64,000 bases of DNA from Massilia oculi (GTDB lineage: Bacteria > Pseudomonadota > Gammaproteobacteria > Burkholderiales > Burkholderiaceae_D), in assembly GCF_003143515.1 (NCBI RefSeq), contig NZ_CP029343.1:1674001-1738000 (forward strand), written 5' to 3'. Both the position numbers and the translations under genes were made by a program. This document shows, one piece after another, positions 1-64,000 of the stretch (its first letter is position 1; each line of letters opens with the position of its first letter). The notes beneath the pieces were generated by a model. That model saw only the letters and a program-made list of their open reading frames with translations. It was not told where the DNA came from and did not search any database.

Positions 1-270
1 CACCAGCAGCGCCACGGCGGCGCCGAACACGGTCGACAGGGCGTTCTCCATGGCGCCCTCGGCGCCCAGCGGCGCGAACACCAGCCGGAACAGGTGGCGC
101 ATGTCTTCCAGGTAGGTCGGCGCCATCAGCGAGAACAGCTTGAGGCTGATCAGGATGCCGACCGCGGTCGCCAGGTCGCGCGAGCGCACCACCTGCCCTT
201 CCTGGCGCGCCTTCCTGAGCTTCTGGGCCGAGGGCTTTTCGGTCTTGTCGCCGCTGCTGTTATCCGCCAC
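1..270 (-). CDS. flhB: FlhB, flagellar export apparatus protein (partial, 5' end only)
   Basis: This is the N-terminal 90 codons of FlhB; the gene continues past the window's left edge. FlhB is the inner-membrane export-gate component that switches substrate class from rod/hook to filament. The start is a GTG that overlaps the end of fliR by 11 bases. The opening residues carry the family signature T-E-K-P followed by KLRKARQEGQVVRSRDL, then a first membrane segment near residues 33-50. The autocleavage NPTH site would lie outside the window. Translational coupling to fliR is likely. It was missed as an ORF because it has no stop and no ATG inside the window. Confidence 0.93.
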   Translation of the reverse strand, partial: MADNSSGDKTEKPSAQKLRKARQEGQVVRSRDLATAVGILISLKLFSLMAPTYLEDMRHLFRLVFAPLGAEGAMENALSTVFGAAVALLV

Positions 271-1051
271 GGGCCATCCTCATCTGCTCGGTGATCATCT
301 CGAGCACCTGGTTGGTCATCGCGACGTAGTGTTCAGGGATGAAGCGCACCAGCTGCACCAGCATCAGGAGGCCGAAGATCGTCACCAGCGCGAAACCCAG
401 CGAGAACAGGTTCAGGCTGGGCGCGACACGGTTCAGGAAACCGAAGCCCATCTGCACCACGATGGTGGAAAACACGATCGGCAGCGCCAGCAGCATCGCG
501 GCCGAGAACACCCAGCCGACGTTGAACGCCACCGCCTCGAGCAGCATCGGCTGGACGCCGGAACCGACCGGCCAGGCGTGGAAGCTCTGGCCCAGCACCG
601 CCACCAGCACCAGGTGGCCGTCGATGGCGAAGAACACCAGCATCGCCACCAGCGACATCAGGCCCGAGATCACGTCCGAGACCTGGCCGTTGACGGGATC
701 GTTCATCTGGGCCATCGAAAAGCCGATCTGGCTCGAGGCCAGGAAGCCGAGCATGGTGACCGCCGCCATCGCGAACTGCAGGGCCAGGCCCAGCACGCCG
801 CCGATCACGGCCTGCTCGAACATCGCGACCACGCCGGCCAGCGAGAACGGGTCGGGCATGGCGCCGCCCGCGCGAGTGGTCAGGGGCAGCATCAGGAACG
901 ACAGCACCAGCGCCAGCAGCGCGCGCACCGGCATCGGGATCGCGCCGTCGCCCATCACCGGGGCGGTGACCATCATCGCCATGATGCGGCAGAACGGCCA
1001 CCACAGGGCGCCGATCAGCGGCAGGAGGAAGCCGAACAGCTCGATGCCCAT
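260..1051 (-). CDS. fliR: FliR, flagellar export gate protein
   Basis: FliR is an integral membrane part of the flagellar type III export gate, assembling with FliP and FliQ into the helical export channel. The 263-residue length is typical for the family. The protein is almost entirely hydrophobic helices, including a segment around residues 60-120 with PxPxRALLALVLSFLMLP and a conserved GFxNRxAPSxNxFSLGF stretch near residues 200-225. It directly abuts fliQ with no spacing and its last codons overlap the flhB start, so the order fliP-Q-R-flhB is that of a standard export operon. Confidence 0.95.
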   Translation of the reverse strand: MGIELFGFLLPLIGALWWPFCRIMAMMVTAPVMGDGAIPMPVRALLALVLSFLMLPLTTRAGGAMPDPFSLAGVVAMFEQAVIGGVLGLALQFAMAAVTMLGFLASSQIGFSMAQMNDPVNGQVSDVISGLMSLVAMLVFFAIDGHLVLVAVLGQSFHAWPVGSGVQPMLLEAVAFNVGWVFSAAMLLALPIVFSTIVVQMGFGFLNRVAPSLNLFSLGFALVTIFGLLMLVQLVRFIPEHYVAMTNQVLEMITEQMRMARGG

Positions 1052-1321
1052 TCAACCCACCAGGGTCGCGGCGCGCTGGAACACCGACACGCAGTAATCC
1101 ATCAACTTGGAGGTCATCCAGTGGCCGGCCAGGATCACCGCCAGCAAGGTCACCAGCAGGCGCGGCAGGAAGCTCAGGGTCTGCTCGTTGATCTGGGTCG
1201 CGGCCTGGAACAGCGCCACCACCAGGCCCATGATCAGGCCCGGGATGACCAGCACCATCACCAGCAGCATCACGATCTGCAGAGCCTCGACCACCAGGTC
1301 GACGGCGATATCGGGACTCAT
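1052..1321 (-). CDS. fliQ: FliQ, flagellar export gate protein
   Basis: FliQ is a small membrane protein with two transmembrane helices that surrounds the FliP/FliR export pore. At 89 residues the length matches the family exactly. The sequence shows two hydrophobic stretches (about 15-40 and 52-72) separated by the conserved polar loop QAATQINEQTLSFLPRLL. Its stop codon is immediately followed by the fliR start, and fliP ends 21 bases upstream. Confidence 0.96.
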   Translation of the reverse strand: MSPDIAVDLVVEALQIVMLLVMVLVIPGLIMGLVVALFQAATQINEQTLSFLPRLLVTLLAVILAGHWMTSKLMDYCVSVFQRAATLVG

Positions 1322-1342
1322 GTCTCGTCTCTCCCGGATTCG

Positions 1343-2104
1343 CTAATAGCCGTGGATGCTGCCGACCAGGGTGCTGACGGTGAGCGTCCAGCCGTCGACC
1401 AGCACGAACAGCAGCAGCTTGAACGGCAGCGAGATCACCAGCGGCGACAGCATCATCATGCCCATCGCCATCAGCACCGAGGCCACCACCAGGTCGATGA
1501 TCAGGAACGGGATAAACAGCATGGCCCCGATCTGGAACGCGGTCTTCAGCTCGGACAGCACGAAGGCGGCCAGCTTGACCGGGAAGCTGTGCGCCTGCGG
1601 CTGGGCGTGCAGCGGCTCGCCCGCCAGGCGCGCGACCTGGCTGAGCGAGGCCTTGCTGGTCTGGGCCAGCATGAAGCGCGAGATCGGCCCTTCGGCGATG
1701 CGCAGCGCCTGCTCCAGGCCGATCCGGTCCTGGTCATAGGGAAGGAAGGCTTCTTTCCAGACCTGCTCGCCGACCGGACGCATCACCAGGATGGTCAGGA
1801 TCAGGGCGATGCCGGTGATGATCCGGGTCGGCAGGCCCTGCTGCAGGCCAAGGGCCTGGCGCAGCAGCGACAGCACGATGACGAAGCGGGTGAAGCAGGT
1901 CATCATCATGATCATCACGGGCAGCAGCCCGAGCAGGGTCATGATGACCAGGATCTGCGACTTGACGGTCATTCCCGAGCTGGTGGCGTCGGCGCCGGGG
2001 ATCACCCCGGCCAGCAGGTCCTGGTTCTGGGCCAGCGCCGGCGCCGAGGCCAGCAGGCCGTACAGCAGCAGCGCGCCAGCGGCCGCGCGCGCGCCGCGCG
2101 TCAT
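1343..2104 (-). CDS. fliP: FliP, flagellar export gate protein
   Basis: FliP forms the core of the export pore in the inner membrane. I take the ATG at 2104 as start because it gives a clean 253-residue protein with a cleavable signal peptide ending near ALAQ at residue 26, which FliP characteristically has, and an ATGA overlap with fliN. A longer reading frame upstream merely runs through fliN. Conserved stretches include MMTCFTRFVIVLSLLRQALG and LAAFVLSELKTAFQIGAMLFIPFLIIDLVV. There is no fliO between fliN and fliP, unlike the usual fliN-fliO-fliP order. Confidence 0.95.
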   Translation of the reverse strand: MTRGARAAAGALLLYGLLASAPALAQNQDLLAGVIPGADATSSGMTVKSQILVIMTLLGLLPVMIMMMTCFTRFVIVLSLLRQALGLQQGLPTRIITGIALILTILVMRPVGEQVWKEAFLPYDQDRIGLEQALRIAEGPISRFMLAQTSKASLSQVARLAGEPLHAQPQAHSFPVKLAAFVLSELKTAFQIGAMLFIPFLIIDLVVASVLMAMGMMMLSPLVISLPFKLLLFVLVDGWTLTVSTLVGSIHGY

Positions 2105-2457
2105 GGCGCGAGCATGTCCAGGTTCAGGCCGTCCAGGTCGATCACCTTCAAGCCGTACTGCTCGCCCGCGACCACCACCTCGGCGCGCCCGATCGGGGTG
2201 CCGTTGACCTTGATCACCAGCGGCTCGCCGGCCAGCGAATCGAGCGGCAGCACCGACGACGGCTGGATCTCCATCAGCTCCTGCAGCGAGACCCGGGCCG
2301 ACCCAACCTCGAGGGTCAGGGTCACCGGGATGCGCCGCATCATCTGCGGCAGCTGGCGTGCGCCAGCGCGGCCGGCCGTGGAGGTCGGCTGCTCGGCGGC
2401 GTCCAGATCGTCGATGATCACGTCGCCAGCCAGTTGCTCGTTGAGGTTCATGTCCAT
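2101..2457 (-). CDS. fliN: FliN, flagellar C-ring protein
   Basis: FliN forms the lower part of the cytoplasmic C-ring and docks the FliH-FliI export complex. The protein has 118 residues with an acidic, variable N-terminus and a C-terminal SpoA domain (about 45-115) recognisable from IPVTLTLEVGSARVSLQEL and VNGTPIGRAEVVVAGEQYGLKV. Its start overlaps the fliM stop by one base (TAATG) and its stop overlaps the fliP start by four, so the genes are translationally coupled. Confidence 0.95.
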   Translation of the reverse strand: MDMNLNEQLAGDVIIDDLDAAEQPTSTAGRAGARQLPQMMRRIPVTLTLEVGSARVSLQELMEIQPSSVLPLDSLAGEPLVIKVNGTPIGRAEVVVAGEQYGLKVIDLDGLNLDMLAP

Positions 2458-3377
2458 TATTCGGCGTCTTCAAATGAGGTTAAACACAGCTTGCCCTTGT
2501 GTTCGGCCACCGCGGCCGTGAACAGGCGGGAATCGTCGAGCAGCACGTCGGCGCGGCCGACCGAGACCGGGATCACGTCGCCGACCTGCAGGCCGAACAG
2601 CGTGGCCAGGGTCACTTCCTTGCTCACCAGGCGGCCTTCCAGCTTCACCTGCAGGTGTGTGGCCAGCGGCTCGCGCGCCATGCGCACGGTGCCGCGCATG
2701 CCATTGCGCTCGGCCATCAGGCCCTGCAGGACGTGGGCCATCAGGCCATGGTCGGGGCTGATCCACAGCTGTCCTTCCGGCGCCGCCAGGCTGGGGTCGT
2801 CGGTATCGCGCCGTCCATACTGGGCGCGCAGCACGGCGCGGATCACCCAGCCGGCCTTGCCGGGGGCGCCCGCCGGCACGATCGAGGCCCCGGCCTTCGC
2901 CTGCTGTGGCGCGGCTGCCACAGCAGCACCGGCCGCCAGCAGTCCTTCGGCCACCTTCTCGTCTAGCAGCGCCGCTACTTGCTGGGCCAGCGTCGCGCCC
3001 AGCCGCTCCTCGGTCGCGGTCACGCGCTCGAGGCCCGGGTCACGCTGCGGCGCAGCGTTCGGGCCCTGGGTGCGGCGCGCATAACGGCCCTCGAGCAAGC
3101 CCAGCAACAGACCGCGCTCGAACGCGACCGCGGCCAGGCCATATGGACCGTTCACGCCCAGCCAGCGCAGGCTGCGGTCGTCGGGAGCGCGCTCGAATGC
3201 GAGGCTCTCGAGGCGGAAGGCGCCCCAGTAGCGACGGCCTCCGGGCGAGACCATCGCCGCGGCCAGCGCCTCGGCCAGGCGCGCCGCAAAGGACGGCAGC
3301 AGGTGTACAGGACGTCCCAGCAGGCAGGGGTCGAGCACCTGGAAATCGCGCGCACGGTCTGGTTGATTAATCGACAT
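2457..3377 (-). CDS. fliM: FliM-like flagellar switch protein, atypical N-terminus
   Basis: This is the C-ring switch protein, identified by its position before fliN and a C-terminal SpoA domain (LVSKEVTLATLFGLQVGDVIPVS). I choose the ATG at 3377, giving 306 residues; a longer frame starts at 3524 but adds an unlikely leader. Usual FliM proteins are about 330 residues and begin with an LSQxEIDALL-type peptide that binds phosphorylated CheY. No such motif is visible from either start, and the middle domain lacks an obvious GGxG loop and is Ala-rich. The motor may therefore not respond to CheY in the normal way. Divergence in the middle domain makes the family call less certain than for its neighbours. 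Confidence 0.85.
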   Translation of the reverse strand: MSINQPDRARDFQVLDPCLLGRPVHLLPSFAARLAEALAAAMVSPGGRRYWGAFRLESLAFERAPDDRSLRWLGVNGPYGLAAVAFERGLLLGLLEGRYARRTQGPNAAPQRDPGLERVTATEERLGATLAQQVAALLDEKVAEGLLAAGAAVAAAPQQAKAGASIVPAGAPGKAGWVIRAVLRAQYGRRDTDDPSLAAPEGQLWISPDHGLMAHVLQGLMAERNGMRGTVRMAREPLATHLQVKLEGRLVSKEVTLATLFGLQVGDVIPVSVGRADVLLDDSRLFTAAVAEHKGKLCLTSFEDAE

Positions 3378-3432
3378 GTTTGTTGACTGAAAATTACGTT
3401 TCGATGTAAGTTTTTCATTCCCCACAGCAACA

Positions 3433-3438
3433 ATTATA
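3433..3438 (-). promoter_or_regulatory. Candidate -10 element for the fliM operon
   Basis: A perfect TATAAT on the minus strand lies about 56 bases upstream of the fliM start. No good -35 hexamer is present at 16-18 bases, so this is a weak or activator-dependent candidate. Confidence 0.35.
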
Positions 3439-3474
3439 CAGGGAACTGACCCGCCGAGACTTTGACATTCTTCT

Positions 3475-3503
3475 TTGATTTCCAACTTGCCGTACGGTAA
3501 TAT
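3475..3503 (+). promoter_or_regulatory. Candidate sigma-70 promoter for the fliE operon
   Basis: TTGATT at 3475-3480 and TAATAT at 3498-3503 are separated by 17 bases. This would leave a leader of roughly 200 bases before fliE. It is a consensus match only. Confidence 0.35.
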
Positions 3504-3705
3504 CGTGCTGTCGCACCGCAACAACTGACCCGCCTCCCTCTGGGGACAACGGCAAAAACAGTAGCTTGACGGAAGTCAGACGGCAAAAACAAACGTTCGT
3601 TCGTTGATCGGCTTTCAAGTTTTTCTGACTAAGAGCCGTTGTAAAAAGACGAAAACGTTAAATTTTTGTCGCTCTCAAACAACAACGTTTTAAATGGGAA
3701 CCACG

Positions 3706-4059
3706 ATGGCAACTGAACTTGCCGGCCTGATCCGGGCCGACCTGGCGCAACTGACCAACGACGCGAACCGCCTGGCGATCGCCCCCGCCGCCAATTCCTT
3801 CGCAGAACTGGGCGCCCATGGAGTCCGGGCCGACGCAGGTTTCTCGTTCACCCAGGTCATGAAGCAGGCCATGGACAACGTCAACGCCCAGGACCAGGCC
3901 GCCGGCGCCCGCGTGGCCGCGGTCGAATCCGGCAAAAGCGACGACCTGGTCGGCGCCATGCTGGCGAGCCAGCAGGCCAGCCTGTCGTTCTCGATGCTGA
4001 TGCAGGTTCGCAACAAGGTCATGACGGCGGTCGACGAACTGATCAAGCTCCCGGTCTGA
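3706..4059 (+). CDS. fliE: FliE, MS-ring to rod junction protein
   Basis: FliE is the small export substrate that joins the MS ring to the proximal rod. I use the ATG at 3706 (117 residues) because GGGA lies 7 bases before it; the in-frame ATG at 3694 has no ribosome-binding site. The C-terminal half has the family pattern FSFTQVMKQAMDNVN, then DLVGAMLASQQASLSFSMLMQVRNKVMTAVDELIKLPV, closely matching the conserved tail of FliE. It heads the rightward fliEFGHIJ block. Confidence 0.95.
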   Translation: MATELAGLIRADLAQLTNDANRLAIAPAANSFAELGAHGVRADAGFSFTQVMKQAMDNVNAQDQAAGARVAAVESGKSDDLVGAMLASQQASLSFSMLMQVRNKVMTAVDELIKLPV

Positions 4060-4081
4060 ACCATTCGAAAAGCGACATCTT

Positions 4082-5785
4082 GTGATCTCCTCCCTCAAGT
4101 CCGCCGTCGGCGGCAAGCTGGCCCTGCCCTCGCTGCCACCGCTGCTACGCAACAACCTGCCGCTGATGCTCGGCCTGGCCGTGGCGCTCACCGCCGCCAT
4201 CATGATGTACCTGTGGCAGGACCAGTCCAGCTACAAGCCGGTGTTCGGCGCGCGCGAAAAAGTCGTCGCCGCCGACATGATGACGGTGCTCGAAGCCGAG
4301 CAGATTCCCTATCGCGTCCACCCCGAGAGCGGCCAGGTGATGGTGCCGGCGTCCGCCCTGGGCAAGGTGCGCATGCTGCTGGCCGCCAAGGGCGTTACCG
4401 CCCAGCTGCCGGCCGGCCTGGAACTGATGGACCGCTCCGACCCGCTGGGGGTGTCGCAATTCGTGCAGGACGTGCGCTTCCGGCGCGGCCTGGAAGGCGA
4501 GCTGGCGCAAAGCATCCTGACCATGGACGCCATCGCTTCGGCGCGCGTTCACCTGGCGATCGCCAAGACCAGCTCCTTCGTCACCGCCAATACCGACGGC
4601 AACTCGGCCTCGGTGATGGTCACCGTCAAGCCGGGCCGGGCGCTGTCGAACGAACAGGTGGCCGCCGTCGTCAACCTGGTCTCGGGCAGCGTGGCCGGCC
4701 TCAAGCCGCAGCGCGTGTCGCTGGTCGACCAGGCCGGCAACCTGCTGTCGGCGCGGGTCGACCTGGCCGACGGCTTCGAAGGCGCGACCCAGGGCGACGC
4801 CGCCTCCAGGCGTTATACCGACGAGGTGCGCGCCAACGTCAACGACCTGCTGGCGCCGATCCTCGGCGTCGACAACTACAAGCTGAGCGTCACCGCCGCG
4901 GTCGACAACGACCGCATCGAGGAAACGCAGGAAAAATACGGCGAAGCGCCGAAGGTCACCAGCGAAGCGATGCGCGAGGAGATGGAGAAGAACCGCATGG
5001 CGCTGGGCGTGCCGGGCACGCTGTCGAACCGTCCGCCGGCGCCTGCCACCCCGGATGCCGAAGGCGATGCGCCGCGAGAGAACAACGACGACGGCAGCGC
5101 CCGCAAGAACGCCACCACCCGCCAGTACGCCTACGACCGCGCGATCACCCAGATCAAGCGTGAGCGCGGCCGCCTGAAGAAGTTGTCGGTGGCGGTGGTG
5201 CTGAACAATGCCAGCGCCGCCAACGGCCAGGCCTGGACCCCGGCCGAGCTGGCCAATATCAAGACCATCCTGGCCGGTGGCCTGGGCATCGACGCCGCGC
5301 GCGGCGACGTGCTGGCCGTGTCGAGCCTGAAATTCCCGGCCGCACCTAGCGCCCAGGAATGGTGGCAGGAACGCGACAACGTGGTCGACATGACCACCTA
5401 CGCCCTGTGGGCGCTGGGCGCCCTGCTCGCCTATTTCCTGCTGGCCCGCCCGCTGCTGCGCGCCGTCACCACGCGCCTGGCGCCGCAACAGCCGCCGCTC
5501 GTGCCGGCCGCTCCGGCCCTGCCGGGCAGCGGCGCTGCGGCTGCCGCCGACGCGTCCGCCACGGCGCCGGAAGGCAGGGCGGCCCTCGGCGCGCCGGACG
5601 GCGCGGCCACGGCCGCCCGCCCCGGCGCCGTGGTGCCGCTGCTGGAAAACTACGACCTGCCGCCGAGCGGTTCGGCGGTCGACGTCATGGTCGATCATTT
5701 GAAAGTCCTGGCCGGCAAGGAGCCCGAGCGCGTTGCCGAAGTCGTCAAACAATGGGTACAGAAAAAACATGGCCGACCAGAATAA
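4082..5785 (+). CDS. fliF: FliF, flagellar MS-ring protein
   Basis: FliF builds the MS ring in the inner membrane, the base for rod and C-ring assembly. The protein has 567 residues with a GTG start. A first membrane helix is near residues 28-45 (LPLMLGLAVALTAAIMMYLW), followed by ring-building motifs with SQFVQDVRFRRGLEGELAQSI, a Pro/Asp-rich loop near 305-335, and a second membrane helix near 440-460 (MTTYALWALGALLAYFLLARPLL). The cytoplasmic C-terminus that binds FliG (VDHLKVLAGKEPERVAEVVKQW) is present. It overlaps fliG by 17 bases. Confidence 0.97.
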   Translation: MISSLKSAVGGKLALPSLPPLLRNNLPLMLGLAVALTAAIMMYLWQDQSSYKPVFGAREKVVAADMMTVLEAEQIPYRVHPESGQVMVPASALGKVRMLLAAKGVTAQLPAGLELMDRSDPLGVSQFVQDVRFRRGLEGELAQSILTMDAIASARVHLAIAKTSSFVTANTDGNSASVMVTVKPGRALSNEQVAAVVNLVSGSVAGLKPQRVSLVDQAGNLLSARVDLADGFEGATQGDAASRRYTDEVRANVNDLLAPILGVDNYKLSVTAAVDNDRIEETQEKYGEAPKVTSEAMREEMEKNRMALGVPGTLSNRPPAPATPDAEGDAPRENNDDGSARKNATTRQYAYDRAITQIKRERGRLKKLSVAVVLNNASAANGQAWTPAELANIKTILAGGLGIDAARGDVLAVSSLKFPAAPSAQEWWQERDNVVDMTTYALWALGALLAYFLLARPLLRAVTTRLAPQQPPLVPAAPALPGSGAAAAADASATAPEGRAALGAPDGAATAARPGAVVPLLENYDLPPSGSAVDVMVDHLKVLAGKEPERVAEVVKQWVQKKHGRPE

Positions 5786-6794
5786 TTTCGAGGACGACGA
5801 CGCCGTCGCCCTGACCTCGGTCGAACAGGCCGCGATCGTGCTGCTGTCGATCGGCGAAGAGCAGGCGGCCGCCGTGCTGCGCTGCCTCGAGCGCGACGAA
5901 TTGATGGAGCTCACCCAGGTGATGTCGCGCATGAGCGGCATCAAGGTCGACGCCGTCAAATCGGCGCTCCAATCCTTCTTCGACGACTACCGCCAGCAGA
6001 GCGGCCTGCACGGCGCCTCGCGCAGCTACCTCAAGCGCTCGCTCGACCTGGCGCTGGGCAGCGACATCGCCAACAGCGTGCTCAACACGATCTATGGCGA
6101 CGCGATCCGCCCGATGATGGCGCGCCTGCAGTATGCCTCGCCGCGCTGGCTGGCCGAATTCGTCTCGAGCGAGCACGTGCAGATGCAGGCCGTGTTCCTG
6201 GCCTTCCTTCCGCCGGCGCTGGCGTCCCAGATCCTGGAAGCGCTGCCGGTCGAGGGTCGTGAACTGGTCTTGCTGAACATGGCGCGCCTCGACGAGATCG
6301 ACCGCGACGTGCTGCACGAACTCGAAGAGCTGGTCAATCGCTGCCTGGCCGCGCTCGATACGCAGAGCGCCAGCGTCGAGGGCGTGCGCCAGGTCGCCGA
6401 CATCCTCAACCGCCTGCAGGACAACCGCGCCGGCATGGTCGAGCTGCTGCGGGCCCACGATCCCGAGGTGGTGTCGCAGATCGAGATGTCGATGTACGAC
6501 TTCTTCATCCTGTCGCGCCAGACCGAACAGGTCATCACCCGCCTGCTCGACGACGTGCCGCTGGAACAGTGGGCGATCGCGCTCAAGGGCGCCGAGGCGC
6601 CGCTGCGCGACGCCATCCTGGCCGCCATGCCACGCCGCCAGGCCCAGAGCTTCGAAGACCTGATGCGCCGTTCGGGCCCGGTCCCGATGTCGCGCATCGA
6701 GCAGACCCGCCGCGAGATCATGGCCACCGTCAAGGAACTGGCCGACGCCGGCGAAATCGACATCCAGCTGTTTGCCGAGGCGACCGCCGAATGA
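5769..6794 (+). CDS. fliG: FliG, flagellar motor switch protein
   Basis: FliG is the rotor protein that contacts the MotA stator and transmits torque. I start at the ATG at 5769 (341 residues), inside the end of fliF. The three armadillo-like domains are recognisable: TSVEQAAIVLLSIGEEQAAAVLR at the N-terminus, a middle domain, and the C-terminal torque region with LDDVPLEQWAIALKGAEAPLRDAIL and an RRSGPVP loop. Two positions differ from the enteric pattern: the MFxFEDL-type motif reads MYDFFIL, and the GPVR arginine is proline. The other charged torque positions (K of ALKGAE, R of MPRR, E/D of FEDL) are kept. Confidence 0.95.
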   Translation: MADQNNFEDDDAVALTSVEQAAIVLLSIGEEQAAAVLRCLERDELMELTQVMSRMSGIKVDAVKSALQSFFDDYRQQSGLHGASRSYLKRSLDLALGSDIANSVLNTIYGDAIRPMMARLQYASPRWLAEFVSSEHVQMQAVFLAFLPPALASQILEALPVEGRELVLLNMARLDEIDRDVLHELEELVNRCLAALDTQSASVEGVRQVADILNRLQDNRAGMVELLRAHDPEVVSQIEMSMYDFFILSRQTEQVITRLLDDVPLEQWAIALKGAEAPLRDAILAAMPRRQAQSFEDLMRRSGPVPMSRIEQTRREIMATVKELADAGEIDIQLFAEATAE

Positions 6795-7465
6795 AGCCGT
6801 TCAGGTCCTTTCACTTCCCGCCGCTGCACCAGGTCAGCAAGGCGCGTCCGGCCGGTTCGGACGGCGTCGGCTCGACCGAGGAATGGCAGAGCGCGCTGGC
6901 CGACGGCTACCGCCAGGGACAGCGCGAAGGCTACGAGGCCGGCCTCGACCAGGGCCGCGCCGAAGGCTACCCGCGCGGCGAGGCCGAGGGCCGCGAGCGC
7001 GGAATGGAAGAAGGCCGCGCCAGCGCGCTGGCCCGTTTCGACGAGCTGGCGCGCCCGGTCGACGCCATCCTGGAAAGCCTGGGACAGCTGAAGGCCGACC
7101 TGCGCGCGGCCCAGCGCAACGAAGTGGTCGAACTGGTCGGCAAGATCGCGCGCCAGGTGATCCGCGCCGAGCTGGCGCTGCAGCCGGTCCAGTTGCTGGC
7201 CCTGGTCGAAGAAGCGCTGGCGGTGATGCCGCCGTCGCGCGACGAAGTCGAAGTGTTCATGAACCCCGAGGAACTGCGCCGGGTGCAGGAACTCGATCCC
7301 AAGCGCGCCCGCGCCTGGACCCTGCTGCCCGACCCGGCCCTGGAGCCGGGCGAGTGCCGCGTGCGCTCCGGCGACAATGAAGTCGACGCCGGCTGCCAGG
7401 GCCGCCTGAAGGCGGTGATGGAGCAGGTTCACGACCAGCTCATGACGGAAGAGCCGACGCCATGA
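6791..7465 (+). CDS. fliH: FliH, export ATPase regulator
   Basis: FliH forms the peripheral stalk that inhibits and localises the FliI ATPase. The 224-residue protein starts at an ATGA overlap with fliG. Its N-terminal half contains the family's GxxxG-type repeats (YRQGQREGYEAGLDQGRAEG and similar, residues about 40-75), which build a long helix. The C-terminal half has the V-type ATPase E-subunit-like domain (VELVGKIARQVIRAEL, ECRVRSGDNEVDAG). It overlaps fliI by four bases. Confidence 0.95.
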   Translation: MKPFRSFHFPPLHQVSKARPAGSDGVGSTEEWQSALADGYRQGQREGYEAGLDQGRAEGYPRGEAEGRERGMEEGRASALARFDELARPVDAILESLGQLKADLRAAQRNEVVELVGKIARQVIRAELALQPVQLLALVEEALAVMPPSRDEVEVFMNPEELRRVQELDPKRARAWTLLPDPALEPGECRVRSGDNEVDAGCQGRLKAVMEQVHDQLMTEEPTP

Positions 7466-8778
7466 TGGCCCTGGCCGATTCCTTGCGCGCCGTCGACATC
7501 GGCGCAGTGCCGGTGGCGACGCCGACCGGGCGCCTGGTCGGCGCCCAGGGGCTGCTGCTGGAGTCGAGCGGCTGCCGCCTGCACACGGGACAGCGCTGCC
7601 GCATCGAGAAAGTCGACGGCGAGTGGCTCGACGCGCAGGTGGTGGGCTTTCGCGACAAGGTGTCCTACCTGATGCCGTTCAAGAAGGCGACCGGCCTGGC
7701 CACCGGCGCGCGCGTGCTGCCCACGCCGGACAAGAGCGACCTGATGATCGGGCCTTCGTGGCTGGGACGCATGGTCAACGGCCTGGGCGAGCCGATCGAC
7801 GGCCTGGGCCGCCTCGGCGGCGACCAGCCATTGTCGACCACCCCGCCGCGCGTCAATCCCCTGAAGAAGGCGCCGGTCGAGGAACCGCTCGACGTCGGCG
7901 TGCGCGCCATCAACGCCATGCTCACCATCGGCAAGGGCCAGCGCGTCGGCCTGATGGCCGGTTCCGGGGTCGGCAAGTCGGTGCTGCTGGGCCTGATCAC
8001 GCGCCAGACCGTGGCCGACGTGATCGTGGTCGGCCTGATCGGCGAACGAAACCGCGAAGTGCGCGAATTCGTCGAGCGTTCGCTCGGCCCCGACGGCCTG
8101 AAACGCGCGGTGCTGGTGGTGGCGCCGGCCGACGAAAGCCCCCTGATGCGGGTGATGGCGACCGAGATGTGCCACGCGATCGCGGCCCATTTCCGCGACC
8201 GTGGCCAGAACGTGCTGCTGCTGTGCGATTCGCTGACCCGCTACGCGATGGCGCTGCGCGAAGTGGCGCTGTCGCTGGGCGAGCCGCCGGCCACGCGCGG
8301 CTACCCACCGTCGGTGTTCTCGAACATGCCGCAGCTGGTCGAATCGGCCGGGAATGGGGAACACCCGCGAGGCAGCATGAGCGCCATCTATACGGTGCTG
8401 GCCGAGGGCGACGACCAGCAGGACCCGGTGGTCGACTCGGCGCGCGCGATCCTCGACGGCCATATCGTGCTCACGCGCGAGCTGGCCGAGCGCGGCCACT
8501 ATCCGGCGATCGACGTCGCCCAGTCGATCTCGCGCTGCATGGCGCAGGTGGTGCCGCAGGAACACGCGCTGGCCGCGCGCAAGCTGAAGGCCGCGATGGC
8601 GCGCCATGCGCGCGTGCGCGACCTGATCCCGCTCGGCGCCTACGTGCCGGGCGCCGATCCCGAGACCGACCGCGCGGTGCAGCTGCAGCCGCAGATCGAA
8701 GCCTTCCTGTGCCAGGGCACCCGCGAGGAAGCTCCCATGGATGGCTGTGTCGATGCCCTGAAAGCGATGATGGAATGA
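7462..8778 (+). CDS. fliI: FliI, flagellum-specific export ATPase
   Basis: FliI is the hexameric ATPase that drives export chaperone release. The 438-residue protein is of family length. The Walker A motif AGSGVGKS is at residues 166-173 and a Walker B-like VLLLCDSLTRYA is near residue 250, followed by GEPPATRGYPPSVFSNMPQL, a signature of type III ATPases. The start and stop both overlap neighbours as ATGA, so fliH-fliI-fliJ are tightly coupled. Confidence 0.98.
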   Translation: MMALADSLRAVDIGAVPVATPTGRLVGAQGLLLESSGCRLHTGQRCRIEKVDGEWLDAQVVGFRDKVSYLMPFKKATGLATGARVLPTPDKSDLMIGPSWLGRMVNGLGEPIDGLGRLGGDQPLSTTPPRVNPLKKAPVEEPLDVGVRAINAMLTIGKGQRVGLMAGSGVGKSVLLGLITRQTVADVIVVGLIGERNREVREFVERSLGPDGLKRAVLVVAPADESPLMRVMATEMCHAIAAHFRDRGQNVLLLCDSLTRYAMALREVALSLGEPPATRGYPPSVFSNMPQLVESAGNGEHPRGSMSAIYTVLAEGDDQQDPVVDSARAILDGHIVLTRELAERGHYPAIDVAQSISRCMAQVVPQEHALAARKLKAAMARHARVRDLIPLGAYVPGADPETDRAVQLQPQIEAFLCQGTREEAPMDGCVDALKAMME

Positions 8779-9266
8779 AGCGAGAACACACGATCCGCAG
8801 CATCGGCACCCTGGTGCAACTGCGTTCGACCCAGGTCGACCGCCTGCAGGCCGACCTGGCCAGCCAGGAAGCGACCCGGCTGCGCTACCAGAACAACCTG
8901 GAGCGGCTGACGGCGCTGGCCGAAGGCAGCGGCGCCTCCGGCAATGCGCGCGGCGCCAGCGGCGCCGGCGGCACCCCACCGCTGCTGTCGCCGGCGCTGG
9001 CCCTGAACTGCGGCGCCTACAAGCAGGGCGTGCTGGCCCTGGCCGACAGCCACCGCACCGACCTGTCGCTGCACGAAGCGAATATGGCGGTGGCCCAGGG
9101 CCGCCTGAAGGATGCCTGGGTCCGGCGCGAACTGCTGGGCAAGGTGCTGGTGCGCGAGCAGGATGCGCACGCGGCGGACAAGGAACGCGCCACCCGAAAG
9201 CGCGAGGACGATATCGCCACCCAGGCATGGATGGCCGGAAAAACGGGCGGCCAGGCCGCGGCTTGA
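8775..9266 (+). CDS. fliJ: FliJ-like export chaperone/stalk protein
   Basis: This 163-residue protein begins in an ATGA overlap with fliI. FliJ inserts as a coiled-coil stalk into the FliI ring and recycles chaperones. The sequence shows two long helical segments rich in Gln, Arg, Glu and Leu (about 10-50 and 95-155) joined by a Gly/Ser/Ala linker, consistent with an antiparallel coiled coil. FliJ is poorly conserved, so the call rests on length, coiled-coil form and the fliH-fliI-fliJ order. Confidence 0.85.
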   Translation: MKREHTIRSIGTLVQLRSTQVDRLQADLASQEATRLRYQNNLERLTALAEGSGASGNARGASGAGGTPPLLSPALALNCGAYKQGVLALADSHRTDLSLHEANMAVAQGRLKDAWVRRELLGKVLVREQDAHAADKERATRKREDDIATQAWMAGKTGGQAAA

Positions 9267-9298
9267 GCCAAGCATACGAATAAACCTAGGAGCAATTC

Positions 9299-10693
9299 AT
9301 GGCAACAGCAATCAGCGCCCCAACCTACGATCCGATTCCGACCGCGAACGACCTCGCCGACAAGTACATCGCATCGCGCCAGCAAATCCTGAACAACCAG
9401 ACCAAGGCGGCGACCGCCACCGAGAAGGCCCTGACCGATCTGAACTCGGCGCTGTCCGCATTCCAGACCAGCCTGGCCTCGCTCACCGGCCTGAACAAGA
9501 CCATGTATGCGCAGTCGGCGACCTTCAGCGATGCCACGCTGGGCAGCGCCACCGCGTCCAGCACCGCCGCCCCTGGCACCTATGCCTTCTTCGTCAAGCA
9601 GCTGGCGGCCGTCAGCCAGGTGTCGTACTCCGGCCTGACCGACAATGCCGGCGTCGGCGGCAAGCTGACCGTGAACATGGGCGGCGCTGCCGCCTTCGAA
9701 GTGAATATGGCGACCGCCGATGCCGACGGCAACGGCACCCTGAGCACGCGCGAACTGGCCGCGGCGATCAATGCCGCCGCCGGCAACGACGGCAAGATCA
9801 CCGCGTCCGTGATCAACACCGGCGGCACCGCCGAGCTGGTCCTGACCTCGAAGGACACCGGCGCCAATACCGCGATCACGCTCGACACCAGCCTGGTCAC
9901 GGGCGCTTCGAGCCTGGCCGCCGCCAACGCCGACCCGGACCGGCGCCGCGTGCTGTCGCTGGCCCAGGACGCCGAGATCCGCGTCGGTTCCGAGGACGGC
10001 ACCGCGATCGTCCAGGCCAGCAATACCTTCACCGCCATCGACGGCGTCAAGATGACCTTCACCAAGGTCCAGGCCAGCGGCGCCAGCCCGTTCACCCTGA
10101 CCGTCGGCCAGGACGACAAGACCACCACCGACAACGTCAAGGCCTTCATCGAAGCCTTCAACAAGCTCAGGAACGTGCTCAAGACGCTGACCAAGCCCGG
10201 CGACAAGGCCAATGAAGTCGCCGGCGGCGCCTTCGCCCACGATGGCGGGGTGCGCGCGCTGAACGACCGCCTGACCGCCCTGCTGCGTCCGGACGGCGGC
10301 GAGTCGCTGGCCAACTACGGCATCGTCGCCACCCGCAGCGGCACCCTGGAACTGGACGAGGACCGCCTGCTCGCCCAGCTGGCGCGCAATCCGGCCGGCC
10401 TCGACGCGGTGATCGGCTCGACCGCCGTGGCATCGTCGGGCGGCATCGCGGGCGCCCTCGACAAGTATGTGAAGACCTGGAGCAACGGCGTCGACGGCCA
10501 GATCAAGCTGCGCCGCGAACAGACCAGCACCCTGCAGACCAGGCTGGCCGACCGCCAGGCCAAGCTCGACGATCAGCACAAGGCCGCCTACGACCGCTAC
10601 CTGAAACAGTTCACGCAGCTGCAGACCATGCAGAACCAGATGAACCATAACGTGACCTTGTTCGATGCCCTGTTCGGCAACGACAAGGACTGA
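9299..10693 (+). CDS. fliD: FliD, flagellar filament cap (copy 1)
   Basis: FliD (HAP2) caps the growing filament and folds flagellin subunits. The 464-residue protein has a coiled N-terminus (about 20-70), the FliD_N block with GTYAFFVKQLAAVSQVSY and a C-terminal block with VKAFIEAFNKLRNVLKTL and ANYGIVATRSGTLELDEDRLLAQL, ending in a coiled helix. A good Shine-Dalgarno (AGGAG) precedes it in a 32-base gap after fliJ. It is followed by fliS, as in lateral systems where this gene is lafB. A second, different FliD is encoded at 27935-29263. Confidence 0.93.
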   Translation: MATAISAPTYDPIPTANDLADKYIASRQQILNNQTKAATATEKALTDLNSALSAFQTSLASLTGLNKTMYAQSATFSDATLGSATASSTAAPGTYAFFVKQLAAVSQVSYSGLTDNAGVGGKLTVNMGGAAAFEVNMATADADGNGTLSTRELAAAINAAAGNDGKITASVINTGGTAELVLTSKDTGANTAITLDTSLVTGASSLAAANADPDRRRVLSLAQDAEIRVGSEDGTAIVQASNTFTAIDGVKMTFTKVQASGASPFTLTVGQDDKTTTDNVKAFIEAFNKLRNVLKTLTKPGDKANEVAGGAFAHDGGVRALNDRLTALLRPDGGESLANYGIVATRSGTLELDEDRLLAQLARNPAGLDAVIGSTAVASSGGIAGALDKYVKTWSNGVDGQIKLRREQTSTLQTRLADRQAKLDDQHKAAYDRYLKQFTQLQTMQNQMNHNVTLFDALFGNDKD

Positions 10694-10706
10694 AGAAAGC
10701 CCCAAT

Positions 10707-11096
10707 ATGTCCTATCAGGAAGCCTACGGCAGCTACCACGCCGTCAACCTGGACGCGCAAACCTCGCGCGCCTCGCCGGTCGAGCTGGTGCTGCTGCTCA
10801 CCGACGGCCTGCTCGACGAACTGGCGCGCGCACGCGCCCACATCGTCGCGCGCCGCTACGAAGCCAAGGGCAAGAGCATCGACAAGTGCGTCGAGATCAT
10901 CAACGGCCTGTCGAGCTCCCTCGACTTCGAGAGCGGCGGCGAGACCGTCGCCAACCTGGCGAACATCTACGAGTTCTGCGCCATCCGCCTGCACGGGGCC
11001 AGCATCAAGCTCGATCCGGTGATGATCGACGAAGTGGTGCAGATCCTCACCACCATCCGCCAGGGCTGGAAAGGCGTGCAGGAACGCAATGGATAG
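10707..11096 (+). CDS. fliS: FliS, flagellin export chaperone
   Basis: FliS binds the flagellin C-terminus and prevents premature polymerisation. I start at the ATG at 10707 (129 residues), which begins with the family's M-S-Y-Q-E-A-Y motif; a longer in-frame start lies inside fliD and is unlikely. Further family marks are ASPVELVLLLTDGLLDELARA and IINGLSSSLDFESGGETVANLANIYEF. Its end overlaps fliT by eight bases. No flagellin gene is in the window, so its client is encoded elsewhere. Confidence 0.96.
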   Translation: MSYQEAYGSYHAVNLDAQTSRASPVELVLLLTDGLLDELARARAHIVARRYEAKGKSIDKCVEIINGLSSSLDFESGGETVANLANIYEFCAIRLHGASIKLDPVMIDEVVQILTTIRQGWKGVQERNG

Positions 11097-11406
11097 GACG
11101 CCCGCCATCGAGCGCCTGGCCGCGCGCCTGCGCGACGCCGGCACGCGCGGCGACTGGGACCTGCTCGAGCGCGCCGCGCGCGAGCTCGTCCCCCAGCTCG
11201 AGGCGCTGGCCGCGCACGGCGGCTGGAGCGCGCGCGAACGCGCGGCCCTGGCCGGCCTGCGCGCCGCCCACGATGGAGCGGCCCAGGCCAGCGCCGAGGC
11301 CGCCGCCGGCCTGCAGGAACTGCTGGACGATTTGCACGACAACCAGGAAGGCCGCATGGCCTATGCCCTCGCGGGCGAACTCGAACCGGGCAGCATCACA
11401 CAATGA
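11089..11406 (+). CDS. fliT: FliT-like flagellar chaperone (LafD position)
   Basis: This 105-residue, mainly helical protein lies between fliS and fliK and overlaps both. In other flagellar systems this slot encodes FliT/LafD, the chaperone for the FliD cap. The sequence is rich in Ala, Arg, Leu and Glu with no membrane segment, compatible with a small four-helix chaperone (WDLLERAARELVPQLEAL, LQELLDDLHDNQEGRMAYAL). FliT proteins diverge strongly, so the call rests largely on gene order. Confidence 0.65.
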   Translation: MDRTPAIERLAARLRDAGTRGDWDLLERAARELVPQLEALAAHGGWSARERAALAGLRAAHDGAAQASAEAAAGLQELLDDLHDNQEGRMAYALAGELEPGSITQ

Positions 11407-12635
11407 ATTTTTCCATGAATAGCGCGATGAATGCCATGAACGCCGCCGGCAATACCGCCGCCAGGGCCGCCGCCAACGGCGCCCCGCTCGACGCGGCCCC
11501 GGCGCCCGCAGACGCGGCGGCGCCGTTGACCGCGCTGGCGCCGGGCGCCGCCGCGGCCCTGCCGCAGCCGGCCGCCCAGGTGCTGCCGTTCCAGCACTGG
11601 ATCGCGGTCGACGGCGCCCTGCCGGCGCTGGACGCGACCGCACCAGGCGACGCCGCCGCGCCCGAGGCCACGCCCGACGACAGCGCGTCCGAGCGGGACG
11701 ACGACGTCCTCGTCGCCGAGCAGGCCGTGGCGATCGACGCCGCGCTGGCCGCGATGACGCCGCAAGTCGCGCCGGCCGCGCTGCCGGCCATGATGATGGC
11801 GATGCCGGGCGCCAAGCCGGCCGCCAACGACGGCGCCGCAACGGTCACGGCGGCCCCCGCTGCCGCCGTGGCCGCCGTCACCGACGCGCTCGCAGCATCC
11901 GAGGCCCAGCCCGCGGTCGCGACCCGCGCCGCGCCGGAAACCCCGGTCGTGCCGCTGGCGGCAACCGCGCCGGCCGCGCCACGCACCGACGCCGCCGCCC
12001 AATCCTTGCCGCCGGCACCGGCACCGGCAGCGGTCCCGGCCGCATCGAGCGCGCCGGCCGCCGCGCTGGCCGCCGACACAGCGCGCGACGGCGCCGACAG
12101 CACCCCGACCACCGCCGCCGCCGGCGTGACCGCCCCGAGCCAGCCGGCCGCCGCGCGCGGCGCCGGCAGCGTGGTCCTGGCCGGTCCGCCGACCGCCTGG
12201 CGCCAGACCCTGCAGGAAGCGCTGGGCGAGCGGCTCCAGGTCCAGCTCGGCCGTGGCGCCGAACAAGCCACGATCCGCCTCGAGCCGCCGATGCTGGGCC
12301 GGATCGACATCTCGGTGCGCCACAGCGGCGGCAACCTCGAGGTGCACATCGCCGCCACCAATACCGAAGTGCTGCGCCAGCTGAACACGGTCAGCGACAA
12401 CCTGCGCAGCGACCTGGCCGGACGCCAGTACAGCAACGTCTCGGTCAGTGTGAGCGAGACCCCGCGCGCCCAAGGCACCGCCCAGGCCGGCAACCAGCCG
12501 TCCAGCCAGCCGGGCGCCGACGCCGGGGGCCGCGGCCGCCAGGAAGAGCAGCAACAGCGCCAGCGCACGCCCGGCCTGGCCCTGAACGATGCCGGCGACG
12601 CCGGTTCCCTGTTTTCGATGAATGACCGCGACTAG
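11403..12635 (+). CDS. fliK: FliK-type hook-length control protein
   Basis: FliK is the secreted ruler that sets hook length and triggers the FlhB specificity switch. The 410-residue protein has a long low-complexity Ala/Pro region (about 15-255) and a compact C-terminal hook-length domain (about 260-355): WRQTLQEALGERLQVQL, ATIRLEPPMLGRIDISV and TEVLRQLNTVSDNLRSDLA. That LxPxxLGxxxV pattern is the family hallmark. It overlaps fliT as ATGA and is followed three bases later by fliL. Confidence 0.93.
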   Translation: MNFSMNSAMNAMNAAGNTAARAAANGAPLDAAPAPADAAAPLTALAPGAAAALPQPAAQVLPFQHWIAVDGALPALDATAPGDAAAPEATPDDSASERDDDVLVAEQAVAIDAALAAMTPQVAPAALPAMMMAMPGAKPAANDGAATVTAAPAAAVAAVTDALAASEAQPAVATRAAPETPVVPLAATAPAAPRTDAAAQSLPPAPAPAAVPAASSAPAAALAADTARDGADSTPTTAAAGVTAPSQPAAARGAGSVVLAGPPTAWRQTLQEALGERLQVQLGRGAEQATIRLEPPMLGRIDISVRHSGGNLEVHIAATNTEVLRQLNTVSDNLRSDLAGRQYSNVSVSVSETPRAQGTAQAGNQPSSQPGADAGGRGRQEEQQQRQRTPGLALNDAGDAGSLFSMNDRD

Positions 12636-12638
12636 ACC

Positions 12639-13091
12639 ATGAAAGCAAAACTGATCATCGCATTCGCCGGCGTCGCAGTAGCGGCGGCGGCCGCCGCCGG
12701 CGGCGCCATGTGGTACATGAATCCAGCCCCCGCCGCCGGCGCCGTCGCCGCCAAGCCGGCCCCGGAGAAGAAGCTGACCAAGTACGTCACCCTGGACAAG
12801 GTGATCGTCATGCTGCGCCGCGCGCCGAACGAGCAGGCCGCGCACTACCTGTCGGTCGACCTGGTGCTGGCCACCACCCCGGCCGAGGAAAAGGAAACCA
12901 AGGAGCAACTGCCGCTGCTGCGCAGCATCGCCGTGTCGGCGCTGTCGGCGCGCACCCTGGCCGAAGCCTCGAGCATGTCGGTCGACCAGTACGCGTCCGA
13001 GCTGAACAAGGTATTCGACGCCAACTACGAAAAGGAAAACCACGTGAAGCCGTTTTCCGAAGTCATGGTCGGCAAGCTGATCATCGAGTGA
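12639..13091 (+). CDS. fliL: FliL, stator-associated basal body protein
   Basis: FliL is a single-pass inner-membrane protein that surrounds and supports the MotAB stators. The 150-residue protein has one N-terminal hydrophobic segment (about 4-26), an Ala/Pro linker and a periplasmic domain with YVTLDKVIVMLRR, HYLSVDLVLATT and the C-terminal KPFSEVMVGKLIIE. Its place between fliK and fliA matches lafF of lateral systems. Confidence 0.92.
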   Translation: MKAKLIIAFAGVAVAAAAAAGGAMWYMNPAPAAGAVAAKPAPEKKLTKYVTLDKVIVMLRRAPNEQAAHYLSVDLVLATTPAEEKETKEQLPLLRSIAVSALSARTLAEASSMSVDQYASELNKVFDANYEKENHVKPFSEVMVGKLIIE

Positions 13092-13113
13092 CGCGAACCC
13101 GCCTGGTGACCAC

Positions 13114-13851
13114 GTGGCCTATATGAGCGACTACCTCGACGTTGCCGCCGCCGACTACGGCGATGCGGCGACCAGCGCCGGCATGAGCGCGCAGGAGGAA
13201 GGGCGCCACCTGCTGGCCTACGCGCCGCTGGTCAAGCGCATCGCGCGCCAGCTCGGCAGCCAGGTCTCGGGCGCGCTCGGGCGCGAGGACATGGAACAGA
13301 TCGGCCTGATGGGCCTGCTCGAAGCGCTGCGCCGCTACGGCCAGCCCGACACCGGTTTTTCGAGCTATGCGGCGCTGCGCGTGCGCGGCGCCATCCTCGA
13401 CGAGCTGCGGCGCCAGGACTGGCGTCCGCGCGCGGTGCGCCAGGAAAGCCATCGCCAGCGCGATGCCCTGCGCGCGCTGACCCGCAGCCTGGGGCGCGAG
13501 CCGAACGAGAAGGAAGCGGCCGCGGCCCTGGGCCTGTCCGCGGAAGAGTATCAACAGTATCTGCTCGACGACAGCGCCGAGGAAATGCTGAGCTTCGATG
13601 AAGTATTGCAGGAAGCGGTCGCCGAAGCCCATCACACCCCCGGCCCGGAAGAACAGTTCATGGTGCGGCGCAGCCTGGAACAGGTGCTGACCACCCTCAA
13701 CGAAAAGGAGCAGCGCGTGATCCAGATGATCTACGAGTTCGAACTGAGCTACAAGGAAATCGCCGCCGTCCTCGACCTGTCCGATGCCCGCGTCTGCCAG
13801 CTCAACAAAAGTGCGCTGGCCAAGATGAAGGCCGCGCTCCAGCGCGACTGA
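13114..13851 (+). CDS. fliA: FliA, flagellar sigma-28 factor
   Basis: FliA directs RNA polymerase to late flagellar promoters. A GTG at 13114, with GGTGA four bases upstream, is preferred over the ATG at 13123; the two give 245 or 242 residues. Region 2 is seen as LVKRIARQL through EQIGLMGLLEALRRYG and GFSSYAALRVRGAILDELRRQDWRPRAVR; regions 3 and 4 follow, ending with NEKEQRVIQMIYEFELSYKEIAAVLDLSDARVCQL, a helix-turn-helix that reads the -35 element. Its antagonist flgM is encoded 2 kb downstream. In Flag-2 systems this gene is called lafS. Confidence 0.97.
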   Translation: MAYMSDYLDVAAADYGDAATSAGMSAQEEGRHLLAYAPLVKRIARQLGSQVSGALGREDMEQIGLMGLLEALRRYGQPDTGFSSYAALRVRGAILDELRRQDWRPRAVRQESHRQRDALRALTRSLGREPNEKEAAAALGLSAEEYQQYLLDDSAEEMLSFDEVLQEAVAEAHHTPGPEEQFMVRRSLEQVLTTLNEKEQRVIQMIYEFELSYKEIAAVLDLSDARVCQLNKSALAKMKAALQRD

Positions 13852-13886
13852 ACCGAACAACAGAAAACGCCAGAAAGGCTTACGTC

Positions 13887-14798
13887 ATGCAGCAACTACT
13901 CGGTATCGCCATCGTGCTCGGCGCCGTCTTCGGCGGTTTCACGATCATGGGAGGCACCTTCTCCGCGATCTTCCATCCGGTCGAGATCCTGATCATCGGC
14001 GGCGCCGCCTTCGGCGCCCTGGTGCTGGGCAACCCCAGGCACGTGCTGTCCGAGATGGGCCACCAGCTCAAGAAGGTCGCGGCGCGCAAGAAGCACGACT
14101 CCGAATTCCAGCGCCAGCTGCTGCTCCTGATGTACGAACTGCTGCAGACCGCCGCCGGCGGCCTGAAGGCCCTCGACGCCCACGTCGAGGCGCCCGCCGA
14201 AAGCCCGCTGTTCCAGCGCTATCCGCTGATCCTGGACGAGCCGAAGCTGCTGGCCTTCATCGTCGACAATTTCCGCCTGATGGCCATGGGCAAGATCAAC
14301 GCCCACGAGCTGGAGGGGGTGCTGGAGCAGGAACTGGAAGCCATCCACGAAGAGCTGACCCAGCCCTCCAAATCACTGCAAAAAATCGCCGAGGCGATGC
14401 CGGGCTTCGGCATCCTGGCCGCGGTGCTGGGCATCGTGATGGCCATGTTCTCGGTCTCGGGCGGCGCCGATTCGGGCGAGATCGCCGAGAAGGTCGGCGC
14501 GGCCATGGTCGGCACCTTCATCGGCATCTTCTTCTGCTACGGCGTGCTCGAGCCGCTGGCCAACCTGATGAAGCAGACCGTCAATTCGGACGCCTCGACC
14601 ATGGAGACCGTCAAGGTGGTGCTGTGCACCCACGTCGCCGGCAAGCCGGCGCTGCTGGCGATCGACGCCGGCCGGCGCCTGATCCAGCTGAACACCAAGC
14701 CCAGCTTCGCCCAGCTCGAACAGTGGATCAACGCCATGGGCGGCGAAGACGAATCGCAGAACAAGCGGCGCCGCGGCAGCGACCGCATGACGGGGTAA
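13887..14798 (+). CDS. motA: MotA-type stator protein (LafT-like)
   Basis: MotA and MotB form the proton-driven (or sodium-driven) stator unit. The 303-residue protein has four membrane helices: two near the N-terminus (about 3-22 and 30-48) and two near 165-185 and 198-220. The channel prolines are conserved in AEAMPGFGILAAVLGIV and FCYGVLEPLANL. The cytoplasmic loop is of normal length. An AGAAAGG-like ribosome-binding site precedes it. It lies beside fliA as lafT does beside lafS, indicating a stator dedicated to this flagellum. Confidence 0.96.
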   Translation: MQQLLGIAIVLGAVFGGFTIMGGTFSAIFHPVEILIIGGAAFGALVLGNPRHVLSEMGHQLKKVAARKKHDSEFQRQLLLLMYELLQTAAGGLKALDAHVEAPAESPLFQRYPLILDEPKLLAFIVDNFRLMAMGKINAHELEGVLEQELEAIHEELTQPSKSLQKIAEAMPGFGILAAVLGIVMAMFSVSGGADSGEIAEKVGAAMVGTFIGIFFCYGVLEPLANLMKQTVNSDASTMETVKVVLCTHVAGKPALLAIDAGRRLIQLNTKPSFAQLEQWINAMGGEDESQNKRRRGSDRMTG

Positions 14799-14801
14799 GA
14801 C

Positions 14802-15749
14802 GTGTCGAAACCGAACGACAAGCACGAATCGACCATCGTCAAGCGCGGCGGCGGCAAGCACCAGCACGACGAGCACGGCGGGGCCTGGAAAGTCGCGTTC
14901 GCCGACTTCTGCCTGGCCCTGATGGCGCTGTTCCTGGTGCTGTGGCTGATCGCCGCGCGCGAGCAGCAGAACCTAAAGGCGATCGTGCGCGACGCAACGG
15001 ACTCCGGCATGCTCGAGGGCCAGGGCCAGAAACCGGCCATCGCCACCGAGCCGAGCGGCAGCCTGATCGAGCGTTTCGAAGTCCCGCGCACCGGCAATGC
15101 CGGCACCAGCAACCCGGGCAGCCCGAGCGCGCCGCGCACCGCCTACGAGACCCCGGCCGACCTGGCCGCCCTGTCGAAGGCCCTGACCGAGCTGTCGGAG
15201 AGCGCCGGCCTGGCCTCGAACCTCTCCACCGTGGTCACGCCCTACGGCCTGCGCGTGATGCTGCACGATACCGATAAACAGGGCATGTTCATGCGCGGCA
15301 GCGCACTGCCCACCGGCCGCTTCGCGCGCCTGCTGCAGAAGATGGGGCCGCTGTTCGCCCAGATGCGCAACCAGATGCTGGTCATCGGCCATACCGATTC
15401 GAGCCGCTACGCCGGCGGCGACAAGGGCGGCTACTCGAACTGGGCCTTGTCGACCGACCGCGCGCTGTCCGCGCGCGCCCAGCTGCTCGCCGGCGGCATG
15501 CACAGCAGTACCGTGCTGCAGGTGGTCGGCATGGCCGACCGCGGCCCGCTGCACCCGGAAGCCCCGCTCGACGGCATGAACCGCCGCATCGAACTCCTGA
15601 TCCTGACCAGCGCCCAGTCGCGCGCGGTGGCGAACATGTTCGGCGCGCCCGGCAGCCACGGCACGGCGCTGGGCAGCGGCGCGTCGGTCACCATGCCGGG
15701 CGCCGCGGACCTGGAACAACTGCGCGGCCAACTGCCGACTTCGCCATGA
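14802..15749 (+). CDS. motB: MotB-type stator protein (LafU-like)
   Basis: MotB anchors the stator to peptidoglycan and carries the ion-conducting aspartate. The 315-residue protein starts with GTG three bases after motA. The membrane helix near residues 28-50 contains the F-A-D-F motif with the essential Asp. The Asn/Pro-rich periplasmic plug and linker are followed by an OmpA-like domain (about 185-265) with VIGHTDSSRYAGG, NWALSTDRALSARAQLL and MNRRIELLI, which binds peptidoglycan. Confidence 0.96.
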   Translation: MSKPNDKHESTIVKRGGGKHQHDEHGGAWKVAFADFCLALMALFLVLWLIAAREQQNLKAIVRDATDSGMLEGQGQKPAIATEPSGSLIERFEVPRTGNAGTSNPGSPSAPRTAYETPADLAALSKALTELSESAGLASNLSTVVTPYGLRVMLHDTDKQGMFMRGSALPTGRFARLLQKMGPLFAQMRNQMLVIGHTDSSRYAGGDKGGYSNWALSTDRALSARAQLLAGGMHSSTVLQVVGMADRGPLHPEAPLDGMNRRIELLILTSAQSRAVANMFGAPGSHGTALGSGASVTMPGAADLEQLRGQLPTSP

Positions 15750-15778
15750 CGATCCAACCGAAATCCCGAGGTAACCGC

Positions 15779-16042
15779 ATGAAAATCACCGGCTCGTCCG
15801 TATCCACCGTCACCATCGGCGCCCAGACCGTGTCGGTGCCGGTGCAGGCCGAGGCGCCGGCCGCGCCGGCCGCCGCCCTGCAATCCGAAGTGCTGAAGCC
15901 GGCCGCCGAAGCGATGCGCGCGATGCCCGATTTCGACGCCGCCCGCGTGGCCGAGCTGCGCGACGCGCTGGCGCGCGGCGAGCTGCCCTTCGATCCGGGC
16001 CGCCTGGCCGGCCTGATCCAGAAATTCCACGGAGGGCGCTGA
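15779..16042 (+). CDS. flgM: FlgM, anti-sigma-28 factor
   Basis: FlgM holds FliA inactive until it is exported through the finished hook-basal body. I choose the ATG at 15779 (87 residues) since GAGGT lies 7 bases before it and the product begins M-K-I as many FlgM do; an in-frame ATG at 15746 overlaps motB. The C-terminal binding region is clear: RVAELRDALARGELPFDPGR followed by LAGLIQKFH. The presence of fliA and flgM in one cluster means that late-gene control of this flagellum is encoded locally. Confidence 0.9.
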   Translation: MKITGSSVSTVTIGAQTVSVPVQAEAPAAPAAALQSEVLKPAAEAMRAMPDFDAARVAELRDALARGELPFDPGRLAGLIQKFHGGR

Positions 16043-16044
16043 AG

Positions 16045-16473
16045 ATGGCCACCCTCACCCGCCAGCAGGCCAACACGCTGCTGCTCGAAGGCGTCCGGAA
16101 GGACCTGGCCGAAGCGGCCGCCATCCACACGCTGCTGGAACAGCAGTTCGAGGCCGCGGTACGCCACCGCAGCGCCGAACTGACCGCGCTGGCCGACGAC
16201 CTGGCGCCGCTGCTCGAGGCAATGGAAGCGCGCCGCCAGCAGCGCGTGCAGCTGGTGCGCGCCCTGCTCGGCCCGGACGCCTCGATGGCGCAATACAGCG
16301 CCAGCCTGGCCGACGGCGCGCGCGCGAGCTTCGACGCCGCCTGGGCGGAGCTGGAAGCCATCGTGGTCGCCTGCAAGGAAGCGACCACGCGCAACGGCCG
16401 CCTGCTGGCCGAGCAGTATTCCGTGATGCAGCGCGTGCTGCATGGCGAGGACGAGATCTATGCGCCACGCTGA
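16045..16473 (+). CDS. flgN: FlgN, chaperone for FlgK and FlgL
   Basis: FlgN escorts the hook-filament junction proteins FlgK and FlgL to the export gate. The 142-residue protein is entirely helical with no membrane segment. It begins two bases after flgM, the standard flgM-flgN order. Helical blocks such as LLLEGVRKDLAEAAAIHTLLEQQFEA and LADDLAPLLEAMEARRQQRVQLVRALLG fit the FlgN family's N-terminal coiled pattern. Primary sequence is weakly conserved in this family. Confidence 0.85.
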   Translation: MATLTRQQANTLLLEGVRKDLAEAAAIHTLLEQQFEAAVRHRSAELTALADDLAPLLEAMEARRQQRVQLVRALLGPDASMAQYSASLADGARASFDAAWAELEAIVVACKEATTRNGRLLAEQYSVMQRVLHGEDEIYAPR

Positions 16474-17218
16474 TATGTCGATCGCGTCGACGGCGCCGAC
16501 CGCGGCCACCAGCGCCACCCGCCCTACCGCCGGCCTCGGCGGCGGCGACGCCAGCTTCGGCCGGCTGTTCAGCGAGCTGCAGGGCGAAGTGACCGCCTAC
16601 ATCCAGCATGGCGATGCCGGCGCCGACAGCGGCGCGGCCAGCAGCCTCTCCGCGGAAGGCGCCCTGCTGCGCCTCCGCGCCAGCGGCCTGATCATGGGTG
16701 AAGAAGACCGGGTGGACGCGGCCACGGCCAGCGGCGGCGCGGCCGCCAACACGCCTGAGCAGCAGGCTTTCCTGGACAGCATCGCGCCATGGGCGCGCCA
16801 GGCCGCCGAGCGCCTGGGCGTGGCGCCGGAACTGGTGCAGGCCCACGCCGCGCTGGAATCGGGCTGGGGCCAGCGGCCGCTGCGCACCGCCGACGGCGCC
16901 AGCAGCCACAACCTGTTCGGGATCAAGGCCGGCGCCGGCTGGAACGGCGCGACCGGCGACTCGAGCACCACGGAATATGTGAACGGCGCCGCGCTCAAGA
17001 CGCGCGAACGCTTCCGCGCCTACCCGAACGCGGCCAGCGCCTTCCAGGATTACACCCGGGTATTGATGGACAATCCGCGCTACCGCGGCGCCCTGAATAC
17101 CGGCAGCGATGCCCAGGCCTTCGCCCAGGGCCTGGCGCGCGGCGGTTATGCCACCGACCCCGGCTACGCCGCCAAGCTGGCCCGCATCGCGGGCGCTCTG
17201 CAGGGATCGAAGGAGTGA
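16460..17218 (+). CDS. Flagellum-associated GH73 glucosaminidase (FlgJ C-terminal-domain type)
   Basis: This 252-residue protein is a peptidoglycan hydrolase of the glucosaminidase (GH73) type, which opens the cell wall for the rod. The catalytic domain spans about residues 95-245, with LVQAHAALESGWGQ (putative catalytic Glu), SSHNLFGIKAGAGW, TEYVNGAALKTRERFRAY, a FQDYTRVLMDNPRY segment and GGYATDPGYAAKL. The first 90 residues are low complexity and lack the FlgJ rod-binding domain, which is encoded by a separate gene at 23991. The start at 16460 overlaps flgN; an ATG at 16475 is possible. It is the C-terminal half of a normally fused FlgJ. Confidence 0.9.
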   Translation: MRHADMSIASTAPTAATSATRPTAGLGGGDASFGRLFSELQGEVTAYIQHGDAGADSGAASSLSAEGALLRLRASGLIMGEEDRVDAATASGGAAANTPEQQAFLDSIAPWARQAAERLGVAPELVQAHAALESGWGQRPLRTADGASSHNLFGIKAGAGWNGATGDSSTTEYVNGAALKTRERFRAYPNAASAFQDYTRVLMDNPRYRGALNTGSDAQAFAQGLARGGYATDPGYAAKLARIAGALQGSKE

Positions 17219-17222
17219 AGTC

Positions 17223-17930
17223 TCATTCGCCCAGCGGCATGTCGATCGGCTGCACGGCGCCGGCGCCCAGTACCCGCATGCGCACCACCTGGCCGCTGGC
17301 GCTGTTCTTGACCCGCACCACCGCGCCGCGCGCGCCGGCGTCGAGCGCCTCGCCCGCCATGCTGACCTCGATGCCGTCCTGGCGCGCCGTCATGACCACC
17401 GTCTCGCCGCGTTTCACCACGATCGGCGCCACCAGCTGGCTGGCGCGCAGGACCTCGCCCGCGCGCAGGCTGCGCCGGCTGGACTGGCCGACGGCTTCGT
17501 CGAGCATGCCGATCGGATCGCGCACCTGGCTGATGTCGCGCCGCTCGAGCGTGACGTCGGCCTCGGAGAGTTCGCGGTTGGCCGCCACCGGCGCCGCTGT
17601 CACCGCCACCAGGGCCGAGATGCGGGCCCGCACCACGAAATCGTGGCGCCAGCCCTTGCCGTCCGGGCAGCGCGCCACGAAGCGCATGCGCGCCGGCTGG
17701 CGCGTGTCGATCGCCTCGACCATGACCGGCCCCTTGCAGGCCGGCGGCGGACGGCTGCTCGACACCGTCAGGTCGAACTGGGGATCGCCCAGCCCGATGG
17801 CGTCGGCGCCCTTCTCGAGCTGCTCGCGCGCCGCTTGTTCTATTTCTACGGAAAGAGTTTGTGCCGCCCCTGCTGTGGTGCACAACAGACAGGTTACAAT
17901 ACTTAGAGTTGCCTTAAGGAAAGCAATCAT
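17223..17930 (-). CDS. flgA: FlgA, P-ring assembly chaperone
   Basis: FlgA is a periplasmic chaperone for P-ring (FlgI) assembly. The 235-residue protein has a signal peptide (about 1-23, ending near GAAQ), a middle domain with a Cys pair (PPPACKGPVMV and FVARCPDGKGW) and a C-terminal SAF/FlgA domain (LRAGEVLRASQLVAPIVVKRGETVVMTA, GARGAVVRVKNSASGQVV). It is the only reversed gene in this part of the cluster and is divergent from flgB, the common arrangement. Its stop lies four bases from that of the glucosaminidase gene. Confidence 0.95.
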   Translation of the reverse strand: MIAFLKATLSIVTCLLCTTAGAAQTLSVEIEQAAREQLEKGADAIGLGDPQFDLTVSSSRPPPACKGPVMVEAIDTRQPARMRFVARCPDGKGWRHDFVVRARISALVAVTAAPVAANRELSEADVTLERRDISQVRDPIGMLDEAVGQSSRRSLRAGEVLRASQLVAPIVVKRGETVVMTARQDGIEVSMAGEALDAGARGAVVRVKNSASGQVVRMRVLGAGAVQPIDMPLGE

Positions 17931-17998
17931 TGGACAATACGGGTCAGGCGGAAAGGCCCATTCTAACCAAACTCACAGCAGTTCACTGGAGAATCTCC

Positions 17999-18358
17999 AT
18001 GTCGATTAATTTCAAGGAAGCTCTCGGCGTCAGCGCCGATGCGCTCCAGTTGCGCGCCGAACGCACCCGCGTGCTGGCAGCGAACATCGCCAACGAGAGC
18101 ACGCCTGGCTATACGGCACGCGACCTCGATTTCGCCGCCGTGATGCAGGCCCGGATGGACGCCGACGATGGCGCGCCGACCTTGTCGGAAGATGGCCCCT
18201 TGTTCCGCGTCCCCTACCACCCGAGCGCCGACGGCAATACCGTCGAGATCGGCATCGAGCAGGCCGCCTTTTCGCAGAACGCCTCCGATTTCCAGACCAG
18301 CCTGACCTTCATCAATATGAAGCTGCGCGGCCTCAACAAAGCCATCACCGGCCAATAA
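17999..18358 (+). CDS. flgB: FlgB, proximal rod protein
   Basis: FlgB is one of the proximal rod proteins. The ATG at 17999 is chosen (119 residues, GGAG upstream); a longer frame from the flgA boundary at 17930 adds 23 unlike residues. The N-terminal rod/hook motif ERTRVLAANIANESTPGYTARDLDFAAVM is typical, and the C-terminal FQTSLTFINMKLRGLNKAI closes the coiled coil. It opens the flgBCDEFGHIJ operon. Confidence 0.96.
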   Translation: MSINFKEALGVSADALQLRAERTRVLAANIANESTPGYTARDLDFAAVMQARMDADDGAPTLSEDGPLFRVPYHPSADGNTVEIGIEQAAFSQNASDFQTSLTFINMKLRGLNKAITGQ

Positions 18359-18368
18359 GGAGCGCTGA

Positions 18369-18773
18369 ATGAGTTTCAAAGACATTTCCCTGATCGCCGG
18401 CTCGGCCATGGCGGCCCAGACCGTGCGCCTGAACACGATCGCCAGTAACCTGGCCAACGCCAATGCCGCGGCCACCACCGAAGCCGAGGCCTACCGCGCG
18501 CGCAAGCCGGTGTTCGCCGCGATGCTCGACGGCGAAGGCGTGGCCAAGGTCAAGGTGCTGGACGTGGTGCAGTCGAGCGAGCCGCTGCGCCGCATGCACG
18601 AGCCGGACAATCCGCTGGCCGACGCCGACGGCATGGTGTACTACGCCAACGTCAATGAAGTGGCCGAGATGGCCGACATGATGGCCGCCTCGCGCGCCTT
18701 CGAAACCAATGTCGAGGTCATGGGCCGCATCAAGTCGATGCAGCAGTCCCTGATCCGGATGGGAGAAAGCTGA
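18369..18773 (+). CDS. flgC: FlgC, proximal rod protein
   Basis: FlgC is a proximal rod protein. The 134-residue product is of family length and has the rod motif VRLNTIASNLANANAAATTEAEAYRARKPVFAAM at the N-terminus and NVNEVAEMADMMAASRAFETNVEVM with KSMQQSLIRMGE at the C-terminus. AAGGAG lies just before the start. Confidence 0.97.
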   Translation: MSFKDISLIAGSAMAAQTVRLNTIASNLANANAAATTEAEAYRARKPVFAAMLDGEGVAKVKVLDVVQSSEPLRRMHEPDNPLADADGMVYYANVNEVAEMADMMAASRAFETNVEVMGRIKSMQQSLIRMGES

Positions 18774-18775
18774 TC

Positions 18776-19459
18776 ATGGTTACCACCACCAATAATTTCG
18801 GCTTCAGCAGCAATTACAGCAGCACCAGCACCAGCCCGGCCGGCGTGCCGATGAGCGAGAACAAGGACATGTTCACCAAGCTGCTGGTGGCGCAGATCCG
18901 CAACCAGGACCCGCTGGCGCCATCCGACCCGGCCACCTTCGTCAACCAGCTGTCGCAGCTGTCGCAGACCGAGGCGCTGGAAAACATGACGCAAACCACC
19001 GCCGCCAGCGCCACCATGCTGCAGAGCCTGCAAGTGCTGGCGATGGGCGGTCAGGTCGGCAGCCAGGTCTCGGTCGAGACCTCGCGCGTCGAACTGGGCG
19101 ACGGTCCGATCACCGGCAGCGTGCGCCTGGAAGGCGCCAGCACCCTCACCCATGTGATCCTGACCGACGTGGCCGGCAAGCAGACGAAGATCGAACTGCC
19201 GCCGCACGGCATCGGCGGCCAGGCATTCACGCTCGACCCGTCCAAGCTCGGCCTCCCGGCAGGCAAGTACAGCATCGCCGCCGAATCGTCGGACGGCACC
19301 AAGCCGGCGATCGAGATCAACGGCCGGCTGAATAGCGTGCGCCTCGATTCGACCGGCGGCATCCTGATGCAGGTGGCCGGCATCGGTGAAGTCGAGCCGG
19401 GCTGGATCACGGGTTTCAATGGCAAGAACACTTCCGCCGACCTGGCGTTCACCAACTAA
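18776..19459 (+). CDS. flgD: FlgD, hook cap/scaffold protein
   Basis: FlgD caps the growing hook and is removed when the hook is complete. The 227-residue protein has the conserved N-terminal export and assembly segment MFTKLLVAQIRNQDPLAPSDPATFVNQLSQLSQTEALENM (read here in two parts) and a C-terminal FlgD immunoglobulin/tudor-like region with VILTDVAGKQTKIELPPH and LPAGKYSIAAE. It follows flgC after two bases. Confidence 0.96.
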   Translation: MVTTTNNFGFSSNYSSTSTSPAGVPMSENKDMFTKLLVAQIRNQDPLAPSDPATFVNQLSQLSQTEALENMTQTTAASATMLQSLQVLAMGGQVGSQVSVETSRVELGDGPITGSVRLEGASTLTHVILTDVAGKQTKIELPPHGIGGQAFTLDPSKLGLPAGKYSIAAESSDGTKPAIEINGRLNSVRLDSTGGILMQVAGIGEVEPGWITGFNGKNTSADLAFTN

Positions 19460-19470
19460 AGGATTCCCCC

Positions 19471-20667
19471 ATGAGCTTCAATATCGCCCTGTCGGGCATC
19501 CAGGCCATCAACGAGCAGCTGAACACCCTGTCGAACAATATCGCCAACGCCGGCACCTACGGCTTCAAGAGCAGCCGCGCCAACTTCGCGTCGGTGTATG
19601 CGGGCGACATGGCCAACGGCGTGCAGGTGGGTTCGCTGACCCAGAACATCGGCCAGAACGGCAGCCTGCAGACCACCGGCCGCGGCCTCGACGCCGCCAT
19701 CCTCGGCCGCGGTTTCTTCACCAGCCGCGACGCCCAGGGCGTGGTCTCGTATTCGCGGGTCGGCATCTTCAACACCAACGCCGACGGCTACCTGGTGGAC
19801 GCCACCGGCAAGCGCGTGCAGGGCTATGGCCCGACGGTGAACGGCGTGCTGGGCACCTTGGGCGATATCGAGATCCCGACCGGCCAGATTCCGGCAGTGG
19901 CGACCACCCGGGCGACCTACACCGGCAATATGTCGAACGACTGGGACGTCAAGCCTGCCGCAGCCTTCGACATGACCAATGCAAGCACCTACAATATGGT
20001 GAAGCAATCGGTGGTCTATGATTCGCTCGGCACCCAGCACACCGTATCGCAATACTTCCTCAAGACCGATGACGACACCGTCACGGTTCGCTACAGCATC
20101 AATGGCGCAGCCCCGACCGCTGCCCAGACCCACCCGCTGAATTTCGAGGCGAATGGCCAACTGCAAGCGGCCTCGGGCACGGGCCCGACCCCGGCTCTGA
20201 CGTTCACGCCGCCGGGCGCAAATCCGCTGACGTTCAGCTTCGATTACACGGGCACCACCAAATTCGCCGGCGAAGCGACCACCACCGGCAACCGTCCCAA
20301 CGGCTACGCCTCGGGCACCTTCGTCGGCGTGGAACTGTCCGAGAATGGCTCGATCGTCGCCAAGTACAGCAACGAGCAGCAGCAGATCGTCGGCACCGTG
20401 GCGATCGCCACCTTCCCGGACGAAGGCAGCCTGGCCCCGACCAGCGACACCACCTGGGTCGCCAACGCCAACTCGGGCGCGCCGCTGTATACCACTCCGG
20501 GCGTCGGCCTGGGCGGCAAGCTGTCCAAGGGTTCGCTGGAAGGCTCGAACGTGGACATCACCTCGGAACTGGTCGGCCTGATGACCTCGCAGCGCAACTA
20601 CCAGGCCAACTCGAAGGTGATCACCGCCGAGAACCAGATGATGCAGTCGCTGATGCAGGCGCTGTAA
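19471..20667 (+). CDS. flgE: FlgE, flagellar hook protein
   Basis: FlgE polymerises into the hook, the universal joint. The 398-residue protein has the N-terminal hook motif LSGIQAINEQLNTLSNNIANAGTYGFKSSRANF, a variable surface-exposed middle and the C-terminal motif SNVDITSELVGLMTSQRNYQANSKVITAENQMMQ. Its length is near that of enteric FlgE. A ribosome-binding site (AAAGGA) precedes the start. Confidence 0.97.
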   Translation: MSFNIALSGIQAINEQLNTLSNNIANAGTYGFKSSRANFASVYAGDMANGVQVGSLTQNIGQNGSLQTTGRGLDAAILGRGFFTSRDAQGVVSYSRVGIFNTNADGYLVDATGKRVQGYGPTVNGVLGTLGDIEIPTGQIPAVATTRATYTGNMSNDWDVKPAAAFDMTNASTYNMVKQSVVYDSLGTQHTVSQYFLKTDDDTVTVRYSINGAAPTAAQTHPLNFEANGQLQAASGTGPTPALTFTPPGANPLTFSFDYTGTTKFAGEATTTGNRPNGYASGTFVGVELSENGSIVAKYSNEQQQIVGTVAIATFPDEGSLAPTSDTTWVANANSGAPLYTTPGVGLGGKLSKGSLEGSNVDITSELVGLMTSQRNYQANSKVITAENQMMQSLMQAL

Positions 20668-20678
20668 GCGGTTAAAGC

Positions 20679-21404
20679 ATGGACAAGTTCATCTTCACTG
20701 CCGTCAGCGGCGCCGAACGCACCCTGCGCGCGCAGCAGGTGCGCGCCAACAACCTGGCCAACGCCGACACCCCGGGCTTCCGCGCCAATATCGAGCTGGC
20801 CTCGGTGCAGGCGCTGGGCGGCTACGGCTTCGACGACGTGCACCTGTCGCGCAACCAGGCCGACGCCGTGTCGGTACGCAGCGGCGCCGTGCGCGACACC
20901 GGCCGTTCGCTCGACGTCGCCGTCAACGGCAATGGCTACCTGGCGGTGGAGTTCGGCGAAGCCGAGGCCTACACCCGCGCCGGCGCGATCGACATCGACG
21001 CCAACGGCGCGCTGTCGGTCAACGGTCGGCCGCTGCTGGGCGAAGGCGGCGCCATCGTGCTGCCGCCGCATACCGCGGTCGACATCGCCAATGACGGCAC
21101 CATCTCGGTGATGCCGGAAGGCGGCACCGTGACCCAGATCATCGACCGCCTGCGCCTTGTCAGCGCCGACGGCGCCCAGCTGACCAAGAACGAGGCCGGC
21201 CTGATCGTCACACGCGATGGCCAGCCACTGGCGCTTGATGCGAACGTCACCGTGCGCGGCCGCGCTCTCGAGGGCAGCAATGTCTCGGCGGTGGAAGAAA
21301 TGGTTGCCGTGATGAGCCTGAACCGCAGCTTCGAGCTGCAGATGAAGATGTTCAAGGCCAGCGACAGCATGAACGAGTCGGGCAACCGGCTCCTCGGTGC
21401 GTAA
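20679..21404 (+). CDS. flgF: FlgF, proximal rod protein
   Basis: FlgF belongs to the rod between FlgC and FlgG. The 241-residue protein has the N-terminal rod signature RANNLANADTPGFRANIELASV and the C-terminal EGSNVSAVEEMVAVMSLNRSFELQMKMF. It sits in its standard position before flgG. Confidence 0.96.
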   Translation: MDKFIFTAVSGAERTLRAQQVRANNLANADTPGFRANIELASVQALGGYGFDDVHLSRNQADAVSVRSGAVRDTGRSLDVAVNGNGYLAVEFGEAEAYTRAGAIDIDANGALSVNGRPLLGEGGAIVLPPHTAVDIANDGTISVMPEGGTVTQIIDRLRLVSADGAQLTKNEAGLIVTRDGQPLALDANVTVRGRALEGSNVSAVEEMVAVMSLNRSFELQMKMFKASDSMNESGNRLLGA

Positions 21405-21432
21405 GCATCGGCACACTCAATAGGGAGCAAGC

Positions 21433-22218
21433 ATGAATCCAGCAATGTGGATCAGCAAGACCGGCGTGCAGGCACAGGATGCCAAGCTGCAGGCCATCGC
21501 CAACAATCTGGCCAACGTCAACACCGTCGGCTTCAAGCGCGACCGCGTCGTGTTCGAAGACCTGTTCTACCAGGTCGACGCCCAGCCGGGCGCCCAGAAC
21601 GCCGACAACACCGTCAACGGCGGCGTCCAGCTCGGCAACGGCGTGCGCGTGGTCGGCACCCAGAAGGCCTTCACCAACGGCAGCCTGCAGACCACCAGCC
21701 AGCCGCTCGACGTCGCCATCTCGGGCGCGGGCTTCCTGCAGGTGCTGCGTCCTAGCGGCGAACCGGCCTATACCCGCGCCGGCCAGCTGAAGGTCGACCC
21801 GAACGGCACGCTGACCAATGCCCAGGGCCTGGCCATCGTGCCGCAGATCACGATCCCGCAGAATGCCAGCGGCGTCACCATCGGCGAGAACGGCGTGGTC
21901 TCGGTGACCTTCCCGAACCAGCCGGCGCCGCAGGAAATCGGCCAGATCAACCTGACCGCCTTCATCAACCCGACCGGCCTCCTGGCCCTAGGCGACAACC
22001 TGTTCCAGGAAACCGCCGCCAGCGGCGCGCCGAACGAAGGCCGTCCGGGCGACGCCGCCTTCGGCACCCTGAAGCAGGGCGCGCTGGAAGGCTCGAACGT
22101 GCAGGTGGTCGAAGAGATGGTCGACATGATCGCGGCCCAGCGCACCTACGAGATGAACACCAAGGTGCTGTCGGCGGCCGACAATATGCTGCAATACCTG
22201 TCGCAGGCGGCGCGCTGA
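21433..22218 (+). CDS. flgG: FlgG, distal rod protein
   Basis: FlgG forms the distal rod that passes through the P and L rings. The 261-residue length and motifs fit the family: KTGVQAQDAKLQAIANNLANVNTVGFKRDRVVFEDLFYQ at the N-terminus (shown in part) and EGSNVQVVEEMVDMIAAQRTYEMNTKVLSAADNMLQ at the C-terminus. Its stop overlaps the flgH start by one base. Confidence 0.98.
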   Translation: MNPAMWISKTGVQAQDAKLQAIANNLANVNTVGFKRDRVVFEDLFYQVDAQPGAQNADNTVNGGVQLGNGVRVVGTQKAFTNGSLQTTSQPLDVAISGAGFLQVLRPSGEPAYTRAGQLKVDPNGTLTNAQGLAIVPQITIPQNASGVTIGENGVVSVTFPNQPAPQEIGQINLTAFINPTGLLALGDNLFQETAASGAPNEGRPGDAAFGTLKQGALEGSNVQVVEEMVDMIAAQRTYEMNTKVLSAADNMLQYLSQAAR

Positions 22219-22871
22219 TGAAAGCGCTGGCCGCCCTACTCGGCATCGTCCTGCTGGCCGGCTGCGCCACGCCGGCCCAGGTCGCCATGCGCGACGACGA
22301 TGACGACCACATGCCGCTGCAGCGCATGGCGCGCGGCGGCGTCTCGGGCGGCGTATTCACCGCCGACACCGTCTCGCTGACCTCGGACAGCCGCGCCTAC
22401 CGCGTGGGCGACGCCGTCACCGTGATCCTGCAAGAGACGACCCAGGCCAGCAAGCGCGCCGGCACCAGCATCTCGAAGGGCTCTTCGATCGGCATTTCCC
22501 CGCTCGCCGCGCTCGGCAAGGTCTACGACAAGGCGGCGGTCGACATCACGGCCGACCGCGATTTCCAGGGCGACGCCACCAGTACCCAGCAGAATGCGCT
22601 GTCCGGCTCGCTGACCGTGATCGTGCAGGAAGTGCTGCCCAACGGCCTGCTGCGCGTGGCCGGCGAAAAGAACCTGATGCTGAACCAGGGCGAGGAATTC
22701 GTGCGCCTGAAGGGCTTCGTGCGCGCGGCCGACGTCGACGCCGACAACCGCGTGTCCTCGCTGCGCGTGGCCAATGCCCGCATCGCCTACTCGGCGCGCG
22801 GCGCGCTGGCCGACGCCAACCAGCCTGGCTGGCTGACGCGCTTCTTCAACAGCCCATTGATGCCGTTCTGA
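22218..22871 (+). CDS. flgH: FlgH, L-ring lipoprotein
   Basis: FlgH is the outer-membrane lipoprotein of the L ring. The 217-residue protein begins with a lipoprotein signal peptide and lipobox LLAGC (Cys 16). Family segments include [58 protein letters not shown] and [28 protein letters not shown]. It is translationally coupled to flgG. Confidence 0.97.
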
Positions 22872-22881
22872 GGATTCCATC

Positions 22882-23991
22882 ATGAACCTGCGCCGGATTG
22901 CGCCCATCTTCTTCGCCGCCCTGCTGGTCGGCGCCGCCCTGCCCGCCACGGCGGCGCAAGCCTTGCGCAACCTGGTCAGCGTCGAAGGCGTGCGCGAAAA
23001 CCCGCTGGTCGGCTACGGCCTGGTGGTGGGCCTGAACGGCTCGGGCGACTCGACCCAGGTCAAGTTCGCCAGCCAGTCGGTCATCAACATGCTCAAGCAG
23101 TTCGGCGTGCGCCTGCCGGAAGGCGAGGACGCCAAGAACAAGAACGTGGCGGCCGTCATGGTCTCGGCCACCTTCCCGCCCGGCTACCGCCGCGGCCAGA
23201 GCATCGACGTCACCGTCTCCTCGCTGGGCGACGCCAAGAGCCTGCGCGGCGGCACCCTGCTGCTCACGCAGTTGCGCGCGGCCGACAACGAGATCTACGC
23301 CCTGGCCCAGGGCAATGTGGTGGTCGGCGGCCTGAGCGCCACCGGCCGCAGCGGCTCCTCGGTCACCGTCAACACCCCGACCGCCGGCCGGGTGCCGAAC
23401 GGCGCCATGATCGAGCGCGAGATCGCGACCGATTTCGCGACCCGCCCGCAAGTGATGCTGCGCCTGCGCCAGCCGCATTTCGAGACCGCCACCAACGTGG
23501 TCAACGCGATCAACAAGCGCTACGGCCCGATCGCCACCACCCTGGACGGCACCAGCGTCGAAGTCATCGCCCCCGAGAACCCGACCGAGCGCGTGGCCTT
23601 CGTGGCCAGCCTGAACGCCATCAGCGTGGAAGCCGGCATCGAGGTGCCGAAGGTCGTGTTCAACTCGCGCACCGGCACCGTCGTCATCGCCGACGGCCTG
23701 CGCGTGAAGGCGGCCGCCGTGACCCACGGCTCGCTCAAGGTGATCATTTCGGAAAGCTCGAACGTCAGCCAGCCGGGCCCGTTCGCGCGCGGCCAGACCG
23801 CGGTGACGCCGGAATCGAAGCTGTCGGTCGACCAGGGTTCGGGCCAGATGTTCCGCTGGCCGCCGGGCGCGCGCCTGCAGACCATCATCGATACCGTGAA
23901 CAGCCTGGGCGCCTCGCCCGACGACATCATGGCGATCCTGCAGGCCCTCGACCAGGCCGGCGCGATCGAAGGCGAACTGGTGGTGATCTGA
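22882..23991 (+). CDS. flgI: FlgI, P-ring protein
   Basis: FlgI forms the periplasmic P ring around the rod. The 369-residue protein has a signal peptide (about 1-25, ATAAQA) and the conserved sequence [30 protein letters not shown] directly after it, then [40 protein letters not shown]. Its folding depends on FlgA encoded at 17223. The stop overlaps flgJ by one base. Confidence 0.98.
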
Positions 23992-24329
23992 TGCGCATCG
24001 ACGACCTGCGCAACGACGCGCTCAAGACCGCCAACGAGGCGCCGGTCGCTCCCGCCGCCGACCAGCCGGACCCCGCCTACGTGGCGAAAGCGACGCAGGC
24101 CGCGGTCGAGTTCGAACGCTTCTTCATCAGCCACATGCTGCGCACGATGCGCGCCTCGACCCGCGAAATGGCGAGCGAGGACAGCGTGTTCAACAACCGC
24201 GTCAACCAGGACATGCAGGACATGGCCGACGACCTGGTGGCCGGGAACATGGCCGGCCAGCGCGCCTTCGGCATCGCCGACGCCATCCTGCGCCAGCTGG
24301 TACCGGGCGCCGGTAACGGCAAGCGTTAG
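23991..24329 (+). CDS. flgJ: FlgJ rod-binding protein, lacking the glucosaminidase domain
   Basis: This 112-residue protein corresponds only to the N-terminal half of the usual about 310-residue FlgJ: the rod-cap/scaffold domain with AAVEFERFFISHMLRTMRAS, a MQDMADDLVAGNMAGQRAFGIADAILRQL tail and no hydrolase part. The missing muramidase/glucosaminidase function is encoded separately at 16460-17218. It overlaps flgI by one base and ends the flgBCDEFGHIJ operon; a 115-base gap follows. Confidence 0.92.
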   Translation: MRIDDLRNDALKTANEAPVAPAADQPDPAYVAKATQAAVEFERFFISHMLRTMRASTREMASEDSVFNNRVNQDMQDMADDLVAGNMAGQRAFGIADAILRQLVPGAGNGKR

Positions 24330-24341
24330 CAATACCGGAAA

Positions 24342-24366
24342 CGGATCGGATCCCGGGCGCGATCCG
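24342..24366. terminator. Hairpin after flgJ, weak terminator candidate
   Basis: CGGATCG and CGATCCG form a 7-bp stem around an 11-base loop, followed on the plus strand only by ATTTATAC rather than a run of T. It could slow transcription between flgJ and flgK, but a strong intrinsic terminator is not evident. A perfect 14-bp palindrome ACAGGTTAACCTGT lies further on at 24411-24424, upstream of flgK. Confidence 0.3.
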
Positions 24367-24444
24367 ATTTATACAAGAAGCTTAATAGACAGCAATAATC
24401 GGTCGCCTTTACAGGTTAACCTGTCTCGAGGACAAATTCGCACC

Positions 24445-25824
24445 ATGACGATCATCAATAATGCCCTCTCGGGCGCCCTCGCCGCCCAGATCGCCCTGTC
24501 GGCCAGCAGCCACAACATCGCCAACCTGCAGACCAAGGGCTATACCCGCCAGTCGGCGCTCTTGATGGCGGTCGGTCCGGATGCCAGCGGCCGCTCGGCC
24601 GGCAATGGCGTGCAGGTGACCTCGCTGCTGCGCTTCTCGGACAACTACAAGACCCAGGCCATGTGGCGCGCCAATTCCGACCAGGGCGCGTACTCGCAGT
24701 CGCAGCACTACCTGACCCAGCTCGAAAGCGTGATGGGCGACGCCTCGGCCAGCCTGTCGGCCGGCATCGACGACTTCTTCAAGGCGATCAACGCGGTGGC
24801 GGGCGACCCGGGCTCGACGCCGCTGCGCCAGCAGGTGCTGACCGCGGCCGGCCTGATGGCCGAGCGGTTCAACGGCCTGAACAACGTCTTCAGCACCCAG
24901 CTGACCTCGGTGCGCCAGCAGCGCAGCGCCCTGGTCGACGCGGCCAACGTCGATATCGCCACCATCGCCCGGCTGAACCAGCAGATCATCGAGACCCAGG
25001 CCGGCGGCGTATCGGCCTCGAGCCTGATCGACGCGCGCGACCAGGCCATCGACGACCTGTCGTCCAAGATGGCGCTGGAAGTGTCGGACAATGGCGACGG
25101 CAGCCGCGACGTCTCGCTCAAGAGCGGCCAGGCGCTCGTGATCGGCAGCATGCACGGCACCCTCAAGGCGGCCGCGACGGCCGATTCGCCGCAGGCGTTC
25201 TCGATCACCTTCGCCAACTCGACCTTCACGCTCGACGCCAGCAAGATGGGCGGCCAGCTCGGCGGGCTGACCCAATTCGAGATCAATACCCTGCTGCCGC
25301 TGCAGGAGGACGTCGACGCCCTGGCGCAAGAGGTCGTCACCCGCGTCAACGACCAGCTGACAGCAGGCTACAATGCGCCGGGTGCGGTGCCGAACGGCGT
25401 CCCGCTATTTGTCTATACCCCAGGCAATGGCTCGAACATGATCAAGACGGTTGCCGGCTTCAAGGCCGAAGACCTGGCGTTCTCGAGCGATGGCACGCCG
25501 GGCGACACCGGCAATCTGCAAAAGCTGGCCGCGCTCAAGTCCGCGTCGATCAACCTGCCCAATATCGGCAGCGTACTGCTGAGCGATGCCGACACCCAGA
25601 TGCTGGGCAAGCTGGCCGTGGACAGCAAGATCAACAAGGCCGCCCTGAAGACCGCCGAGACGGTGCGCGTGCAGTCGATCAACGACTGGCAGTCGACCAG
25701 CGGCGTCAACGAAGACGAGGAAGCGGTCAAGCTGGTGGAATTCCAGCGCATGTACCAGGCCAATATGCAGGTGATCTCGATCGCCAATTCGCTGTTCGAC
25801 GCCACCCTGGCCATGATGCAGTAA
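24445..25824 (+). CDS. flgK: FlgK, hook-filament junction protein 1
   Basis: FlgK (HAP1) joins hook to filament. The 459-residue protein has the N-terminal hook motif LSGALAAQIALSASSHNIANLQTKGYTRQSALL and the C-terminal NEDEEAVKLVEFQRMYQANMQVISIANSLFDATLAMM. It is somewhat shorter than the enteric protein (about 550), as lateral-type FlgK often are. A ribosome-binding site (GAGGA) precedes it. FlgN at 16045 is its predicted chaperone. Confidence 0.96.
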   Translation: MTIINNALSGALAAQIALSASSHNIANLQTKGYTRQSALLMAVGPDASGRSAGNGVQVTSLLRFSDNYKTQAMWRANSDQGAYSQSQHYLTQLESVMGDASASLSAGIDDFFKAINAVAGDPGSTPLRQQVLTAAGLMAERFNGLNNVFSTQLTSVRQQRSALVDAANVDIATIARLNQQIIETQAGGVSASSLIDARDQAIDDLSSKMALEVSDNGDGSRDVSLKSGQALVIGSMHGTLKAAATADSPQAFSITFANSTFTLDASKMGGQLGGLTQFEINTLLPLQEDVDALAQEVVTRVNDQLTAGYNAPGAVPNGVPLFVYTPGNGSNMIKTVAGFKAEDLAFSSDGTPGDTGNLQKLAALKSASINLPNIGSVLLSDADTQMLGKLAVDSKINKAALKTAETVRVQSINDWQSTSGVNEDEEAVKLVEFQRMYQANMQVISIANSLFDATLAMMQ

Positions 25825-25831
25825 GGAGAAC

Positions 25832-26746
25832 ATGATGCGTATCGCCACCGCCCAGTACCAATCGACGATGAACCAGTCGCTCCAGAACAACCAGGACCGG
25901 CTCAGCTACATCATGCGCCAGCTGGATACCCAGAAGCGCATCCTGCTGCCCTCGGACGACCCGGTCGACAGCGTGCGCCTGTCGCGCCTGGCGCGCGAGG
26001 AATCTACGGTCGGCCAGTACCGCAGCAATATCGCCTCGCTCCAGCTGCGCCTGACCAAGTCGGAAGGCTACCTGAGCAATATGGTCAACGAGATGATCCC
26101 GGGCCGCGACCAGCTGGTCTGGGCCCTCGACGGCGCCAATACCCCGGACGACCTGAAGGCCATGATCGCGCCGCTGAAATCGCTGCGCGACAGCCTGTTC
26201 CATACCGCCAACACGATCGACGAGGAAGGCAACTACCTGTTCGCCGGCACCCTGACCAAGACCGCGCCGATGGTCTACGACGACACCCTGGCTATCGGTT
26301 CGCGCTACAGCTTCGCGGGCAATACCAATACGCAGAACGTCGTGGTCGGCAATGGCCTGACCCAGCCCGCCAACGAGAACCTGGCTGAACTCGAGAAACT
26401 GCTGAACCAGATCGACGCCACCATCGACGTCATGTCGCAGCCGGGCGCCACACCCAACGATCCGGCCATACGCGCCGTGCTGACGGCCAATCTGGACGGT
26501 TTCGACACCGCGCAAGCCCTGATCTCGAGCAAGATCGCCGACCTGGGCGGACGCCAGAACATCATCAAGACCCTGAACGACAACCACACCAACATCAGCC
26601 TGTCGAACAAGATCGCGATCACCGACATCGGCGCGCTCGACGTCGGCGTCGCCGCCACTGAGCTCAACGGTTATTCGGCCGCGCTGCAGGCGACCTACAA
26701 GGCCTACGCCAAGATCGGCAACCTGTCGCTGTTCAATGCGATCTGA
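25832..26746 (+). CDS. flgL: FlgL, hook-filament junction protein 2
   Basis: FlgL (HAP3) is the second junction protein and is flagellin-like. The 304-residue protein starts MMRIATAQYQSTMNQSLQNNQDRLSYIMRQLDTQKRI, the family's N-terminal coiled coil (partly quoted), followed by LLPSDDPVDSVRLSRLAREES. The middle holds the DEEGNYLFAGT motif and the C-terminus an ALQATYKAYAKIGNLSLFNAI helix. It follows flgK after seven bases. Confidence 0.96.
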   Translation: MMRIATAQYQSTMNQSLQNNQDRLSYIMRQLDTQKRILLPSDDPVDSVRLSRLAREESTVGQYRSNIASLQLRLTKSEGYLSNMVNEMIPGRDQLVWALDGANTPDDLKAMIAPLKSLRDSLFHTANTIDEEGNYLFAGTLTKTAPMVYDDTLAIGSRYSFAGNTNTQNVVVGNGLTQPANENLAELEKLLNQIDATIDVMSQPGATPNDPAIRAVLTANLDGFDTAQALISSKIADLGGRQNIIKTLNDNHTNISLSNKIAITDIGALDVGVAATELNGYSAALQATYKAYAKIGNLSLFNAI

Positions 26747-26751
26747 CGGCC

Positions 26752-27798
26752 ATGGAAGCACTCTCCAGACCAGCCGCCGCCAGCCCGACCGCTTCTAGCG
26801 CCACCGCTAACAGCGCGGTCGTCAGCGGCAACACCGGCGCCCAGAGCACCCCGGCCACCGGGAAGGCCCACGCCGTGCCACCGCTCGACGCCGACAGCCG
26901 CGCCATCACCCGCACTCCGCCGACCTCGAGCCCGCTGCGCCGCCGCGTCGGCATGAACCAGAACCTGCAGAGCGAGGTCGCGCGCGCCCAGCAGGCGCTC
27001 GACTACCTGGCCCGCATGGCCAGCCAGCTCGAGGCGCTCAAGGCCGACCTGAGCACGCGGCTGTCGAGCCGGGGCGCGGCCGCCTCGCGCGACCTCGAAG
27101 CGCGGGTGCGCCAGCTCACGGCGGCGCTCGAAAACCGCCGCCAGCAGGCTGGCGACGGCCTGGACGCCGCGCTCGACTTCGACGCCGTGGCCGGCGCCCA
27201 GCAGCGTTTCCGCATCCAGGGCCTCGACATCGCCACGCTGCGCAGCGGCGGCGCCCAGAGCATGGGCTTCTCGGTCGGCAGCGCCGGCGGCCCGCAGTTG
27301 GCGGCCACGATCGAGCCGGGCATGACGCCCCAGGAAATCGCCCAGCGCCTCGACCGCACCCTGGCCCCGGTCAAGGTGCGCGCCGGGCTGGACCAGGAAG
27401 GCGAGCTGGTGTTCACCACGCGCGAATCGACCTTCACCGGCATCAAGGACGCGATCGCGGTGACCGGTCGCGGCCGGGTCGACACGATGCCGCTGCCCGC
27501 CGCCCTCGATCCGAAAAACTGGGACTTGGGCAACCCCGACGCCCTGCGCCAGAGCCTGCGCGAAGTGGTGCAGGCGCTGGCCCGGGTGCGCCGCTCCCAG
27601 GATGCGGCCTCGGTGGCGCTCAGCACCGCCATGGCGCGCAACGCCCAGCCGGCGATCCCGAGCACCGAACTGGCGATGATCGCCCAGGACTTCACCGCCA
27701 CCGCCGCCAGCCACGACTACGATTCGCTGCTGGCCATCACCTCGGCCCTGGTCGGCGTCAGCCGCGAACGGGTGACCGCCCTGCTCGGCCTGCGCTGA
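26752..27798 (+). CDS. Unassigned flagellar protein after flgL (LafW position)
   Basis: I do not recognise a named family with certainty. The 348-residue protein starts five bases after flgL. It has a Ser/Thr/Ala-rich N-terminus (1-65), a coiled segment (about 70-135) rich in Gln, Arg and Leu, a compact middle (about 160-250) with FRIQGLDIATL and VFTTRESTFTGIKDAI, and a C-terminal helix pair containing LRQSLREVVQALARVRRSQDAASVALSTAM, which looks flagellin/FlgL-like. There is no signal peptide or membrane helix, so export through the flagellar gate is plausible. In Flag-2 clusters the gene after flgL is lafW, a putative hook-associated protein; the position agrees, but homology is unproven. 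Confidence 0.55.
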   Translation: MEALSRPAAASPTASSATANSAVVSGNTGAQSTPATGKAHAVPPLDADSRAITRTPPTSSPLRRRVGMNQNLQSEVARAQQALDYLARMASQLEALKADLSTRLSSRGAAASRDLEARVRQLTAALENRRQQAGDGLDAALDFDAVAGAQQRFRIQGLDIATLRSGGAQSMGFSVGSAGGPQLAATIEPGMTPQEIAQRLDRTLAPVKVRAGLDQEGELVFTTRESTFTGIKDAIAVTGRGRVDTMPLPAALDPKNWDLGNPDALRQSLREVVQALARVRRSQDAASVALSTAMARNAQPAIPSTELAMIAQDFTATAASHDYDSLLAITSALVGVSRERVTALLGLR

Positions 27799-27934
27799 GA
27801 CGGCCCCGGTGGCCGGACGTTGACCGTTCCGGCCACCGATACAATCGATGACTGTTCACGATCGCGCTTTCATGCGATAAAGCAAGGGTGGCAACCACCG
27901 GTTGCACGGCATTCCCTACCAGGATTATCGAGCC

Positions 27935-29263
27935 ATGCTGACAACTTCCACCACCGGACTCGCGTCCCAGAGCGCCGCCCGGCAATACGGCGACATCCGC
28001 ACCAACCTGACGCAGTCGCTGCTGGCCCAGAACCCCGGGCTGAAAGTCCTCGACGCCCAGGTCAAGCGCGACGATGCCCGCCTGTCATCCATCGGCAAGA
28101 TGGCGCTGGCGCTGGACGGCTTCCGTTCGGTCGCGGCCGGCCTCACCGGCGGCAAGCTCGACATGCTCGCCAGCGCCACGGGCAGCGCCCTGTCGGCCAG
28201 GCTGAGCGCCGCGTCCGCCACGCCCGGCAAGTATGCGGTGGACGTCCAGCAGCTGGCCCAGGGCCAGAAACTGCAAACGAAGGCGGTGGCCGACAAGGAT
28301 GCGGCGCTGGGCAGTGGCGGCGCCAGCACGATCACGATCGAAACCGGATCCGGCGCCAATGTCAAAAAGACCACGGTGCGCATCGATGCGGGCGACACCA
28401 GCCTCGAAGGCATCGCCAGGGCCATGCGCGAAGCCGGCCTGGATGCCGGGGTCGCCAAGGATGGCAACGGCTACTCGCTTAGCCTGACCGGCGAGACGGG
28501 CGCCGCCAACGGCATGCGCATCAGCGTCGCCGGCGACCCGGTACTGGGAGGGCTGCTCGCCTATCAACCGGGCAAGGAAGGCGGCATGCAGCAGGTGGCC
28601 GAGGCCCGGGATGCGCGTCTGGTGGTCGACGGCAAGACCGTCACCTCCACCACCAACTCGGTCACCGAGGCCATCCCCGGCCTGAACCTGACCCTCAAGG
28701 AGACCGGCAAGAGCGAGGTCGAGGTAAGCAGCAATCCCGCCGCGATCGCCGGCAACGTTAAGGATTTCGTCAAGGCCTTCAATGACCTGAACACCCAGCT
28801 GGGCAAGCTGGAAACGGGCGACGACCGTTCCGACACCACGCTGTTGCGCATGAAGGCCCAGATCGGCAACATCGTCAACGGCAGCAGCCTGCGCGACCTG
28901 GCCGGTTTCGGCATCACGCAAAAGGATGGCGCGCTGGTGCTGGACGAGGACAAGCTCAAGGCGGCCGTCGCCGCCGATCCGGCACGCGCCAGCAAGGTGT
29001 TCAGCGACAAGGGTGGCCTGGCCGACCGCCTGGTCGCCCAGGTCGACAGGCAGATCGGCGTGAGCGGCAGCCTGGGCGTCGAGGCGGCCAGCGTGATGCG
29101 CGAGCGCGAGCGCCTGCTCGACCAGCGCGACAAGGTGATCGACACCGTGACGCGCCAGGCCACGCTGATGGCCCAGCAATACCAGCTGGCCGGCAGCGGC
29201 AACGGGCTGCTGTTCGGCGGCGGCGCGGGGCGGCCGATGTCGCTGTTCGATTACATGGCCTGA
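27935..29263 (+). CDS. FliD-type filament cap protein (copy 2)
   Basis: This 442-residue protein (ATG at 27935, AGGA ten bases upstream; a TTG at 27902 is less likely) has both FliD blocks: an N-terminal part with ATPGKYAVDVQQLAQGQKLQTKAV and a C-terminal part with NVKDFVKAFNDLNTQLGKLE, LRDLAGFGITQKDGALVLDEDKL and a final coiled helix ending near QYQLAGSGNGLL. It is clearly related to, but distinct from, FliD at 9299. It closes the flagellar cluster. It may cap the same filament under other conditions or serve a different surface polymer. Confidence 0.85.
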   Translation: MLTTSTTGLASQSAARQYGDIRTNLTQSLLAQNPGLKVLDAQVKRDDARLSSIGKMALALDGFRSVAAGLTGGKLDMLASATGSALSARLSAASATPGKYAVDVQQLAQGQKLQTKAVADKDAALGSGGASTITIETGSGANVKKTTVRIDAGDTSLEGIARAMREAGLDAGVAKDGNGYSLSLTGETGAANGMRISVAGDPVLGGLLAYQPGKEGGMQQVAEARDARLVVDGKTVTSTTNSVTEAIPGLNLTLKETGKSEVEVSSNPAAIAGNVKDFVKAFNDLNTQLGKLETGDDRSDTTLLRMKAQIGNIVNGSSLRDLAGFGITQKDGALVLDEDKLKAAVAADPARASKVFSDKGGLADRLVAQVDRQIGVSGSLGVEAASVMRERERLLDQRDKVIDTVTRQATLMAQQYQLAGSGNGLLFGGGAGRPMSLFDYMA

Positions 29264-29321
29264 TACGGCGCAGGTAAGGCCAGCGATAGTTGCCCGCCGC
29301 CGCGGGCGCGCCAATACCCGC

Positions 29322-30170
29322 TCAACGCCGCGCGGAAACCGGATTGAGCAAGGCCGGTTGGCCGATTTCGACCACCCTGGCGTTCGACTTCTCGAAATAG
29401 TCGCCCCAGAAACCGGTCAAAGCGCGCATCGTCTTGGGATCGCGGTACTTGCTGGTCTTGGCCGTCCCTCCACTGAGCAGCCCGGCGCCGATGACATAGA
29501 TCTCGGCGCCGCCGAAATCTCCCAGCAAGCCATTGTCGTCGACAGTCTTGAGTTCTTTCGCCGGATCGATCAGCCTGACCGAATTGCCGCCACTGCCGTA
29601 GAAGGCGGTCACCGAAGAATTCTCCAGCATGTCCGATGCGATCACGACGACCTTGCGTTGCGCGGTCGAGTTCTTGATCCGGGTCGAGATAGCCTTGAAC
29701 GATGCCAGCACGTCGGACCGGGCCAGCTCGGCGCTGGCGTCGTTGAAGGCGGTGCGCAAGGCGGCGCCGACGGCCTGTGTTGCCTGCTGGGGCTGGCGCT
29801 TCGTGCAGGCGTCGAACCTGTTCAGCAGCGGCTTGGAGATGTCGTCACGCTGCCCGTGCGCGATTGCCGGCTCGATGGTGCCCGATGTAAGCACCCGGGC
29901 GTAACGGCCCTGAGAGAACGCCGAGAAGATCGTCACCGAAAACGCGTTGTCGGCCGTCATGAACGGGCGCACGCTGTTGGCCACTTGTTGCTGCAGATTG
30001 GCGTCGAACACCGTGGTCTGGTCGATCAGGACGAACAGTTCGGTGGCGGCAGGCGCCGGGCGGGCGCCCAGCTTGCCCTGGTAACACGTGGGGACAACGT
30101 TTTCGACGGCAACGCAGTATGGTGCGGCCAGCGCGAGCGCGAGCGCCAGTGGAGCGGCATTCTTGATCAC
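29322..30170 (-). CDS. Exported protein with a von Willebrand A-like fold, unknown function
   Basis: This 282-residue protein has a signal peptide (about 1-21) and a probable Rossmann/VWA-like domain: a hydrophobic strand ending in LFVLIDQTTVFD (a degenerate D-x-T-x metal-site motif), a helix QQVANSVRPFMTADNAFSVTIFSAF, and a later strand KVVVIASDMLENS where a second acidic residue sits at the strand end. AEIYVIGAGLLSGG marks another strand. Two Cys (in PTCYQG and DACTKR) might form a disulfide. It overlaps the upstream gene as ATGA and is the last of three co-transcribed genes. No known system was recognised. Confidence 0.6.
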   Translation of the reverse strand: MIKNAAPLALALALAAPYCVAVENVVPTCYQGKLGARPAPAATELFVLIDQTTVFDANLQQQVANSVRPFMTADNAFSVTIFSAFSQGRYARVLTSGTIEPAIAHGQRDDISKPLLNRFDACTKRQPQQATQAVGAALRTAFNDASAELARSDVLASFKAISTRIKNSTAQRKVVVIASDMLENSSVTAFYGSGGNSVRLIDPAKELKTVDDNGLLGDFGGAEIYVIGAGLLSGGTAKTSKYRDPKTMRALTGFWGDYFEKSNARVVEIGQPALLNPVSARR

Positions 30171-31798
30171 AGCAGGTCCTCGATCTGGGACAGGCGCTGC
30201 TTCCTGGCGGCCTGCTGCGACTCCTTGCGCTCCCTGAGCGCAGCCGTCACTTCCTCGATAAGCGCATCGGGCAGCGACGTCAAGTACGTAGCGCGCTGTT
30301 CCGCATCGCCGACCAGCCGGTCGAGTTCGCGGATCGCTGCCTCGACCTCGGCCGTACGTGCGCGCAGCAGTTGATCCGCCGAAGGCGATTGCGCCAGTGC
30401 CGACGAAGCCAACGGTGCAGGCGACGCCACCGGCGAGGCCGGCGCCGCCGGCACGGCGGCATCGGCCCGGGCCGTACTGGCTCGCTGTGCGCGCTCTGCG
30501 TCGTCGCGTACGCGCTCCTGCTCCGCTTGCATGGCCCGGCGTTGGCGATTGCGGTACTCGGACTGCTGGTGATCAGCGCCATCCAGGAAATCGAGGAAGT
30601 TCCGGTTCGGGTTGATCGCCTTTCCGCTACCTTCCTCGGCATGACGCTGGATCATGCGCTGCTGGAGGTTCTCGAGCTGGTTCTGGGCCTTGTCAATGAA
30701 TTGCTGGGCGGCTGTGCGCACGTCGCCATAGGTCTGGAATTTGCCTTTGCCCAACGATTTAAATGCTTCCTTGCTGTTTTCGCCGGCGAAACCCCAGCGG
30801 TAACCGAACAGTACGCCGAGGGCCTGCAAGGCCACGAACAACACCGCCAGGATCGCGAACGTGACCCAGTAGCCATGCAGGTCGTACTGTGCGGCTTCAT
30901 CGACCGCCTTGCCGTCGGCCGCCAGGTCGGATTGCATGTCGGCTTCGGGAATCAGCATCGGCTGCCCCATGTCGAGGCCGCCTCCAGTCGCGCTGCGCTG
31001 GTCGATCAGTTCGCTTTTTTGCATGCGTACCGAATCGTCCATCAGTTTGTTGGCACTCTGAACCCGCACATAGGTCGCCCCCACCGCGATGGCCACGACA
31101 AAGGCCAGCGTGACCCAGCTCACGACGAAGCTCGCGTGCTTGCCGACCCGGTTGCAGACCTGGGTGTATTCGGGCTGGCCATCATCGCCGTGCTGTGGCT
31201 TGGACAAGGCCATCGACCCGGAATGCAGCGCATGCGTCTTGCCTTCTTCGATCCAGTCCTTGCGGGCGCGTCGGATCTTCAGCGAACGGTACAGTTCATG
31301 GCCGGCAAAGTGGGTCGCGAACACACACAGCGCTGAAATGATGAAGGCGATGCCGATGGATGCGTACTGCTGCGTGGTTTCGCTCGCGCCCGGCACGGTG
31401 TACCCGGCCAGGACGTAGCTGAAACCCTGGGCTTCGACGAAGACGAAACCGATAACCAGGACCCAGATCGCCAGCGGCGTCGTGCTGCGGCCATTGTCCC
31501 CCGCCTTCTGCAGATAGGTCATCCGCTGCTCGAAGTCGTATTCGGACTGCACCTGGATGAAGGCCTTGTAGTCCTGGCACAGCGTGCGCTCGGACTTGAA
31601 CCAGCCGCTGCCGTCGTTGGACTGGTGCAGGTCCTTCGACAGGCGCGCCAGCTTGCCGATGACCGGGAAGGCATACCAGGTATTGAGCCACCACCATTTC
31701 AGGCGGTCCCACATCAGCGACAGGACGATCGCGGCGGCCGCCGTGTATAGCAGGGTCCAGAGGAGCAAGGGATAGGTGTGAAGAAATTCAGAAAGCAT
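30167..31798 (-). CDS. Multi-spanning inner-membrane protein with coiled-coil tail, unknown function
   Basis: This 543-residue protein shows about five membrane helices: residues 8-30, 108-130, 143-165, 222-246 and 312-335. The segment between helices 4 and 5 (with DDSVRMQKSELIDQRSATGGGL) is likely periplasmic. After helix 5 follows a long soluble tail (about 345-543) rich in Gln, Arg, Glu and Ala (AAQQFIDKAQNQLENLQQRMIQ, YRNRQRRAMQAEQERVRDDAERAQ) predicted to be coiled coil, broken by an Ala/Pro linker. No MotA, TolQ or ABC signature was seen. It begins eight bases after the lipoprotein gene and overlaps the VWA-like gene. Confidence 0.6.
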   Translation of the reverse strand: MLSEFLHTYPLLLWTLLYTAAAAIVLSLMWDRLKWWWLNTWYAFPVIGKLARLSKDLHQSNDGSGWFKSERTLCQDYKAFIQVQSEYDFEQRMTYLQKAGDNGRSTTPLAIWVLVIGFVFVEAQGFSYVLAGYTVPGASETTQQYASIGIAFIISALCVFATHFAGHELYRSLKIRRARKDWIEEGKTHALHSGSMALSKPQHGDDGQPEYTQVCNRVGKHASFVVSWVTLAFVVAIAVGATYVRVQSANKLMDDSVRMQKSELIDQRSATGGGLDMGQPMLIPEADMQSDLAADGKAVDEAAQYDLHGYWVTFAILAVLFVALQALGVLFGYRWGFAGENSKEAFKSLGKGKFQTYGDVRTAAQQFIDKAQNQLENLQQRMIQRHAEEGSGKAINPNRNFLDFLDGADHQQSEYRNRQRRAMQAEQERVRDDAERAQRASTARADAAVPAAPASPVASPAPLASSALAQSPSADQLLRARTAEVEAAIRELDRLVGDAEQRATYLTSLPDALIEEVTAALRERKESQQAARKQRLSQIEDLL

Positions 31799-31806
31799 GG
31801 TCGTTC

Positions 31807-33591
31807 TCAGTTGGCGATGACAGGTTTAAACGGCGAAACGTAAAGCTGGCTATTGCGCGCGTAGACAATGTTGCCGCCGCTCGCCGATTTGTTGGCGCCG
31901 CGGCTGTACACGATATCCACGCACTGCACGCCGCCGGCACCTTCGGCGAAGATGCGGTACAGGATGCCTTTTTCGCCGAGATACGTATTCACCGCGGGAC
32001 GGATCGCTACACTGGGTGTCGGATTGCGATTCTTGGCCGGGTCGTAGTTGGCGTACACCTTGAACTCGGGCACCTGGGCCAGGGTCGCCTCGCTGGCCAG
32101 GACGGCGACCTTGTTGATCACGATCTGGTGGCCGTTGACGCGCTCGGTCCAGGTCTTGCCGTACAGACCAGGCACGTGTTCGTTGGCCCGGTAGGTCGCA
32201 CCATCCTTGAGCGCCTTGACGCCACCGGCGCTGCGCGGTCGGTCTTGCGAGCAATCGGACAACACCGCCATATCGTCGTCGGCGTAGGCGCTGCTGATGA
32301 GCGAGAAAAGTGAACGCTCGCGCTCAAGTTTGCCTAGACCGGCAGGGGCCGCGGACACCCGCTGCGTCAGAGGCACGCCGCCAAAATCGAGTTCCGCCGT
32401 GGTCGCCTTCGGCGCCGGCGTGGACCTGGACGGCGCGCGCCGCGCTTGCGCCGTCACTTCTGGCGTCAGCGCAGGCGCCGTCGACGCAAGCGCGCGCTGG
32501 GCGGCTCGCGGCGCGTCTTTCGACATGGTGCGGGCAGCCGCCACCGCACGTTCCGCGCCGGGTTTCACGCCTGGATTGGCTTCTGTTTGCGGTGCGCGCT
32601 TCGCCGCACGCTCGCGCGGTGCTTGCTCCGACGAGCGCTGCGCTGGCGTGTGCGCGGCCACTGCGGAGGCTGACGCAGCGGCAGGCGCGGTACGATAGAA
32701 CTGGTAGTTCGGACGGCGCGCGTCGAGGTACTTGCCCATGCTGGCGTCGTCGGCCAGTTCGACGATCTCGACACGCCGGTTCTGCAGGCGACCGCCCTCG
32801 GCGCGGTTGTCCGCCACTGGATAGACTTCGCCAGCGCCCTGGTAATACATCTGTTCGCGCGGGATGCCGCGCCGCTCGAGGTATTCGGCGACCGCGCGCG
32901 CGCGCTGCTCGGACAAGGCGGCGTTCAGCGCAGAGGAGCCGGTGTCGTCGGTATGCCCCACCAGCAGTAGCTTGCGGTTGTTGCCGGCCTGGCGCAGGCG
33001 TTCCTTCTCCGCAGGGGTGCCTGCCGCCTGTGCACCCTTGTTGAGGTTGTAGATGTCGGCGATGGCCGAAAAATAACGTTCGGCGCGCTCGGTCAAGAGC
33101 GCCGAATTGCTCTGAAAATGGCCACCGTTGGCCGATTCGTCTTGCATCGATACGATATTGCCGATCAAGCTTCTCTTGATATCGCCAGCATTATTGGCAC
33201 GCAGCAATTCACTATCCGAAATTACCGCGCCATCGTGTTTAATGCCCGCGAATTGCATCTGTAGCTGATATTCCTGCGCGACCTTGGCCATTGCACAACG
33301 GCGGTCATCGATATCGGCGCCGATCAGCCCCCCGACGGCCCCGCCAAATAATGCCCCGGCCAGCATCGCGCCTTTATCCTTGTTGCCGAGCTTGGCGCCA
33401 AGCAGCGTGCCCGCAATGCCGCCGATGAGCATGCCGGTATTCCGCGCATTATTGGAACAGGGATCAGGGTTGTTGAATGTGTCCTGGACAGCGCCCCGGA
33501 ATCCGCCTTGCTGGTTGGGGACAGTGGCGCAACCGGTGGCGGAGAGTGCCGCCGCGGCGACGACGATGTGTTGAAGCGTCTTCGTTTTCAT
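31807..33591 (-). CDS. OmpA-family outer-membrane lipoprotein with unassigned C-terminal domain
   Basis: This 594-residue protein has an N-terminal signal with a lipobox-like SATGC (Cys 21), a glycine-zipper pair (about 55-100: GMLIGGIAGTLLGAKLG, AGALFGGAVGGLIGA) that may insert in a membrane, and an OmpA-type peptidoglycan-binding domain (about 205-285) with LLLVGHTDDTGSSALNAALS, RAVAEYLERRGI and GGRLQNRRVEIVE. A basic, Ala/Pro-rich linker (about 305-430) leads to a C-terminal domain (about 445-594) with several hydrophobic strands and two Cys (SDCSQD, VQCVDIVYS) that I cannot assign. It is the first gene of the three-gene operon. Outer-membrane anchoring with a periplasmic reach is the likely topology. 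Confidence 0.75.
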   Translation of the reverse strand: MKTKTLQHIVVAAAALSATGCATVPNQQGGFRGAVQDTFNNPDPCSNNARNTGMLIGGIAGTLLGAKLGNKDKGAMLAGALFGGAVGGLIGADIDDRRCAMAKVAQEYQLQMQFAGIKHDGAVISDSELLRANNAGDIKRSLIGNIVSMQDESANGGHFQSNSALLTERAERYFSAIADIYNLNKGAQAAGTPAEKERLRQAGNNRKLLLVGHTDDTGSSALNAALSEQRARAVAEYLERRGIPREQMYYQGAGEVYPVADNRAEGGRLQNRRVEIVELADDASMGKYLDARRPNYQFYRTAPAAASASAVAAHTPAQRSSEQAPRERAAKRAPQTEANPGVKPGAERAVAAARTMSKDAPRAAQRALASTAPALTPEVTAQARRAPSRSTPAPKATTAELDFGGVPLTQRVSAAPAGLGKLERERSLFSLISSAYADDDMAVLSDCSQDRPRSAGGVKALKDGATYRANEHVPGLYGKTWTERVNGHQIVINKVAVLASEATLAQVPEFKVYANYDPAKNRNPTPSVAIRPAVNTYLGEKGILYRIFAEGAGGVQCVDIVYSRGANKSASGGNIVYARNSQLYVSPFKPVIAN

Positions 33592-33663
33592 CGGCCCAAC
33601 ACAATGGCAGTGGCAATATTGCTTTTCATGGTAACCATTCAGATTCAGGAAATAGGTATTTGC

Positions 33664-33692
33664 ATTTTAATGACGCCCTATTATTGCCGCAA
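33664..33692 (-). promoter_or_regulatory. Candidate promoter of the envelope operon
   Basis: On the minus strand TTGCGG (33687-33692) and TAAAAT (33664-33669) are separated by 17 bases, about 75 bases upstream of the lipoprotein gene. The -10 matches consensus at 5 of 6 positions, the -35 at 3. Confidence 0.35.
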
Positions 33693-33842
33693 GGCTAGAG
33701 TAATTAATAATTTGAATAATCACATATTGTCTTAACAATGCAATATTCGCAAAGGCAGTTGTCACATCATGGATATTTTTGGTGAGATTCAAAATGATTC
33801 ATCATGAACACGTCACAACGCGATCAGCCGCCTGCCGCGATT

Positions 33843-33880
33843 GGAATAAAAAAAAGCCCGGTGAAATATCACCGGGCTTT
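33843..33880 (-). terminator. Intrinsic terminator of typA
   Basis: A perfect 12-bp stem, AAAGCCCGGTGA with TCACCGGGCTTT and a 4-base loop, is followed on the minus strand by a run of eight T. It begins about 40 bases beyond the typA stop. Confidence 0.92.
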
Positions 33881-33920
33881 CTACATCAAGGGCCAGCGGA
33901 GCTGCCCTTGCAAACCAGTA

Positions 33921-35756
33921 TTACGCGCCTTCGCGGCTGGCCTTCTTGCGCTCGTGCTCTTTCAGGAAGCGCTTGCGCAGACGGATCGATTTCGGGGTGA
34001 TCTCGACCAGCTCGTCGTCCTCGATGAACTCGACGGCGTATTCCAGCGACATCTGGATCGGCGGCACCAGGCGCACCGCTTCGTCGGTGCCCGACGAACG
34101 CACGTTGGTCAACTGCTTGCCCTTGATCGGGTTGACGACCAGGTCGTTGTCGCGCGAGTGGATGCCGATGATCATGCCTTCGTACACCGGGGTGTTGTGC
34201 TCGACGAACATGCGGCCGCGGTCCTGCAGTTTCCAGATCGCGTAGGCGACGGCGGCGCCGTCATCCTGCGAGATCAGCACACCGTTGCGACGGCCAGCCA
34301 GGTCGCCCTTGCTATTGTCGACCGCTGCGTACTCGTGGAACACGTGGCTCATCAGGCCGGTGCCGCGGGTCAGGGTCATGAACTCGCCCTGGAAGCCGAT
34401 CAGGCCACGGGCCGGGATCAGGTATTCCAGACGCACACGACCTTTACCGTCGGATTCCATGTTCTGCAGGTCGCCACGGCGGCGGCCCAGTTCTTCCATC
34501 ACGCCGCCCTGGTTGGCTTCTTCGACGTCGACGGTCAGGTTCTCGTATGGCTCCTGGCGCACGCCGTCGACCATCTTGTAAACAACACGTGGACGCGAAA
34601 CCGCGAGCTCAAAACCTTCCCTGCGCATGTTTTCCAGCAGGATGGTCAGGTGCAGCTCGCCGCGGCCCGACACTTCGAACGTGGTGTCGTCGTCGGTCGG
34701 CGCCACGCGCAGCGCCACGTTGGCCTTCAGTTCGCGCTCGAGACGCTCGCGCAGTTGGCGGCTGGTGACGAACTTGCCTTCGCGGCCGGCCAGCGGCGAG
34801 TTGTTGACCATGAAGTTCATGGTCAGGGTTGGCTCGTCGACGGTCAGCATCGGCAGCGCTTCCGGGGTGTCGACCGCGCACACGGTCGAACCGATGCCGA
34901 TTTCTTCGATGCCGTTGATCAGGCAGATATCGCCGGCAACCGCCGAATCGACCAGCACGCGCTCCAGGCCCTTGAAGTTCAGCACCTGGTTGATGCGGCC
35001 CTTGATCGGGGTCGAATCAGGGCCGTTCAGGATCAGCACGTCCTGGCCGGTCTTGACGGTGCCGCGGTTGACGCGGCCGATGCCGATCTTGCCGACGTAG
35101 GACGAGTAGTCCAGCGAGGTGATCTGCATCTGCAGCGGGCCGTCCGGGTTGTCGTCACGCACTGGCACGTATTTCAGGATGGCGTCGAACAGCGGCTTCA
35201 TGTCGCCGCCGCGCACGCTTTCGTCCATGCCGGCGTAGCCGTTCAGGCCCGAGGCGTAGACGATCGGGAAGTCCAGCTGCTCGTCGGTCGCGCCCAGCTT
35301 GTCGAACAGTTCGAAGGTCTGGTTGATGGCCCAGTCGGCGCGCGCGCCCGGACGGTCGATCTTGTTGACGACGACGATCGGCTTCAGACCAAGCGCCAGC
35401 GCCTTGCGGGTCACGAAGCGGGTCTGTGGCATCGGGCCTTCCTGCGCATCGACCAGCAGCAGCACCGAGTCGACCATCGACAGCACGCGTTCCACTTCGC
35501 CGCCGAAGTCGGCGTGGCCCGGGGTGTCGACGATGTTGATGTGCGTGCCTTCGTATTCGACGGCGCAGTTCTTCGACAGAATGGTAATGCCGCGCTCTTT
35601 CTCGAGATCATTCGAGTCCATGACGCGGGTGTCCACGGCCTGGTTTTCACGGAAGGTGCCGGACTGGCGCAGCAGCTGGTCGACGAGCGTGGTCTTGCCG
35701 TGGTCAACGTGGGCAATGATTGCGATATTACGAATCGCGCGTTTGGTGTTTGACAT
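33921..35756 (-). CDS. typA: TypA/BipA, ribosome-associated translational GTPase
   Basis: BipA is an EF-G-like GTPase that helps 50S assembly and stress adaptation. The 611-residue length is typical. The G domain shows G1 AHVDHGKTT (residues 15-23), the RGIT switch, G3 DTPGH, G4 NKID and a G5-like region; then come domains II, III and V and the BipA-specific C-terminal domain with [45 protein letters not shown] (quoted only by its motif VRSSGTDEA). It is monocistronic with its own promoter and terminator. Confidence 0.98.
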
Positions 35757-35786
35757 GATTTTTGAGAAGTAGCGTGGTGTACGAAA

Positions 35787-35813
35787 TGTACTGGAACTGC
35801 GTGTACTGGAACT
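35787..35813. repeat. Direct repeat in the typA leader
   Basis: TGTACTGGAACT occurs at 35787-35798 and again at 35802-35813, a 15-base period between the putative -10 and the typA start codon. It may be slippage or a regulator site; nothing else supports function. Confidence 0.6.
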
Positions 35814-35847
35814 TCAAGTCCGATACTGCTGATTTCGGAAACCGACT

Positions 35848-35853
35848 AGTATA
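35848..35853 (-). promoter_or_regulatory. Candidate -10 element for typA
   Basis: TATACT on the minus strand lies about 92 bases before the typA ATG. The best -35 at 17-18 bases (TCGGAC or TTCGGA) is weak, so this is a consensus guess. Confidence 0.4.
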
Positions 35854-35995
35854 GCATGGGAAGCCGTCCCGTCCGAATCTCGCCGCCGAAAGGCAGGATT
35901 TTTCAACGGAATTTCAACAGCTTGTCACGGCGGCAGCGTGGTGGAAGATTAGCCGCCGTCCGTGACAGCCGCGTGACATGCTCGCCAGAAAAAGA

Positions 35996-36922
35996 TCAGG
36001 CGGCCGGCGCGGTCGAGATCAGGCGCTCCGGCGCCAGGATCGCGTACTCGCCCAGCTGGCCGGTGCCGAGCAGGCGGCCGTCGTGGTAGATGCGCACCCT
36101 GCCCGGCCGTTCCGGTACGGCGACGTCTTCCTTGCCGAGCGCCAGGCGCTGGCCTTGCAGGAAGCGCCTTGCCAGTTCGGCGTCCAGTTCGATCGACGGG
36201 AAGGTCGACAACAGCGCATCGACCGGCCGCAGCAGCGAGCGCGGATCCGGGTGCGCCAGCATCGCGTCCAGCGTGATCATGCCCGTGACGTCCAGCGCGC
36301 CGACCTCGATCCGGCGCAGCGCGTTCAGGTGCGCCCCACAGCCGAGCGCGGCGCCGATGTCCTCGCCCAGCACACGCACATAAGTGCCCTTGCTGCAGGT
36401 GACGCGGATCTTCAGGAATGGCGCCTGGTAGTCGATCATCGACAGCGCGTGGATGGTGACCGGCCGCGCCTCGCGCTCGAGCGTGATGCCCTCGCGCGCA
36501 TATTCATACAGGGCCTTGCCGTCGCGCTTGAGCGCCGAATACATCGGCGGCACCTGCTGGATCGGACCGCGGAAACGCGCCAGCGCCGCCTCGATCTGCT
36601 CCAGGGTGACGTCGACCGGCAGGGTCTCGATGGCCTCGCCCTCGGTGTCGCCCGTATTCGTCATGATGCCCAGGTGAACCGTGGCCTCATAGGTCTTGTC
36701 GGCCTCGAGCAGGTCTTGCGAGAATTTGGTCGCTTCGCCGAAGCACAGCGGCAGCAGGCCGGTGGCGAACGGGTCGAGCGTGCCGGTGTGGCCGGCTTTC
36801 TTCGCGTTCAGGACACGCTTGGCCTTGATGAGGGCGTCGTTCGACGACAGGCCGACCGGCTTGTCGAGCAACAGCACGCCATCGACCAGATCGCGCGGTT
36901 TTTTCGCGGGACGTCCGTTCAC
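35996..36922 (-). CDS. truB: TruB, tRNA pseudouridine-55 synthase
   Basis: TruB converts U55 in the T-loop of tRNAs to pseudouridine. The 308-residue protein has [18 protein letters not shown] near the N-terminus and the catalytic Asp in [22 protein letters not shown] (Asp 50; shown in part). [17 protein letters not shown] and a C-terminal PUA-like region follow. Its start overlaps rbfA by four bases, the usual rbfA-truB coupling. An imperfect inverted repeat TGTCACGG / CCGTGACA (35930-35964) lies just downstream without a T run. Confidence 0.97.
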
Positions 36923-37359
36923 TCTTTCTCCGCCGGATCGGCTGGCTGCATGCCGGGATTCGACTCGGGATTCGACTCCGGGTCGTCCTTGGCGCGCGTG
37001 GCGTTGGCCTGGTCGATCAGGGCCGACATCGCCAGGCCGCGCACGGTCGAGGTGTCGTGGAGGAAGTGCAGCGACGGCAGCGTATGGATGTGCAGACGCT
37101 TGCCCAGCATATTACGCAGGTAGCCGGAGGCCTTGTTCAAGCCTTCCAGGGTCTGGCGCACTTCTTCCGCGCTGTCTTTGAGCAGGGTGAAATAGATTTT
37201 GGCGTGGGCGTAGTCAGGCGTCAGCTGGACTTCGCTGATGGTGACCATGCCGACGCGCGGGTCCTTCAGTTCGAAGGCGATGAGTTCCGACAGGTCCTTC
37301 TGGATCTGGTCGGCCACGCGCAAGCCGCGCTGTGGGATGCTTTTACTGTGTTTAGCCAT
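36919..37359 (-). CDS. rbfA: RbfA, ribosome-binding factor A
   Basis: RbfA is a KH-fold protein needed for 16S rRNA 5'-end processing and 30S maturation. The 146-residue protein shows [31 protein letters not shown] and a [12 protein letters not shown] strand, then [34 protein letters not shown], all family blocks (quoted in part). The last 35 residues are an acidic/Asn-Pro tail with a repeated ESNP. It lies downstream of infB but separated by a terminator-like hairpin. Confidence 0.97.
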
Positions 37360-37417
37360 AATGTCTTGCTTGTTCTTTTGTGAACTTCTGTTCCGGGTTC
37401 GGGTCGGGGCCTGATGG

Positions 37418-37465
37418 AAAAAAGGGCCAGGCCCTCCGCGGCATTGCCGCGAAGCGTCCTGGCCC
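37418..37465 (-). terminator. Terminator-like hairpin between infB and rbfA
   Basis: GGGCCAGG and CCTGGCCC pair around an inner CGCGG/CCGCG stem, and on the minus strand the structure is followed by six T. It lies 22 bases after the infB stop and about 60 bases before rbfA. As no clear promoter lies between it and rbfA, it may act as a partial terminator lowering rbfA-truB expression. Confidence 0.8.
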
Positions 37466-37487
37466 CATGGTACGCCAACGGCGTGGC

Positions 37488-40316
37488 TTACAGCGACCGC
37501 GCCACTTCGGTGACTTCGAACACCTCCAGGACGTCGCCGACCTGGATTTCATTGTTGCCCTTCAGCGACAGACCGCACTCGAGACCGGCGCGCACTTCCT
37601 TCGCGTCGTCCTTGAAGCGTTTCAGCGAATCGATCTCGCCGGTCCAGATCACGATGTTGTTGCGCAGCAGGCGGACCGAGGAGGTACGCTTGACCACGCC
37701 ATCGGTGACCAGGCAGCCCGCGATCGCGCCGACCTTCGACACCAGGATGACCTGGCGAATCTCGACCTGGCCGGTGACGGTCTCGCGCTTCTCCGGCGCC
37801 AGCATGCCCGACAGTGCGGTCTTGATCTCGTCGATCGCATCGTAAATGATGCTGTAGTAACGGATGTCGACGCCGTTCGCCTCGGCCAGCTTGCGCGCCT
37901 GGGCGTCCGCACGGGCGTTGAAGCCGATGATGACTGCCTTCGACGCGGTCGCCAGGTTGACGTCCGACTCGGTGATGCCGCCGACCGCCGCATGGACGAC
38001 CTGCACGCGCACTTCCGAAGTCGACAGCTTCTGCAGCGAGCCGACCAGCGCTTCCTGCGAACCCTGCACGTCGGTCTTGACGATCAGCGGCAGGTTTTTC
38101 ACCTCGCCCTCGGCCATCTGCTCGAACATGTTTTCCAGCTTCGCGGCTTGCTGCTTGGCCAGCTTCACGTCACGGAACTTGCCTTGACGGAACAGGGCGA
38201 TTTCACGCGCCTTGCGCTCGTCAGCCATGACCATCACTTCTTCACCGGCGCTCGGCACTTCGGTCAGGCCCTGGATCTCCACGGGAATCGACGGACCAGC
38301 CGAGGCGATCGTCTTGCCGTTCTCGTCCAGCATGGCGCGGACGCGGCCGAACGAGGAACCCGCCAGCACGACGTCGCCGCGCTTCAGGGTACCCGACTGC
38401 ACCAGGATCGTCGCGACCGGGCCACGGCCCTTGTCCAGACGGGCTTCGACCACCAGGCCACGGGCCAGCGATTCGGTCGGCGCCTTCAGTTCCAGCACTT
38501 CGGCCTGCAGCAGCACCTGCTCCAGCAGATCGTCGATACCGGTGCCGACCTTGGCCGACACTGGCACGAATGGCGAATCGCCACCGTATTCTTCCGGCAC
38601 CACGCCTTCGGCAACCAGCTCCTGCGTCACGCGGTCGGCGTTGGCGCCCTGCTTGTCGATCTTGTTGATCGCAACGACCAGCGGCACGCCGGCGGCTTTT
38701 GCGTGAGCAATTGCCTCTTTGGTTTGCGGCATCACGCCGTCGTCCGCAGCCACCACCAGGATGACGATGTCGGTCGCCTTGGCGCCACGGGCACGCATCG
38801 CGGTGAACGCTTCGTGACCCGGGGTATCCAGGAAGGTGATCATGCCGCGCGGGGTGTCCACGTGGTAAGCACCGATATGCTGGGTAATGCCGCCGGCTTC
38901 GCCCGAAGCGACTTTGGCACGACGGATGTAGTCCAGCAGCGAGGTTTTACCATGGTCGACGTGACCCATGACGGTAACCACCGGTGCGCGCGAGCTCGAT
39001 TCGAACTCGGTGTGCTCGCCCTGGTCGGCCAGGATCGCTTCCGGATCGTCCTCGGCGGCAGCGAAGGCCTTGTGGCCCATCTCTTCCACCAGGATCATCG
39101 CGGTCTCCTGGTCCAGCACCTGGTTGATCGTGCACATCTGGCCCAGCTTCATCAGTTGCTTGATGACCTCGGACGCCTTGACCGACATCTTGTGCGCCAG
39201 TTCGGCCACGGTGATGGTTTCCGGCACGTGCACTTCGCGCACGATCGCCTCGGTCGGCGCCTGGAAGTTCGATTCACGATCGTCGCCATGACCGCGGCGG
39301 CCGCCACGGCCACCGCTGCGCCAGCCGTCACGGCCGCCTGCGGGTGCGCCACGGGTCTTGAGACCCTGGCCGCCACGCTTCTTGGCGTCGTCCGACCAGG
39401 TCGACGACACATTGGCCGACTTGATCGACTTCTTGTCGCCCGGCTTCTTGGCGTCGTCCTTCTTGACTTCGCCCGGCTTCTTGTCCGCAGGCTTGTGCAG
39501 CGTACCGGCGGCAGCGGCCGGCGCCGCTGGCTTCGGCGCCGGTTCCGGCGCCTTGATCACGCGGCGTGGCTGGCTCATCATGAGCTTGATCTGCGCCACT
39601 TCGTCGGCCACGGCCTTGCGTGCGCGCTCGGTGGCGGCAGCGCGTTCGGCGGCTTCCCTGGCGGCGGCTTCCTTGGCGGCCTTGGCGTCGTCGGCGGCCT
39701 TCTTGGCGGCCTCGTCGGCGCCGGCGGCATCCTTGCCGGCAGCGGCAGCTTCCTTGGCGGCAGCGGCGGCGGCGGCCTTCTCGGCGGCGTCGCGCTTGGC
39801 CTGTTCTTCGGCTTCGCGCTTGGCCTGCTCTTCAGCCGCCTTGGCTTGCGCCTTTTCTTCGGCTTCCAGCTTGGCCAGGCGTTCCTGCTTCTCGCGCAGG
39901 TCGGCCTCCTGACGGGCGATCAGCTCGGACTGGCGGCGCGATTCTTCCTCGCGGCGCGCCTGTTCGGCGGCGTCGATCACCGGCTCTTCCGGCGCCTTGG
40001 TCGTGACCAGGTCGTCGCGCTGCACGAAGGTGCGCTTCTTGCGGACTTCGACCTGGATGGTGCGCGATTTGCCCGACGAATCAGCTTGCTTGATTTCGCT
40101 GGTTTCCTTGCGCGTCACCGTGATCTTCTTCTTCTCGCCGGTATCGGCGGCGCCGTGGGTACGGCGCAGATGGTTCAGCAGCTTGTCCTTATCATCTTTC
40201 GACAAGGGATCTGACGTCGAGCTTTTCTCGACGCCGGCCGAACGCAGCTGGGTCAGCAGCAGGTCTGCAGGCATCTTCAGCTCGGTGGCAAATTGGGCTA
40301 CGTTGTTACTCGCCAT
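37488..40316 (-). CDS. infB: InfB, translation initiation factor IF-2
   Basis: IF-2 brings initiator tRNA to the 30S subunit and promotes subunit joining. The 942-residue protein starts with an IF2 N-terminal helix domain ([23 protein letters not shown]), a long Ala/Lys/Glu-rich charged region (about 85-320), a Gly/Arg patch, then the G domain with GHVDHGKTS near residue 449, DTPGHEAF and NKIDK. The C-terminal initiator-tRNA domain ends [17 protein letters not shown]. It is the last gene of rimP-nusA-infB. Confidence 0.98.
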
Positions 40317-40360
40317 TCAGTCCTCTTTTCTACGTGTCGCGACAGATGATAAAGAAATGC

Positions 40361-42411
<2,051 letters not shown>

Positions 42412-42443
42412 GGCACTTCTCCAGGGCTTTAAAACGATTTACC

Positions 42444-42468
42444 AAAAAAAAAATGGGCATCTGCCCAT
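42444..42468 (-). terminator. Terminator-like hairpin in the rimP leader (possible attenuator)
   Basis: ATGGGC and GCCCAT form a 6-bp stem with a 4-base loop; on the minus strand it is followed by ten T. It could end rluB read-through, but it lies downstream of the rimP promoter, so transcripts of rimP-nusA-infB must also cross it. CATCTG about 30 bases upstream could pair with CAGATG inside the hairpin and thereby oppose it. Confidence 0.65.
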
Positions 42469-42572
42469 CTTTTTGTACCTACAACCCAACCAGATGAAAG
42501 CACTTGCACCAGTTTCACGCGCATTACCGCTCGCGGATACAACGTTCGGGAAGGACTTCGATTAGGCTGCAA

Positions 42573-42601
42573 ATTATACTGCTTTTCCGCTTCTCTCGCA
42601 A
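42573..42601 (-). promoter_or_regulatory. Sigma-70 promoter of the rimP-nusA-infB operon
   Basis: TTGCGA (42596-42601) and a perfect TATAAT (42573-42578) are separated by exactly 17 bases on the minus strand. Predicted start is near 42566, giving a leader of about 155 bases. Confidence 0.75.
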
Positions 42602-42727
42602 TCTCCATACCACAAATGAGATTTTAAACAACAGTTGGCAGGTTGCTATGGGCTAAGAGATATTTTACGCCTTTCCGCGGGCGGACGTCCGGCCTGCGCG
42701 CTTGCCCAGACCGGTCGAAAATCATGC

Positions 42728-44687
42728 TCAGCCGCGACGACCGCGGCGTGGCAGGCCGTGTTCCGAGCCGCGCGGCCCCTGCCCGCCGCGACGCCCGCCA
42801 CCACCGGTGCCGGCGAAGCCGAAGGTGGTCTGCAGCGGATCCGGCTGGCGCGGACGGCTGCTGTTGCCAGCGCCTTTGCCGCCGCCCGCACTGGCGCCAC
42901 GGCCCTTGCCGCCGCCCTGGCCACCGAAGCCGCCCTGGCGACCGCCGACCGGCTTGCCGCTCGGCACTGGACCGTTGAGGATGCCCTGGCCACGGGTGCT
43001 GCCAACCCGCGCCACCGGCGGACCGAAGGGATCGACATTGCGGTTGGCGTCGGCGCGGTCGATGCGATTGCCGTCGCTGCGATCGTTGTTGCGCTCGGCG
43101 CCACGGTTACCGTCGGCACGCATGCCCTCGGGACGCGGGCCCTTGCCCTTGTGGCCGCCCTTAACGTGCTTTTCGGGGGCAGCGCCCTTCTTCTCGACGC
43201 CGAAGGCCGTCATCAGGGCGCGCACGTCGTTTTCTTCCAGCTCCTCCCAGCGGCCGCGCTTGAGGCCGGTCGGCAGGGTCATGGCGCCGTAGCGGGTACG
43301 GATCAGGCGCGAAACGGTCAGGCCGACCGCCTCGAACATGCGGCGCACCTCGCGGTTGCGGCCCTCGCCGATCACCACGCGGTACCAGCGGTTGATGCCT
43401 TCGCCGCCGCCGTTCTGGATCTTCGAGAACGCGGCCTTGCCGTCGTCCAGCTCCACGCCGGACAGCAGCTTCTGGCGCATGCCTTCTTCGAGCTCACCCA
43501 GGGTGCGCACCGCGTATTCGCGGTCGATGTTGTAACGCGGGTGCATCAGCCGGTTGGCCAGGTCACCCGAGGTCGTAAACAGCAGCAGGCCTTCGGTATT
43601 GAAGTCGAGACGGCCCACAGCCAGCCACTTGCCGGCCTTCATCGTCGGCAGGCGGTCGAACACCGATGGACGGCCTTCCGGATCGTCATGGCTGACGATC
43701 TCGCCGGCCGGCTTGTGATAGACCAGCACGCGCGGCGGCTTGCTGCTCACGCGGCGCTGGATCAGCTTGCCATTGATGCGGACCGCGTCGGTCGGCAGGA
43801 TGCGCTGGCCGATATGGGCCGGCTCGCCATTGACCGAGACGCGGCCGGCGACGATCAGCTCTTCCATGTCGCGGCGCGAACCCAGGCCGGCCTCGGCCAG
43901 CACCTTGTGCAGCTTCGGCGCATCGTCGTCGGCGGTCAGGTCGCGGCGCACCGGTTTCGCCGACGCGTTGCCGCGCGCGCCGTCGTTGGCGTCGAAGTCG
44001 CTCGACGTCACGAAGGAGAACACATTGTCGGCTTCGTTGCCCGGCTGCTGCTTGCCGCCCCTGCCCTGCGGCTGCTGCTTGCCGCCGCGGCCGATCTGCT
44101 TGGCCGGACGTCCGCCTTCGGTCGGACGCCCGCCTTCGGTCGGACGGCCGCTCTGCTGGCCGCGCTTGCCCTGCTTGTGCTGGCCGCGGCCGCGCGCTTC
44201 TTGCTTGCCCTCTTGCTTGCCCTCTTGCTTGCCCTCCTGGGCGCCTTCCGGCGCGACCTCGGGCGCCGGAGCGGCTTGCTCGGCGACAGCCGGCGCGGCG
44301 GCCTGCTGCAAGGCTTCGCGTTCGGCGCGCTTTTCGCGCATCTGGCGCGGGCCGCGCGGCTTGCGCGCCTCCTGGGCTGGAGCGGCTTCGACCGCGGCCG
44401 GCGCCTCGGCGGCCGGCGCTGCGGCCGACTCTTCTTTCGCGGCCTTGGTGGCGCGCGGCTTGCGGGCCTTGGGCGCAGGCGCGTCAAGGGCTGGCGCAGG
44501 CGCGGCCGGCTCGGCGGCCACCGGCTCGGCGGCGACGGCCGCCTTGCGGGTGCGCTTCGGCTTGGCCGGCGCGTCGGCCACGACGGCCTCGACCGGCGCG
44601 GTGTCGGCAACGGCAGCCGCCTTGCGCGTACGCTTCGGCTTGGCTGCTGCTGGCTCGCCTGCGTCCACAGGCTTGGTCTCGTTTTGT

Positions 44688-44701
<14 letters not shown>
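42728..44701 (-). CDS. rluB: RluB-type 23S rRNA pseudouridine synthase with long low-complexity tails
   Basis: RluB modifies U2605 of 23S rRNA. The ATG at 44701 gives 657 residues. The core (about 275-510) has an S4 domain ([26 protein letters not shown]) and the synthase domain with catalytic Asp in [13 protein letters not shown], followed by [15 protein letters not shown]. Usual RluB is about 290 residues; here a 270-residue N-terminus has [11 protein letters not shown] and GKQE repeats and a 150-residue C-terminus is Gly/Arg-rich. Its start overlaps scpB by 14 bases, the typical scpB-rluB pair. RluE/RluF-type specificity is possible, but scpB linkage favours RluB. Confidence 0.93.
44107..44142. 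repeat. 18-bp tandem repeat in rluB
   Basis: Two adjacent 18-base units (one mismatch) encode the repeated R-P-T-E-G-G in the N-terminal tail of RluB. Confidence 0.85.
44211..44246. repeat. 12-bp tandem repeat in rluB
   Basis: Three perfect copies of TTGCTTGCCCTC encode three G-K-Q-E units (minus strand). Unit length is a multiple of three, so copy-number change would alter tail length without breaking the frame. Confidence 0.9.
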
Positions 44702-45428
<727 letters not shown>

Positions 45429-45833
45429 ATCGCGATGTCGTCAATCAAACAATTCGGCCAATCGGGGTCGGGACAGCACCGATGCGAGCGGCGCGCATGC
45501 CTGCGTGCCATGCGCCGGGCCTGCCTGCGCTCTGCTGCCTGAAACCGGAATCCGTGGGCCCGGCGCGCTCAGTGCCGGAGCTATTACATGGCGGGCAAGG
45601 AACCCGCCAGGGGCAACCCGCCTGCGCGACGGGCCGCTGGTTGATCTTCATTGCGAAACGTGGAACTCGGCGGAACTCTATCTCTTAGGCACGCCCGCGA
45701 TCGGGGCGTCGCCGGGGAGCGGCCTGTGCGGCACGCGAGTGGACGACGTCGTTTCTTCCAACTGGCGGCCATTGTAACCGATAAAACCCCGCAGCGGACA
45801 AGGGGGCGGCACTGCGATGCGCGCCAATTTGCG
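45429..45833. other. Gene-poor interval upstream of scpB
   Basis: This 405-base stretch between scpB and glk (both leftward) contains no ORF with recognisable or convincing coding character. It holds a hairpin TGGCGGG / CCCGCCA (45589-45609) without a T run. The glk transcript must end and the scpB promoter should lie here, but I see no clear consensus for either. Confidence 0.5.
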
Positions 45834-46847
45834 TCAGTCGGACAGTTTTTCCGACAAAATCGCCGACACGCCAAGGAATGCGGGGTAGTCGGCAGTGATC
45901 ACATAGGTCGGCACGTCGGCCAGGTAGCCGGCGAAACGCCCCTTCTGCTCGAAGCGGCGGCGGAACGAGGAGCGGTCGAAGCGCTCGCCGAGGCGCGGCA
46001 CGATGCCGCCGCCGATGTACACGCCGCCCTGGGCGCCGAGGGTGACGGCCAGGTTGCCGGCCACGGTGCCGAGCATGCCGCAGAAGGCTTCCAGGACGTC
46101 GTCGCACAGCGCGCATTCGCCGGCGAGCGCGCGGCGCGAGATCTCGGCCGCGCCGAGGCGCTCGCCGGGGCGGCCGGCGCGGTCGGCCAGCGCACGGTAG
46201 ATGAGCTCGACGCCGGCGCCGGACAGGAAGCGCTCGAACGAGACGTGTTCGAATTCACGCCAGGCATACTGCAGGATCGCGATTTCCTGCTCATTGACGG
46301 GGGCGAAGCTGACGTGGCCGCCCTCGCTGCGCAGCGCGGTCCAGCTGTCGCCGCAAGGCACCAGGCCGGACACGCCGAGGCCGGTGCCGGCGCCCAGCAG
46401 GCCCAACGCCGCATCCGGCTGCGGCGCGCCACCGCCCACCTGGCGTTTTTGCTCGCCCAGGTGCGGCAGAGAACGCGCCAATGCCGAGAAATCGTTGACC
46501 ACCAGCAGGATCTCGAAACCGCATTCCTGCCGCAAGGCTTCAGTGGAAAATTCCCAGTGATGATTGGTCATGCGCACATAGTCACCGTTCACCGGGTTGG
46601 CGATGGCGATCGCGGCGTGGCGGATCGGCGCCGCGCAGAAGGCCTTGACCGCAGGGCTGCCCAGGTAGGCGCGCATGGCCTCGCCGAGGGTGGCATGGTC
46701 GGCGCAAGGCAGCACCTCGACCGCCTCGAGCCGGCCCGGCCCCAGCTCCAGCACGAAACGGCAGTTGGTGCCGCCGATGTCGGCAAGCAGGCGGGCGCCG
46801 CCGCGGTGGAGGTGGTCGGTGGACGGGCTGAACGGGGAGGCAGTCAT
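45834..46847 (-). CDS. glk: Glucokinase
   Basis: Glucokinase phosphorylates glucose with ATP to glucose-6-phosphate. The ATG at 46847 gives 337 residues; an ATG 12 bases further upstream is possible, and a longer frame to 46934 is unlikely. The phosphate motif [11 protein letters not shown] (Asp 23 to Thr 27) and the catalytic VVNDFSALA are present, then [27 protein letters not shown] and the [13 protein letters not shown] adenosine motif. This is the proteobacterial Glk type rather than the ROK type. A HexR-like palindrome lies 130 bases upstream. Confidence 0.96.
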
Positions 46848-46976
46848 GGTGGTACACATAGAAGAGACGCCCAAGCTTACTAAATTCTTTGCCCTGACGA
46901 CAAGTGTTTTCTGTAGTTTAGGTACACACCCCACAACAAAACGGATGCATGCATCTCATCACCCATCCATGCAGGC

Positions 46977-46989
46977 GTAGTAGAACTAC
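46977..46989. promoter_or_regulatory. Palindrome resembling a HexR operator upstream of glk
   Basis: GTAGTAGAACTAC is a perfect 5-bp inverted repeat around AGA, about 130 bases upstream of glk. It resembles the HexR consensus TGTARTWWWAYTACA described for proteobacterial sugar catabolism genes (outer bases and one W differ). HexR itself is not in the window. Confidence 0.4.
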
Positions 46990-47037
46990 TTTTAACGAGG
47001 TAGAGAGAATCGTGCCGCCGGCCGGCCGGCATGCCGC

Positions 47038-47982
47038 TCAGCAGGTCGCCGGATCGAGCCCGGGATCGTTGCCGCGCTGGGCGTTCCAGGCGTCGAGCCC
47101 GCCCTTGAGCGGCCGGGCGCGGTGGAAACCGTTGGCCATGAACTGGCGCGCCACTTCGGCGGCGGTGACGTCGTCCGGACAGCTGCAATAGACGACGATG
47201 TGGCGGTCGCGGTCGAGCGATGCCATCAGGTGTTCGGGCTGGCAGGCCTTGAAGATCACGGCGCCCGGAATCGCGGCTTCCATCTGTTGCGCGCTCAGGC
47301 TGCGCGCATCGACGATCACCGGATCGTGGCCGGCGTCGATCAGGGCCAGCACCTCGTCGATGTCGATGCGTTCGATCGCGCTGCGCGAGCGGTGGCGGCG
47401 CCGCTCGGCATACTTGAAGGCGATGAACAGGGCCAGCAGGCCGGCCACGATGGTCAGCGCCGTGCTGCCCATGGTCGAGAGCGTGTCGAGCACGCCGTCG
47501 ACGCTGTCGTGGAACCAGACGCCGAGCAGGATGCCGGTGCCGCTCCAGAGCGCCGCGCCGCTCATCGCGTACAGCAGGAACAGGCGCGGGTTGACGCCCA
47601 TCGCGCCCGACAGCGGCGCCGCGATGGTATTGAATCCGGGGATGAACTTGGACACCAGCAGCGACTTGACGCCGAACTTGCGGAAGCGGTCCTCGGTCTG
47701 GTTGACGCAGGAATCGGGCGACAGGGATATCTTGCACAGCAGCCGCAGGATGCGCTTGCCGTAAAAGCGGCCGGCGCGGAACCAGAAGGCGTCGCAGATC
47801 AGGCAGGCCACGATGGCCGCCATCCATACCAGGTGCCAGCTCACGTCGGCGGTAACCGAGAGCGCGCCGGCCACGATCAGGACCGGATAGGCGGGTATGG
47901 GCAGGCCGAACTGTTCGACGAGGACGATGCCGAACACGATCAGCACGCCATAGACTTGGAGGAGTTCGGCTAGCTGGGGCAT
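47038..47982 (-). CDS. DedA-family membrane protein fused to a rhodanese domain
   Basis: This 314-residue protein has an N-terminal DedA/SNARE-associated domain (about 1-195) with several membrane helices, the motif GxPxPAYPVLIVAGAL and the conserved FGVKSLLVSKFIPGFNTIAAPLSG block, and a C-terminal rhodanese domain (about 205-310: DPVIVDARSLSAQQMEAAIPGAV, then VVYCSCPDDVTAAEVARQF with the likely active-site Cys, then LKGGLDAW). DedA proteins are implicated in lipid (undecaprenyl phosphate, phosphatidylethanolamine) flipping and membrane homeostasis; the rhodanese part may handle sulfur or act as a redox sensor. It is transcribed toward glk. Confidence 0.92.
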   Translation of the reverse strand: MPQLAELLQVYGVLIVFGIVLVEQFGLPIPAYPVLIVAGALSVTADVSWHLVWMAAIVACLICDAFWFRAGRFYGKRILRLLCKISLSPDSCVNQTEDRFRKFGVKSLLVSKFIPGFNTIAAPLSGAMGVNPRLFLLYAMSGAALWSGTGILLGVWFHDSVDGVLDTLSTMGSTALTIVAGLLALFIAFKYAERRRHRSRSAIERIDIDEVLALIDAGHDPVIVDARSLSAQQMEAAIPGAVIFKACQPEHLMASLDRDRHIVVYCSCPDDVTAAEVARQFMANGFHRARPLKGGLDAWNAQRGNDPGLDPATC

Positions 47983-48073
47983 CTTTGTATATTAGCGCAA
48001 TTGTGTGGTTGATACAGGAACACCCCCTATTCCCTTTGGCGTAAGCGCAACGCCAGGGATGGATGCGTCATTT

Positions 48074-49770
<1,697 letters not shown>

Positions 49771-49774
<4 letters not shown>

Positions 49775-50802
49775 TTGATCTTGGGGTCCAGCGCGTCGCG
49801 CAGGGCATCTGCGAACAGCGAGAAGCTCGTCACCAGCAGCGCCATCGCGCCGGCGGCGGCCGCCAGCTGCCACCACTTGCCGAGGATCAGTTCATTCTGC
49901 GCCTCGTTGAGCATGCTACCCCAGGAAACGGTGCCGACCGGCACGCCAAAGCCCAGGAACGACAGGATCACCTCGGCCTTGATGAAACCCACCACCAGGA
50001 TCGACATCTGCACAAGCGCCACGTGCGAGACGTTGGGCAGGATGTGGCCGAACATGCGCTGCCAGGCCGAAGCGCCGATGGCATCCGCCGCCATCACGTA
50101 TTCGCGCGCGCCATGCTTGATGTATTCGGCGCGCATCAGCCGATAGGGCCCGGTCCAGCCGGTCAGGCCGAGGATCAGCACGATGGTGGCGACGCCTTTT
50201 TGCTGGAGCACGGCGGCCACGGTCAGGATCATGAGGATCGCCGGGATCGCCGTGAAGATGCTGTAGAACCAGTTGAACAGGTCGTCGACCCAGCCGCCAT
50301 AGAAGCCCGAGACGGCGCCGAACAGGGTGCCGAGCGTCACCGCCAGCAGGGCCGCCACCAGGCCCACCACGATCGAGGTCTCGCCGCCCTTGATGGTTTT
50401 CTTGACGATGTCATGGCCCCATTTGTCGGCGCCGAACGGCAAGGTAGTGCGCTTTTCCACTGGCGGATGGGTCTGCGCCACCTGCGCCTCGAGCTCGGCC
50501 AGCTCGGCTGCCAGCGGATCGAAGGCGTTCGGCGGCGTTGCGCGCGGCAGCTGGGCCTGCGCCAGCGCGCGCGCCGTGGCGTCGGCCCCGACGAAGGTGG
50601 GCGGCGCATAGTTGACCGCCACCTCGTCTTCCCAATCGCTGGCCAGCATGCCCGTGGCGGACAACAGCACCAGCAGCAGGAAGCCGGCAACGACGGCCAG
50701 CGCCGCCATCCCGACGCGGTCGGCGCGCAGGCGCCGCCATGCGAGCGCCCACAAGCCGGGCGAACGCGCATGCATATTCGTGTTCGTGAGCAGGGTCGTC
50801 AT
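49771..50802 (-). CDS. yejE: YejE/DppC-type peptide ABC transporter permease
   Basis: This 343-residue permease has an N-terminal membrane helix (about 30-55), a large periplasmic insertion (about 60-120), then five more helices. The permease-ATPase contact motif EYVMAADAIGASAWQRMFGHILPN is present. The enlarged loop between helices 1 and 2 is the mark of YejE among DppC-like permeases. It starts two bases after yejB ends. Confidence 0.9.
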
Positions 50803-50804
50803 GA

Positions 50805-51743
50805 TTACTTGAGCTGCACGCGGGGATCGACCGCCTGGTACAGCAGGTCGGCCAGCAGGTTGAACACCATGGTCGCGGCGGCCACGTAGACCGTGATCGC
50901 CTTGATCACCGGGAAGTCGCTGCGTTCGACGGCCAGGATCACTTCGCGGCCGATGCCGGGAATGCCGAAGAAGCGTTCGAGCAGGAAGGCGCCGATCAGC
51001 AGCGCCGGAAGGTTGGCCATCACGTGGGTGATGATCGGGATCGCGGCATTGCGCAGCACGTGGACCCAGACGATGCGGCGCTCCGACAAGCCCTTGGCGC
51101 GCGCGGTGCGCACATAGTCCTGCCCTGCCTCGTCGAGCACGAAGCTGCGGTACAGGCGCAGGGTCGGCGCGATCGACACCGCCAGGCCGATGATGATCGG
51201 CAGCAGCGCATAGCGCAGCAGGTTCTCGCCCAGGCTATTGCCCCAGCCCTGGACAGGAAACAGCCCCAGCTGGTAGGCAAACACGTACTGGAACACGATG
51301 ATGTAGACCAGGATCGAGATCGACATCCCGACCGTGCAGGCGACCATGACGGCGCGGTCGGTCAGCGAGCCGCGCACGAAGGCGATCGCCAGCGCCAGCG
51401 CGATGCCGAACACGGTTTCCAGCACCGTGAGCGGAATCAGGACCGTGAGCGACGGCCCCAGGCGGCTGGCGATGATGTGGGACACCGGCTCGCCCGTGCT
51501 CCAGGCATTGCCGAAGTCGAAGGTCAGGATCTGCTTGACGAAGATCCACAGCTGCACGGAATACGGCTGGTCGGTGCCGAGCTGGCGCCGGATGTTCTCG
51601 ATCGCGCCGGCGTCGGCCATCTTGCCGGCCAGGAGATAGGCCGGATCGCCGCCGACCCAGTTAAACAAGAAAAATACCAGCAGCACCACACCACCCATCG
51701 TCGGCAGCATCTGCCACAGCCGGCGCAGGACATAAGCGAACAT
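50805..51743 (-). CDS. yejB: YejB/DppB-type peptide ABC transporter permease
   Basis: This 312-residue permease has about six membrane helices, the first at residues 10-30 (MLPTMGGVVLLVFFLFNWVGGDP), and the coupling motif QDYVRTARAKGLSERRIVWVHVLRNA. It is first in the three-gene importer operon. No substrate-binding protein (yejA) is encoded nearby, so one must be supplied from elsewhere. Length is nearer DppB than enteric YejB (about 364), but the dual ATPase downstream favours a Yej-type system. Confidence 0.88.
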   Translation of the reverse strand: MFAYVLRRLWQMLPTMGGVVLLVFFLFNWVGGDPAYLLAGKMADAGAIENIRRQLGTDQPYSVQLWIFVKQILTFDFGNAWSTGEPVSHIIASRLGPSLTVLIPLTVLETVFGIALALAIAFVRGSLTDRAVMVACTVGMSISILVYIIVFQYVFAYQLGLFPVQGWGNSLGENLLRYALLPIIIGLAVSIAPTLRLYRSFVLDEAGQDYVRTARAKGLSERRIVWVHVLRNAAIPIITHVMANLPALLIGAFLLERFFGIPGIGREVILAVERSDFPVIKAITVYVAAATMVFNLLADLLYQAVDPRVQLK

Positions 51744-51985
51744 CGTTCTCCCGATTTTGCGGATTGGGCGAATGAGCCGCCCTCAGGTTCGCCACCGAGC
51801 CAAATTCACGGTGGCAAAAAATGACACGATAGCGCATATCCGCACGCGCCGACAGACGCGCAATCTTATGCTCCGATAGTCGCAGGTTATTGCAACGTAA
51901 TGACAATGGTATCAATAATTCGTATAAGAACCTTGCCCTCAGCGCCGAAGCGGACCTTCGCGTTTTCAGCAATTTCATGCCATTT

Positions 51986-52028
51986 AAATATAGTTTGAAC
52001 GAATCAAATTCCATTTCAAACTATATTT
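51986..52028. repeat. Perfect 14-bp inverted repeat
   Basis: AAATATAGTTTGAA (51986-51999) and TTCAAACTATATTT (52015-52028) are exact reverse complements separated by 15 bases. There is no T run on either side, so a regulatory or structural site is more likely than a terminator. Confidence 0.85.
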
Positions 52029-52145
52029 CTCGCACTATCTATCGCGTTTCGAGTTTTGTGACTTTTGCGTGACTAGCATCAATAATTCAAATTGTAAAGA
52101 CAAGTTATCGCGTAGTTGTATTTTTCTCCGTGCATACCTTACCAA

Positions 52146-52175
52146 TTGACAGTATCTATTGGTCAATGTTTTTAT
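52146..52175 (+). promoter_or_regulatory. Candidate promoter of the first TonB receptor gene
   Basis: A perfect TTGACA (52146-52151) is followed after 18 bases by TTTTAT (4 of 6 matches). The -35 lies in an inverted repeat TTGAC-N11-GTCAA (52146-52166), which could be an operator. The predicted leader is about 95 bases. Confidence 0.4.
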
Positions 52176-52275
52176 TGCTAAGTAGTAAAAACATGTCGTG
52201 TCCATATCACACGGCGATTCACTGACTTTACTGGCCGGCGCAACCCGCTGCCAGGTCTTACGGGGAAGACTGACT

Positions 52276-55188
52276 ATGATGGTTGAAACTGTGTTATCTC
52301 GATCGGTGCGGCTGATCTGCGCCGGCGGCCTTGCCGTCGCCTGCACCGCGGCCCACGCCCAGGAAACGGCGCCTGCCGCCGAATCGCTGCAACGGGTGGA
52401 AGTGACCGGCTCGCGCATCGCGACCGCGAACCTGGAAAGCGTCAGCCCGGTGACCGTGGTCAACGCCAAGGACATCAAGATGGAAGGTGTCCGTTCGGTC
52501 GAGAACCTGCTGAACAACCTGCCCCAGGTCTTCGCCGACCAGGGCGGTTCGGTCTCGAACGGCTCGTCCGGCACCGCGACCGTCAACCTGCGTAACTTCG
52601 GCGCCGACCGCACCCTGGTGCTGGTCAACGGCCGTCGCCTGCCGGCCGGCAGCCCGCGCAACACCGCGGCCGACCTGAACCAGATCCCGGTGGGCCTGAT
52701 CAAACGCGTCGAAGTGCTGACCGGTGGTGCCGGCGCCATCTACGGCTCGGACGCCGTGGCCGGCGTGGTCAACTTCATCATGGACGACCGCTTCCAGGGC
52801 GTCCAGATCGACGCCAACTACCAGTTCTACAACCACGACCAGAACGGCGGCCCGGTGGCCGACGCCGCCCGCCGCCGCAACTTCGCGCTGCCGGGCGACA
52901 AGGGCGCCGACGGCAAGGTCAAGGACATCAGCCTGACCATGGGCGGCAACTTCGCCGACGGCAAGGGCAACGCCGTGGTGTTCTTCGGCTACAAGAAGGA
53001 AGACGCGCTGCTGCAGTCCGAGCGCGACTTCACCGCCTGCTCGCTGGGCGGCGCCAGCCGTGGCGACGTGTTCAATTGCGGCGGCTCCGGCACCAGCTTC
53101 CCGGGCCAGTTCATCACCGCCACCGGCCTGAAAACCGTGGCCGACGCCAACGGCAATGTGCGCAACTACGTGGCCGCCCAGGATGCCTACAACTTCGGCC
53201 CGCTGAACTACTTCCGCCGTCCGTCGGAACGCTATACCTTCAGCTCGTTCACCCACTACGACATCAACGACAAGGCGCGCCTGTACGCCGAGGCCAGCTT
53301 CCACGACGACAGCACCGTGGCCCAGATCGCGCCGTCGGGCCTGTTCGGCCTGGACGCTTCCGGCGCCAACGCGATCCGTTGGGAAAACCCGCTGCTGTCC
53401 GACGCCTGGCGCAGCGCGCTGGGCATGACCGGTCCCGGCGACACCGCCGACGTCGTCATCCTGCGCCGTAACGTCGAAGGCGGCGGCCGCCGCGACGACC
53501 TGCGCCACACCTCCTACCGCGGCGTGGTCGGCGTCAAGGGCGACATCGGCAACTGGCAGTACGACGCCTTCGCCCAGGTCGGCAAGGTGCTGTACTCGGA
53601 AACCTATTTCAACGACTTCTCGGTCTCGCGCAGCGCGCGCGCACTGAACGTGGTCCCGGGCGCCAACGGCCAGCCGGTCTGCGCCAGCACCCTCAACGGC
53701 GTCGACCCGAACTGCGTCCCGTACAATATCTGGAAACTGGGCGGCGTCACTCCGGAAGCCCTGACCTACCTGCAGACCCCGGGCTTCCAGAAGGGCCATA
53801 CCTCGCAGACCGTGCAGGGCATCAACCTGTCGTCCGACCTGGGCGAGTACGGCATCAAGCTGCCGACCAGCAGCGAAGGCGTGGGCGTGGCGTTCGGCTG
53901 GGAACACCGTACCGAGAAGCTCGAACTGAACTCGGACGTGGCGTTCGAATCCGGCGACCTGGCCGGCCAGGGCGGTCCGACCAAGAACGTGAGCGGCCAG
54001 TTCAGCGTGCGCGACTACTTCGCCGAGACCCGCATCCCGATCCTGCAGAACGTGCCGTTCGCCGACCAGCTGACGCTGACCGGCAGCTACCGCAAATCGG
54101 ATTACTCGACCGGCCAGGACACCGACTCCTACGGTTTCGGCCTCGAGTGGGCGCCGGTGAAGGAAGCCAAGTTCCGCTTCAGCTACCAGCGCGCGGCCCG
54201 CGCCGCCAACGTGGTCGAGCTGTACACCCCGGCCGGCCTGGCCCTGTTCGGCATGGACGTCGATCCTTGCGCCGGCGCCACGCCATCCGCGACCCTGGCA
54301 CAGTGCGCACGCACCGGCGTGACCGCTGCCCAGTACGGCAACATCCTCAATTCTCCGGCCCAGCAGTACAACCAGATCATCGGTGGCAACACCAACCTGG
54401 AACCGGAAGAGTCGGATTCGTACACCCTGGGCCTGGTCCTGACCCCGACCCGCAACACCTCGCTGACCATCGACGCCTTCGACATGAAGGTCAAGGGCAC
54501 GATCGGCGGCCTGCCGGCCTCGACCACCCTGACCCAGTGCCTGGAGACCGGCGACCCGCAGTTCTGCAGCCTGATCACGCGTGACCGCCTGGGCAGCCTG
54601 TGGGCCCTGGAAAGCGCCAACATCGTCGCCACCAACCAGAACCTGGGCATGAGCTCGACCAAGGGCGTCGACCTGGGCGCCAACTGGAACACCAAGCTCG
54701 GCGCATGGGGCAGCCTGAACCTGTCGCTGATGGGCACCTACCTGAAGGAGTTCAAGCAGGAAGACTTCCCGGGTTCGGGCGAGTACGACTGCGCCGGCCT
54801 GCACGGCACCACCTGCGGCGTGCCGCTGCCGAAATGGCGTCACAAGGTGCGTGCGGTGTGGGGCACCCCATGGCGCGGCGTGGAGCTGGGCGCGACCTGG
54901 CGCTACGTCAAGGGCACCGACCTCGACTCGAGCAGCGACCAGCCTCTGCTGAGCGGCAGCTTCCAGGCAGCCGACGCACGCCTGGGCGACCGCAACTACC
55001 TGGACCTGACCGCCGGTTGGCAGATCAACCAGATGTTCTCGCTGCGCGGCGGCATGAACAACGCGCTGGACAAGGATCCTCCAGTGTCGGGCGTGGTGGC
55101 TGAAGTCTTCGGTAACGGCAACACCTACCCACAGGTGTACGATTCGATGGGCCGTCACGTGTTCCTGAACCTGACCGCCAAGTTCTGA
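52276..55188 (+). CDS. TonB-dependent outer-membrane receptor (receptor 1)
   Basis: This 970-residue protein is a TonB-dependent transporter. The ATG at 52276 has GGGGAAG upstream; a longer frame from 52198 is rejected. A signal peptide (about 1-31, AHAQE) is followed by the plug domain (about 50-175: VTVVNAKDIKMEGVRSVENLLNNLPQVF, LRNFGADRTLVLVNGRRLP, VEVLTGGAGAIYGSDAVAGVVNFIM; quoted in part), and a 22-strand barrel ending in VFLNLTAKF. Cys pairs (such as QCLETGDPQFC) in the extracellular parts are typical of receptors for larger organic substrates. The substrate is unknown; the divergent peptide importer is a possible partner. Confidence 0.93.
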   Translation: MMVETVLSRSVRLICAGGLAVACTAAHAQETAPAAESLQRVEVTGSRIATANLESVSPVTVVNAKDIKMEGVRSVENLLNNLPQVFADQGGSVSNGSSGTATVNLRNFGADRTLVLVNGRRLPAGSPRNTAADLNQIPVGLIKRVEVLTGGAGAIYGSDAVAGVVNFIMDDRFQGVQIDANYQFYNHDQNGGPVADAARRRNFALPGDKGADGKVKDISLTMGGNFADGKGNAVVFFGYKKEDALLQSERDFTACSLGGASRGDVFNCGGSGTSFPGQFITATGLKTVADANGNVRNYVAAQDAYNFGPLNYFRRPSERYTFSSFTHYDINDKARLYAEASFHDDSTVAQIAPSGLFGLDASGANAIRWENPLLSDAWRSALGMTGPGDTADVVILRRNVEGGGRRDDLRHTSYRGVVGVKGDIGNWQYDAFAQVGKVLYSETYFNDFSVSRSARALNVVPGANGQPVCASTLNGVDPNCVPYNIWKLGGVTPEALTYLQTPGFQKGHTSQTVQGINLSSDLGEYGIKLPTSSEGVGVAFGWEHRTEKLELNSDVAFESGDLAGQGGPTKNVSGQFSVRDYFAETRIPILQNVPFADQLTLTGSYRKSDYSTGQDTDSYGFGLEWAPVKEAKFRFSYQRAARAANVVELYTPAGLALFGMDVDPCAGATPSATLAQCARTGVTAAQYGNILNSPAQQYNQIIGGNTNLEPEESDSYTLGLVLTPTRNTSLTIDAFDMKVKGTIGGLPASTTLTQCLETGDPQFCSLITRDRLGSLWALESANIVATNQNLGMSSTKGVDLGANWNTKLGAWGSLNLSLMGTYLKEFKQEDFPGSGEYDCAGLHGTTCGVPLPKWRHKVRAVWGTPWRGVELGATWRYVKGTDLDSSSDQPLLSGSFQAADARLGDRNYLDLTAGWQINQMFSLRGGMNNALDKDPPVSGVVAEVFGNGNTYPQVYDSMGRHVFLNLTAKF

Positions 55189-55204
55189 TCGGCTGAGCTG
55201 GAAC

Positions 55205-55236
55205 AAAAACGGCGCACCTCGGTGCGCCGTTTTTTA
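55205..55236. terminator. Bidirectional terminator between TonB receptor 1 and aroG
   Basis: CGGCGCAC and GTGCGCCG form an 8-bp stem with a 4-base loop, extended by A/T pairs. It has six T on the plus strand and five T on the minus strand, and lies between two convergent genes. Confidence 0.93.
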
Positions 55237-55250
55237 TTTTCCCAAAGTTC

Positions 55251-56309
55251 TTAGTCTTGTCGCAGGCGGCGCTGGCGCACCGCCGCCGCCAGTCCTTCCA
55301 GCACGCCGACGCTGGTCTCCCAGTCGATGCAGCCATCGGTCACCGACTGGCCATAGGTCAGTTCCTTGCCCGGCACCAGGTCCTGCCGTCCGGCCACCAG
55401 GTGCGATTCGATCATCACGCCGACGATGCGGTCGTCGCCGCCCGCGATCTGGGCCGCGATGTCGGCGCACACCGGCACCTGGTTCTCGGGCTTCTTGGAA
55501 CTGTTGGCATGCGAGGCGTCGATCATCAGGCGGCTGGCCAGGCCCAGCGCGGCAATCTGCTTGCAGGCCTCCTCGACGCTGGCGGCATCATAGTTCGGCA
55601 TCTTGCCGCCGCGCAGGATGATGTGGCAATCCTCGTTGCCCGAGGTCGACACGATGGCCGAATGGCCGCCCTTGGTCACCGACAGGAAGTGGTGCGGCTG
55701 CGACGCCGCCTTGATCGCCTCGGTCGCGATCTTGATATTGCCGTCGGTGCCGTTCTTGAAACCGACGGGACAGGACAGGCCGGAAGCCAGCTCGCGGTGC
55801 ACCTGCGACTCGGTGGTACGGGCGCCGATCGCGCCCCAGCTGACCAGGTCGGCGATGTATTGCGGGCTGATCACGTCGAGGAATTCGGTGCCGGCCGGCA
55901 GGCCCATCTCGTTGATGTCGCGCAGCAGCTCGCGCGCCATGCGCAGGCCGTCGTTGATGCGGAAGCTGTTGTCCATGTAGGGGTCGTTGATCAGGCCCTT
56001 CCAGCCGACCGTGGTGCGCGGCTTCTCAAAATAGACCCGCATCACGATCTCGAGTTCGCCCTTGAAGCGCTCGCGCTCGACGACCAGTCTGCGCGCGTAC
56101 TCGAGCGCCGCCTTCGGGTCGTGGATCGAGCATGGTCCGATCACCACCATCAGGCGGTCGTCCTGGCCGTGCAGGATGCGGTGCAGGTCGACCCGCGCGC
56201 CGCTTGCTGTCTGCTCGGCCTGCGGGGTCACCGGGAACTCGCGGATCAGGTGCGAGGGCGGCGTCAGTTCCTTCATCTCACGGATGCGTAAATCGTCGGT
56301 GCGGGGCAT
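55251..56309 (-). CDS. aroG: 3-deoxy-D-arabino-heptulosonate 7-phosphate synthase (type I)
   Basis: This enzyme condenses phosphoenolpyruvate and erythrose-4-phosphate, the first step of the shikimate pathway. The 352-residue protein matches the AroG/AroF/AroH family: VVIGPCSIHDPKAALEYA, MRVYFEKPRTTVGWKGLINDP, a GxEFLDVISPQYIADLVSWGAIGARTTESQVHRELASGLS region, VGFKNGTDGN and IMIDASHANSSKKPENQ-like LMIDASHANSSKKPENQ. The leader encodes a Phe-rich peptide and an attenuator (56363-56494), so expression is expected to respond to charged tRNA-Phe. The isozyme type (Phe- or Tyr-feedback) cannot be set from motifs alone, though the leader favours phenylalanine control. Confidence 0.96.
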   Translation of the reverse strand: MPRTDDLRIREMKELTPPSHLIREFPVTPQAEQTASGARVDLHRILHGQDDRLMVVIGPCSIHDPKAALEYARRLVVERERFKGELEIVMRVYFEKPRTTVGWKGLINDPYMDNSFRINDGLRMARELLRDINEMGLPAGTEFLDVISPQYIADLVSWGAIGARTTESQVHRELASGLSCPVGFKNGTDGNIKIATEAIKAASQPHHFLSVTKGGHSAIVSTSGNEDCHIILRGGKMPNYDAASVEEACKQIAALGLASRLMIDASHANSSKKPENQVPVCADIAAQIAGGDDRIVGVMIESHLVAGRQDLVPGKELTYGQSVTDGCIDWETSVGVLEGLAAAVRQRRLRQD

Positions 56310-56362
56310 GCTGGGACTCCCTTTCGTGCTGTTCTGTGCTGGTCTTGTTCAGGACTGGAAAT

Positions 56363-56388
56363 AAAAAAACCGCCATCGCTGGCGGTTT
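56363..56388 (-). terminator. Attenuator terminator in the aroG leader
   Basis: AAACCGCCA and TGGCGGTTT form a perfect 9-bp stem with a 4-base loop, followed on the minus strand by seven T. It lies about 55 bases before the aroG start and 22 bases after the leader-peptide stop. Confidence 0.9.
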
Positions 56389-56514
56389 GTCTGGATGCTG
56401 CCGGGACGTTTTACTGCGCGTACCCGCCGCTATTCCACCGCCAGGGGCTGGAATGGCTAAAGTAAAAAAAGCGGGTAAAGAAAGCGTGGCGCATGGTGTC
56501 GTCCGGGTTTGGTC
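56367..56514 (-). promoter_or_regulatory. aroG transcription attenuator (leader RNA)
   Basis: Three mutually exclusive helices can be drawn on the minus-strand RNA. Segment 1 (CGCCA at the start of the leader ORF) pairs with segment 2 (TGGCG). Segment 2, CTGGCGGT (56437-56444), pairs perfectly over 8 bp with segment 3, ACCGCCAG, which is the 5' arm of the terminator. Segment 3 otherwise pairs with segment 4 to end transcription. Ribosome stalling at Phe codons should free segment 2 and allow read-through into aroG. Confidence 0.85.
56411..56494 (-). CDS. Phe-rich leader peptide of the aroG attenuator
   Basis: A 27-codon ORF (ATG 56494, TAA 56411) precedes the aroG terminator hairpin. Its product begins M-R-H-A-F-F-T-R-F-F-Y-F, so five of residues 5-12 are Phe and one is Tyr; two Trp and another Tyr follow. 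Such clustering is the hallmark of an attenuation control peptide, as in pheA leaders of enterics. The ORF is too short to be listed by usual gene finders. The codons CCC TGG CGG TGG include the antiterminator strand. Confidence 0.85.
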   Translation of the reverse strand: MRHAFFTRFFYFSHSSPWRWNSGGYAQ

Positions 56515-56520
56515 GAATTG

Positions 56521-56550
56521 ACTATAACAACAAGGCATGAAAGTTGGCAA
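56521..56550 (-). promoter_or_regulatory. Sigma-70 promoter of aroG
   Basis: TTGCCA (56545-56550) and TATAGT (56521-56526) are separated by 18 bases on the minus strand, each matching consensus at 5 of 6. The predicted start near 56514 lies about 20 bases before the leader ORF. Confidence 0.7.
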
Positions 56551-56816
56551 GCCTTTTGTCGCGCGTTACACGCTTGTACAGACAACAATCGGTTGCAGCA
56601 ATCTGACATCCCTGGGTGCGCGTGGGCGCCACCTTACGCGCATCTTGCGCTATCTCATTCCAGACATGGCTACCGATGCAACAGTCGATTCAAGCCCGGC
56701 TGCCGCGCGTGTTGATTGTAGACACGACCAAGTGCCAGGGGAATTGATCTGCGATAAGGATCAAGCCCTCCACCCGCGCGGCATCCGAATCTTCCCATCC
56801 ACTGGAGTGTCGGACC

Positions 56817-59684
56817 ATGACTGAAACCCTGCTTTCCCGTTCCGTGCGCCGCCTGTTCGCGGGCGGCGGCGCCGCCGGCCTGGCGCTCGCCGGCCCCGTG
56901 CTGCTGGCCCTTCCCCACCCTGCCGTCGCCCAGGAGGCCGCTCCCGTGGCCCGGGTCGAGATCACCGGCTCGAACATCCGCCGCGCCCAGGCCGAGACCG
57001 CGTCCAGCGTGCTCACCGTCAACCGCAACGACATCGAGCGCTCGGGCAAGACCACGGTGGCCGAGCTGCTGCAGACCCTGGCGGTCGACAACCAGGGCTC
57101 GGTGCCGATGAGCTTTGGCAGCGGCTTCGCGGCCGGCGCCTCCGGTATCTCGCTGCGCGGCCTGGGGACGGCCTCGACCCTGGTGCTGCTCAACGGCCGC
57201 CGCATGGCGCCCTACGGCCTGGCCGACGACGGCCAGAAGGTCTTCGCCGACCTCAACGTGATCCCGACCGACGCCGTCGAGCGCATCGAGATCCTCAAGG
57301 ATGGCGCCTCGGCCATCTATGGCTCGGACGCGATCGCCGGCGTGGTCAACATCATCCTGCGCCGCAACTTCCAGGGCACCAGCGCGCGCGCACTGTACGG
57401 CAGCGGCGAGGCCGGCGACGGCCAGCAGCACAACCTGGCCCTGGCCTGGGGCTTCGGCAACCTCGACACCGACCGCTACAACGTGCTGTTCAACGTCGAG
57501 TACAAGAACACGCAAGAGATCTGGTACCGCGACCGCGGCAACCGCGACTACATCGGCAAGATCGACCTGCGGCCCTATGGCTATTCGGCCCAGGAAGGCT
57601 TCGGCGGCACCGGCGCCATCACCGGCAACAACCAGTCGGGCAACGCCATCAACGGCAATGTGCGCAATCCCGACACGCTGGAATACTACAACCGCGGCAA
57701 CCTGGCCGGGCCCGGCTTCACGCGCACCTTCCCGGGCGCCGCCTGCGGCAATTTCACCAGCCATCCGCAAGGCGATCCGGGCGGCGGCTGCCTGGTCGAC
57801 TCGGCCTTCCTGTACAACCAGATCCAGCCCGACAGCGAATACCTGTCGCTGTACAGCCGCGGCACACTCAAGCTGCAGGGCAACACCGAGGCCTACGCCG
57901 AACTCAATCTGTACAACAGCCTGGCCCAGTCGAGCAGCACGCCGAACCCGATCGCGGCCAGCGTCGGCTATCCCGGCGGCCCGGTCAGCAACGCCGGCAT
58001 CCAGCTCGGCGCCGAGCACCCCGACAACCCCTATTTCGGCCGCGCCGCGCGGCTGCGCTACCTGCCCTTCGACGTCGGCCCGCGCCAATCCGACATCTCC
58101 TCGACCTTCATCCGCGCGCTGTTCGGCGCGCGCGGCACCAGCGGCGCCTGGGACTGGGATACCTCGCTGCTCTATTCGCGCAGCAAGGTCGACAACGAGC
58201 GCCGCGGCTACCTGCTGCGCGACGCCACCTTCGCCCTGCTCGATCCGACGCCGGAGAACGTGGCCGCGGCCCAAGCCAATCCCGGCTACCGCGCCCTGCC
58301 GGCCGGCACCTACTGGCGCATCGCCGAAAGCGCGGGCCTCAATTCTCCGGCCGTCTACGCCGCCCTGTCGCCGACCATCGCGAACGACGCCGAGACCGAG
58401 ATCGCCCAGGTCGACTTCAAGGCCACGCGCGAGATCGGCAAGCTGGCCGGCGGCGCCGTGGGCGTGGCGCTGGGCGCCGAGTTCCGCCACGAATCGGCGC
58501 GGCTGGATCCGACCGCCGGCACCGAGCGCGGCAACATCATCGGCCTGGGCTATTCGGCCTATGACGGTCAACGCAACGTGCTCGGCATTTATGGCGAAGT
58601 GCTGGCGCCGGTGCTGCCGGGGCTCGAACTTACCGGCGCCATGCGCTACGACCACTTCACCGACGTAGGGGATGCCTGGACCCCGAAGGTCGGCGTCAAG
58701 TGGAACCCGCGGCGCGAGCTGGCGCTGCGCGCCACCTGGGCCAAGGGCTTCCGCGCGCCCAGCCCGGCCGAAAACGGCGTTGGCGGCCTGGCGGCCTTCG
58801 CCAACGCCACCGATCCTGCCCGCTGCGCGCTGGGCGTGCAGACCGCCTGCAGCCCCGCATCGGTGTCGGTCATCACTTCGCCCAACCAGGACCTGAGCCC
58901 GGAGCGCTCGAAGAGCTGGAATATCGGCGCGATCTGGGACCCGCTGCCGCGCACCAGTTTCTCGCTCGACTTCTGGAACATCAAGCGCAAGAACGAGATC
59001 AACCAGCAACAGATCGACGCCGCGATCGCCGCCGGCGACGTGGCGCGCGACCCGAGCACGGCGGTGCCGACGATCCCGGGCGACCCCGGCGCGATCACGG
59101 CGGTGCTGGCGCGCTACGTGAACTCGGCCGAGACCGAGGTGCGCGGCATCGACCTGGACGCGCGCCAGGGCTTCGGGCTGCCCAACAACTGGGGCACACT
59201 GACCTTCGACGCCAAGTACACCTACCTGGACAAATGGGAGCGCACCGAGAGGGACGGCACCACGCGCGACTACGCTGGCACCCATGGTAACTGCGACGTC
59301 AGCAACTGCATGGGCACACCGGACCACAAGGCCAACCTGCGCGCGACCTGGGAGCGCGCCAACTGGCGCGTGTCAGCCAACCTCAACTACCGGGGGCCGA
59401 TCGACAACACCTTCTTCAAGGACGATCCGGAAGGCTGCGCCAGCCGGTTCGCCAACGGCGACGACGCGCCGAGCGACTGCGAACTGGCCTCGTTCACCAC
59501 GGTCGACCTGGTACTGCGCTGGAAGCCGCAGCCGCGCTGGGAAATCTACGGCTCGATCCAGAACGTGTTCGACAAGCAGGCGCCGCTCGATCCGCTGACC
59601 TATGGCGCGGTATCGTACAACCCGCTCGACTACTACGGCGCGATCGGCCGCTTCTTCACGCTGGGGGCGCGATACGCGTTCTGA
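56817..59684 (+). CDS. TonB-dependent outer-membrane receptor (receptor 2)
   Basis: This 955-residue receptor opens with a signal peptide (about 1-39, AVAQE) whose first residues TETLLSRSVRRLFAGG resemble those of receptor 1. The plug domain (about 50-180) shows VLTVNRNDIERSGKTTVAELLQTLAV, LRGLGTASTLVLLNGRRMAPYG and IEILKDGASAIYGSDAIAGVVNIIL (quoted in part). The barrel ends GRFFTLGARYAF with a C-terminal Phe, as expected for outer-membrane insertion. The substrate is unknown; no neighbouring enzyme or inner-membrane transporter indicates one. Confidence 0.94.
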   Translation: MTETLLSRSVRRLFAGGGAAGLALAGPVLLALPHPAVAQEAAPVARVEITGSNIRRAQAETASSVLTVNRNDIERSGKTTVAELLQTLAVDNQGSVPMSFGSGFAAGASGISLRGLGTASTLVLLNGRRMAPYGLADDGQKVFADLNVIPTDAVERIEILKDGASAIYGSDAIAGVVNIILRRNFQGTSARALYGSGEAGDGQQHNLALAWGFGNLDTDRYNVLFNVEYKNTQEIWYRDRGNRDYIGKIDLRPYGYSAQEGFGGTGAITGNNQSGNAINGNVRNPDTLEYYNRGNLAGPGFTRTFPGAACGNFTSHPQGDPGGGCLVDSAFLYNQIQPDSEYLSLYSRGTLKLQGNTEAYAELNLYNSLAQSSSTPNPIAASVGYPGGPVSNAGIQLGAEHPDNPYFGRAARLRYLPFDVGPRQSDISSTFIRALFGARGTSGAWDWDTSLLYSRSKVDNERRGYLLRDATFALLDPTPENVAAAQANPGYRALPAGTYWRIAESAGLNSPAVYAALSPTIANDAETEIAQVDFKATREIGKLAGGAVGVALGAEFRHESARLDPTAGTERGNIIGLGYSAYDGQRNVLGIYGEVLAPVLPGLELTGAMRYDHFTDVGDAWTPKVGVKWNPRRELALRATWAKGFRAPSPAENGVGGLAAFANATDPARCALGVQTACSPASVSVITSPNQDLSPERSKSWNIGAIWDPLPRTSFSLDFWNIKRKNEINQQQIDAAIAAGDVARDPSTAVPTIPGDPGAITAVLARYVNSAETEVRGIDLDARQGFGLPNNWGTLTFDAKYTYLDKWERTERDGTTRDYAGTHGNCDVSNCMGTPDHKANLRATWERANWRVSANLNYRGPIDNTFFKDDPEGCASRFANGDDAPSDCELASFTTVDLVLRWKPQPRWEIYGSIQNVFDKQAPLDPLTYGAVSYNPLDYYGAIGRFFTLGARYAF

Positions 59685-59699
59685 GCTGGCGGCGGTCGA

Positions 59700-59770
59700 A
59701 CGCGTGGACGGTGGAGGCCACCACCCTATGCGCATATCACGTAGGGTGGCCGGGTTTCCCGTCCACGCGT
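59700..59770. repeat. Nested palindromic element between convergent receptor genes
   Basis: Outer arms ACGCGTGGACGG (59700-59711) and CCGTCCACGCGT (59759-59770) are exact reverse complements; an inner pair CCACCCTA and TAGGGTGG (59721-59728 and 59742-59749) nests inside. This resembles extragenic palindromic (REP-like) elements and could also terminate both convergent genes. No second copy was noticed in the window. Confidence 0.75.
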
Positions 59771-59818
59771 CCAACCCACGTCAATCGACCAGTCCACCCC
59801 ATATCGACGGAACAGCCC

Positions 59819-62524
59819 TCAACCGCCGAAGTGATAATTCAACTCGACCCACCCGGTCCGCCCCGCCGGGCTGTAGCTGCCCACCGCATAATTGGGCCAG
59901 CCGCCGGTCGTGTCGTGCTTGATGCGATCGAACACGTTGTTGACGATGGCCGACAGGGTCAGGCGGTCGTTCACGCGATACACGACGCTCGCATTGACCA
60001 GCGTGGTCGGCGTCAGGTAGTCGGTCTGGGCCGAGTTCGGGATCTTGCCGTAGCGGGTCGCGAACACGGTCGACGACCAGGCGCCGCCGTTCCAGTTCAG
60101 GCTGGCCGCCAGCTTGTCCGGCCAATCCGAGCTGGTGAGCGAATTGAGTTCGTCGCGCACCGTGTCGCCGGCAAACTGTTTCGAGCGGCGGGTCAAGGTC
60201 TTCGAGTAATTGCCGCGCAAGGTGAACGTGCCCCAGGCCGCGGTGCGCAGCGCATAGCGGGCGCTGACGTCGATGCCGCTGCTCGATTCCTGCGCCGCAT
60301 TGATCGGGTTGACGCGGATCTCGCGGATCTCGCCCGGACGCACCGGCGAATCGGTTGCGTAGCGCGTGATGCGCGAGATCGTGTCCACGCACAGCGAAGA
60401 ACCGATGTCCAGCGAGCCCAGGCGGCAGGCCGCTTCGTCGCGCAGCAGTTGGTCGGCCGACAGATTGGTCACCAGGTCGTCGATCTTGATGTCCCAGTAG
60501 TCGATGGAGGCATCGAAGCTCGTGCTCGGCGACCAGACGATGCCGGCGCCATACGACTTGCCCTGCTCCGGCTTGAGGTCGGCGCTGCCGTACTGCACGT
60601 AGTCGGCGCCGGGCGAGTAGCTGGCGAATTCGCAGTTCGCCAGCGGCTGGCCGGTCACGCCGCAGCGGTAGTGGTCGGTGGTCGACGAGTAATAGCCGGT
60701 GCCGCGCGCCTTGTAGATGTAATTCATGTCCGGCGCGCGGAAGCTGGTGGCGTAGTTGGCGCGCACCAGCAATGCGCGCGTCGGCCGCAATTCCAGGCCG
60801 CCGGCGTAGGTGAACTTGCCGCTGTCGCGCTCGGCGAATTCATAACGGTCGTAACGGCCGGCCAGGGTCGCGGTAAGGATTTTGTGCAAGGGGATGCTGA
60901 CCTCGGTGCCGAGCGCATAGCGGTTGCGGGTGCCGGCCGTGACCGCGGTGTTCGGCGCCAGGTTGAAGTAGCCCGCGTTGATGCGCTCGTCGGGCGCATT
61001 GGTAAAGCCCTGGCGGCCGGCCTCGGCCACCACCGCCAGTTGCAGCGGGCCGGCCGGCAGCTGCAGCAATTCGCCATTGGCGCTGGCCGATACCGTATGG
61101 GTCCAGGATTCGTCGTCGCTTTCGGCATAGCCGGTGATGGTCCCGAATTCGTCCGGGTTCACGCGGGTCGCCAGCCGCGCCTGGTCCGGCGCATAGATGG
61201 CGACGCCGCTCGCGTCCGTTCCCAATCGCGGCCCGAGGAAGAAGCTGTCGATGTTCGACAGTGCGCGCGGGGTCTTGCCCTTGCTCTCATACCAGGATGC
61301 GCTGTAGCCGGCTTCCCACTTCCAGCTGGTCCCGGGCACGATGCCGCGTGCGCCCAGCGAGGCGGCAACGGCGCCGTCTTCCCAGAAGCGGTTGTAGCGC
61401 GACAGGCCGCCCATCTCTTCCGGGGACATATAACGGGTCCAGGCTTCGTAATGGCCCGTGTTCCGGTTCAGGAAGTAGCCGTTGTTCAGCGAATTCGAGG
61501 TCCACGATGGGCCGCGCGTATTGTTGACGGTGTCGTTGTGGCCTAGCAGGACGTCGGCGAACAGCGTCGTGCTGTCGTCGAGTTCATAGGTGGCGCTGCC
61601 GAACGCATTCTTGCTCTGGTTCCGGGTCTGCACCGACCAGTAGGTCGGGCTGACCTTGTTGCTGGCGCAATAGTTGCCGGTACGCGATGCGTAGTTGACG
61701 ACGCTGCCGCCGAACAGGTCGCCTAATTGCCCGCAGGTCGCGCCCGGATCGATGTAGCGGCCCACGGTGGCGTCGCGGCGCGACAGCATATTGGTAGGCA
61801 GGCCCGAGCGTTCGGACATGAAGTCGCGCTGGTAGGCGCCGATCGGATTGCGTTCCGAGAACTCGAGTGCGAACACGGTGCTCAGGCGATCGAACTGCCT
61901 GCCGCCGGTGAACTGCACGCGCCGCTCGGCGCCGCCGCCGCGGCTGGTGCCGCCCAGCTTGACGTTGACGTCGAAGCCTTCGGCCTTCTTCTTGAGGATG
62001 ATGTTCACCACGCCGGCGATCGCGTCGGAGCCGTAGATGGCCGAGGCGCCGCCCGACAGGATCTCGATGCGCTCGACGATGGACGAAGGGATATTGGCAA
62101 GGTTGGTGAAGTTGACCGTGCCCTCGTAGGCGATCGGGAAATCGGCCAGTCGCCGGCCGTTGAGGAGCACCAGCGTGTGATTCGGCCCCAGGCCGCGCAG
62201 GCTGATGGTGTTGGCGGACGGCGTGAAGGTATTGCCGAAGTCGGCGCCCTGCACGAAGCCGCTGTTCTGCACCTGGTTGTTCAGGGCGTCGAACACGTTC
62301 TTGTAACCCTGGCGCGTGATGTCGTCGCCGGTGATGACGGTGACGGCCGACGGACCATCCAGCTGCGCCCGGGCGATGCGCGAGCCGGTGACGAGAACCG
62401 ACGCGGGCGCGGCACTGGTGCTGGCAGCGGCGACTGGCGTGTCGGCGGAGGTCGACGCCGCCTGGGCGTGGGCGAGCAGCGGCGCGCCAATGGCGGCGGC
62501 CAGTAGATAAGTTTGTTTCATCAT
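59819..62524 (-). CDS. TonB-dependent outer-membrane receptor (receptor 3)
   Basis: This 901-residue receptor (ATG at 62524, or 62521) has a signal peptide (about 1-22, AHAQA), a Ser/Ala-rich linker and a plug domain (about 45-165) with VTVITGDDITRQGYKNVFDALNNQV, LRGLGPNHTLVLLNGRRLADFP and IEILSGGASAIYGSDAIAGVVNIIL (quoted in part). The barrel carries Cys pairs such as EAACRLGSLDIGSSLC and ends near VELNYHFGG. It is convergent with receptor 2 and belongs to the same broad receptor group. The substrate is unknown. Confidence 0.93.
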   Translation of the reverse strand: MMKQTYLLAAAIGAPLLAHAQAASTSADTPVAAASTSAAPASVLVTGSRIARAQLDGPSAVTVITGDDITRQGYKNVFDALNNQVQNSGFVQGADFGNTFTPSANTISLRGLGPNHTLVLLNGRRLADFPIAYEGTVNFTNLANIPSSIVERIEILSGGASAIYGSDAIAGVVNIILKKKAEGFDVNVKLGGTSRGGGAERRVQFTGGRQFDRLSTVFALEFSERNPIGAYQRDFMSERSGLPTNMLSRRDATVGRYIDPGATCGQLGDLFGGSVVNYASRTGNYCASNKVSPTYWSVQTRNQSKNAFGSATYELDDSTTLFADVLLGHNDTVNNTRGPSWTSNSLNNGYFLNRNTGHYEAWTRYMSPEEMGGLSRYNRFWEDGAVAASLGARGIVPGTSWKWEAGYSASWYESKGKTPRALSNIDSFFLGPRLGTDASGVAIYAPDQARLATRVNPDEFGTITGYAESDDESWTHTVSASANGELLQLPAGPLQLAVVAEAGRQGFTNAPDERINAGYFNLAPNTAVTAGTRNRYALGTEVSIPLHKILTATLAGRYDRYEFAERDSGKFTYAGGLELRPTRALLVRANYATSFRAPDMNYIYKARGTGYYSSTTDHYRCGVTGQPLANCEFASYSPGADYVQYGSADLKPEQGKSYGAGIVWSPSTSFDASIDYWDIKIDDLVTNLSADQLLRDEAACRLGSLDIGSSLCVDTISRITRYATDSPVRPGEIREIRVNPINAAQESSSGIDVSARYALRTAAWGTFTLRGNYSKTLTRRSKQFAGDTVRDELNSLTSSDWPDKLAASLNWNGGAWSSTVFATRYGKIPNSAQTDYLTPTTLVNASVVYRVNDRLTLSAIVNNVFDRIKHDTTGGWPNYAVGSYSPAGRTGWVELNYHFGG

Positions 62525-62630
62525 GGGCTTGTTTTTATTGGGGAACGAACTCTAACAAGCCGGCCAGTCAGTACAAACGAATTATTTTGAGCAACTTTAT
62601 GAGAATAATGTTTGGCGCTGGCCGCGCCAA

Positions 62631-62659
62631 TAAAAACGCCCGGCGCAAGGCCGGGCGTT
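62631..62659 (-). terminator. Intrinsic terminator of tldD
   Basis: AACGCCCGGC and GCCGGGCGTT form a 10-bp stem with a 5-base loop; on the minus strand it is followed by TTTTTATT. It starts about 25 bases after the tldD stop. Confidence 0.92.
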
Positions 62660-62683
62660 CGTGTCTACGACAGGAAAAGCGGA

Positions 62684-64000
62684 TCAGGCCGTACCGCCCA
62701 CCGTCACCCCATCGATGCGCAGGGTCGGCTGGCCGACGCCCACCGGCACGCTCTGGCCTTCCTTGCCGCACACGCCGACGCCCGAATCCAGGCGCATGTC
62801 GTTGCCGATCATCGAGATGCGGTTCATCACGTCCGGACCATTGCCGATCAGGGTCGCGCCCTTCACCGGATAGGTGATCTTGCCGTCCTCGATCATATAG
62901 GCCTCGCTGGCCGAGAACACGAACTTGCCGTTGGTGATGTCGACCTGGCCGCCGCCGAAGTTCACCGCGTACAGGCCGTTCTTGACGGAAGCCAGGATTT
63001 CTTGCGGGTCCTTGTCGCCAGCGCGCATATAGGTATTGGTCATGCGCGGCATCGGCAGGTGGGCGAACGATTCGCGGCGCGCATTGCCGGTGACCGGCAT
63101 CTTCATCAGGCGCGCATTCATCGTGTCCTGGATATAGCCCTTCAGGATGCCGTCCTCGATCAGCGTGGTGCACTGGGTCGGGTTGCCTTCGTCGTCGATG
63201 TTCAGCGAACCGCGGCGGTCCTGCAGGGTGCCGTCGTCGACCACGGTCACGCCCTTGGCCGCCACGCGCTGGCCGATCATGCCGGCATACGAGGACGAGC
63301 CCTTGCGGTTGAAGTCGCCTTCCAGGCCGTGGCCGACCGCCTCGTGCAGCAGCACGCCGGGCCAGCCCGGTCCCAGCACGATGGTCATCGGACCGGCGGG
63401 GGCCGGACGCGCCTCCAGGTTGACGCAGGCCGACTTGACCGCCTCGGTGGCGTAGCGGTCGAGCACCTCATCGTCGAAGTATCCATAGTCGAAACGGCCG
63501 CCGCCGCCCGAGGAGCCGACTTCGCGCCGGCCGTTCTGCTCGGCGATCACGGTCACCGACACGCGCACCAGCGGACGGATGTCGGCCGCCAGCACGCCGT
63601 CGCTGCGCACCACCAGCACCACGTCGTATTCGCCGGCCAGGCCCGCCATCACCTGCACCACGCGCGGATCTTTTGCGCGCGCCATTTTTTCCACGCGCTC
63701 GAGCAGCTTCACTTTCGCGGTCGCGTCGAGCGAAGCCAGCGGATCGTTGGGCAGGTACAGTGAACGGCCGCCGGTCGGCAGCGCGCTGCCGGCCACCTTG
63801 ATGCGGCCGGCGCCGGCGCGCGCGATGGTGCGCGTGGCGGTGGCGGCGTCCAGCAAGGCGCGCTCGGAAATCTCGTCGGAATACGAAAACGCCGTCTTGT
63901 CGCCCGAGATGGCACGCACGCCGACGCCCTGGTCGATCGAGAAGCTGCCGGTCTTGACGATGCCTTCTTCCAGGCTCCAGCCTTCGCTCTTGGTGAACTG
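62684..64000 (-). CDS. tldD: TldD metalloprotease (partial, 5' end outside the window)
   Basis: TldD with TldE/PmbA forms a zinc protease that degrades unfolded peptides and matures some peptide natural products and antitoxins. The 438 residues present lack only the N-terminus; the frame stays open to the window's right edge ([30 protein letters not shown], quoted in part). The metal-binding [11 protein letters not shown] motif (HExxxH) and the later catalytic-site Cys region ([20 protein letters not shown]) are present. An ATG at 63919 is internal and not the true start. Confidence 0.97.

Follow-up and report, generated by a model that had tools for sequence, protein, structure and literature searches.

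In Corynebacterium glutamicum, the DAHP synthase gene aroF is preceded by the leader aroR (Phe-Tyr-Phe), which is reported to respond to phenylalanine limitation (PMC11802643, PMC4046766; Neshat et al. 2014). By target, aroR-aroF is the closest known case to the element described here. In both, a Phe/Tyr leader peptide stands before a DAHP synthase gene, the likeness being one of anatomy only. Corynebacterium, however, is an actinobacterium, and the aroG leaders described here carry 4–8 aromatic residues in 8 codons and the conserved arms CTGGCGG, CCGCCAG and CTGGCGG. Attenuation has also been reported for pheA and pheST (PMC11802643). The enterobacterial pheL-pheA leader (Phe_leader; RF01859) and the pheST leader share a Phe-rich peptide and an alternative terminator and antiterminator with the aroG leaders, but their target is pheA or pheST and not aroG, and Phe_leader scored 18.7 bits on the present leader (E 0.91, relaxed thresholds), below its gathering score of 55. 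The trpL attenuators (Trp_leader; RF00513), including the leaderless trpL of Alphaproteobacteria, follow the same logic, and many aroG leaders outside Massilia also look leaderless. In the aroG leaders, however, Phe and Tyr codons dominate and not Trp, and Trp_leader scored 13 bits (E 6.9) against a gathering score of 41. No Rfam 15 family reached its gathering score anywhere in the window, the whole 64-kb stretch of the Massilia oculi genome analysed here.

The DAHP synthase genes of Gammaproteobacteria, E. coli included, are reported to respond to aromatic amino acids through control by TyrR and TrpR (PMC11802643, PMC5343134). These regulators differ from the present element in being DNA-binding proteins, and none of the seven enterobacterial aroG loci in our scan of named loci (best 80 of at least 592) carried an attenuator leader. 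In the openly available parts of the literature matches listed, no attenuator of a proteobacterial aroG is described. The main text of PMC2965389 nowhere mentions aroG or DAHP, and the attenuators predicted before tyrA operons that are listed in the available part of PMC1173090 do not include one for aroG.

The aroG gene of the window lies on the minus strand at 55251..56309 and encodes a 3-deoxy-7-phosphoheptulonate (DAHP) synthase of 352 aa, matching the NCBIfam AroG equivalog NF006723 with 589.4 bits (cut-off 568). On this strand, a promoter-like site, a 27-codon ORF, an intrinsic terminator and aroG follow one another in that order. The element before aroG is very probably a ribosome-mediated transcription attenuator controlling this gene. 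The initial annotation had proposed the same, and the helices, covariation and aromatic codons found in relatives support it. The predicted sigma-70-type promoter, TTGCCA-18-TATAGT (56521..56550, minus strand; TTGCCA at 56550-56545, TATAGT at 56526-56521), is present as that annotation described it and is the sole promoter-like site within 56300-56700 (shuffle mean 0.2). TTGCCA stands upstream of 36/36 Massilia leaders, and TATAGT is the best -10 in 35/36. The leader peptide ORF (MRHAFFTRFFYFSHSSPWRWNSGGYAQ; 56411..56494, minus strand) begins with the ATG at 56494, and its stop codon ends at 56411. It is a short ORF rich in codons for products of the pathway, with the control codons F9 F10 Y11 F12 at 56459..56470 (minus strand), and the gene that it precedes, aroG, encodes a biosynthetic enzyme of that pathway.

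Downstream of and overlapping this ORF are the four segments of the attenuator, all on the minus strand. Segment 1 (56449..56476), defined by its pairing with the segment 2 side in 36 Massilia leaders, consists of ACCCGC (56476-56471) and ATTCCA (56454-56449). Segment 2 (56422..56444), defined from the 36 Massilia leaders and 73 diverse leaders, comprises CTGGCGGT (56444-56437), TGGAAT (56437-56432) and GCGGGT (56427-56422). Segment 3, ACCGCCAG (56379..56386), pairs either with segment 2, as the antiterminator, or with segment 4, as the terminator, and these two helices are mutually exclusive in sharing it. The intrinsic terminator, with its T run, occupies 56363..56388 and has a 9-pair stem, AAACCGCCA-GCGA-TGGCGGTTT. 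Of 200 shuffles, 199 fold less well than the 166-nt leader RNA (z -3.05). The neighbour on the other side of the leader is a large ORF on the plus strand (56817-59684); it is divergent, and the terminator therefore serves no upstream gene. Three large ORFs flanking aroG (52198-55188, 56817-59684 and 59819-62524) look like TonB-dependent receptors by eye.

The initial annotation had suggested aligning the aroG upstream regions of relatives. After removal of four exact duplicates our leader set held 110 sequences, of which 73 entered a diverse alignment; those dropped were mostly Massilia and near-identical leaders. The leaders are related, so counts among them are not independent. Aromatic codons are kept before 36/36 Massilia orthologs, and both alternative helices covary over the 73 leaders. 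The 9-bp terminator stem with its T run, as first described, has 99.3% of cells paired over 36 Massilia leaders, 6 of which carry a double change from AU to GC, and 98.0% paired over the 73 diverse leaders, in which 5 pairs show double changes (1/500 shuffles as many). The antiterminator arms CTGGCGGT (56444-56437) and ACCGCCAG (56386-56379) are complementary, as the 8-bp antiterminator of the initial annotation implied; its six core pairs are kept, invariant, in 36/36 Massilia, but the two outer pairs counted there are unpaired in 16 and 21 of the 36. Over the 73 leaders this helix has 2 pairs with double changes, a number matched by 351/500 shuffles, and 19 double-changed cells, a number matched by none (0/500). 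Within Massilia alone its covariation is not beyond shuffles (89/500).

The core antiterminator pairs are nearly invariant, and the covariation therefore rests on few pairs. One position varies jointly in segments 2, 3 and 4 of the 73 leaders: the antiterminator pair is UA in 31, CG in 15, UG in 3, AU in 2, GC in 1 and unpaired in 21, and the matching terminator pair is AU in 43, GC in 18, CG in 2, UA in 2, GU in 1 and unpaired in 7. Base changes are inherited in groups, so the events are fewer than these counts. By contiguous pairing alone, 60/110 antiterminators are matched by at most 5/100 shuffles of their own leader; for the window the figure is 0/100.

For the 1:2 helix, the alignment points to ACCYGC:GCRGGU plus AUUCCA:UGGAAU, supported mainly through one covarying pair. 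Over 36 Massilia leaders 94.9% of its cells are paired, and a UA to CG double change occurs in 8 sequences at one pair, although one pair of the ACCYGC part is broken in 12/36. A single pair with double changes is no more than shuffles give (471/500 as many); the number of double-changed cells is above all shuffles (0/500). Both parts of segment 1 adjoin the control codons, as the attenuation mechanism requires. A different 1:2 pairing, CGCCA with TGGCG, had been proposed before. Its letters are present in the window, but the helix was not borne out in relatives and was rejected: over 36 Massilia leaders its cells are paired in 77.8%, none of its pairs shows a double change, and 436/500 shuffles do as well.

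The sequence shows the parts of the element with their geometry, conservation and covariation; from it we infer where transcription would start and end, and how stalling would tie it to amino acids through tRNA charging. RNA polymerase would start near 56513-56515, and a ribosome would then begin the leader peptide. With charged Phe (and probably Tyr) tRNA scarce, the ribosome would stall at codons 9-12, where its footprint would mask segment 1 (ACCCGC, AUUCCA) and leave segment 2 (CUGGCGGU) free. Free segment 2 would pair with segment 3 (ACCGCCAG), the terminator would be blocked and aroG would be transcribed. With the tRNAs charged, the ribosome would run on, and in most Massilia the stop codon would place it over segment 2. 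In the window's lineage, with its later stop, segment 2 would instead re-pair with upstream RNA behind the ribosome. With either stop, segment 3 would pair with segment 4, and transcription would end at about 56363. The late stop results from a one-base gap that shifts the stop codon from just past segment 2 to 19 nt further in 5/36 Massilia (G000, G004, G011, G020 and G026), the window included; G030 has a separate late stop codon of its own. Stops as late as the window's are also frequent in non-Massilia leaders, and the gap is read for that reason as a tolerated variant and not as damage.

These steps were put into a simple model of ribosome footprints in 106 leaders; the four leaders without a GGCG core were left out. 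The model assumes a footprint that extends 13 nt, counted from the first base of the codon in the A site. The median P(2:3) was 0.125 in naked RNA; stalling the ribosome at the most favourable of the aromatic codons 18-30 nt upstream of the core gave a median of 1.0. For the window, the model gave 0.37 in naked RNA and 1.0 with a stall at codons 5-12. Naked RNA already favours 2:3 in some leaders (P 0.96 in G004, 1.0 in L173 and 1.0 in L228). With the ribosome at the stop codon, the modelled core was not clear of it in 69/106 leaders; in the remaining 37, the window included, the core lay behind the ribosome, and in 36 of these it was paired in that position with P>=0.5 (0.62 for the window). 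Going by the pairing in Massilia and the footprint model, a ribosome stalled at the control codons would disrupt the 1:2 helix.

An aroG ortholog was found in 36 of the 37 Massilia genomes searched, G021 having only a paralog (51%). The leader ORF and terminator precede 36/36 of these orthologs, aromatic codons are kept in all 36, and the 27-codon ORF with its aromatic run noted in the initial annotation thus has equivalents throughout. None of the 6 upstream regions examined of Massilia aroG paralogs (about 51% identical) has a leader. The genome of the window itself carries a second DAHP synthase, 51% identical, at G000:C1:3845540-3846559; no leader or terminator-like hairpin was detected within 450 nt upstream of it (L145). 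A covariance model built from the Massilia leaders gave one full match in the window's own genome, the leader itself (139.7 bits). Three weak matches of this model (E 0.4 to 5.3) were rejected, one being the opposite strand of the attenuator hairpin. The other two, L253 and L254, lack both a leader ORF and aroG, and L253 resembles coding sequence. Two partial own-genome matches of a broader model, described below, cover the terminator part alone and were likewise discarded.

Of 150 genomes sampled evenly across the order, 97 have an AroG at E<=1e-118, and 95 of these lie outside Massilia. A leader precedes aroG in 27/95 of these with the stricter detector and in 32/95 when larger terminator loops are allowed; in 63/95 there was no leader within 420-450 nt upstream. 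The leader was on none of 13 second aroG-like copies examined in this sample, the tandem copy of G057 being left out. In the seven genomes that have a leader and of which both aroG copies were read, it stands before a single copy. G057 has a tandem pair of aroG-like genes (G057:C1:2636360-2638526), with an attenuator on the first. The combination of ORF and terminator occurred in 63/150 upstream regions of aroG and paralogs; the stricter detector found it in 0/750 dinucleotide shuffles and 0/150 reverse complements, and the looser one (loops up to 16) in 0/80 reverse complements.

In the scan of named loci, which covers the best 80 of at least 592 and favours relatives of the first query row, 46/80 have a leader (L217, with 58 nt upstream, was not judgeable). 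By record title, the leader-bearing loci among these best 80 include Burkholderia, Caballeronia, Paraburkholderia, Cupriavidus, Janthinobacterium, Rugamonas, Undibacterium, Oxalobacter, Herminiimonas, Variovorax, Polaromonas and a MAG titled Bordetella, and, beyond Burkholderiales, Dyella, Xanthomonas, Stenotrophomonas, Pseudoxanthomonas, Bradyrhizobium, Devosia and Mesorhizobium. No leader was found at loci of the same 80 titled Rhodocyclus, Thauera, Azoarcus, Dechloromonas, Accumulibacter, Methylotenera and Polynucleobacter. Upstream sequence was covered to 450 nt for one set of loci and to 420 nt for an older one, and leaders more distant from aroG are missed; the terminator of L190 lies 472 nt upstream of aroG. 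In G056 (L047), G103 (L096) and G147 (L101), a CCGCC...GGCGG hairpin with a T run lies 236-379 nt before aroG and no leader was detected in the sequence fetched; these hairpins are perhaps the same element at greater distance.

The broad covariance model, built from the 73 leaders, was run on 398 genomes of the phylum and gave 47 full-length matches at >=44 bits. The best 30 of the 47 all have aroG downstream and a leader ORF (30/30), at least 5 of these 30 being sequences used in building the model. At E<=0.001 the model matched in 98/398 genomes; our conclusions use only the best 30 full-length matches. The distribution of the aroG attenuator is broad and coherent.

The register of the control codons relative to segment 2 is conserved beyond Massilia. 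Our detector requires an aromatic cluster (4 aromatic residues in 8) and sets no condition on codon register relative to segment 2. Of the 110 leaders, 106 have an aromatic codon starting 18-20 nt ahead of the GGCG core of segment 2, and 109 have one starting 21-23 nt ahead of it; for the 4/110 leaders without a GGCG core, distances were counted from the start of the found helix. In the window these codons are F12 and Y11, which start 19 and 22 nt before the core. The nearer codon is Phe in 81, Tyr in 15 and Trp in 10 of the 110 leaders; at the farther position there are 45 Tyr, 44 Phe and 20 Trp codons. In Massilia leaders TTT accounts for 133/164 Phe codons, whereas 30 Massilia aroG genes favour TTC (185/208); slow decoding or unstructured RNA may be the reason.

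These codons suggest that aroG is probably raised when charged Phe tRNA is short, and perhaps when Tyr or Trp tRNA is. The Phe-type sensor of the initial annotation holds in that aromatic codons are kept in all 36 Massilia leaders, but it is not Phe-only, with Tyr before segment 2 in 33/36 and Trp in 19/36. A refinement of the main reading, to which we give close to an even chance, is that the attenuator responds to Phe, Tyr and Trp together and not chiefly to Phe: a codon for any of the three in the critical register would permit stalling, and shortage of any one amino acid would open the common pathway. The mixed residues at both register positions point this way, as does the presence of F, Y and W in 7/7 alphaproteobacterial and 5/5 xanthomonad leaders, in which Tyr is commonest and outnumbers Phe (19 Y vs 10 F and 16 Y vs 11 F, respectively). 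Phe, however, is present in 110/110 leaders and is the commonest aromatic overall, and 17/36 Massilia leaders, the window among them, have no Trp codon before segment 2. The C. glutamicum F-Y-F leader is, moreover, reportedly indifferent to Tyr supply (PMC11802643, citing Neshat 2014).

It is unlikely that the short ORF chiefly encodes a peptide acting in trans, with attenuation secondary, as for peTrpL in Sinorhizobium, where a trans role of an attenuator peptide has been reported (PMC7298713). The peptides are aromatic-rich and similar within Massilia, as such a role would suggest, but the sequence of their C-terminal half tracks the RNA. Relative to the leader ORF, segment 2 lies in three different frames (86, 13 and 11 of 110 leaders), and the one-base gap alters the end of the peptide. 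Still more doubtful, at a very low probability, is nascent-chain arrest by a free aromatic ligand in place of tRNA charging. The aromatic run is conserved, but the critical codons can encode any of Phe, Tyr and Trp and the residues beside them vary between families, and the run therefore does not resemble a specific arrest motif. Single intrinsic terminators are common, but a chance hairpin or a neighbouring gene's terminator is hardly credible here, given the divergent neighbour, the conservation and the failure of every shuffle and reverse complement to yield the combination.

In many leaders outside Massilia, among them L205, L206, L236, L237, L239, L244, G047, G057, G075 and G079, the ATG is preceded at 6-9 nt by a -10-like hexamer (21/61 of the beta leaders scanned). 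At this distance from the ATG, the leader peptide may be translated from leaderless mRNA. Leaderless translation has been reported for Sinorhizobium trpL (PMC10117765). As a tentative proposal, with somewhat less than an even chance, one ancestral family of aroG-linked aromatic attenuator RNAs could span Burkholderiales, Xanthomonadales and part of Alphaproteobacteria. Two neighbouring codons, 18-23 nt upstream of segment 2, would jointly report the charging of Phe, Tyr and Trp tRNAs. Each lineage would adjust the proportions, Massilia leaders being rich in Phe and those of Bradyrhizobium and xanthomonads rich in Tyr with Trp, and several lineages would translate the leader from leaderless transcripts.

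The attenuation mechanism of the aroG leader is itself classical and follows the logic of pheL and trpL; the novelty lies in aroG as its target in these Proteobacteria, unmatched by Rfam. The leaders make up an RNA family with no Rfam 15 match at gathering scores. The natural swaps of Phe, Tyr and Trp at two fixed codons are ready variants for studying the weight that an attenuator gives to each of several amino acids. The shikimate pathway begins with DAHP synthase, and for the aroG genes of Massilia and many of its relatives the element offers a specific mode of control that can be tested.
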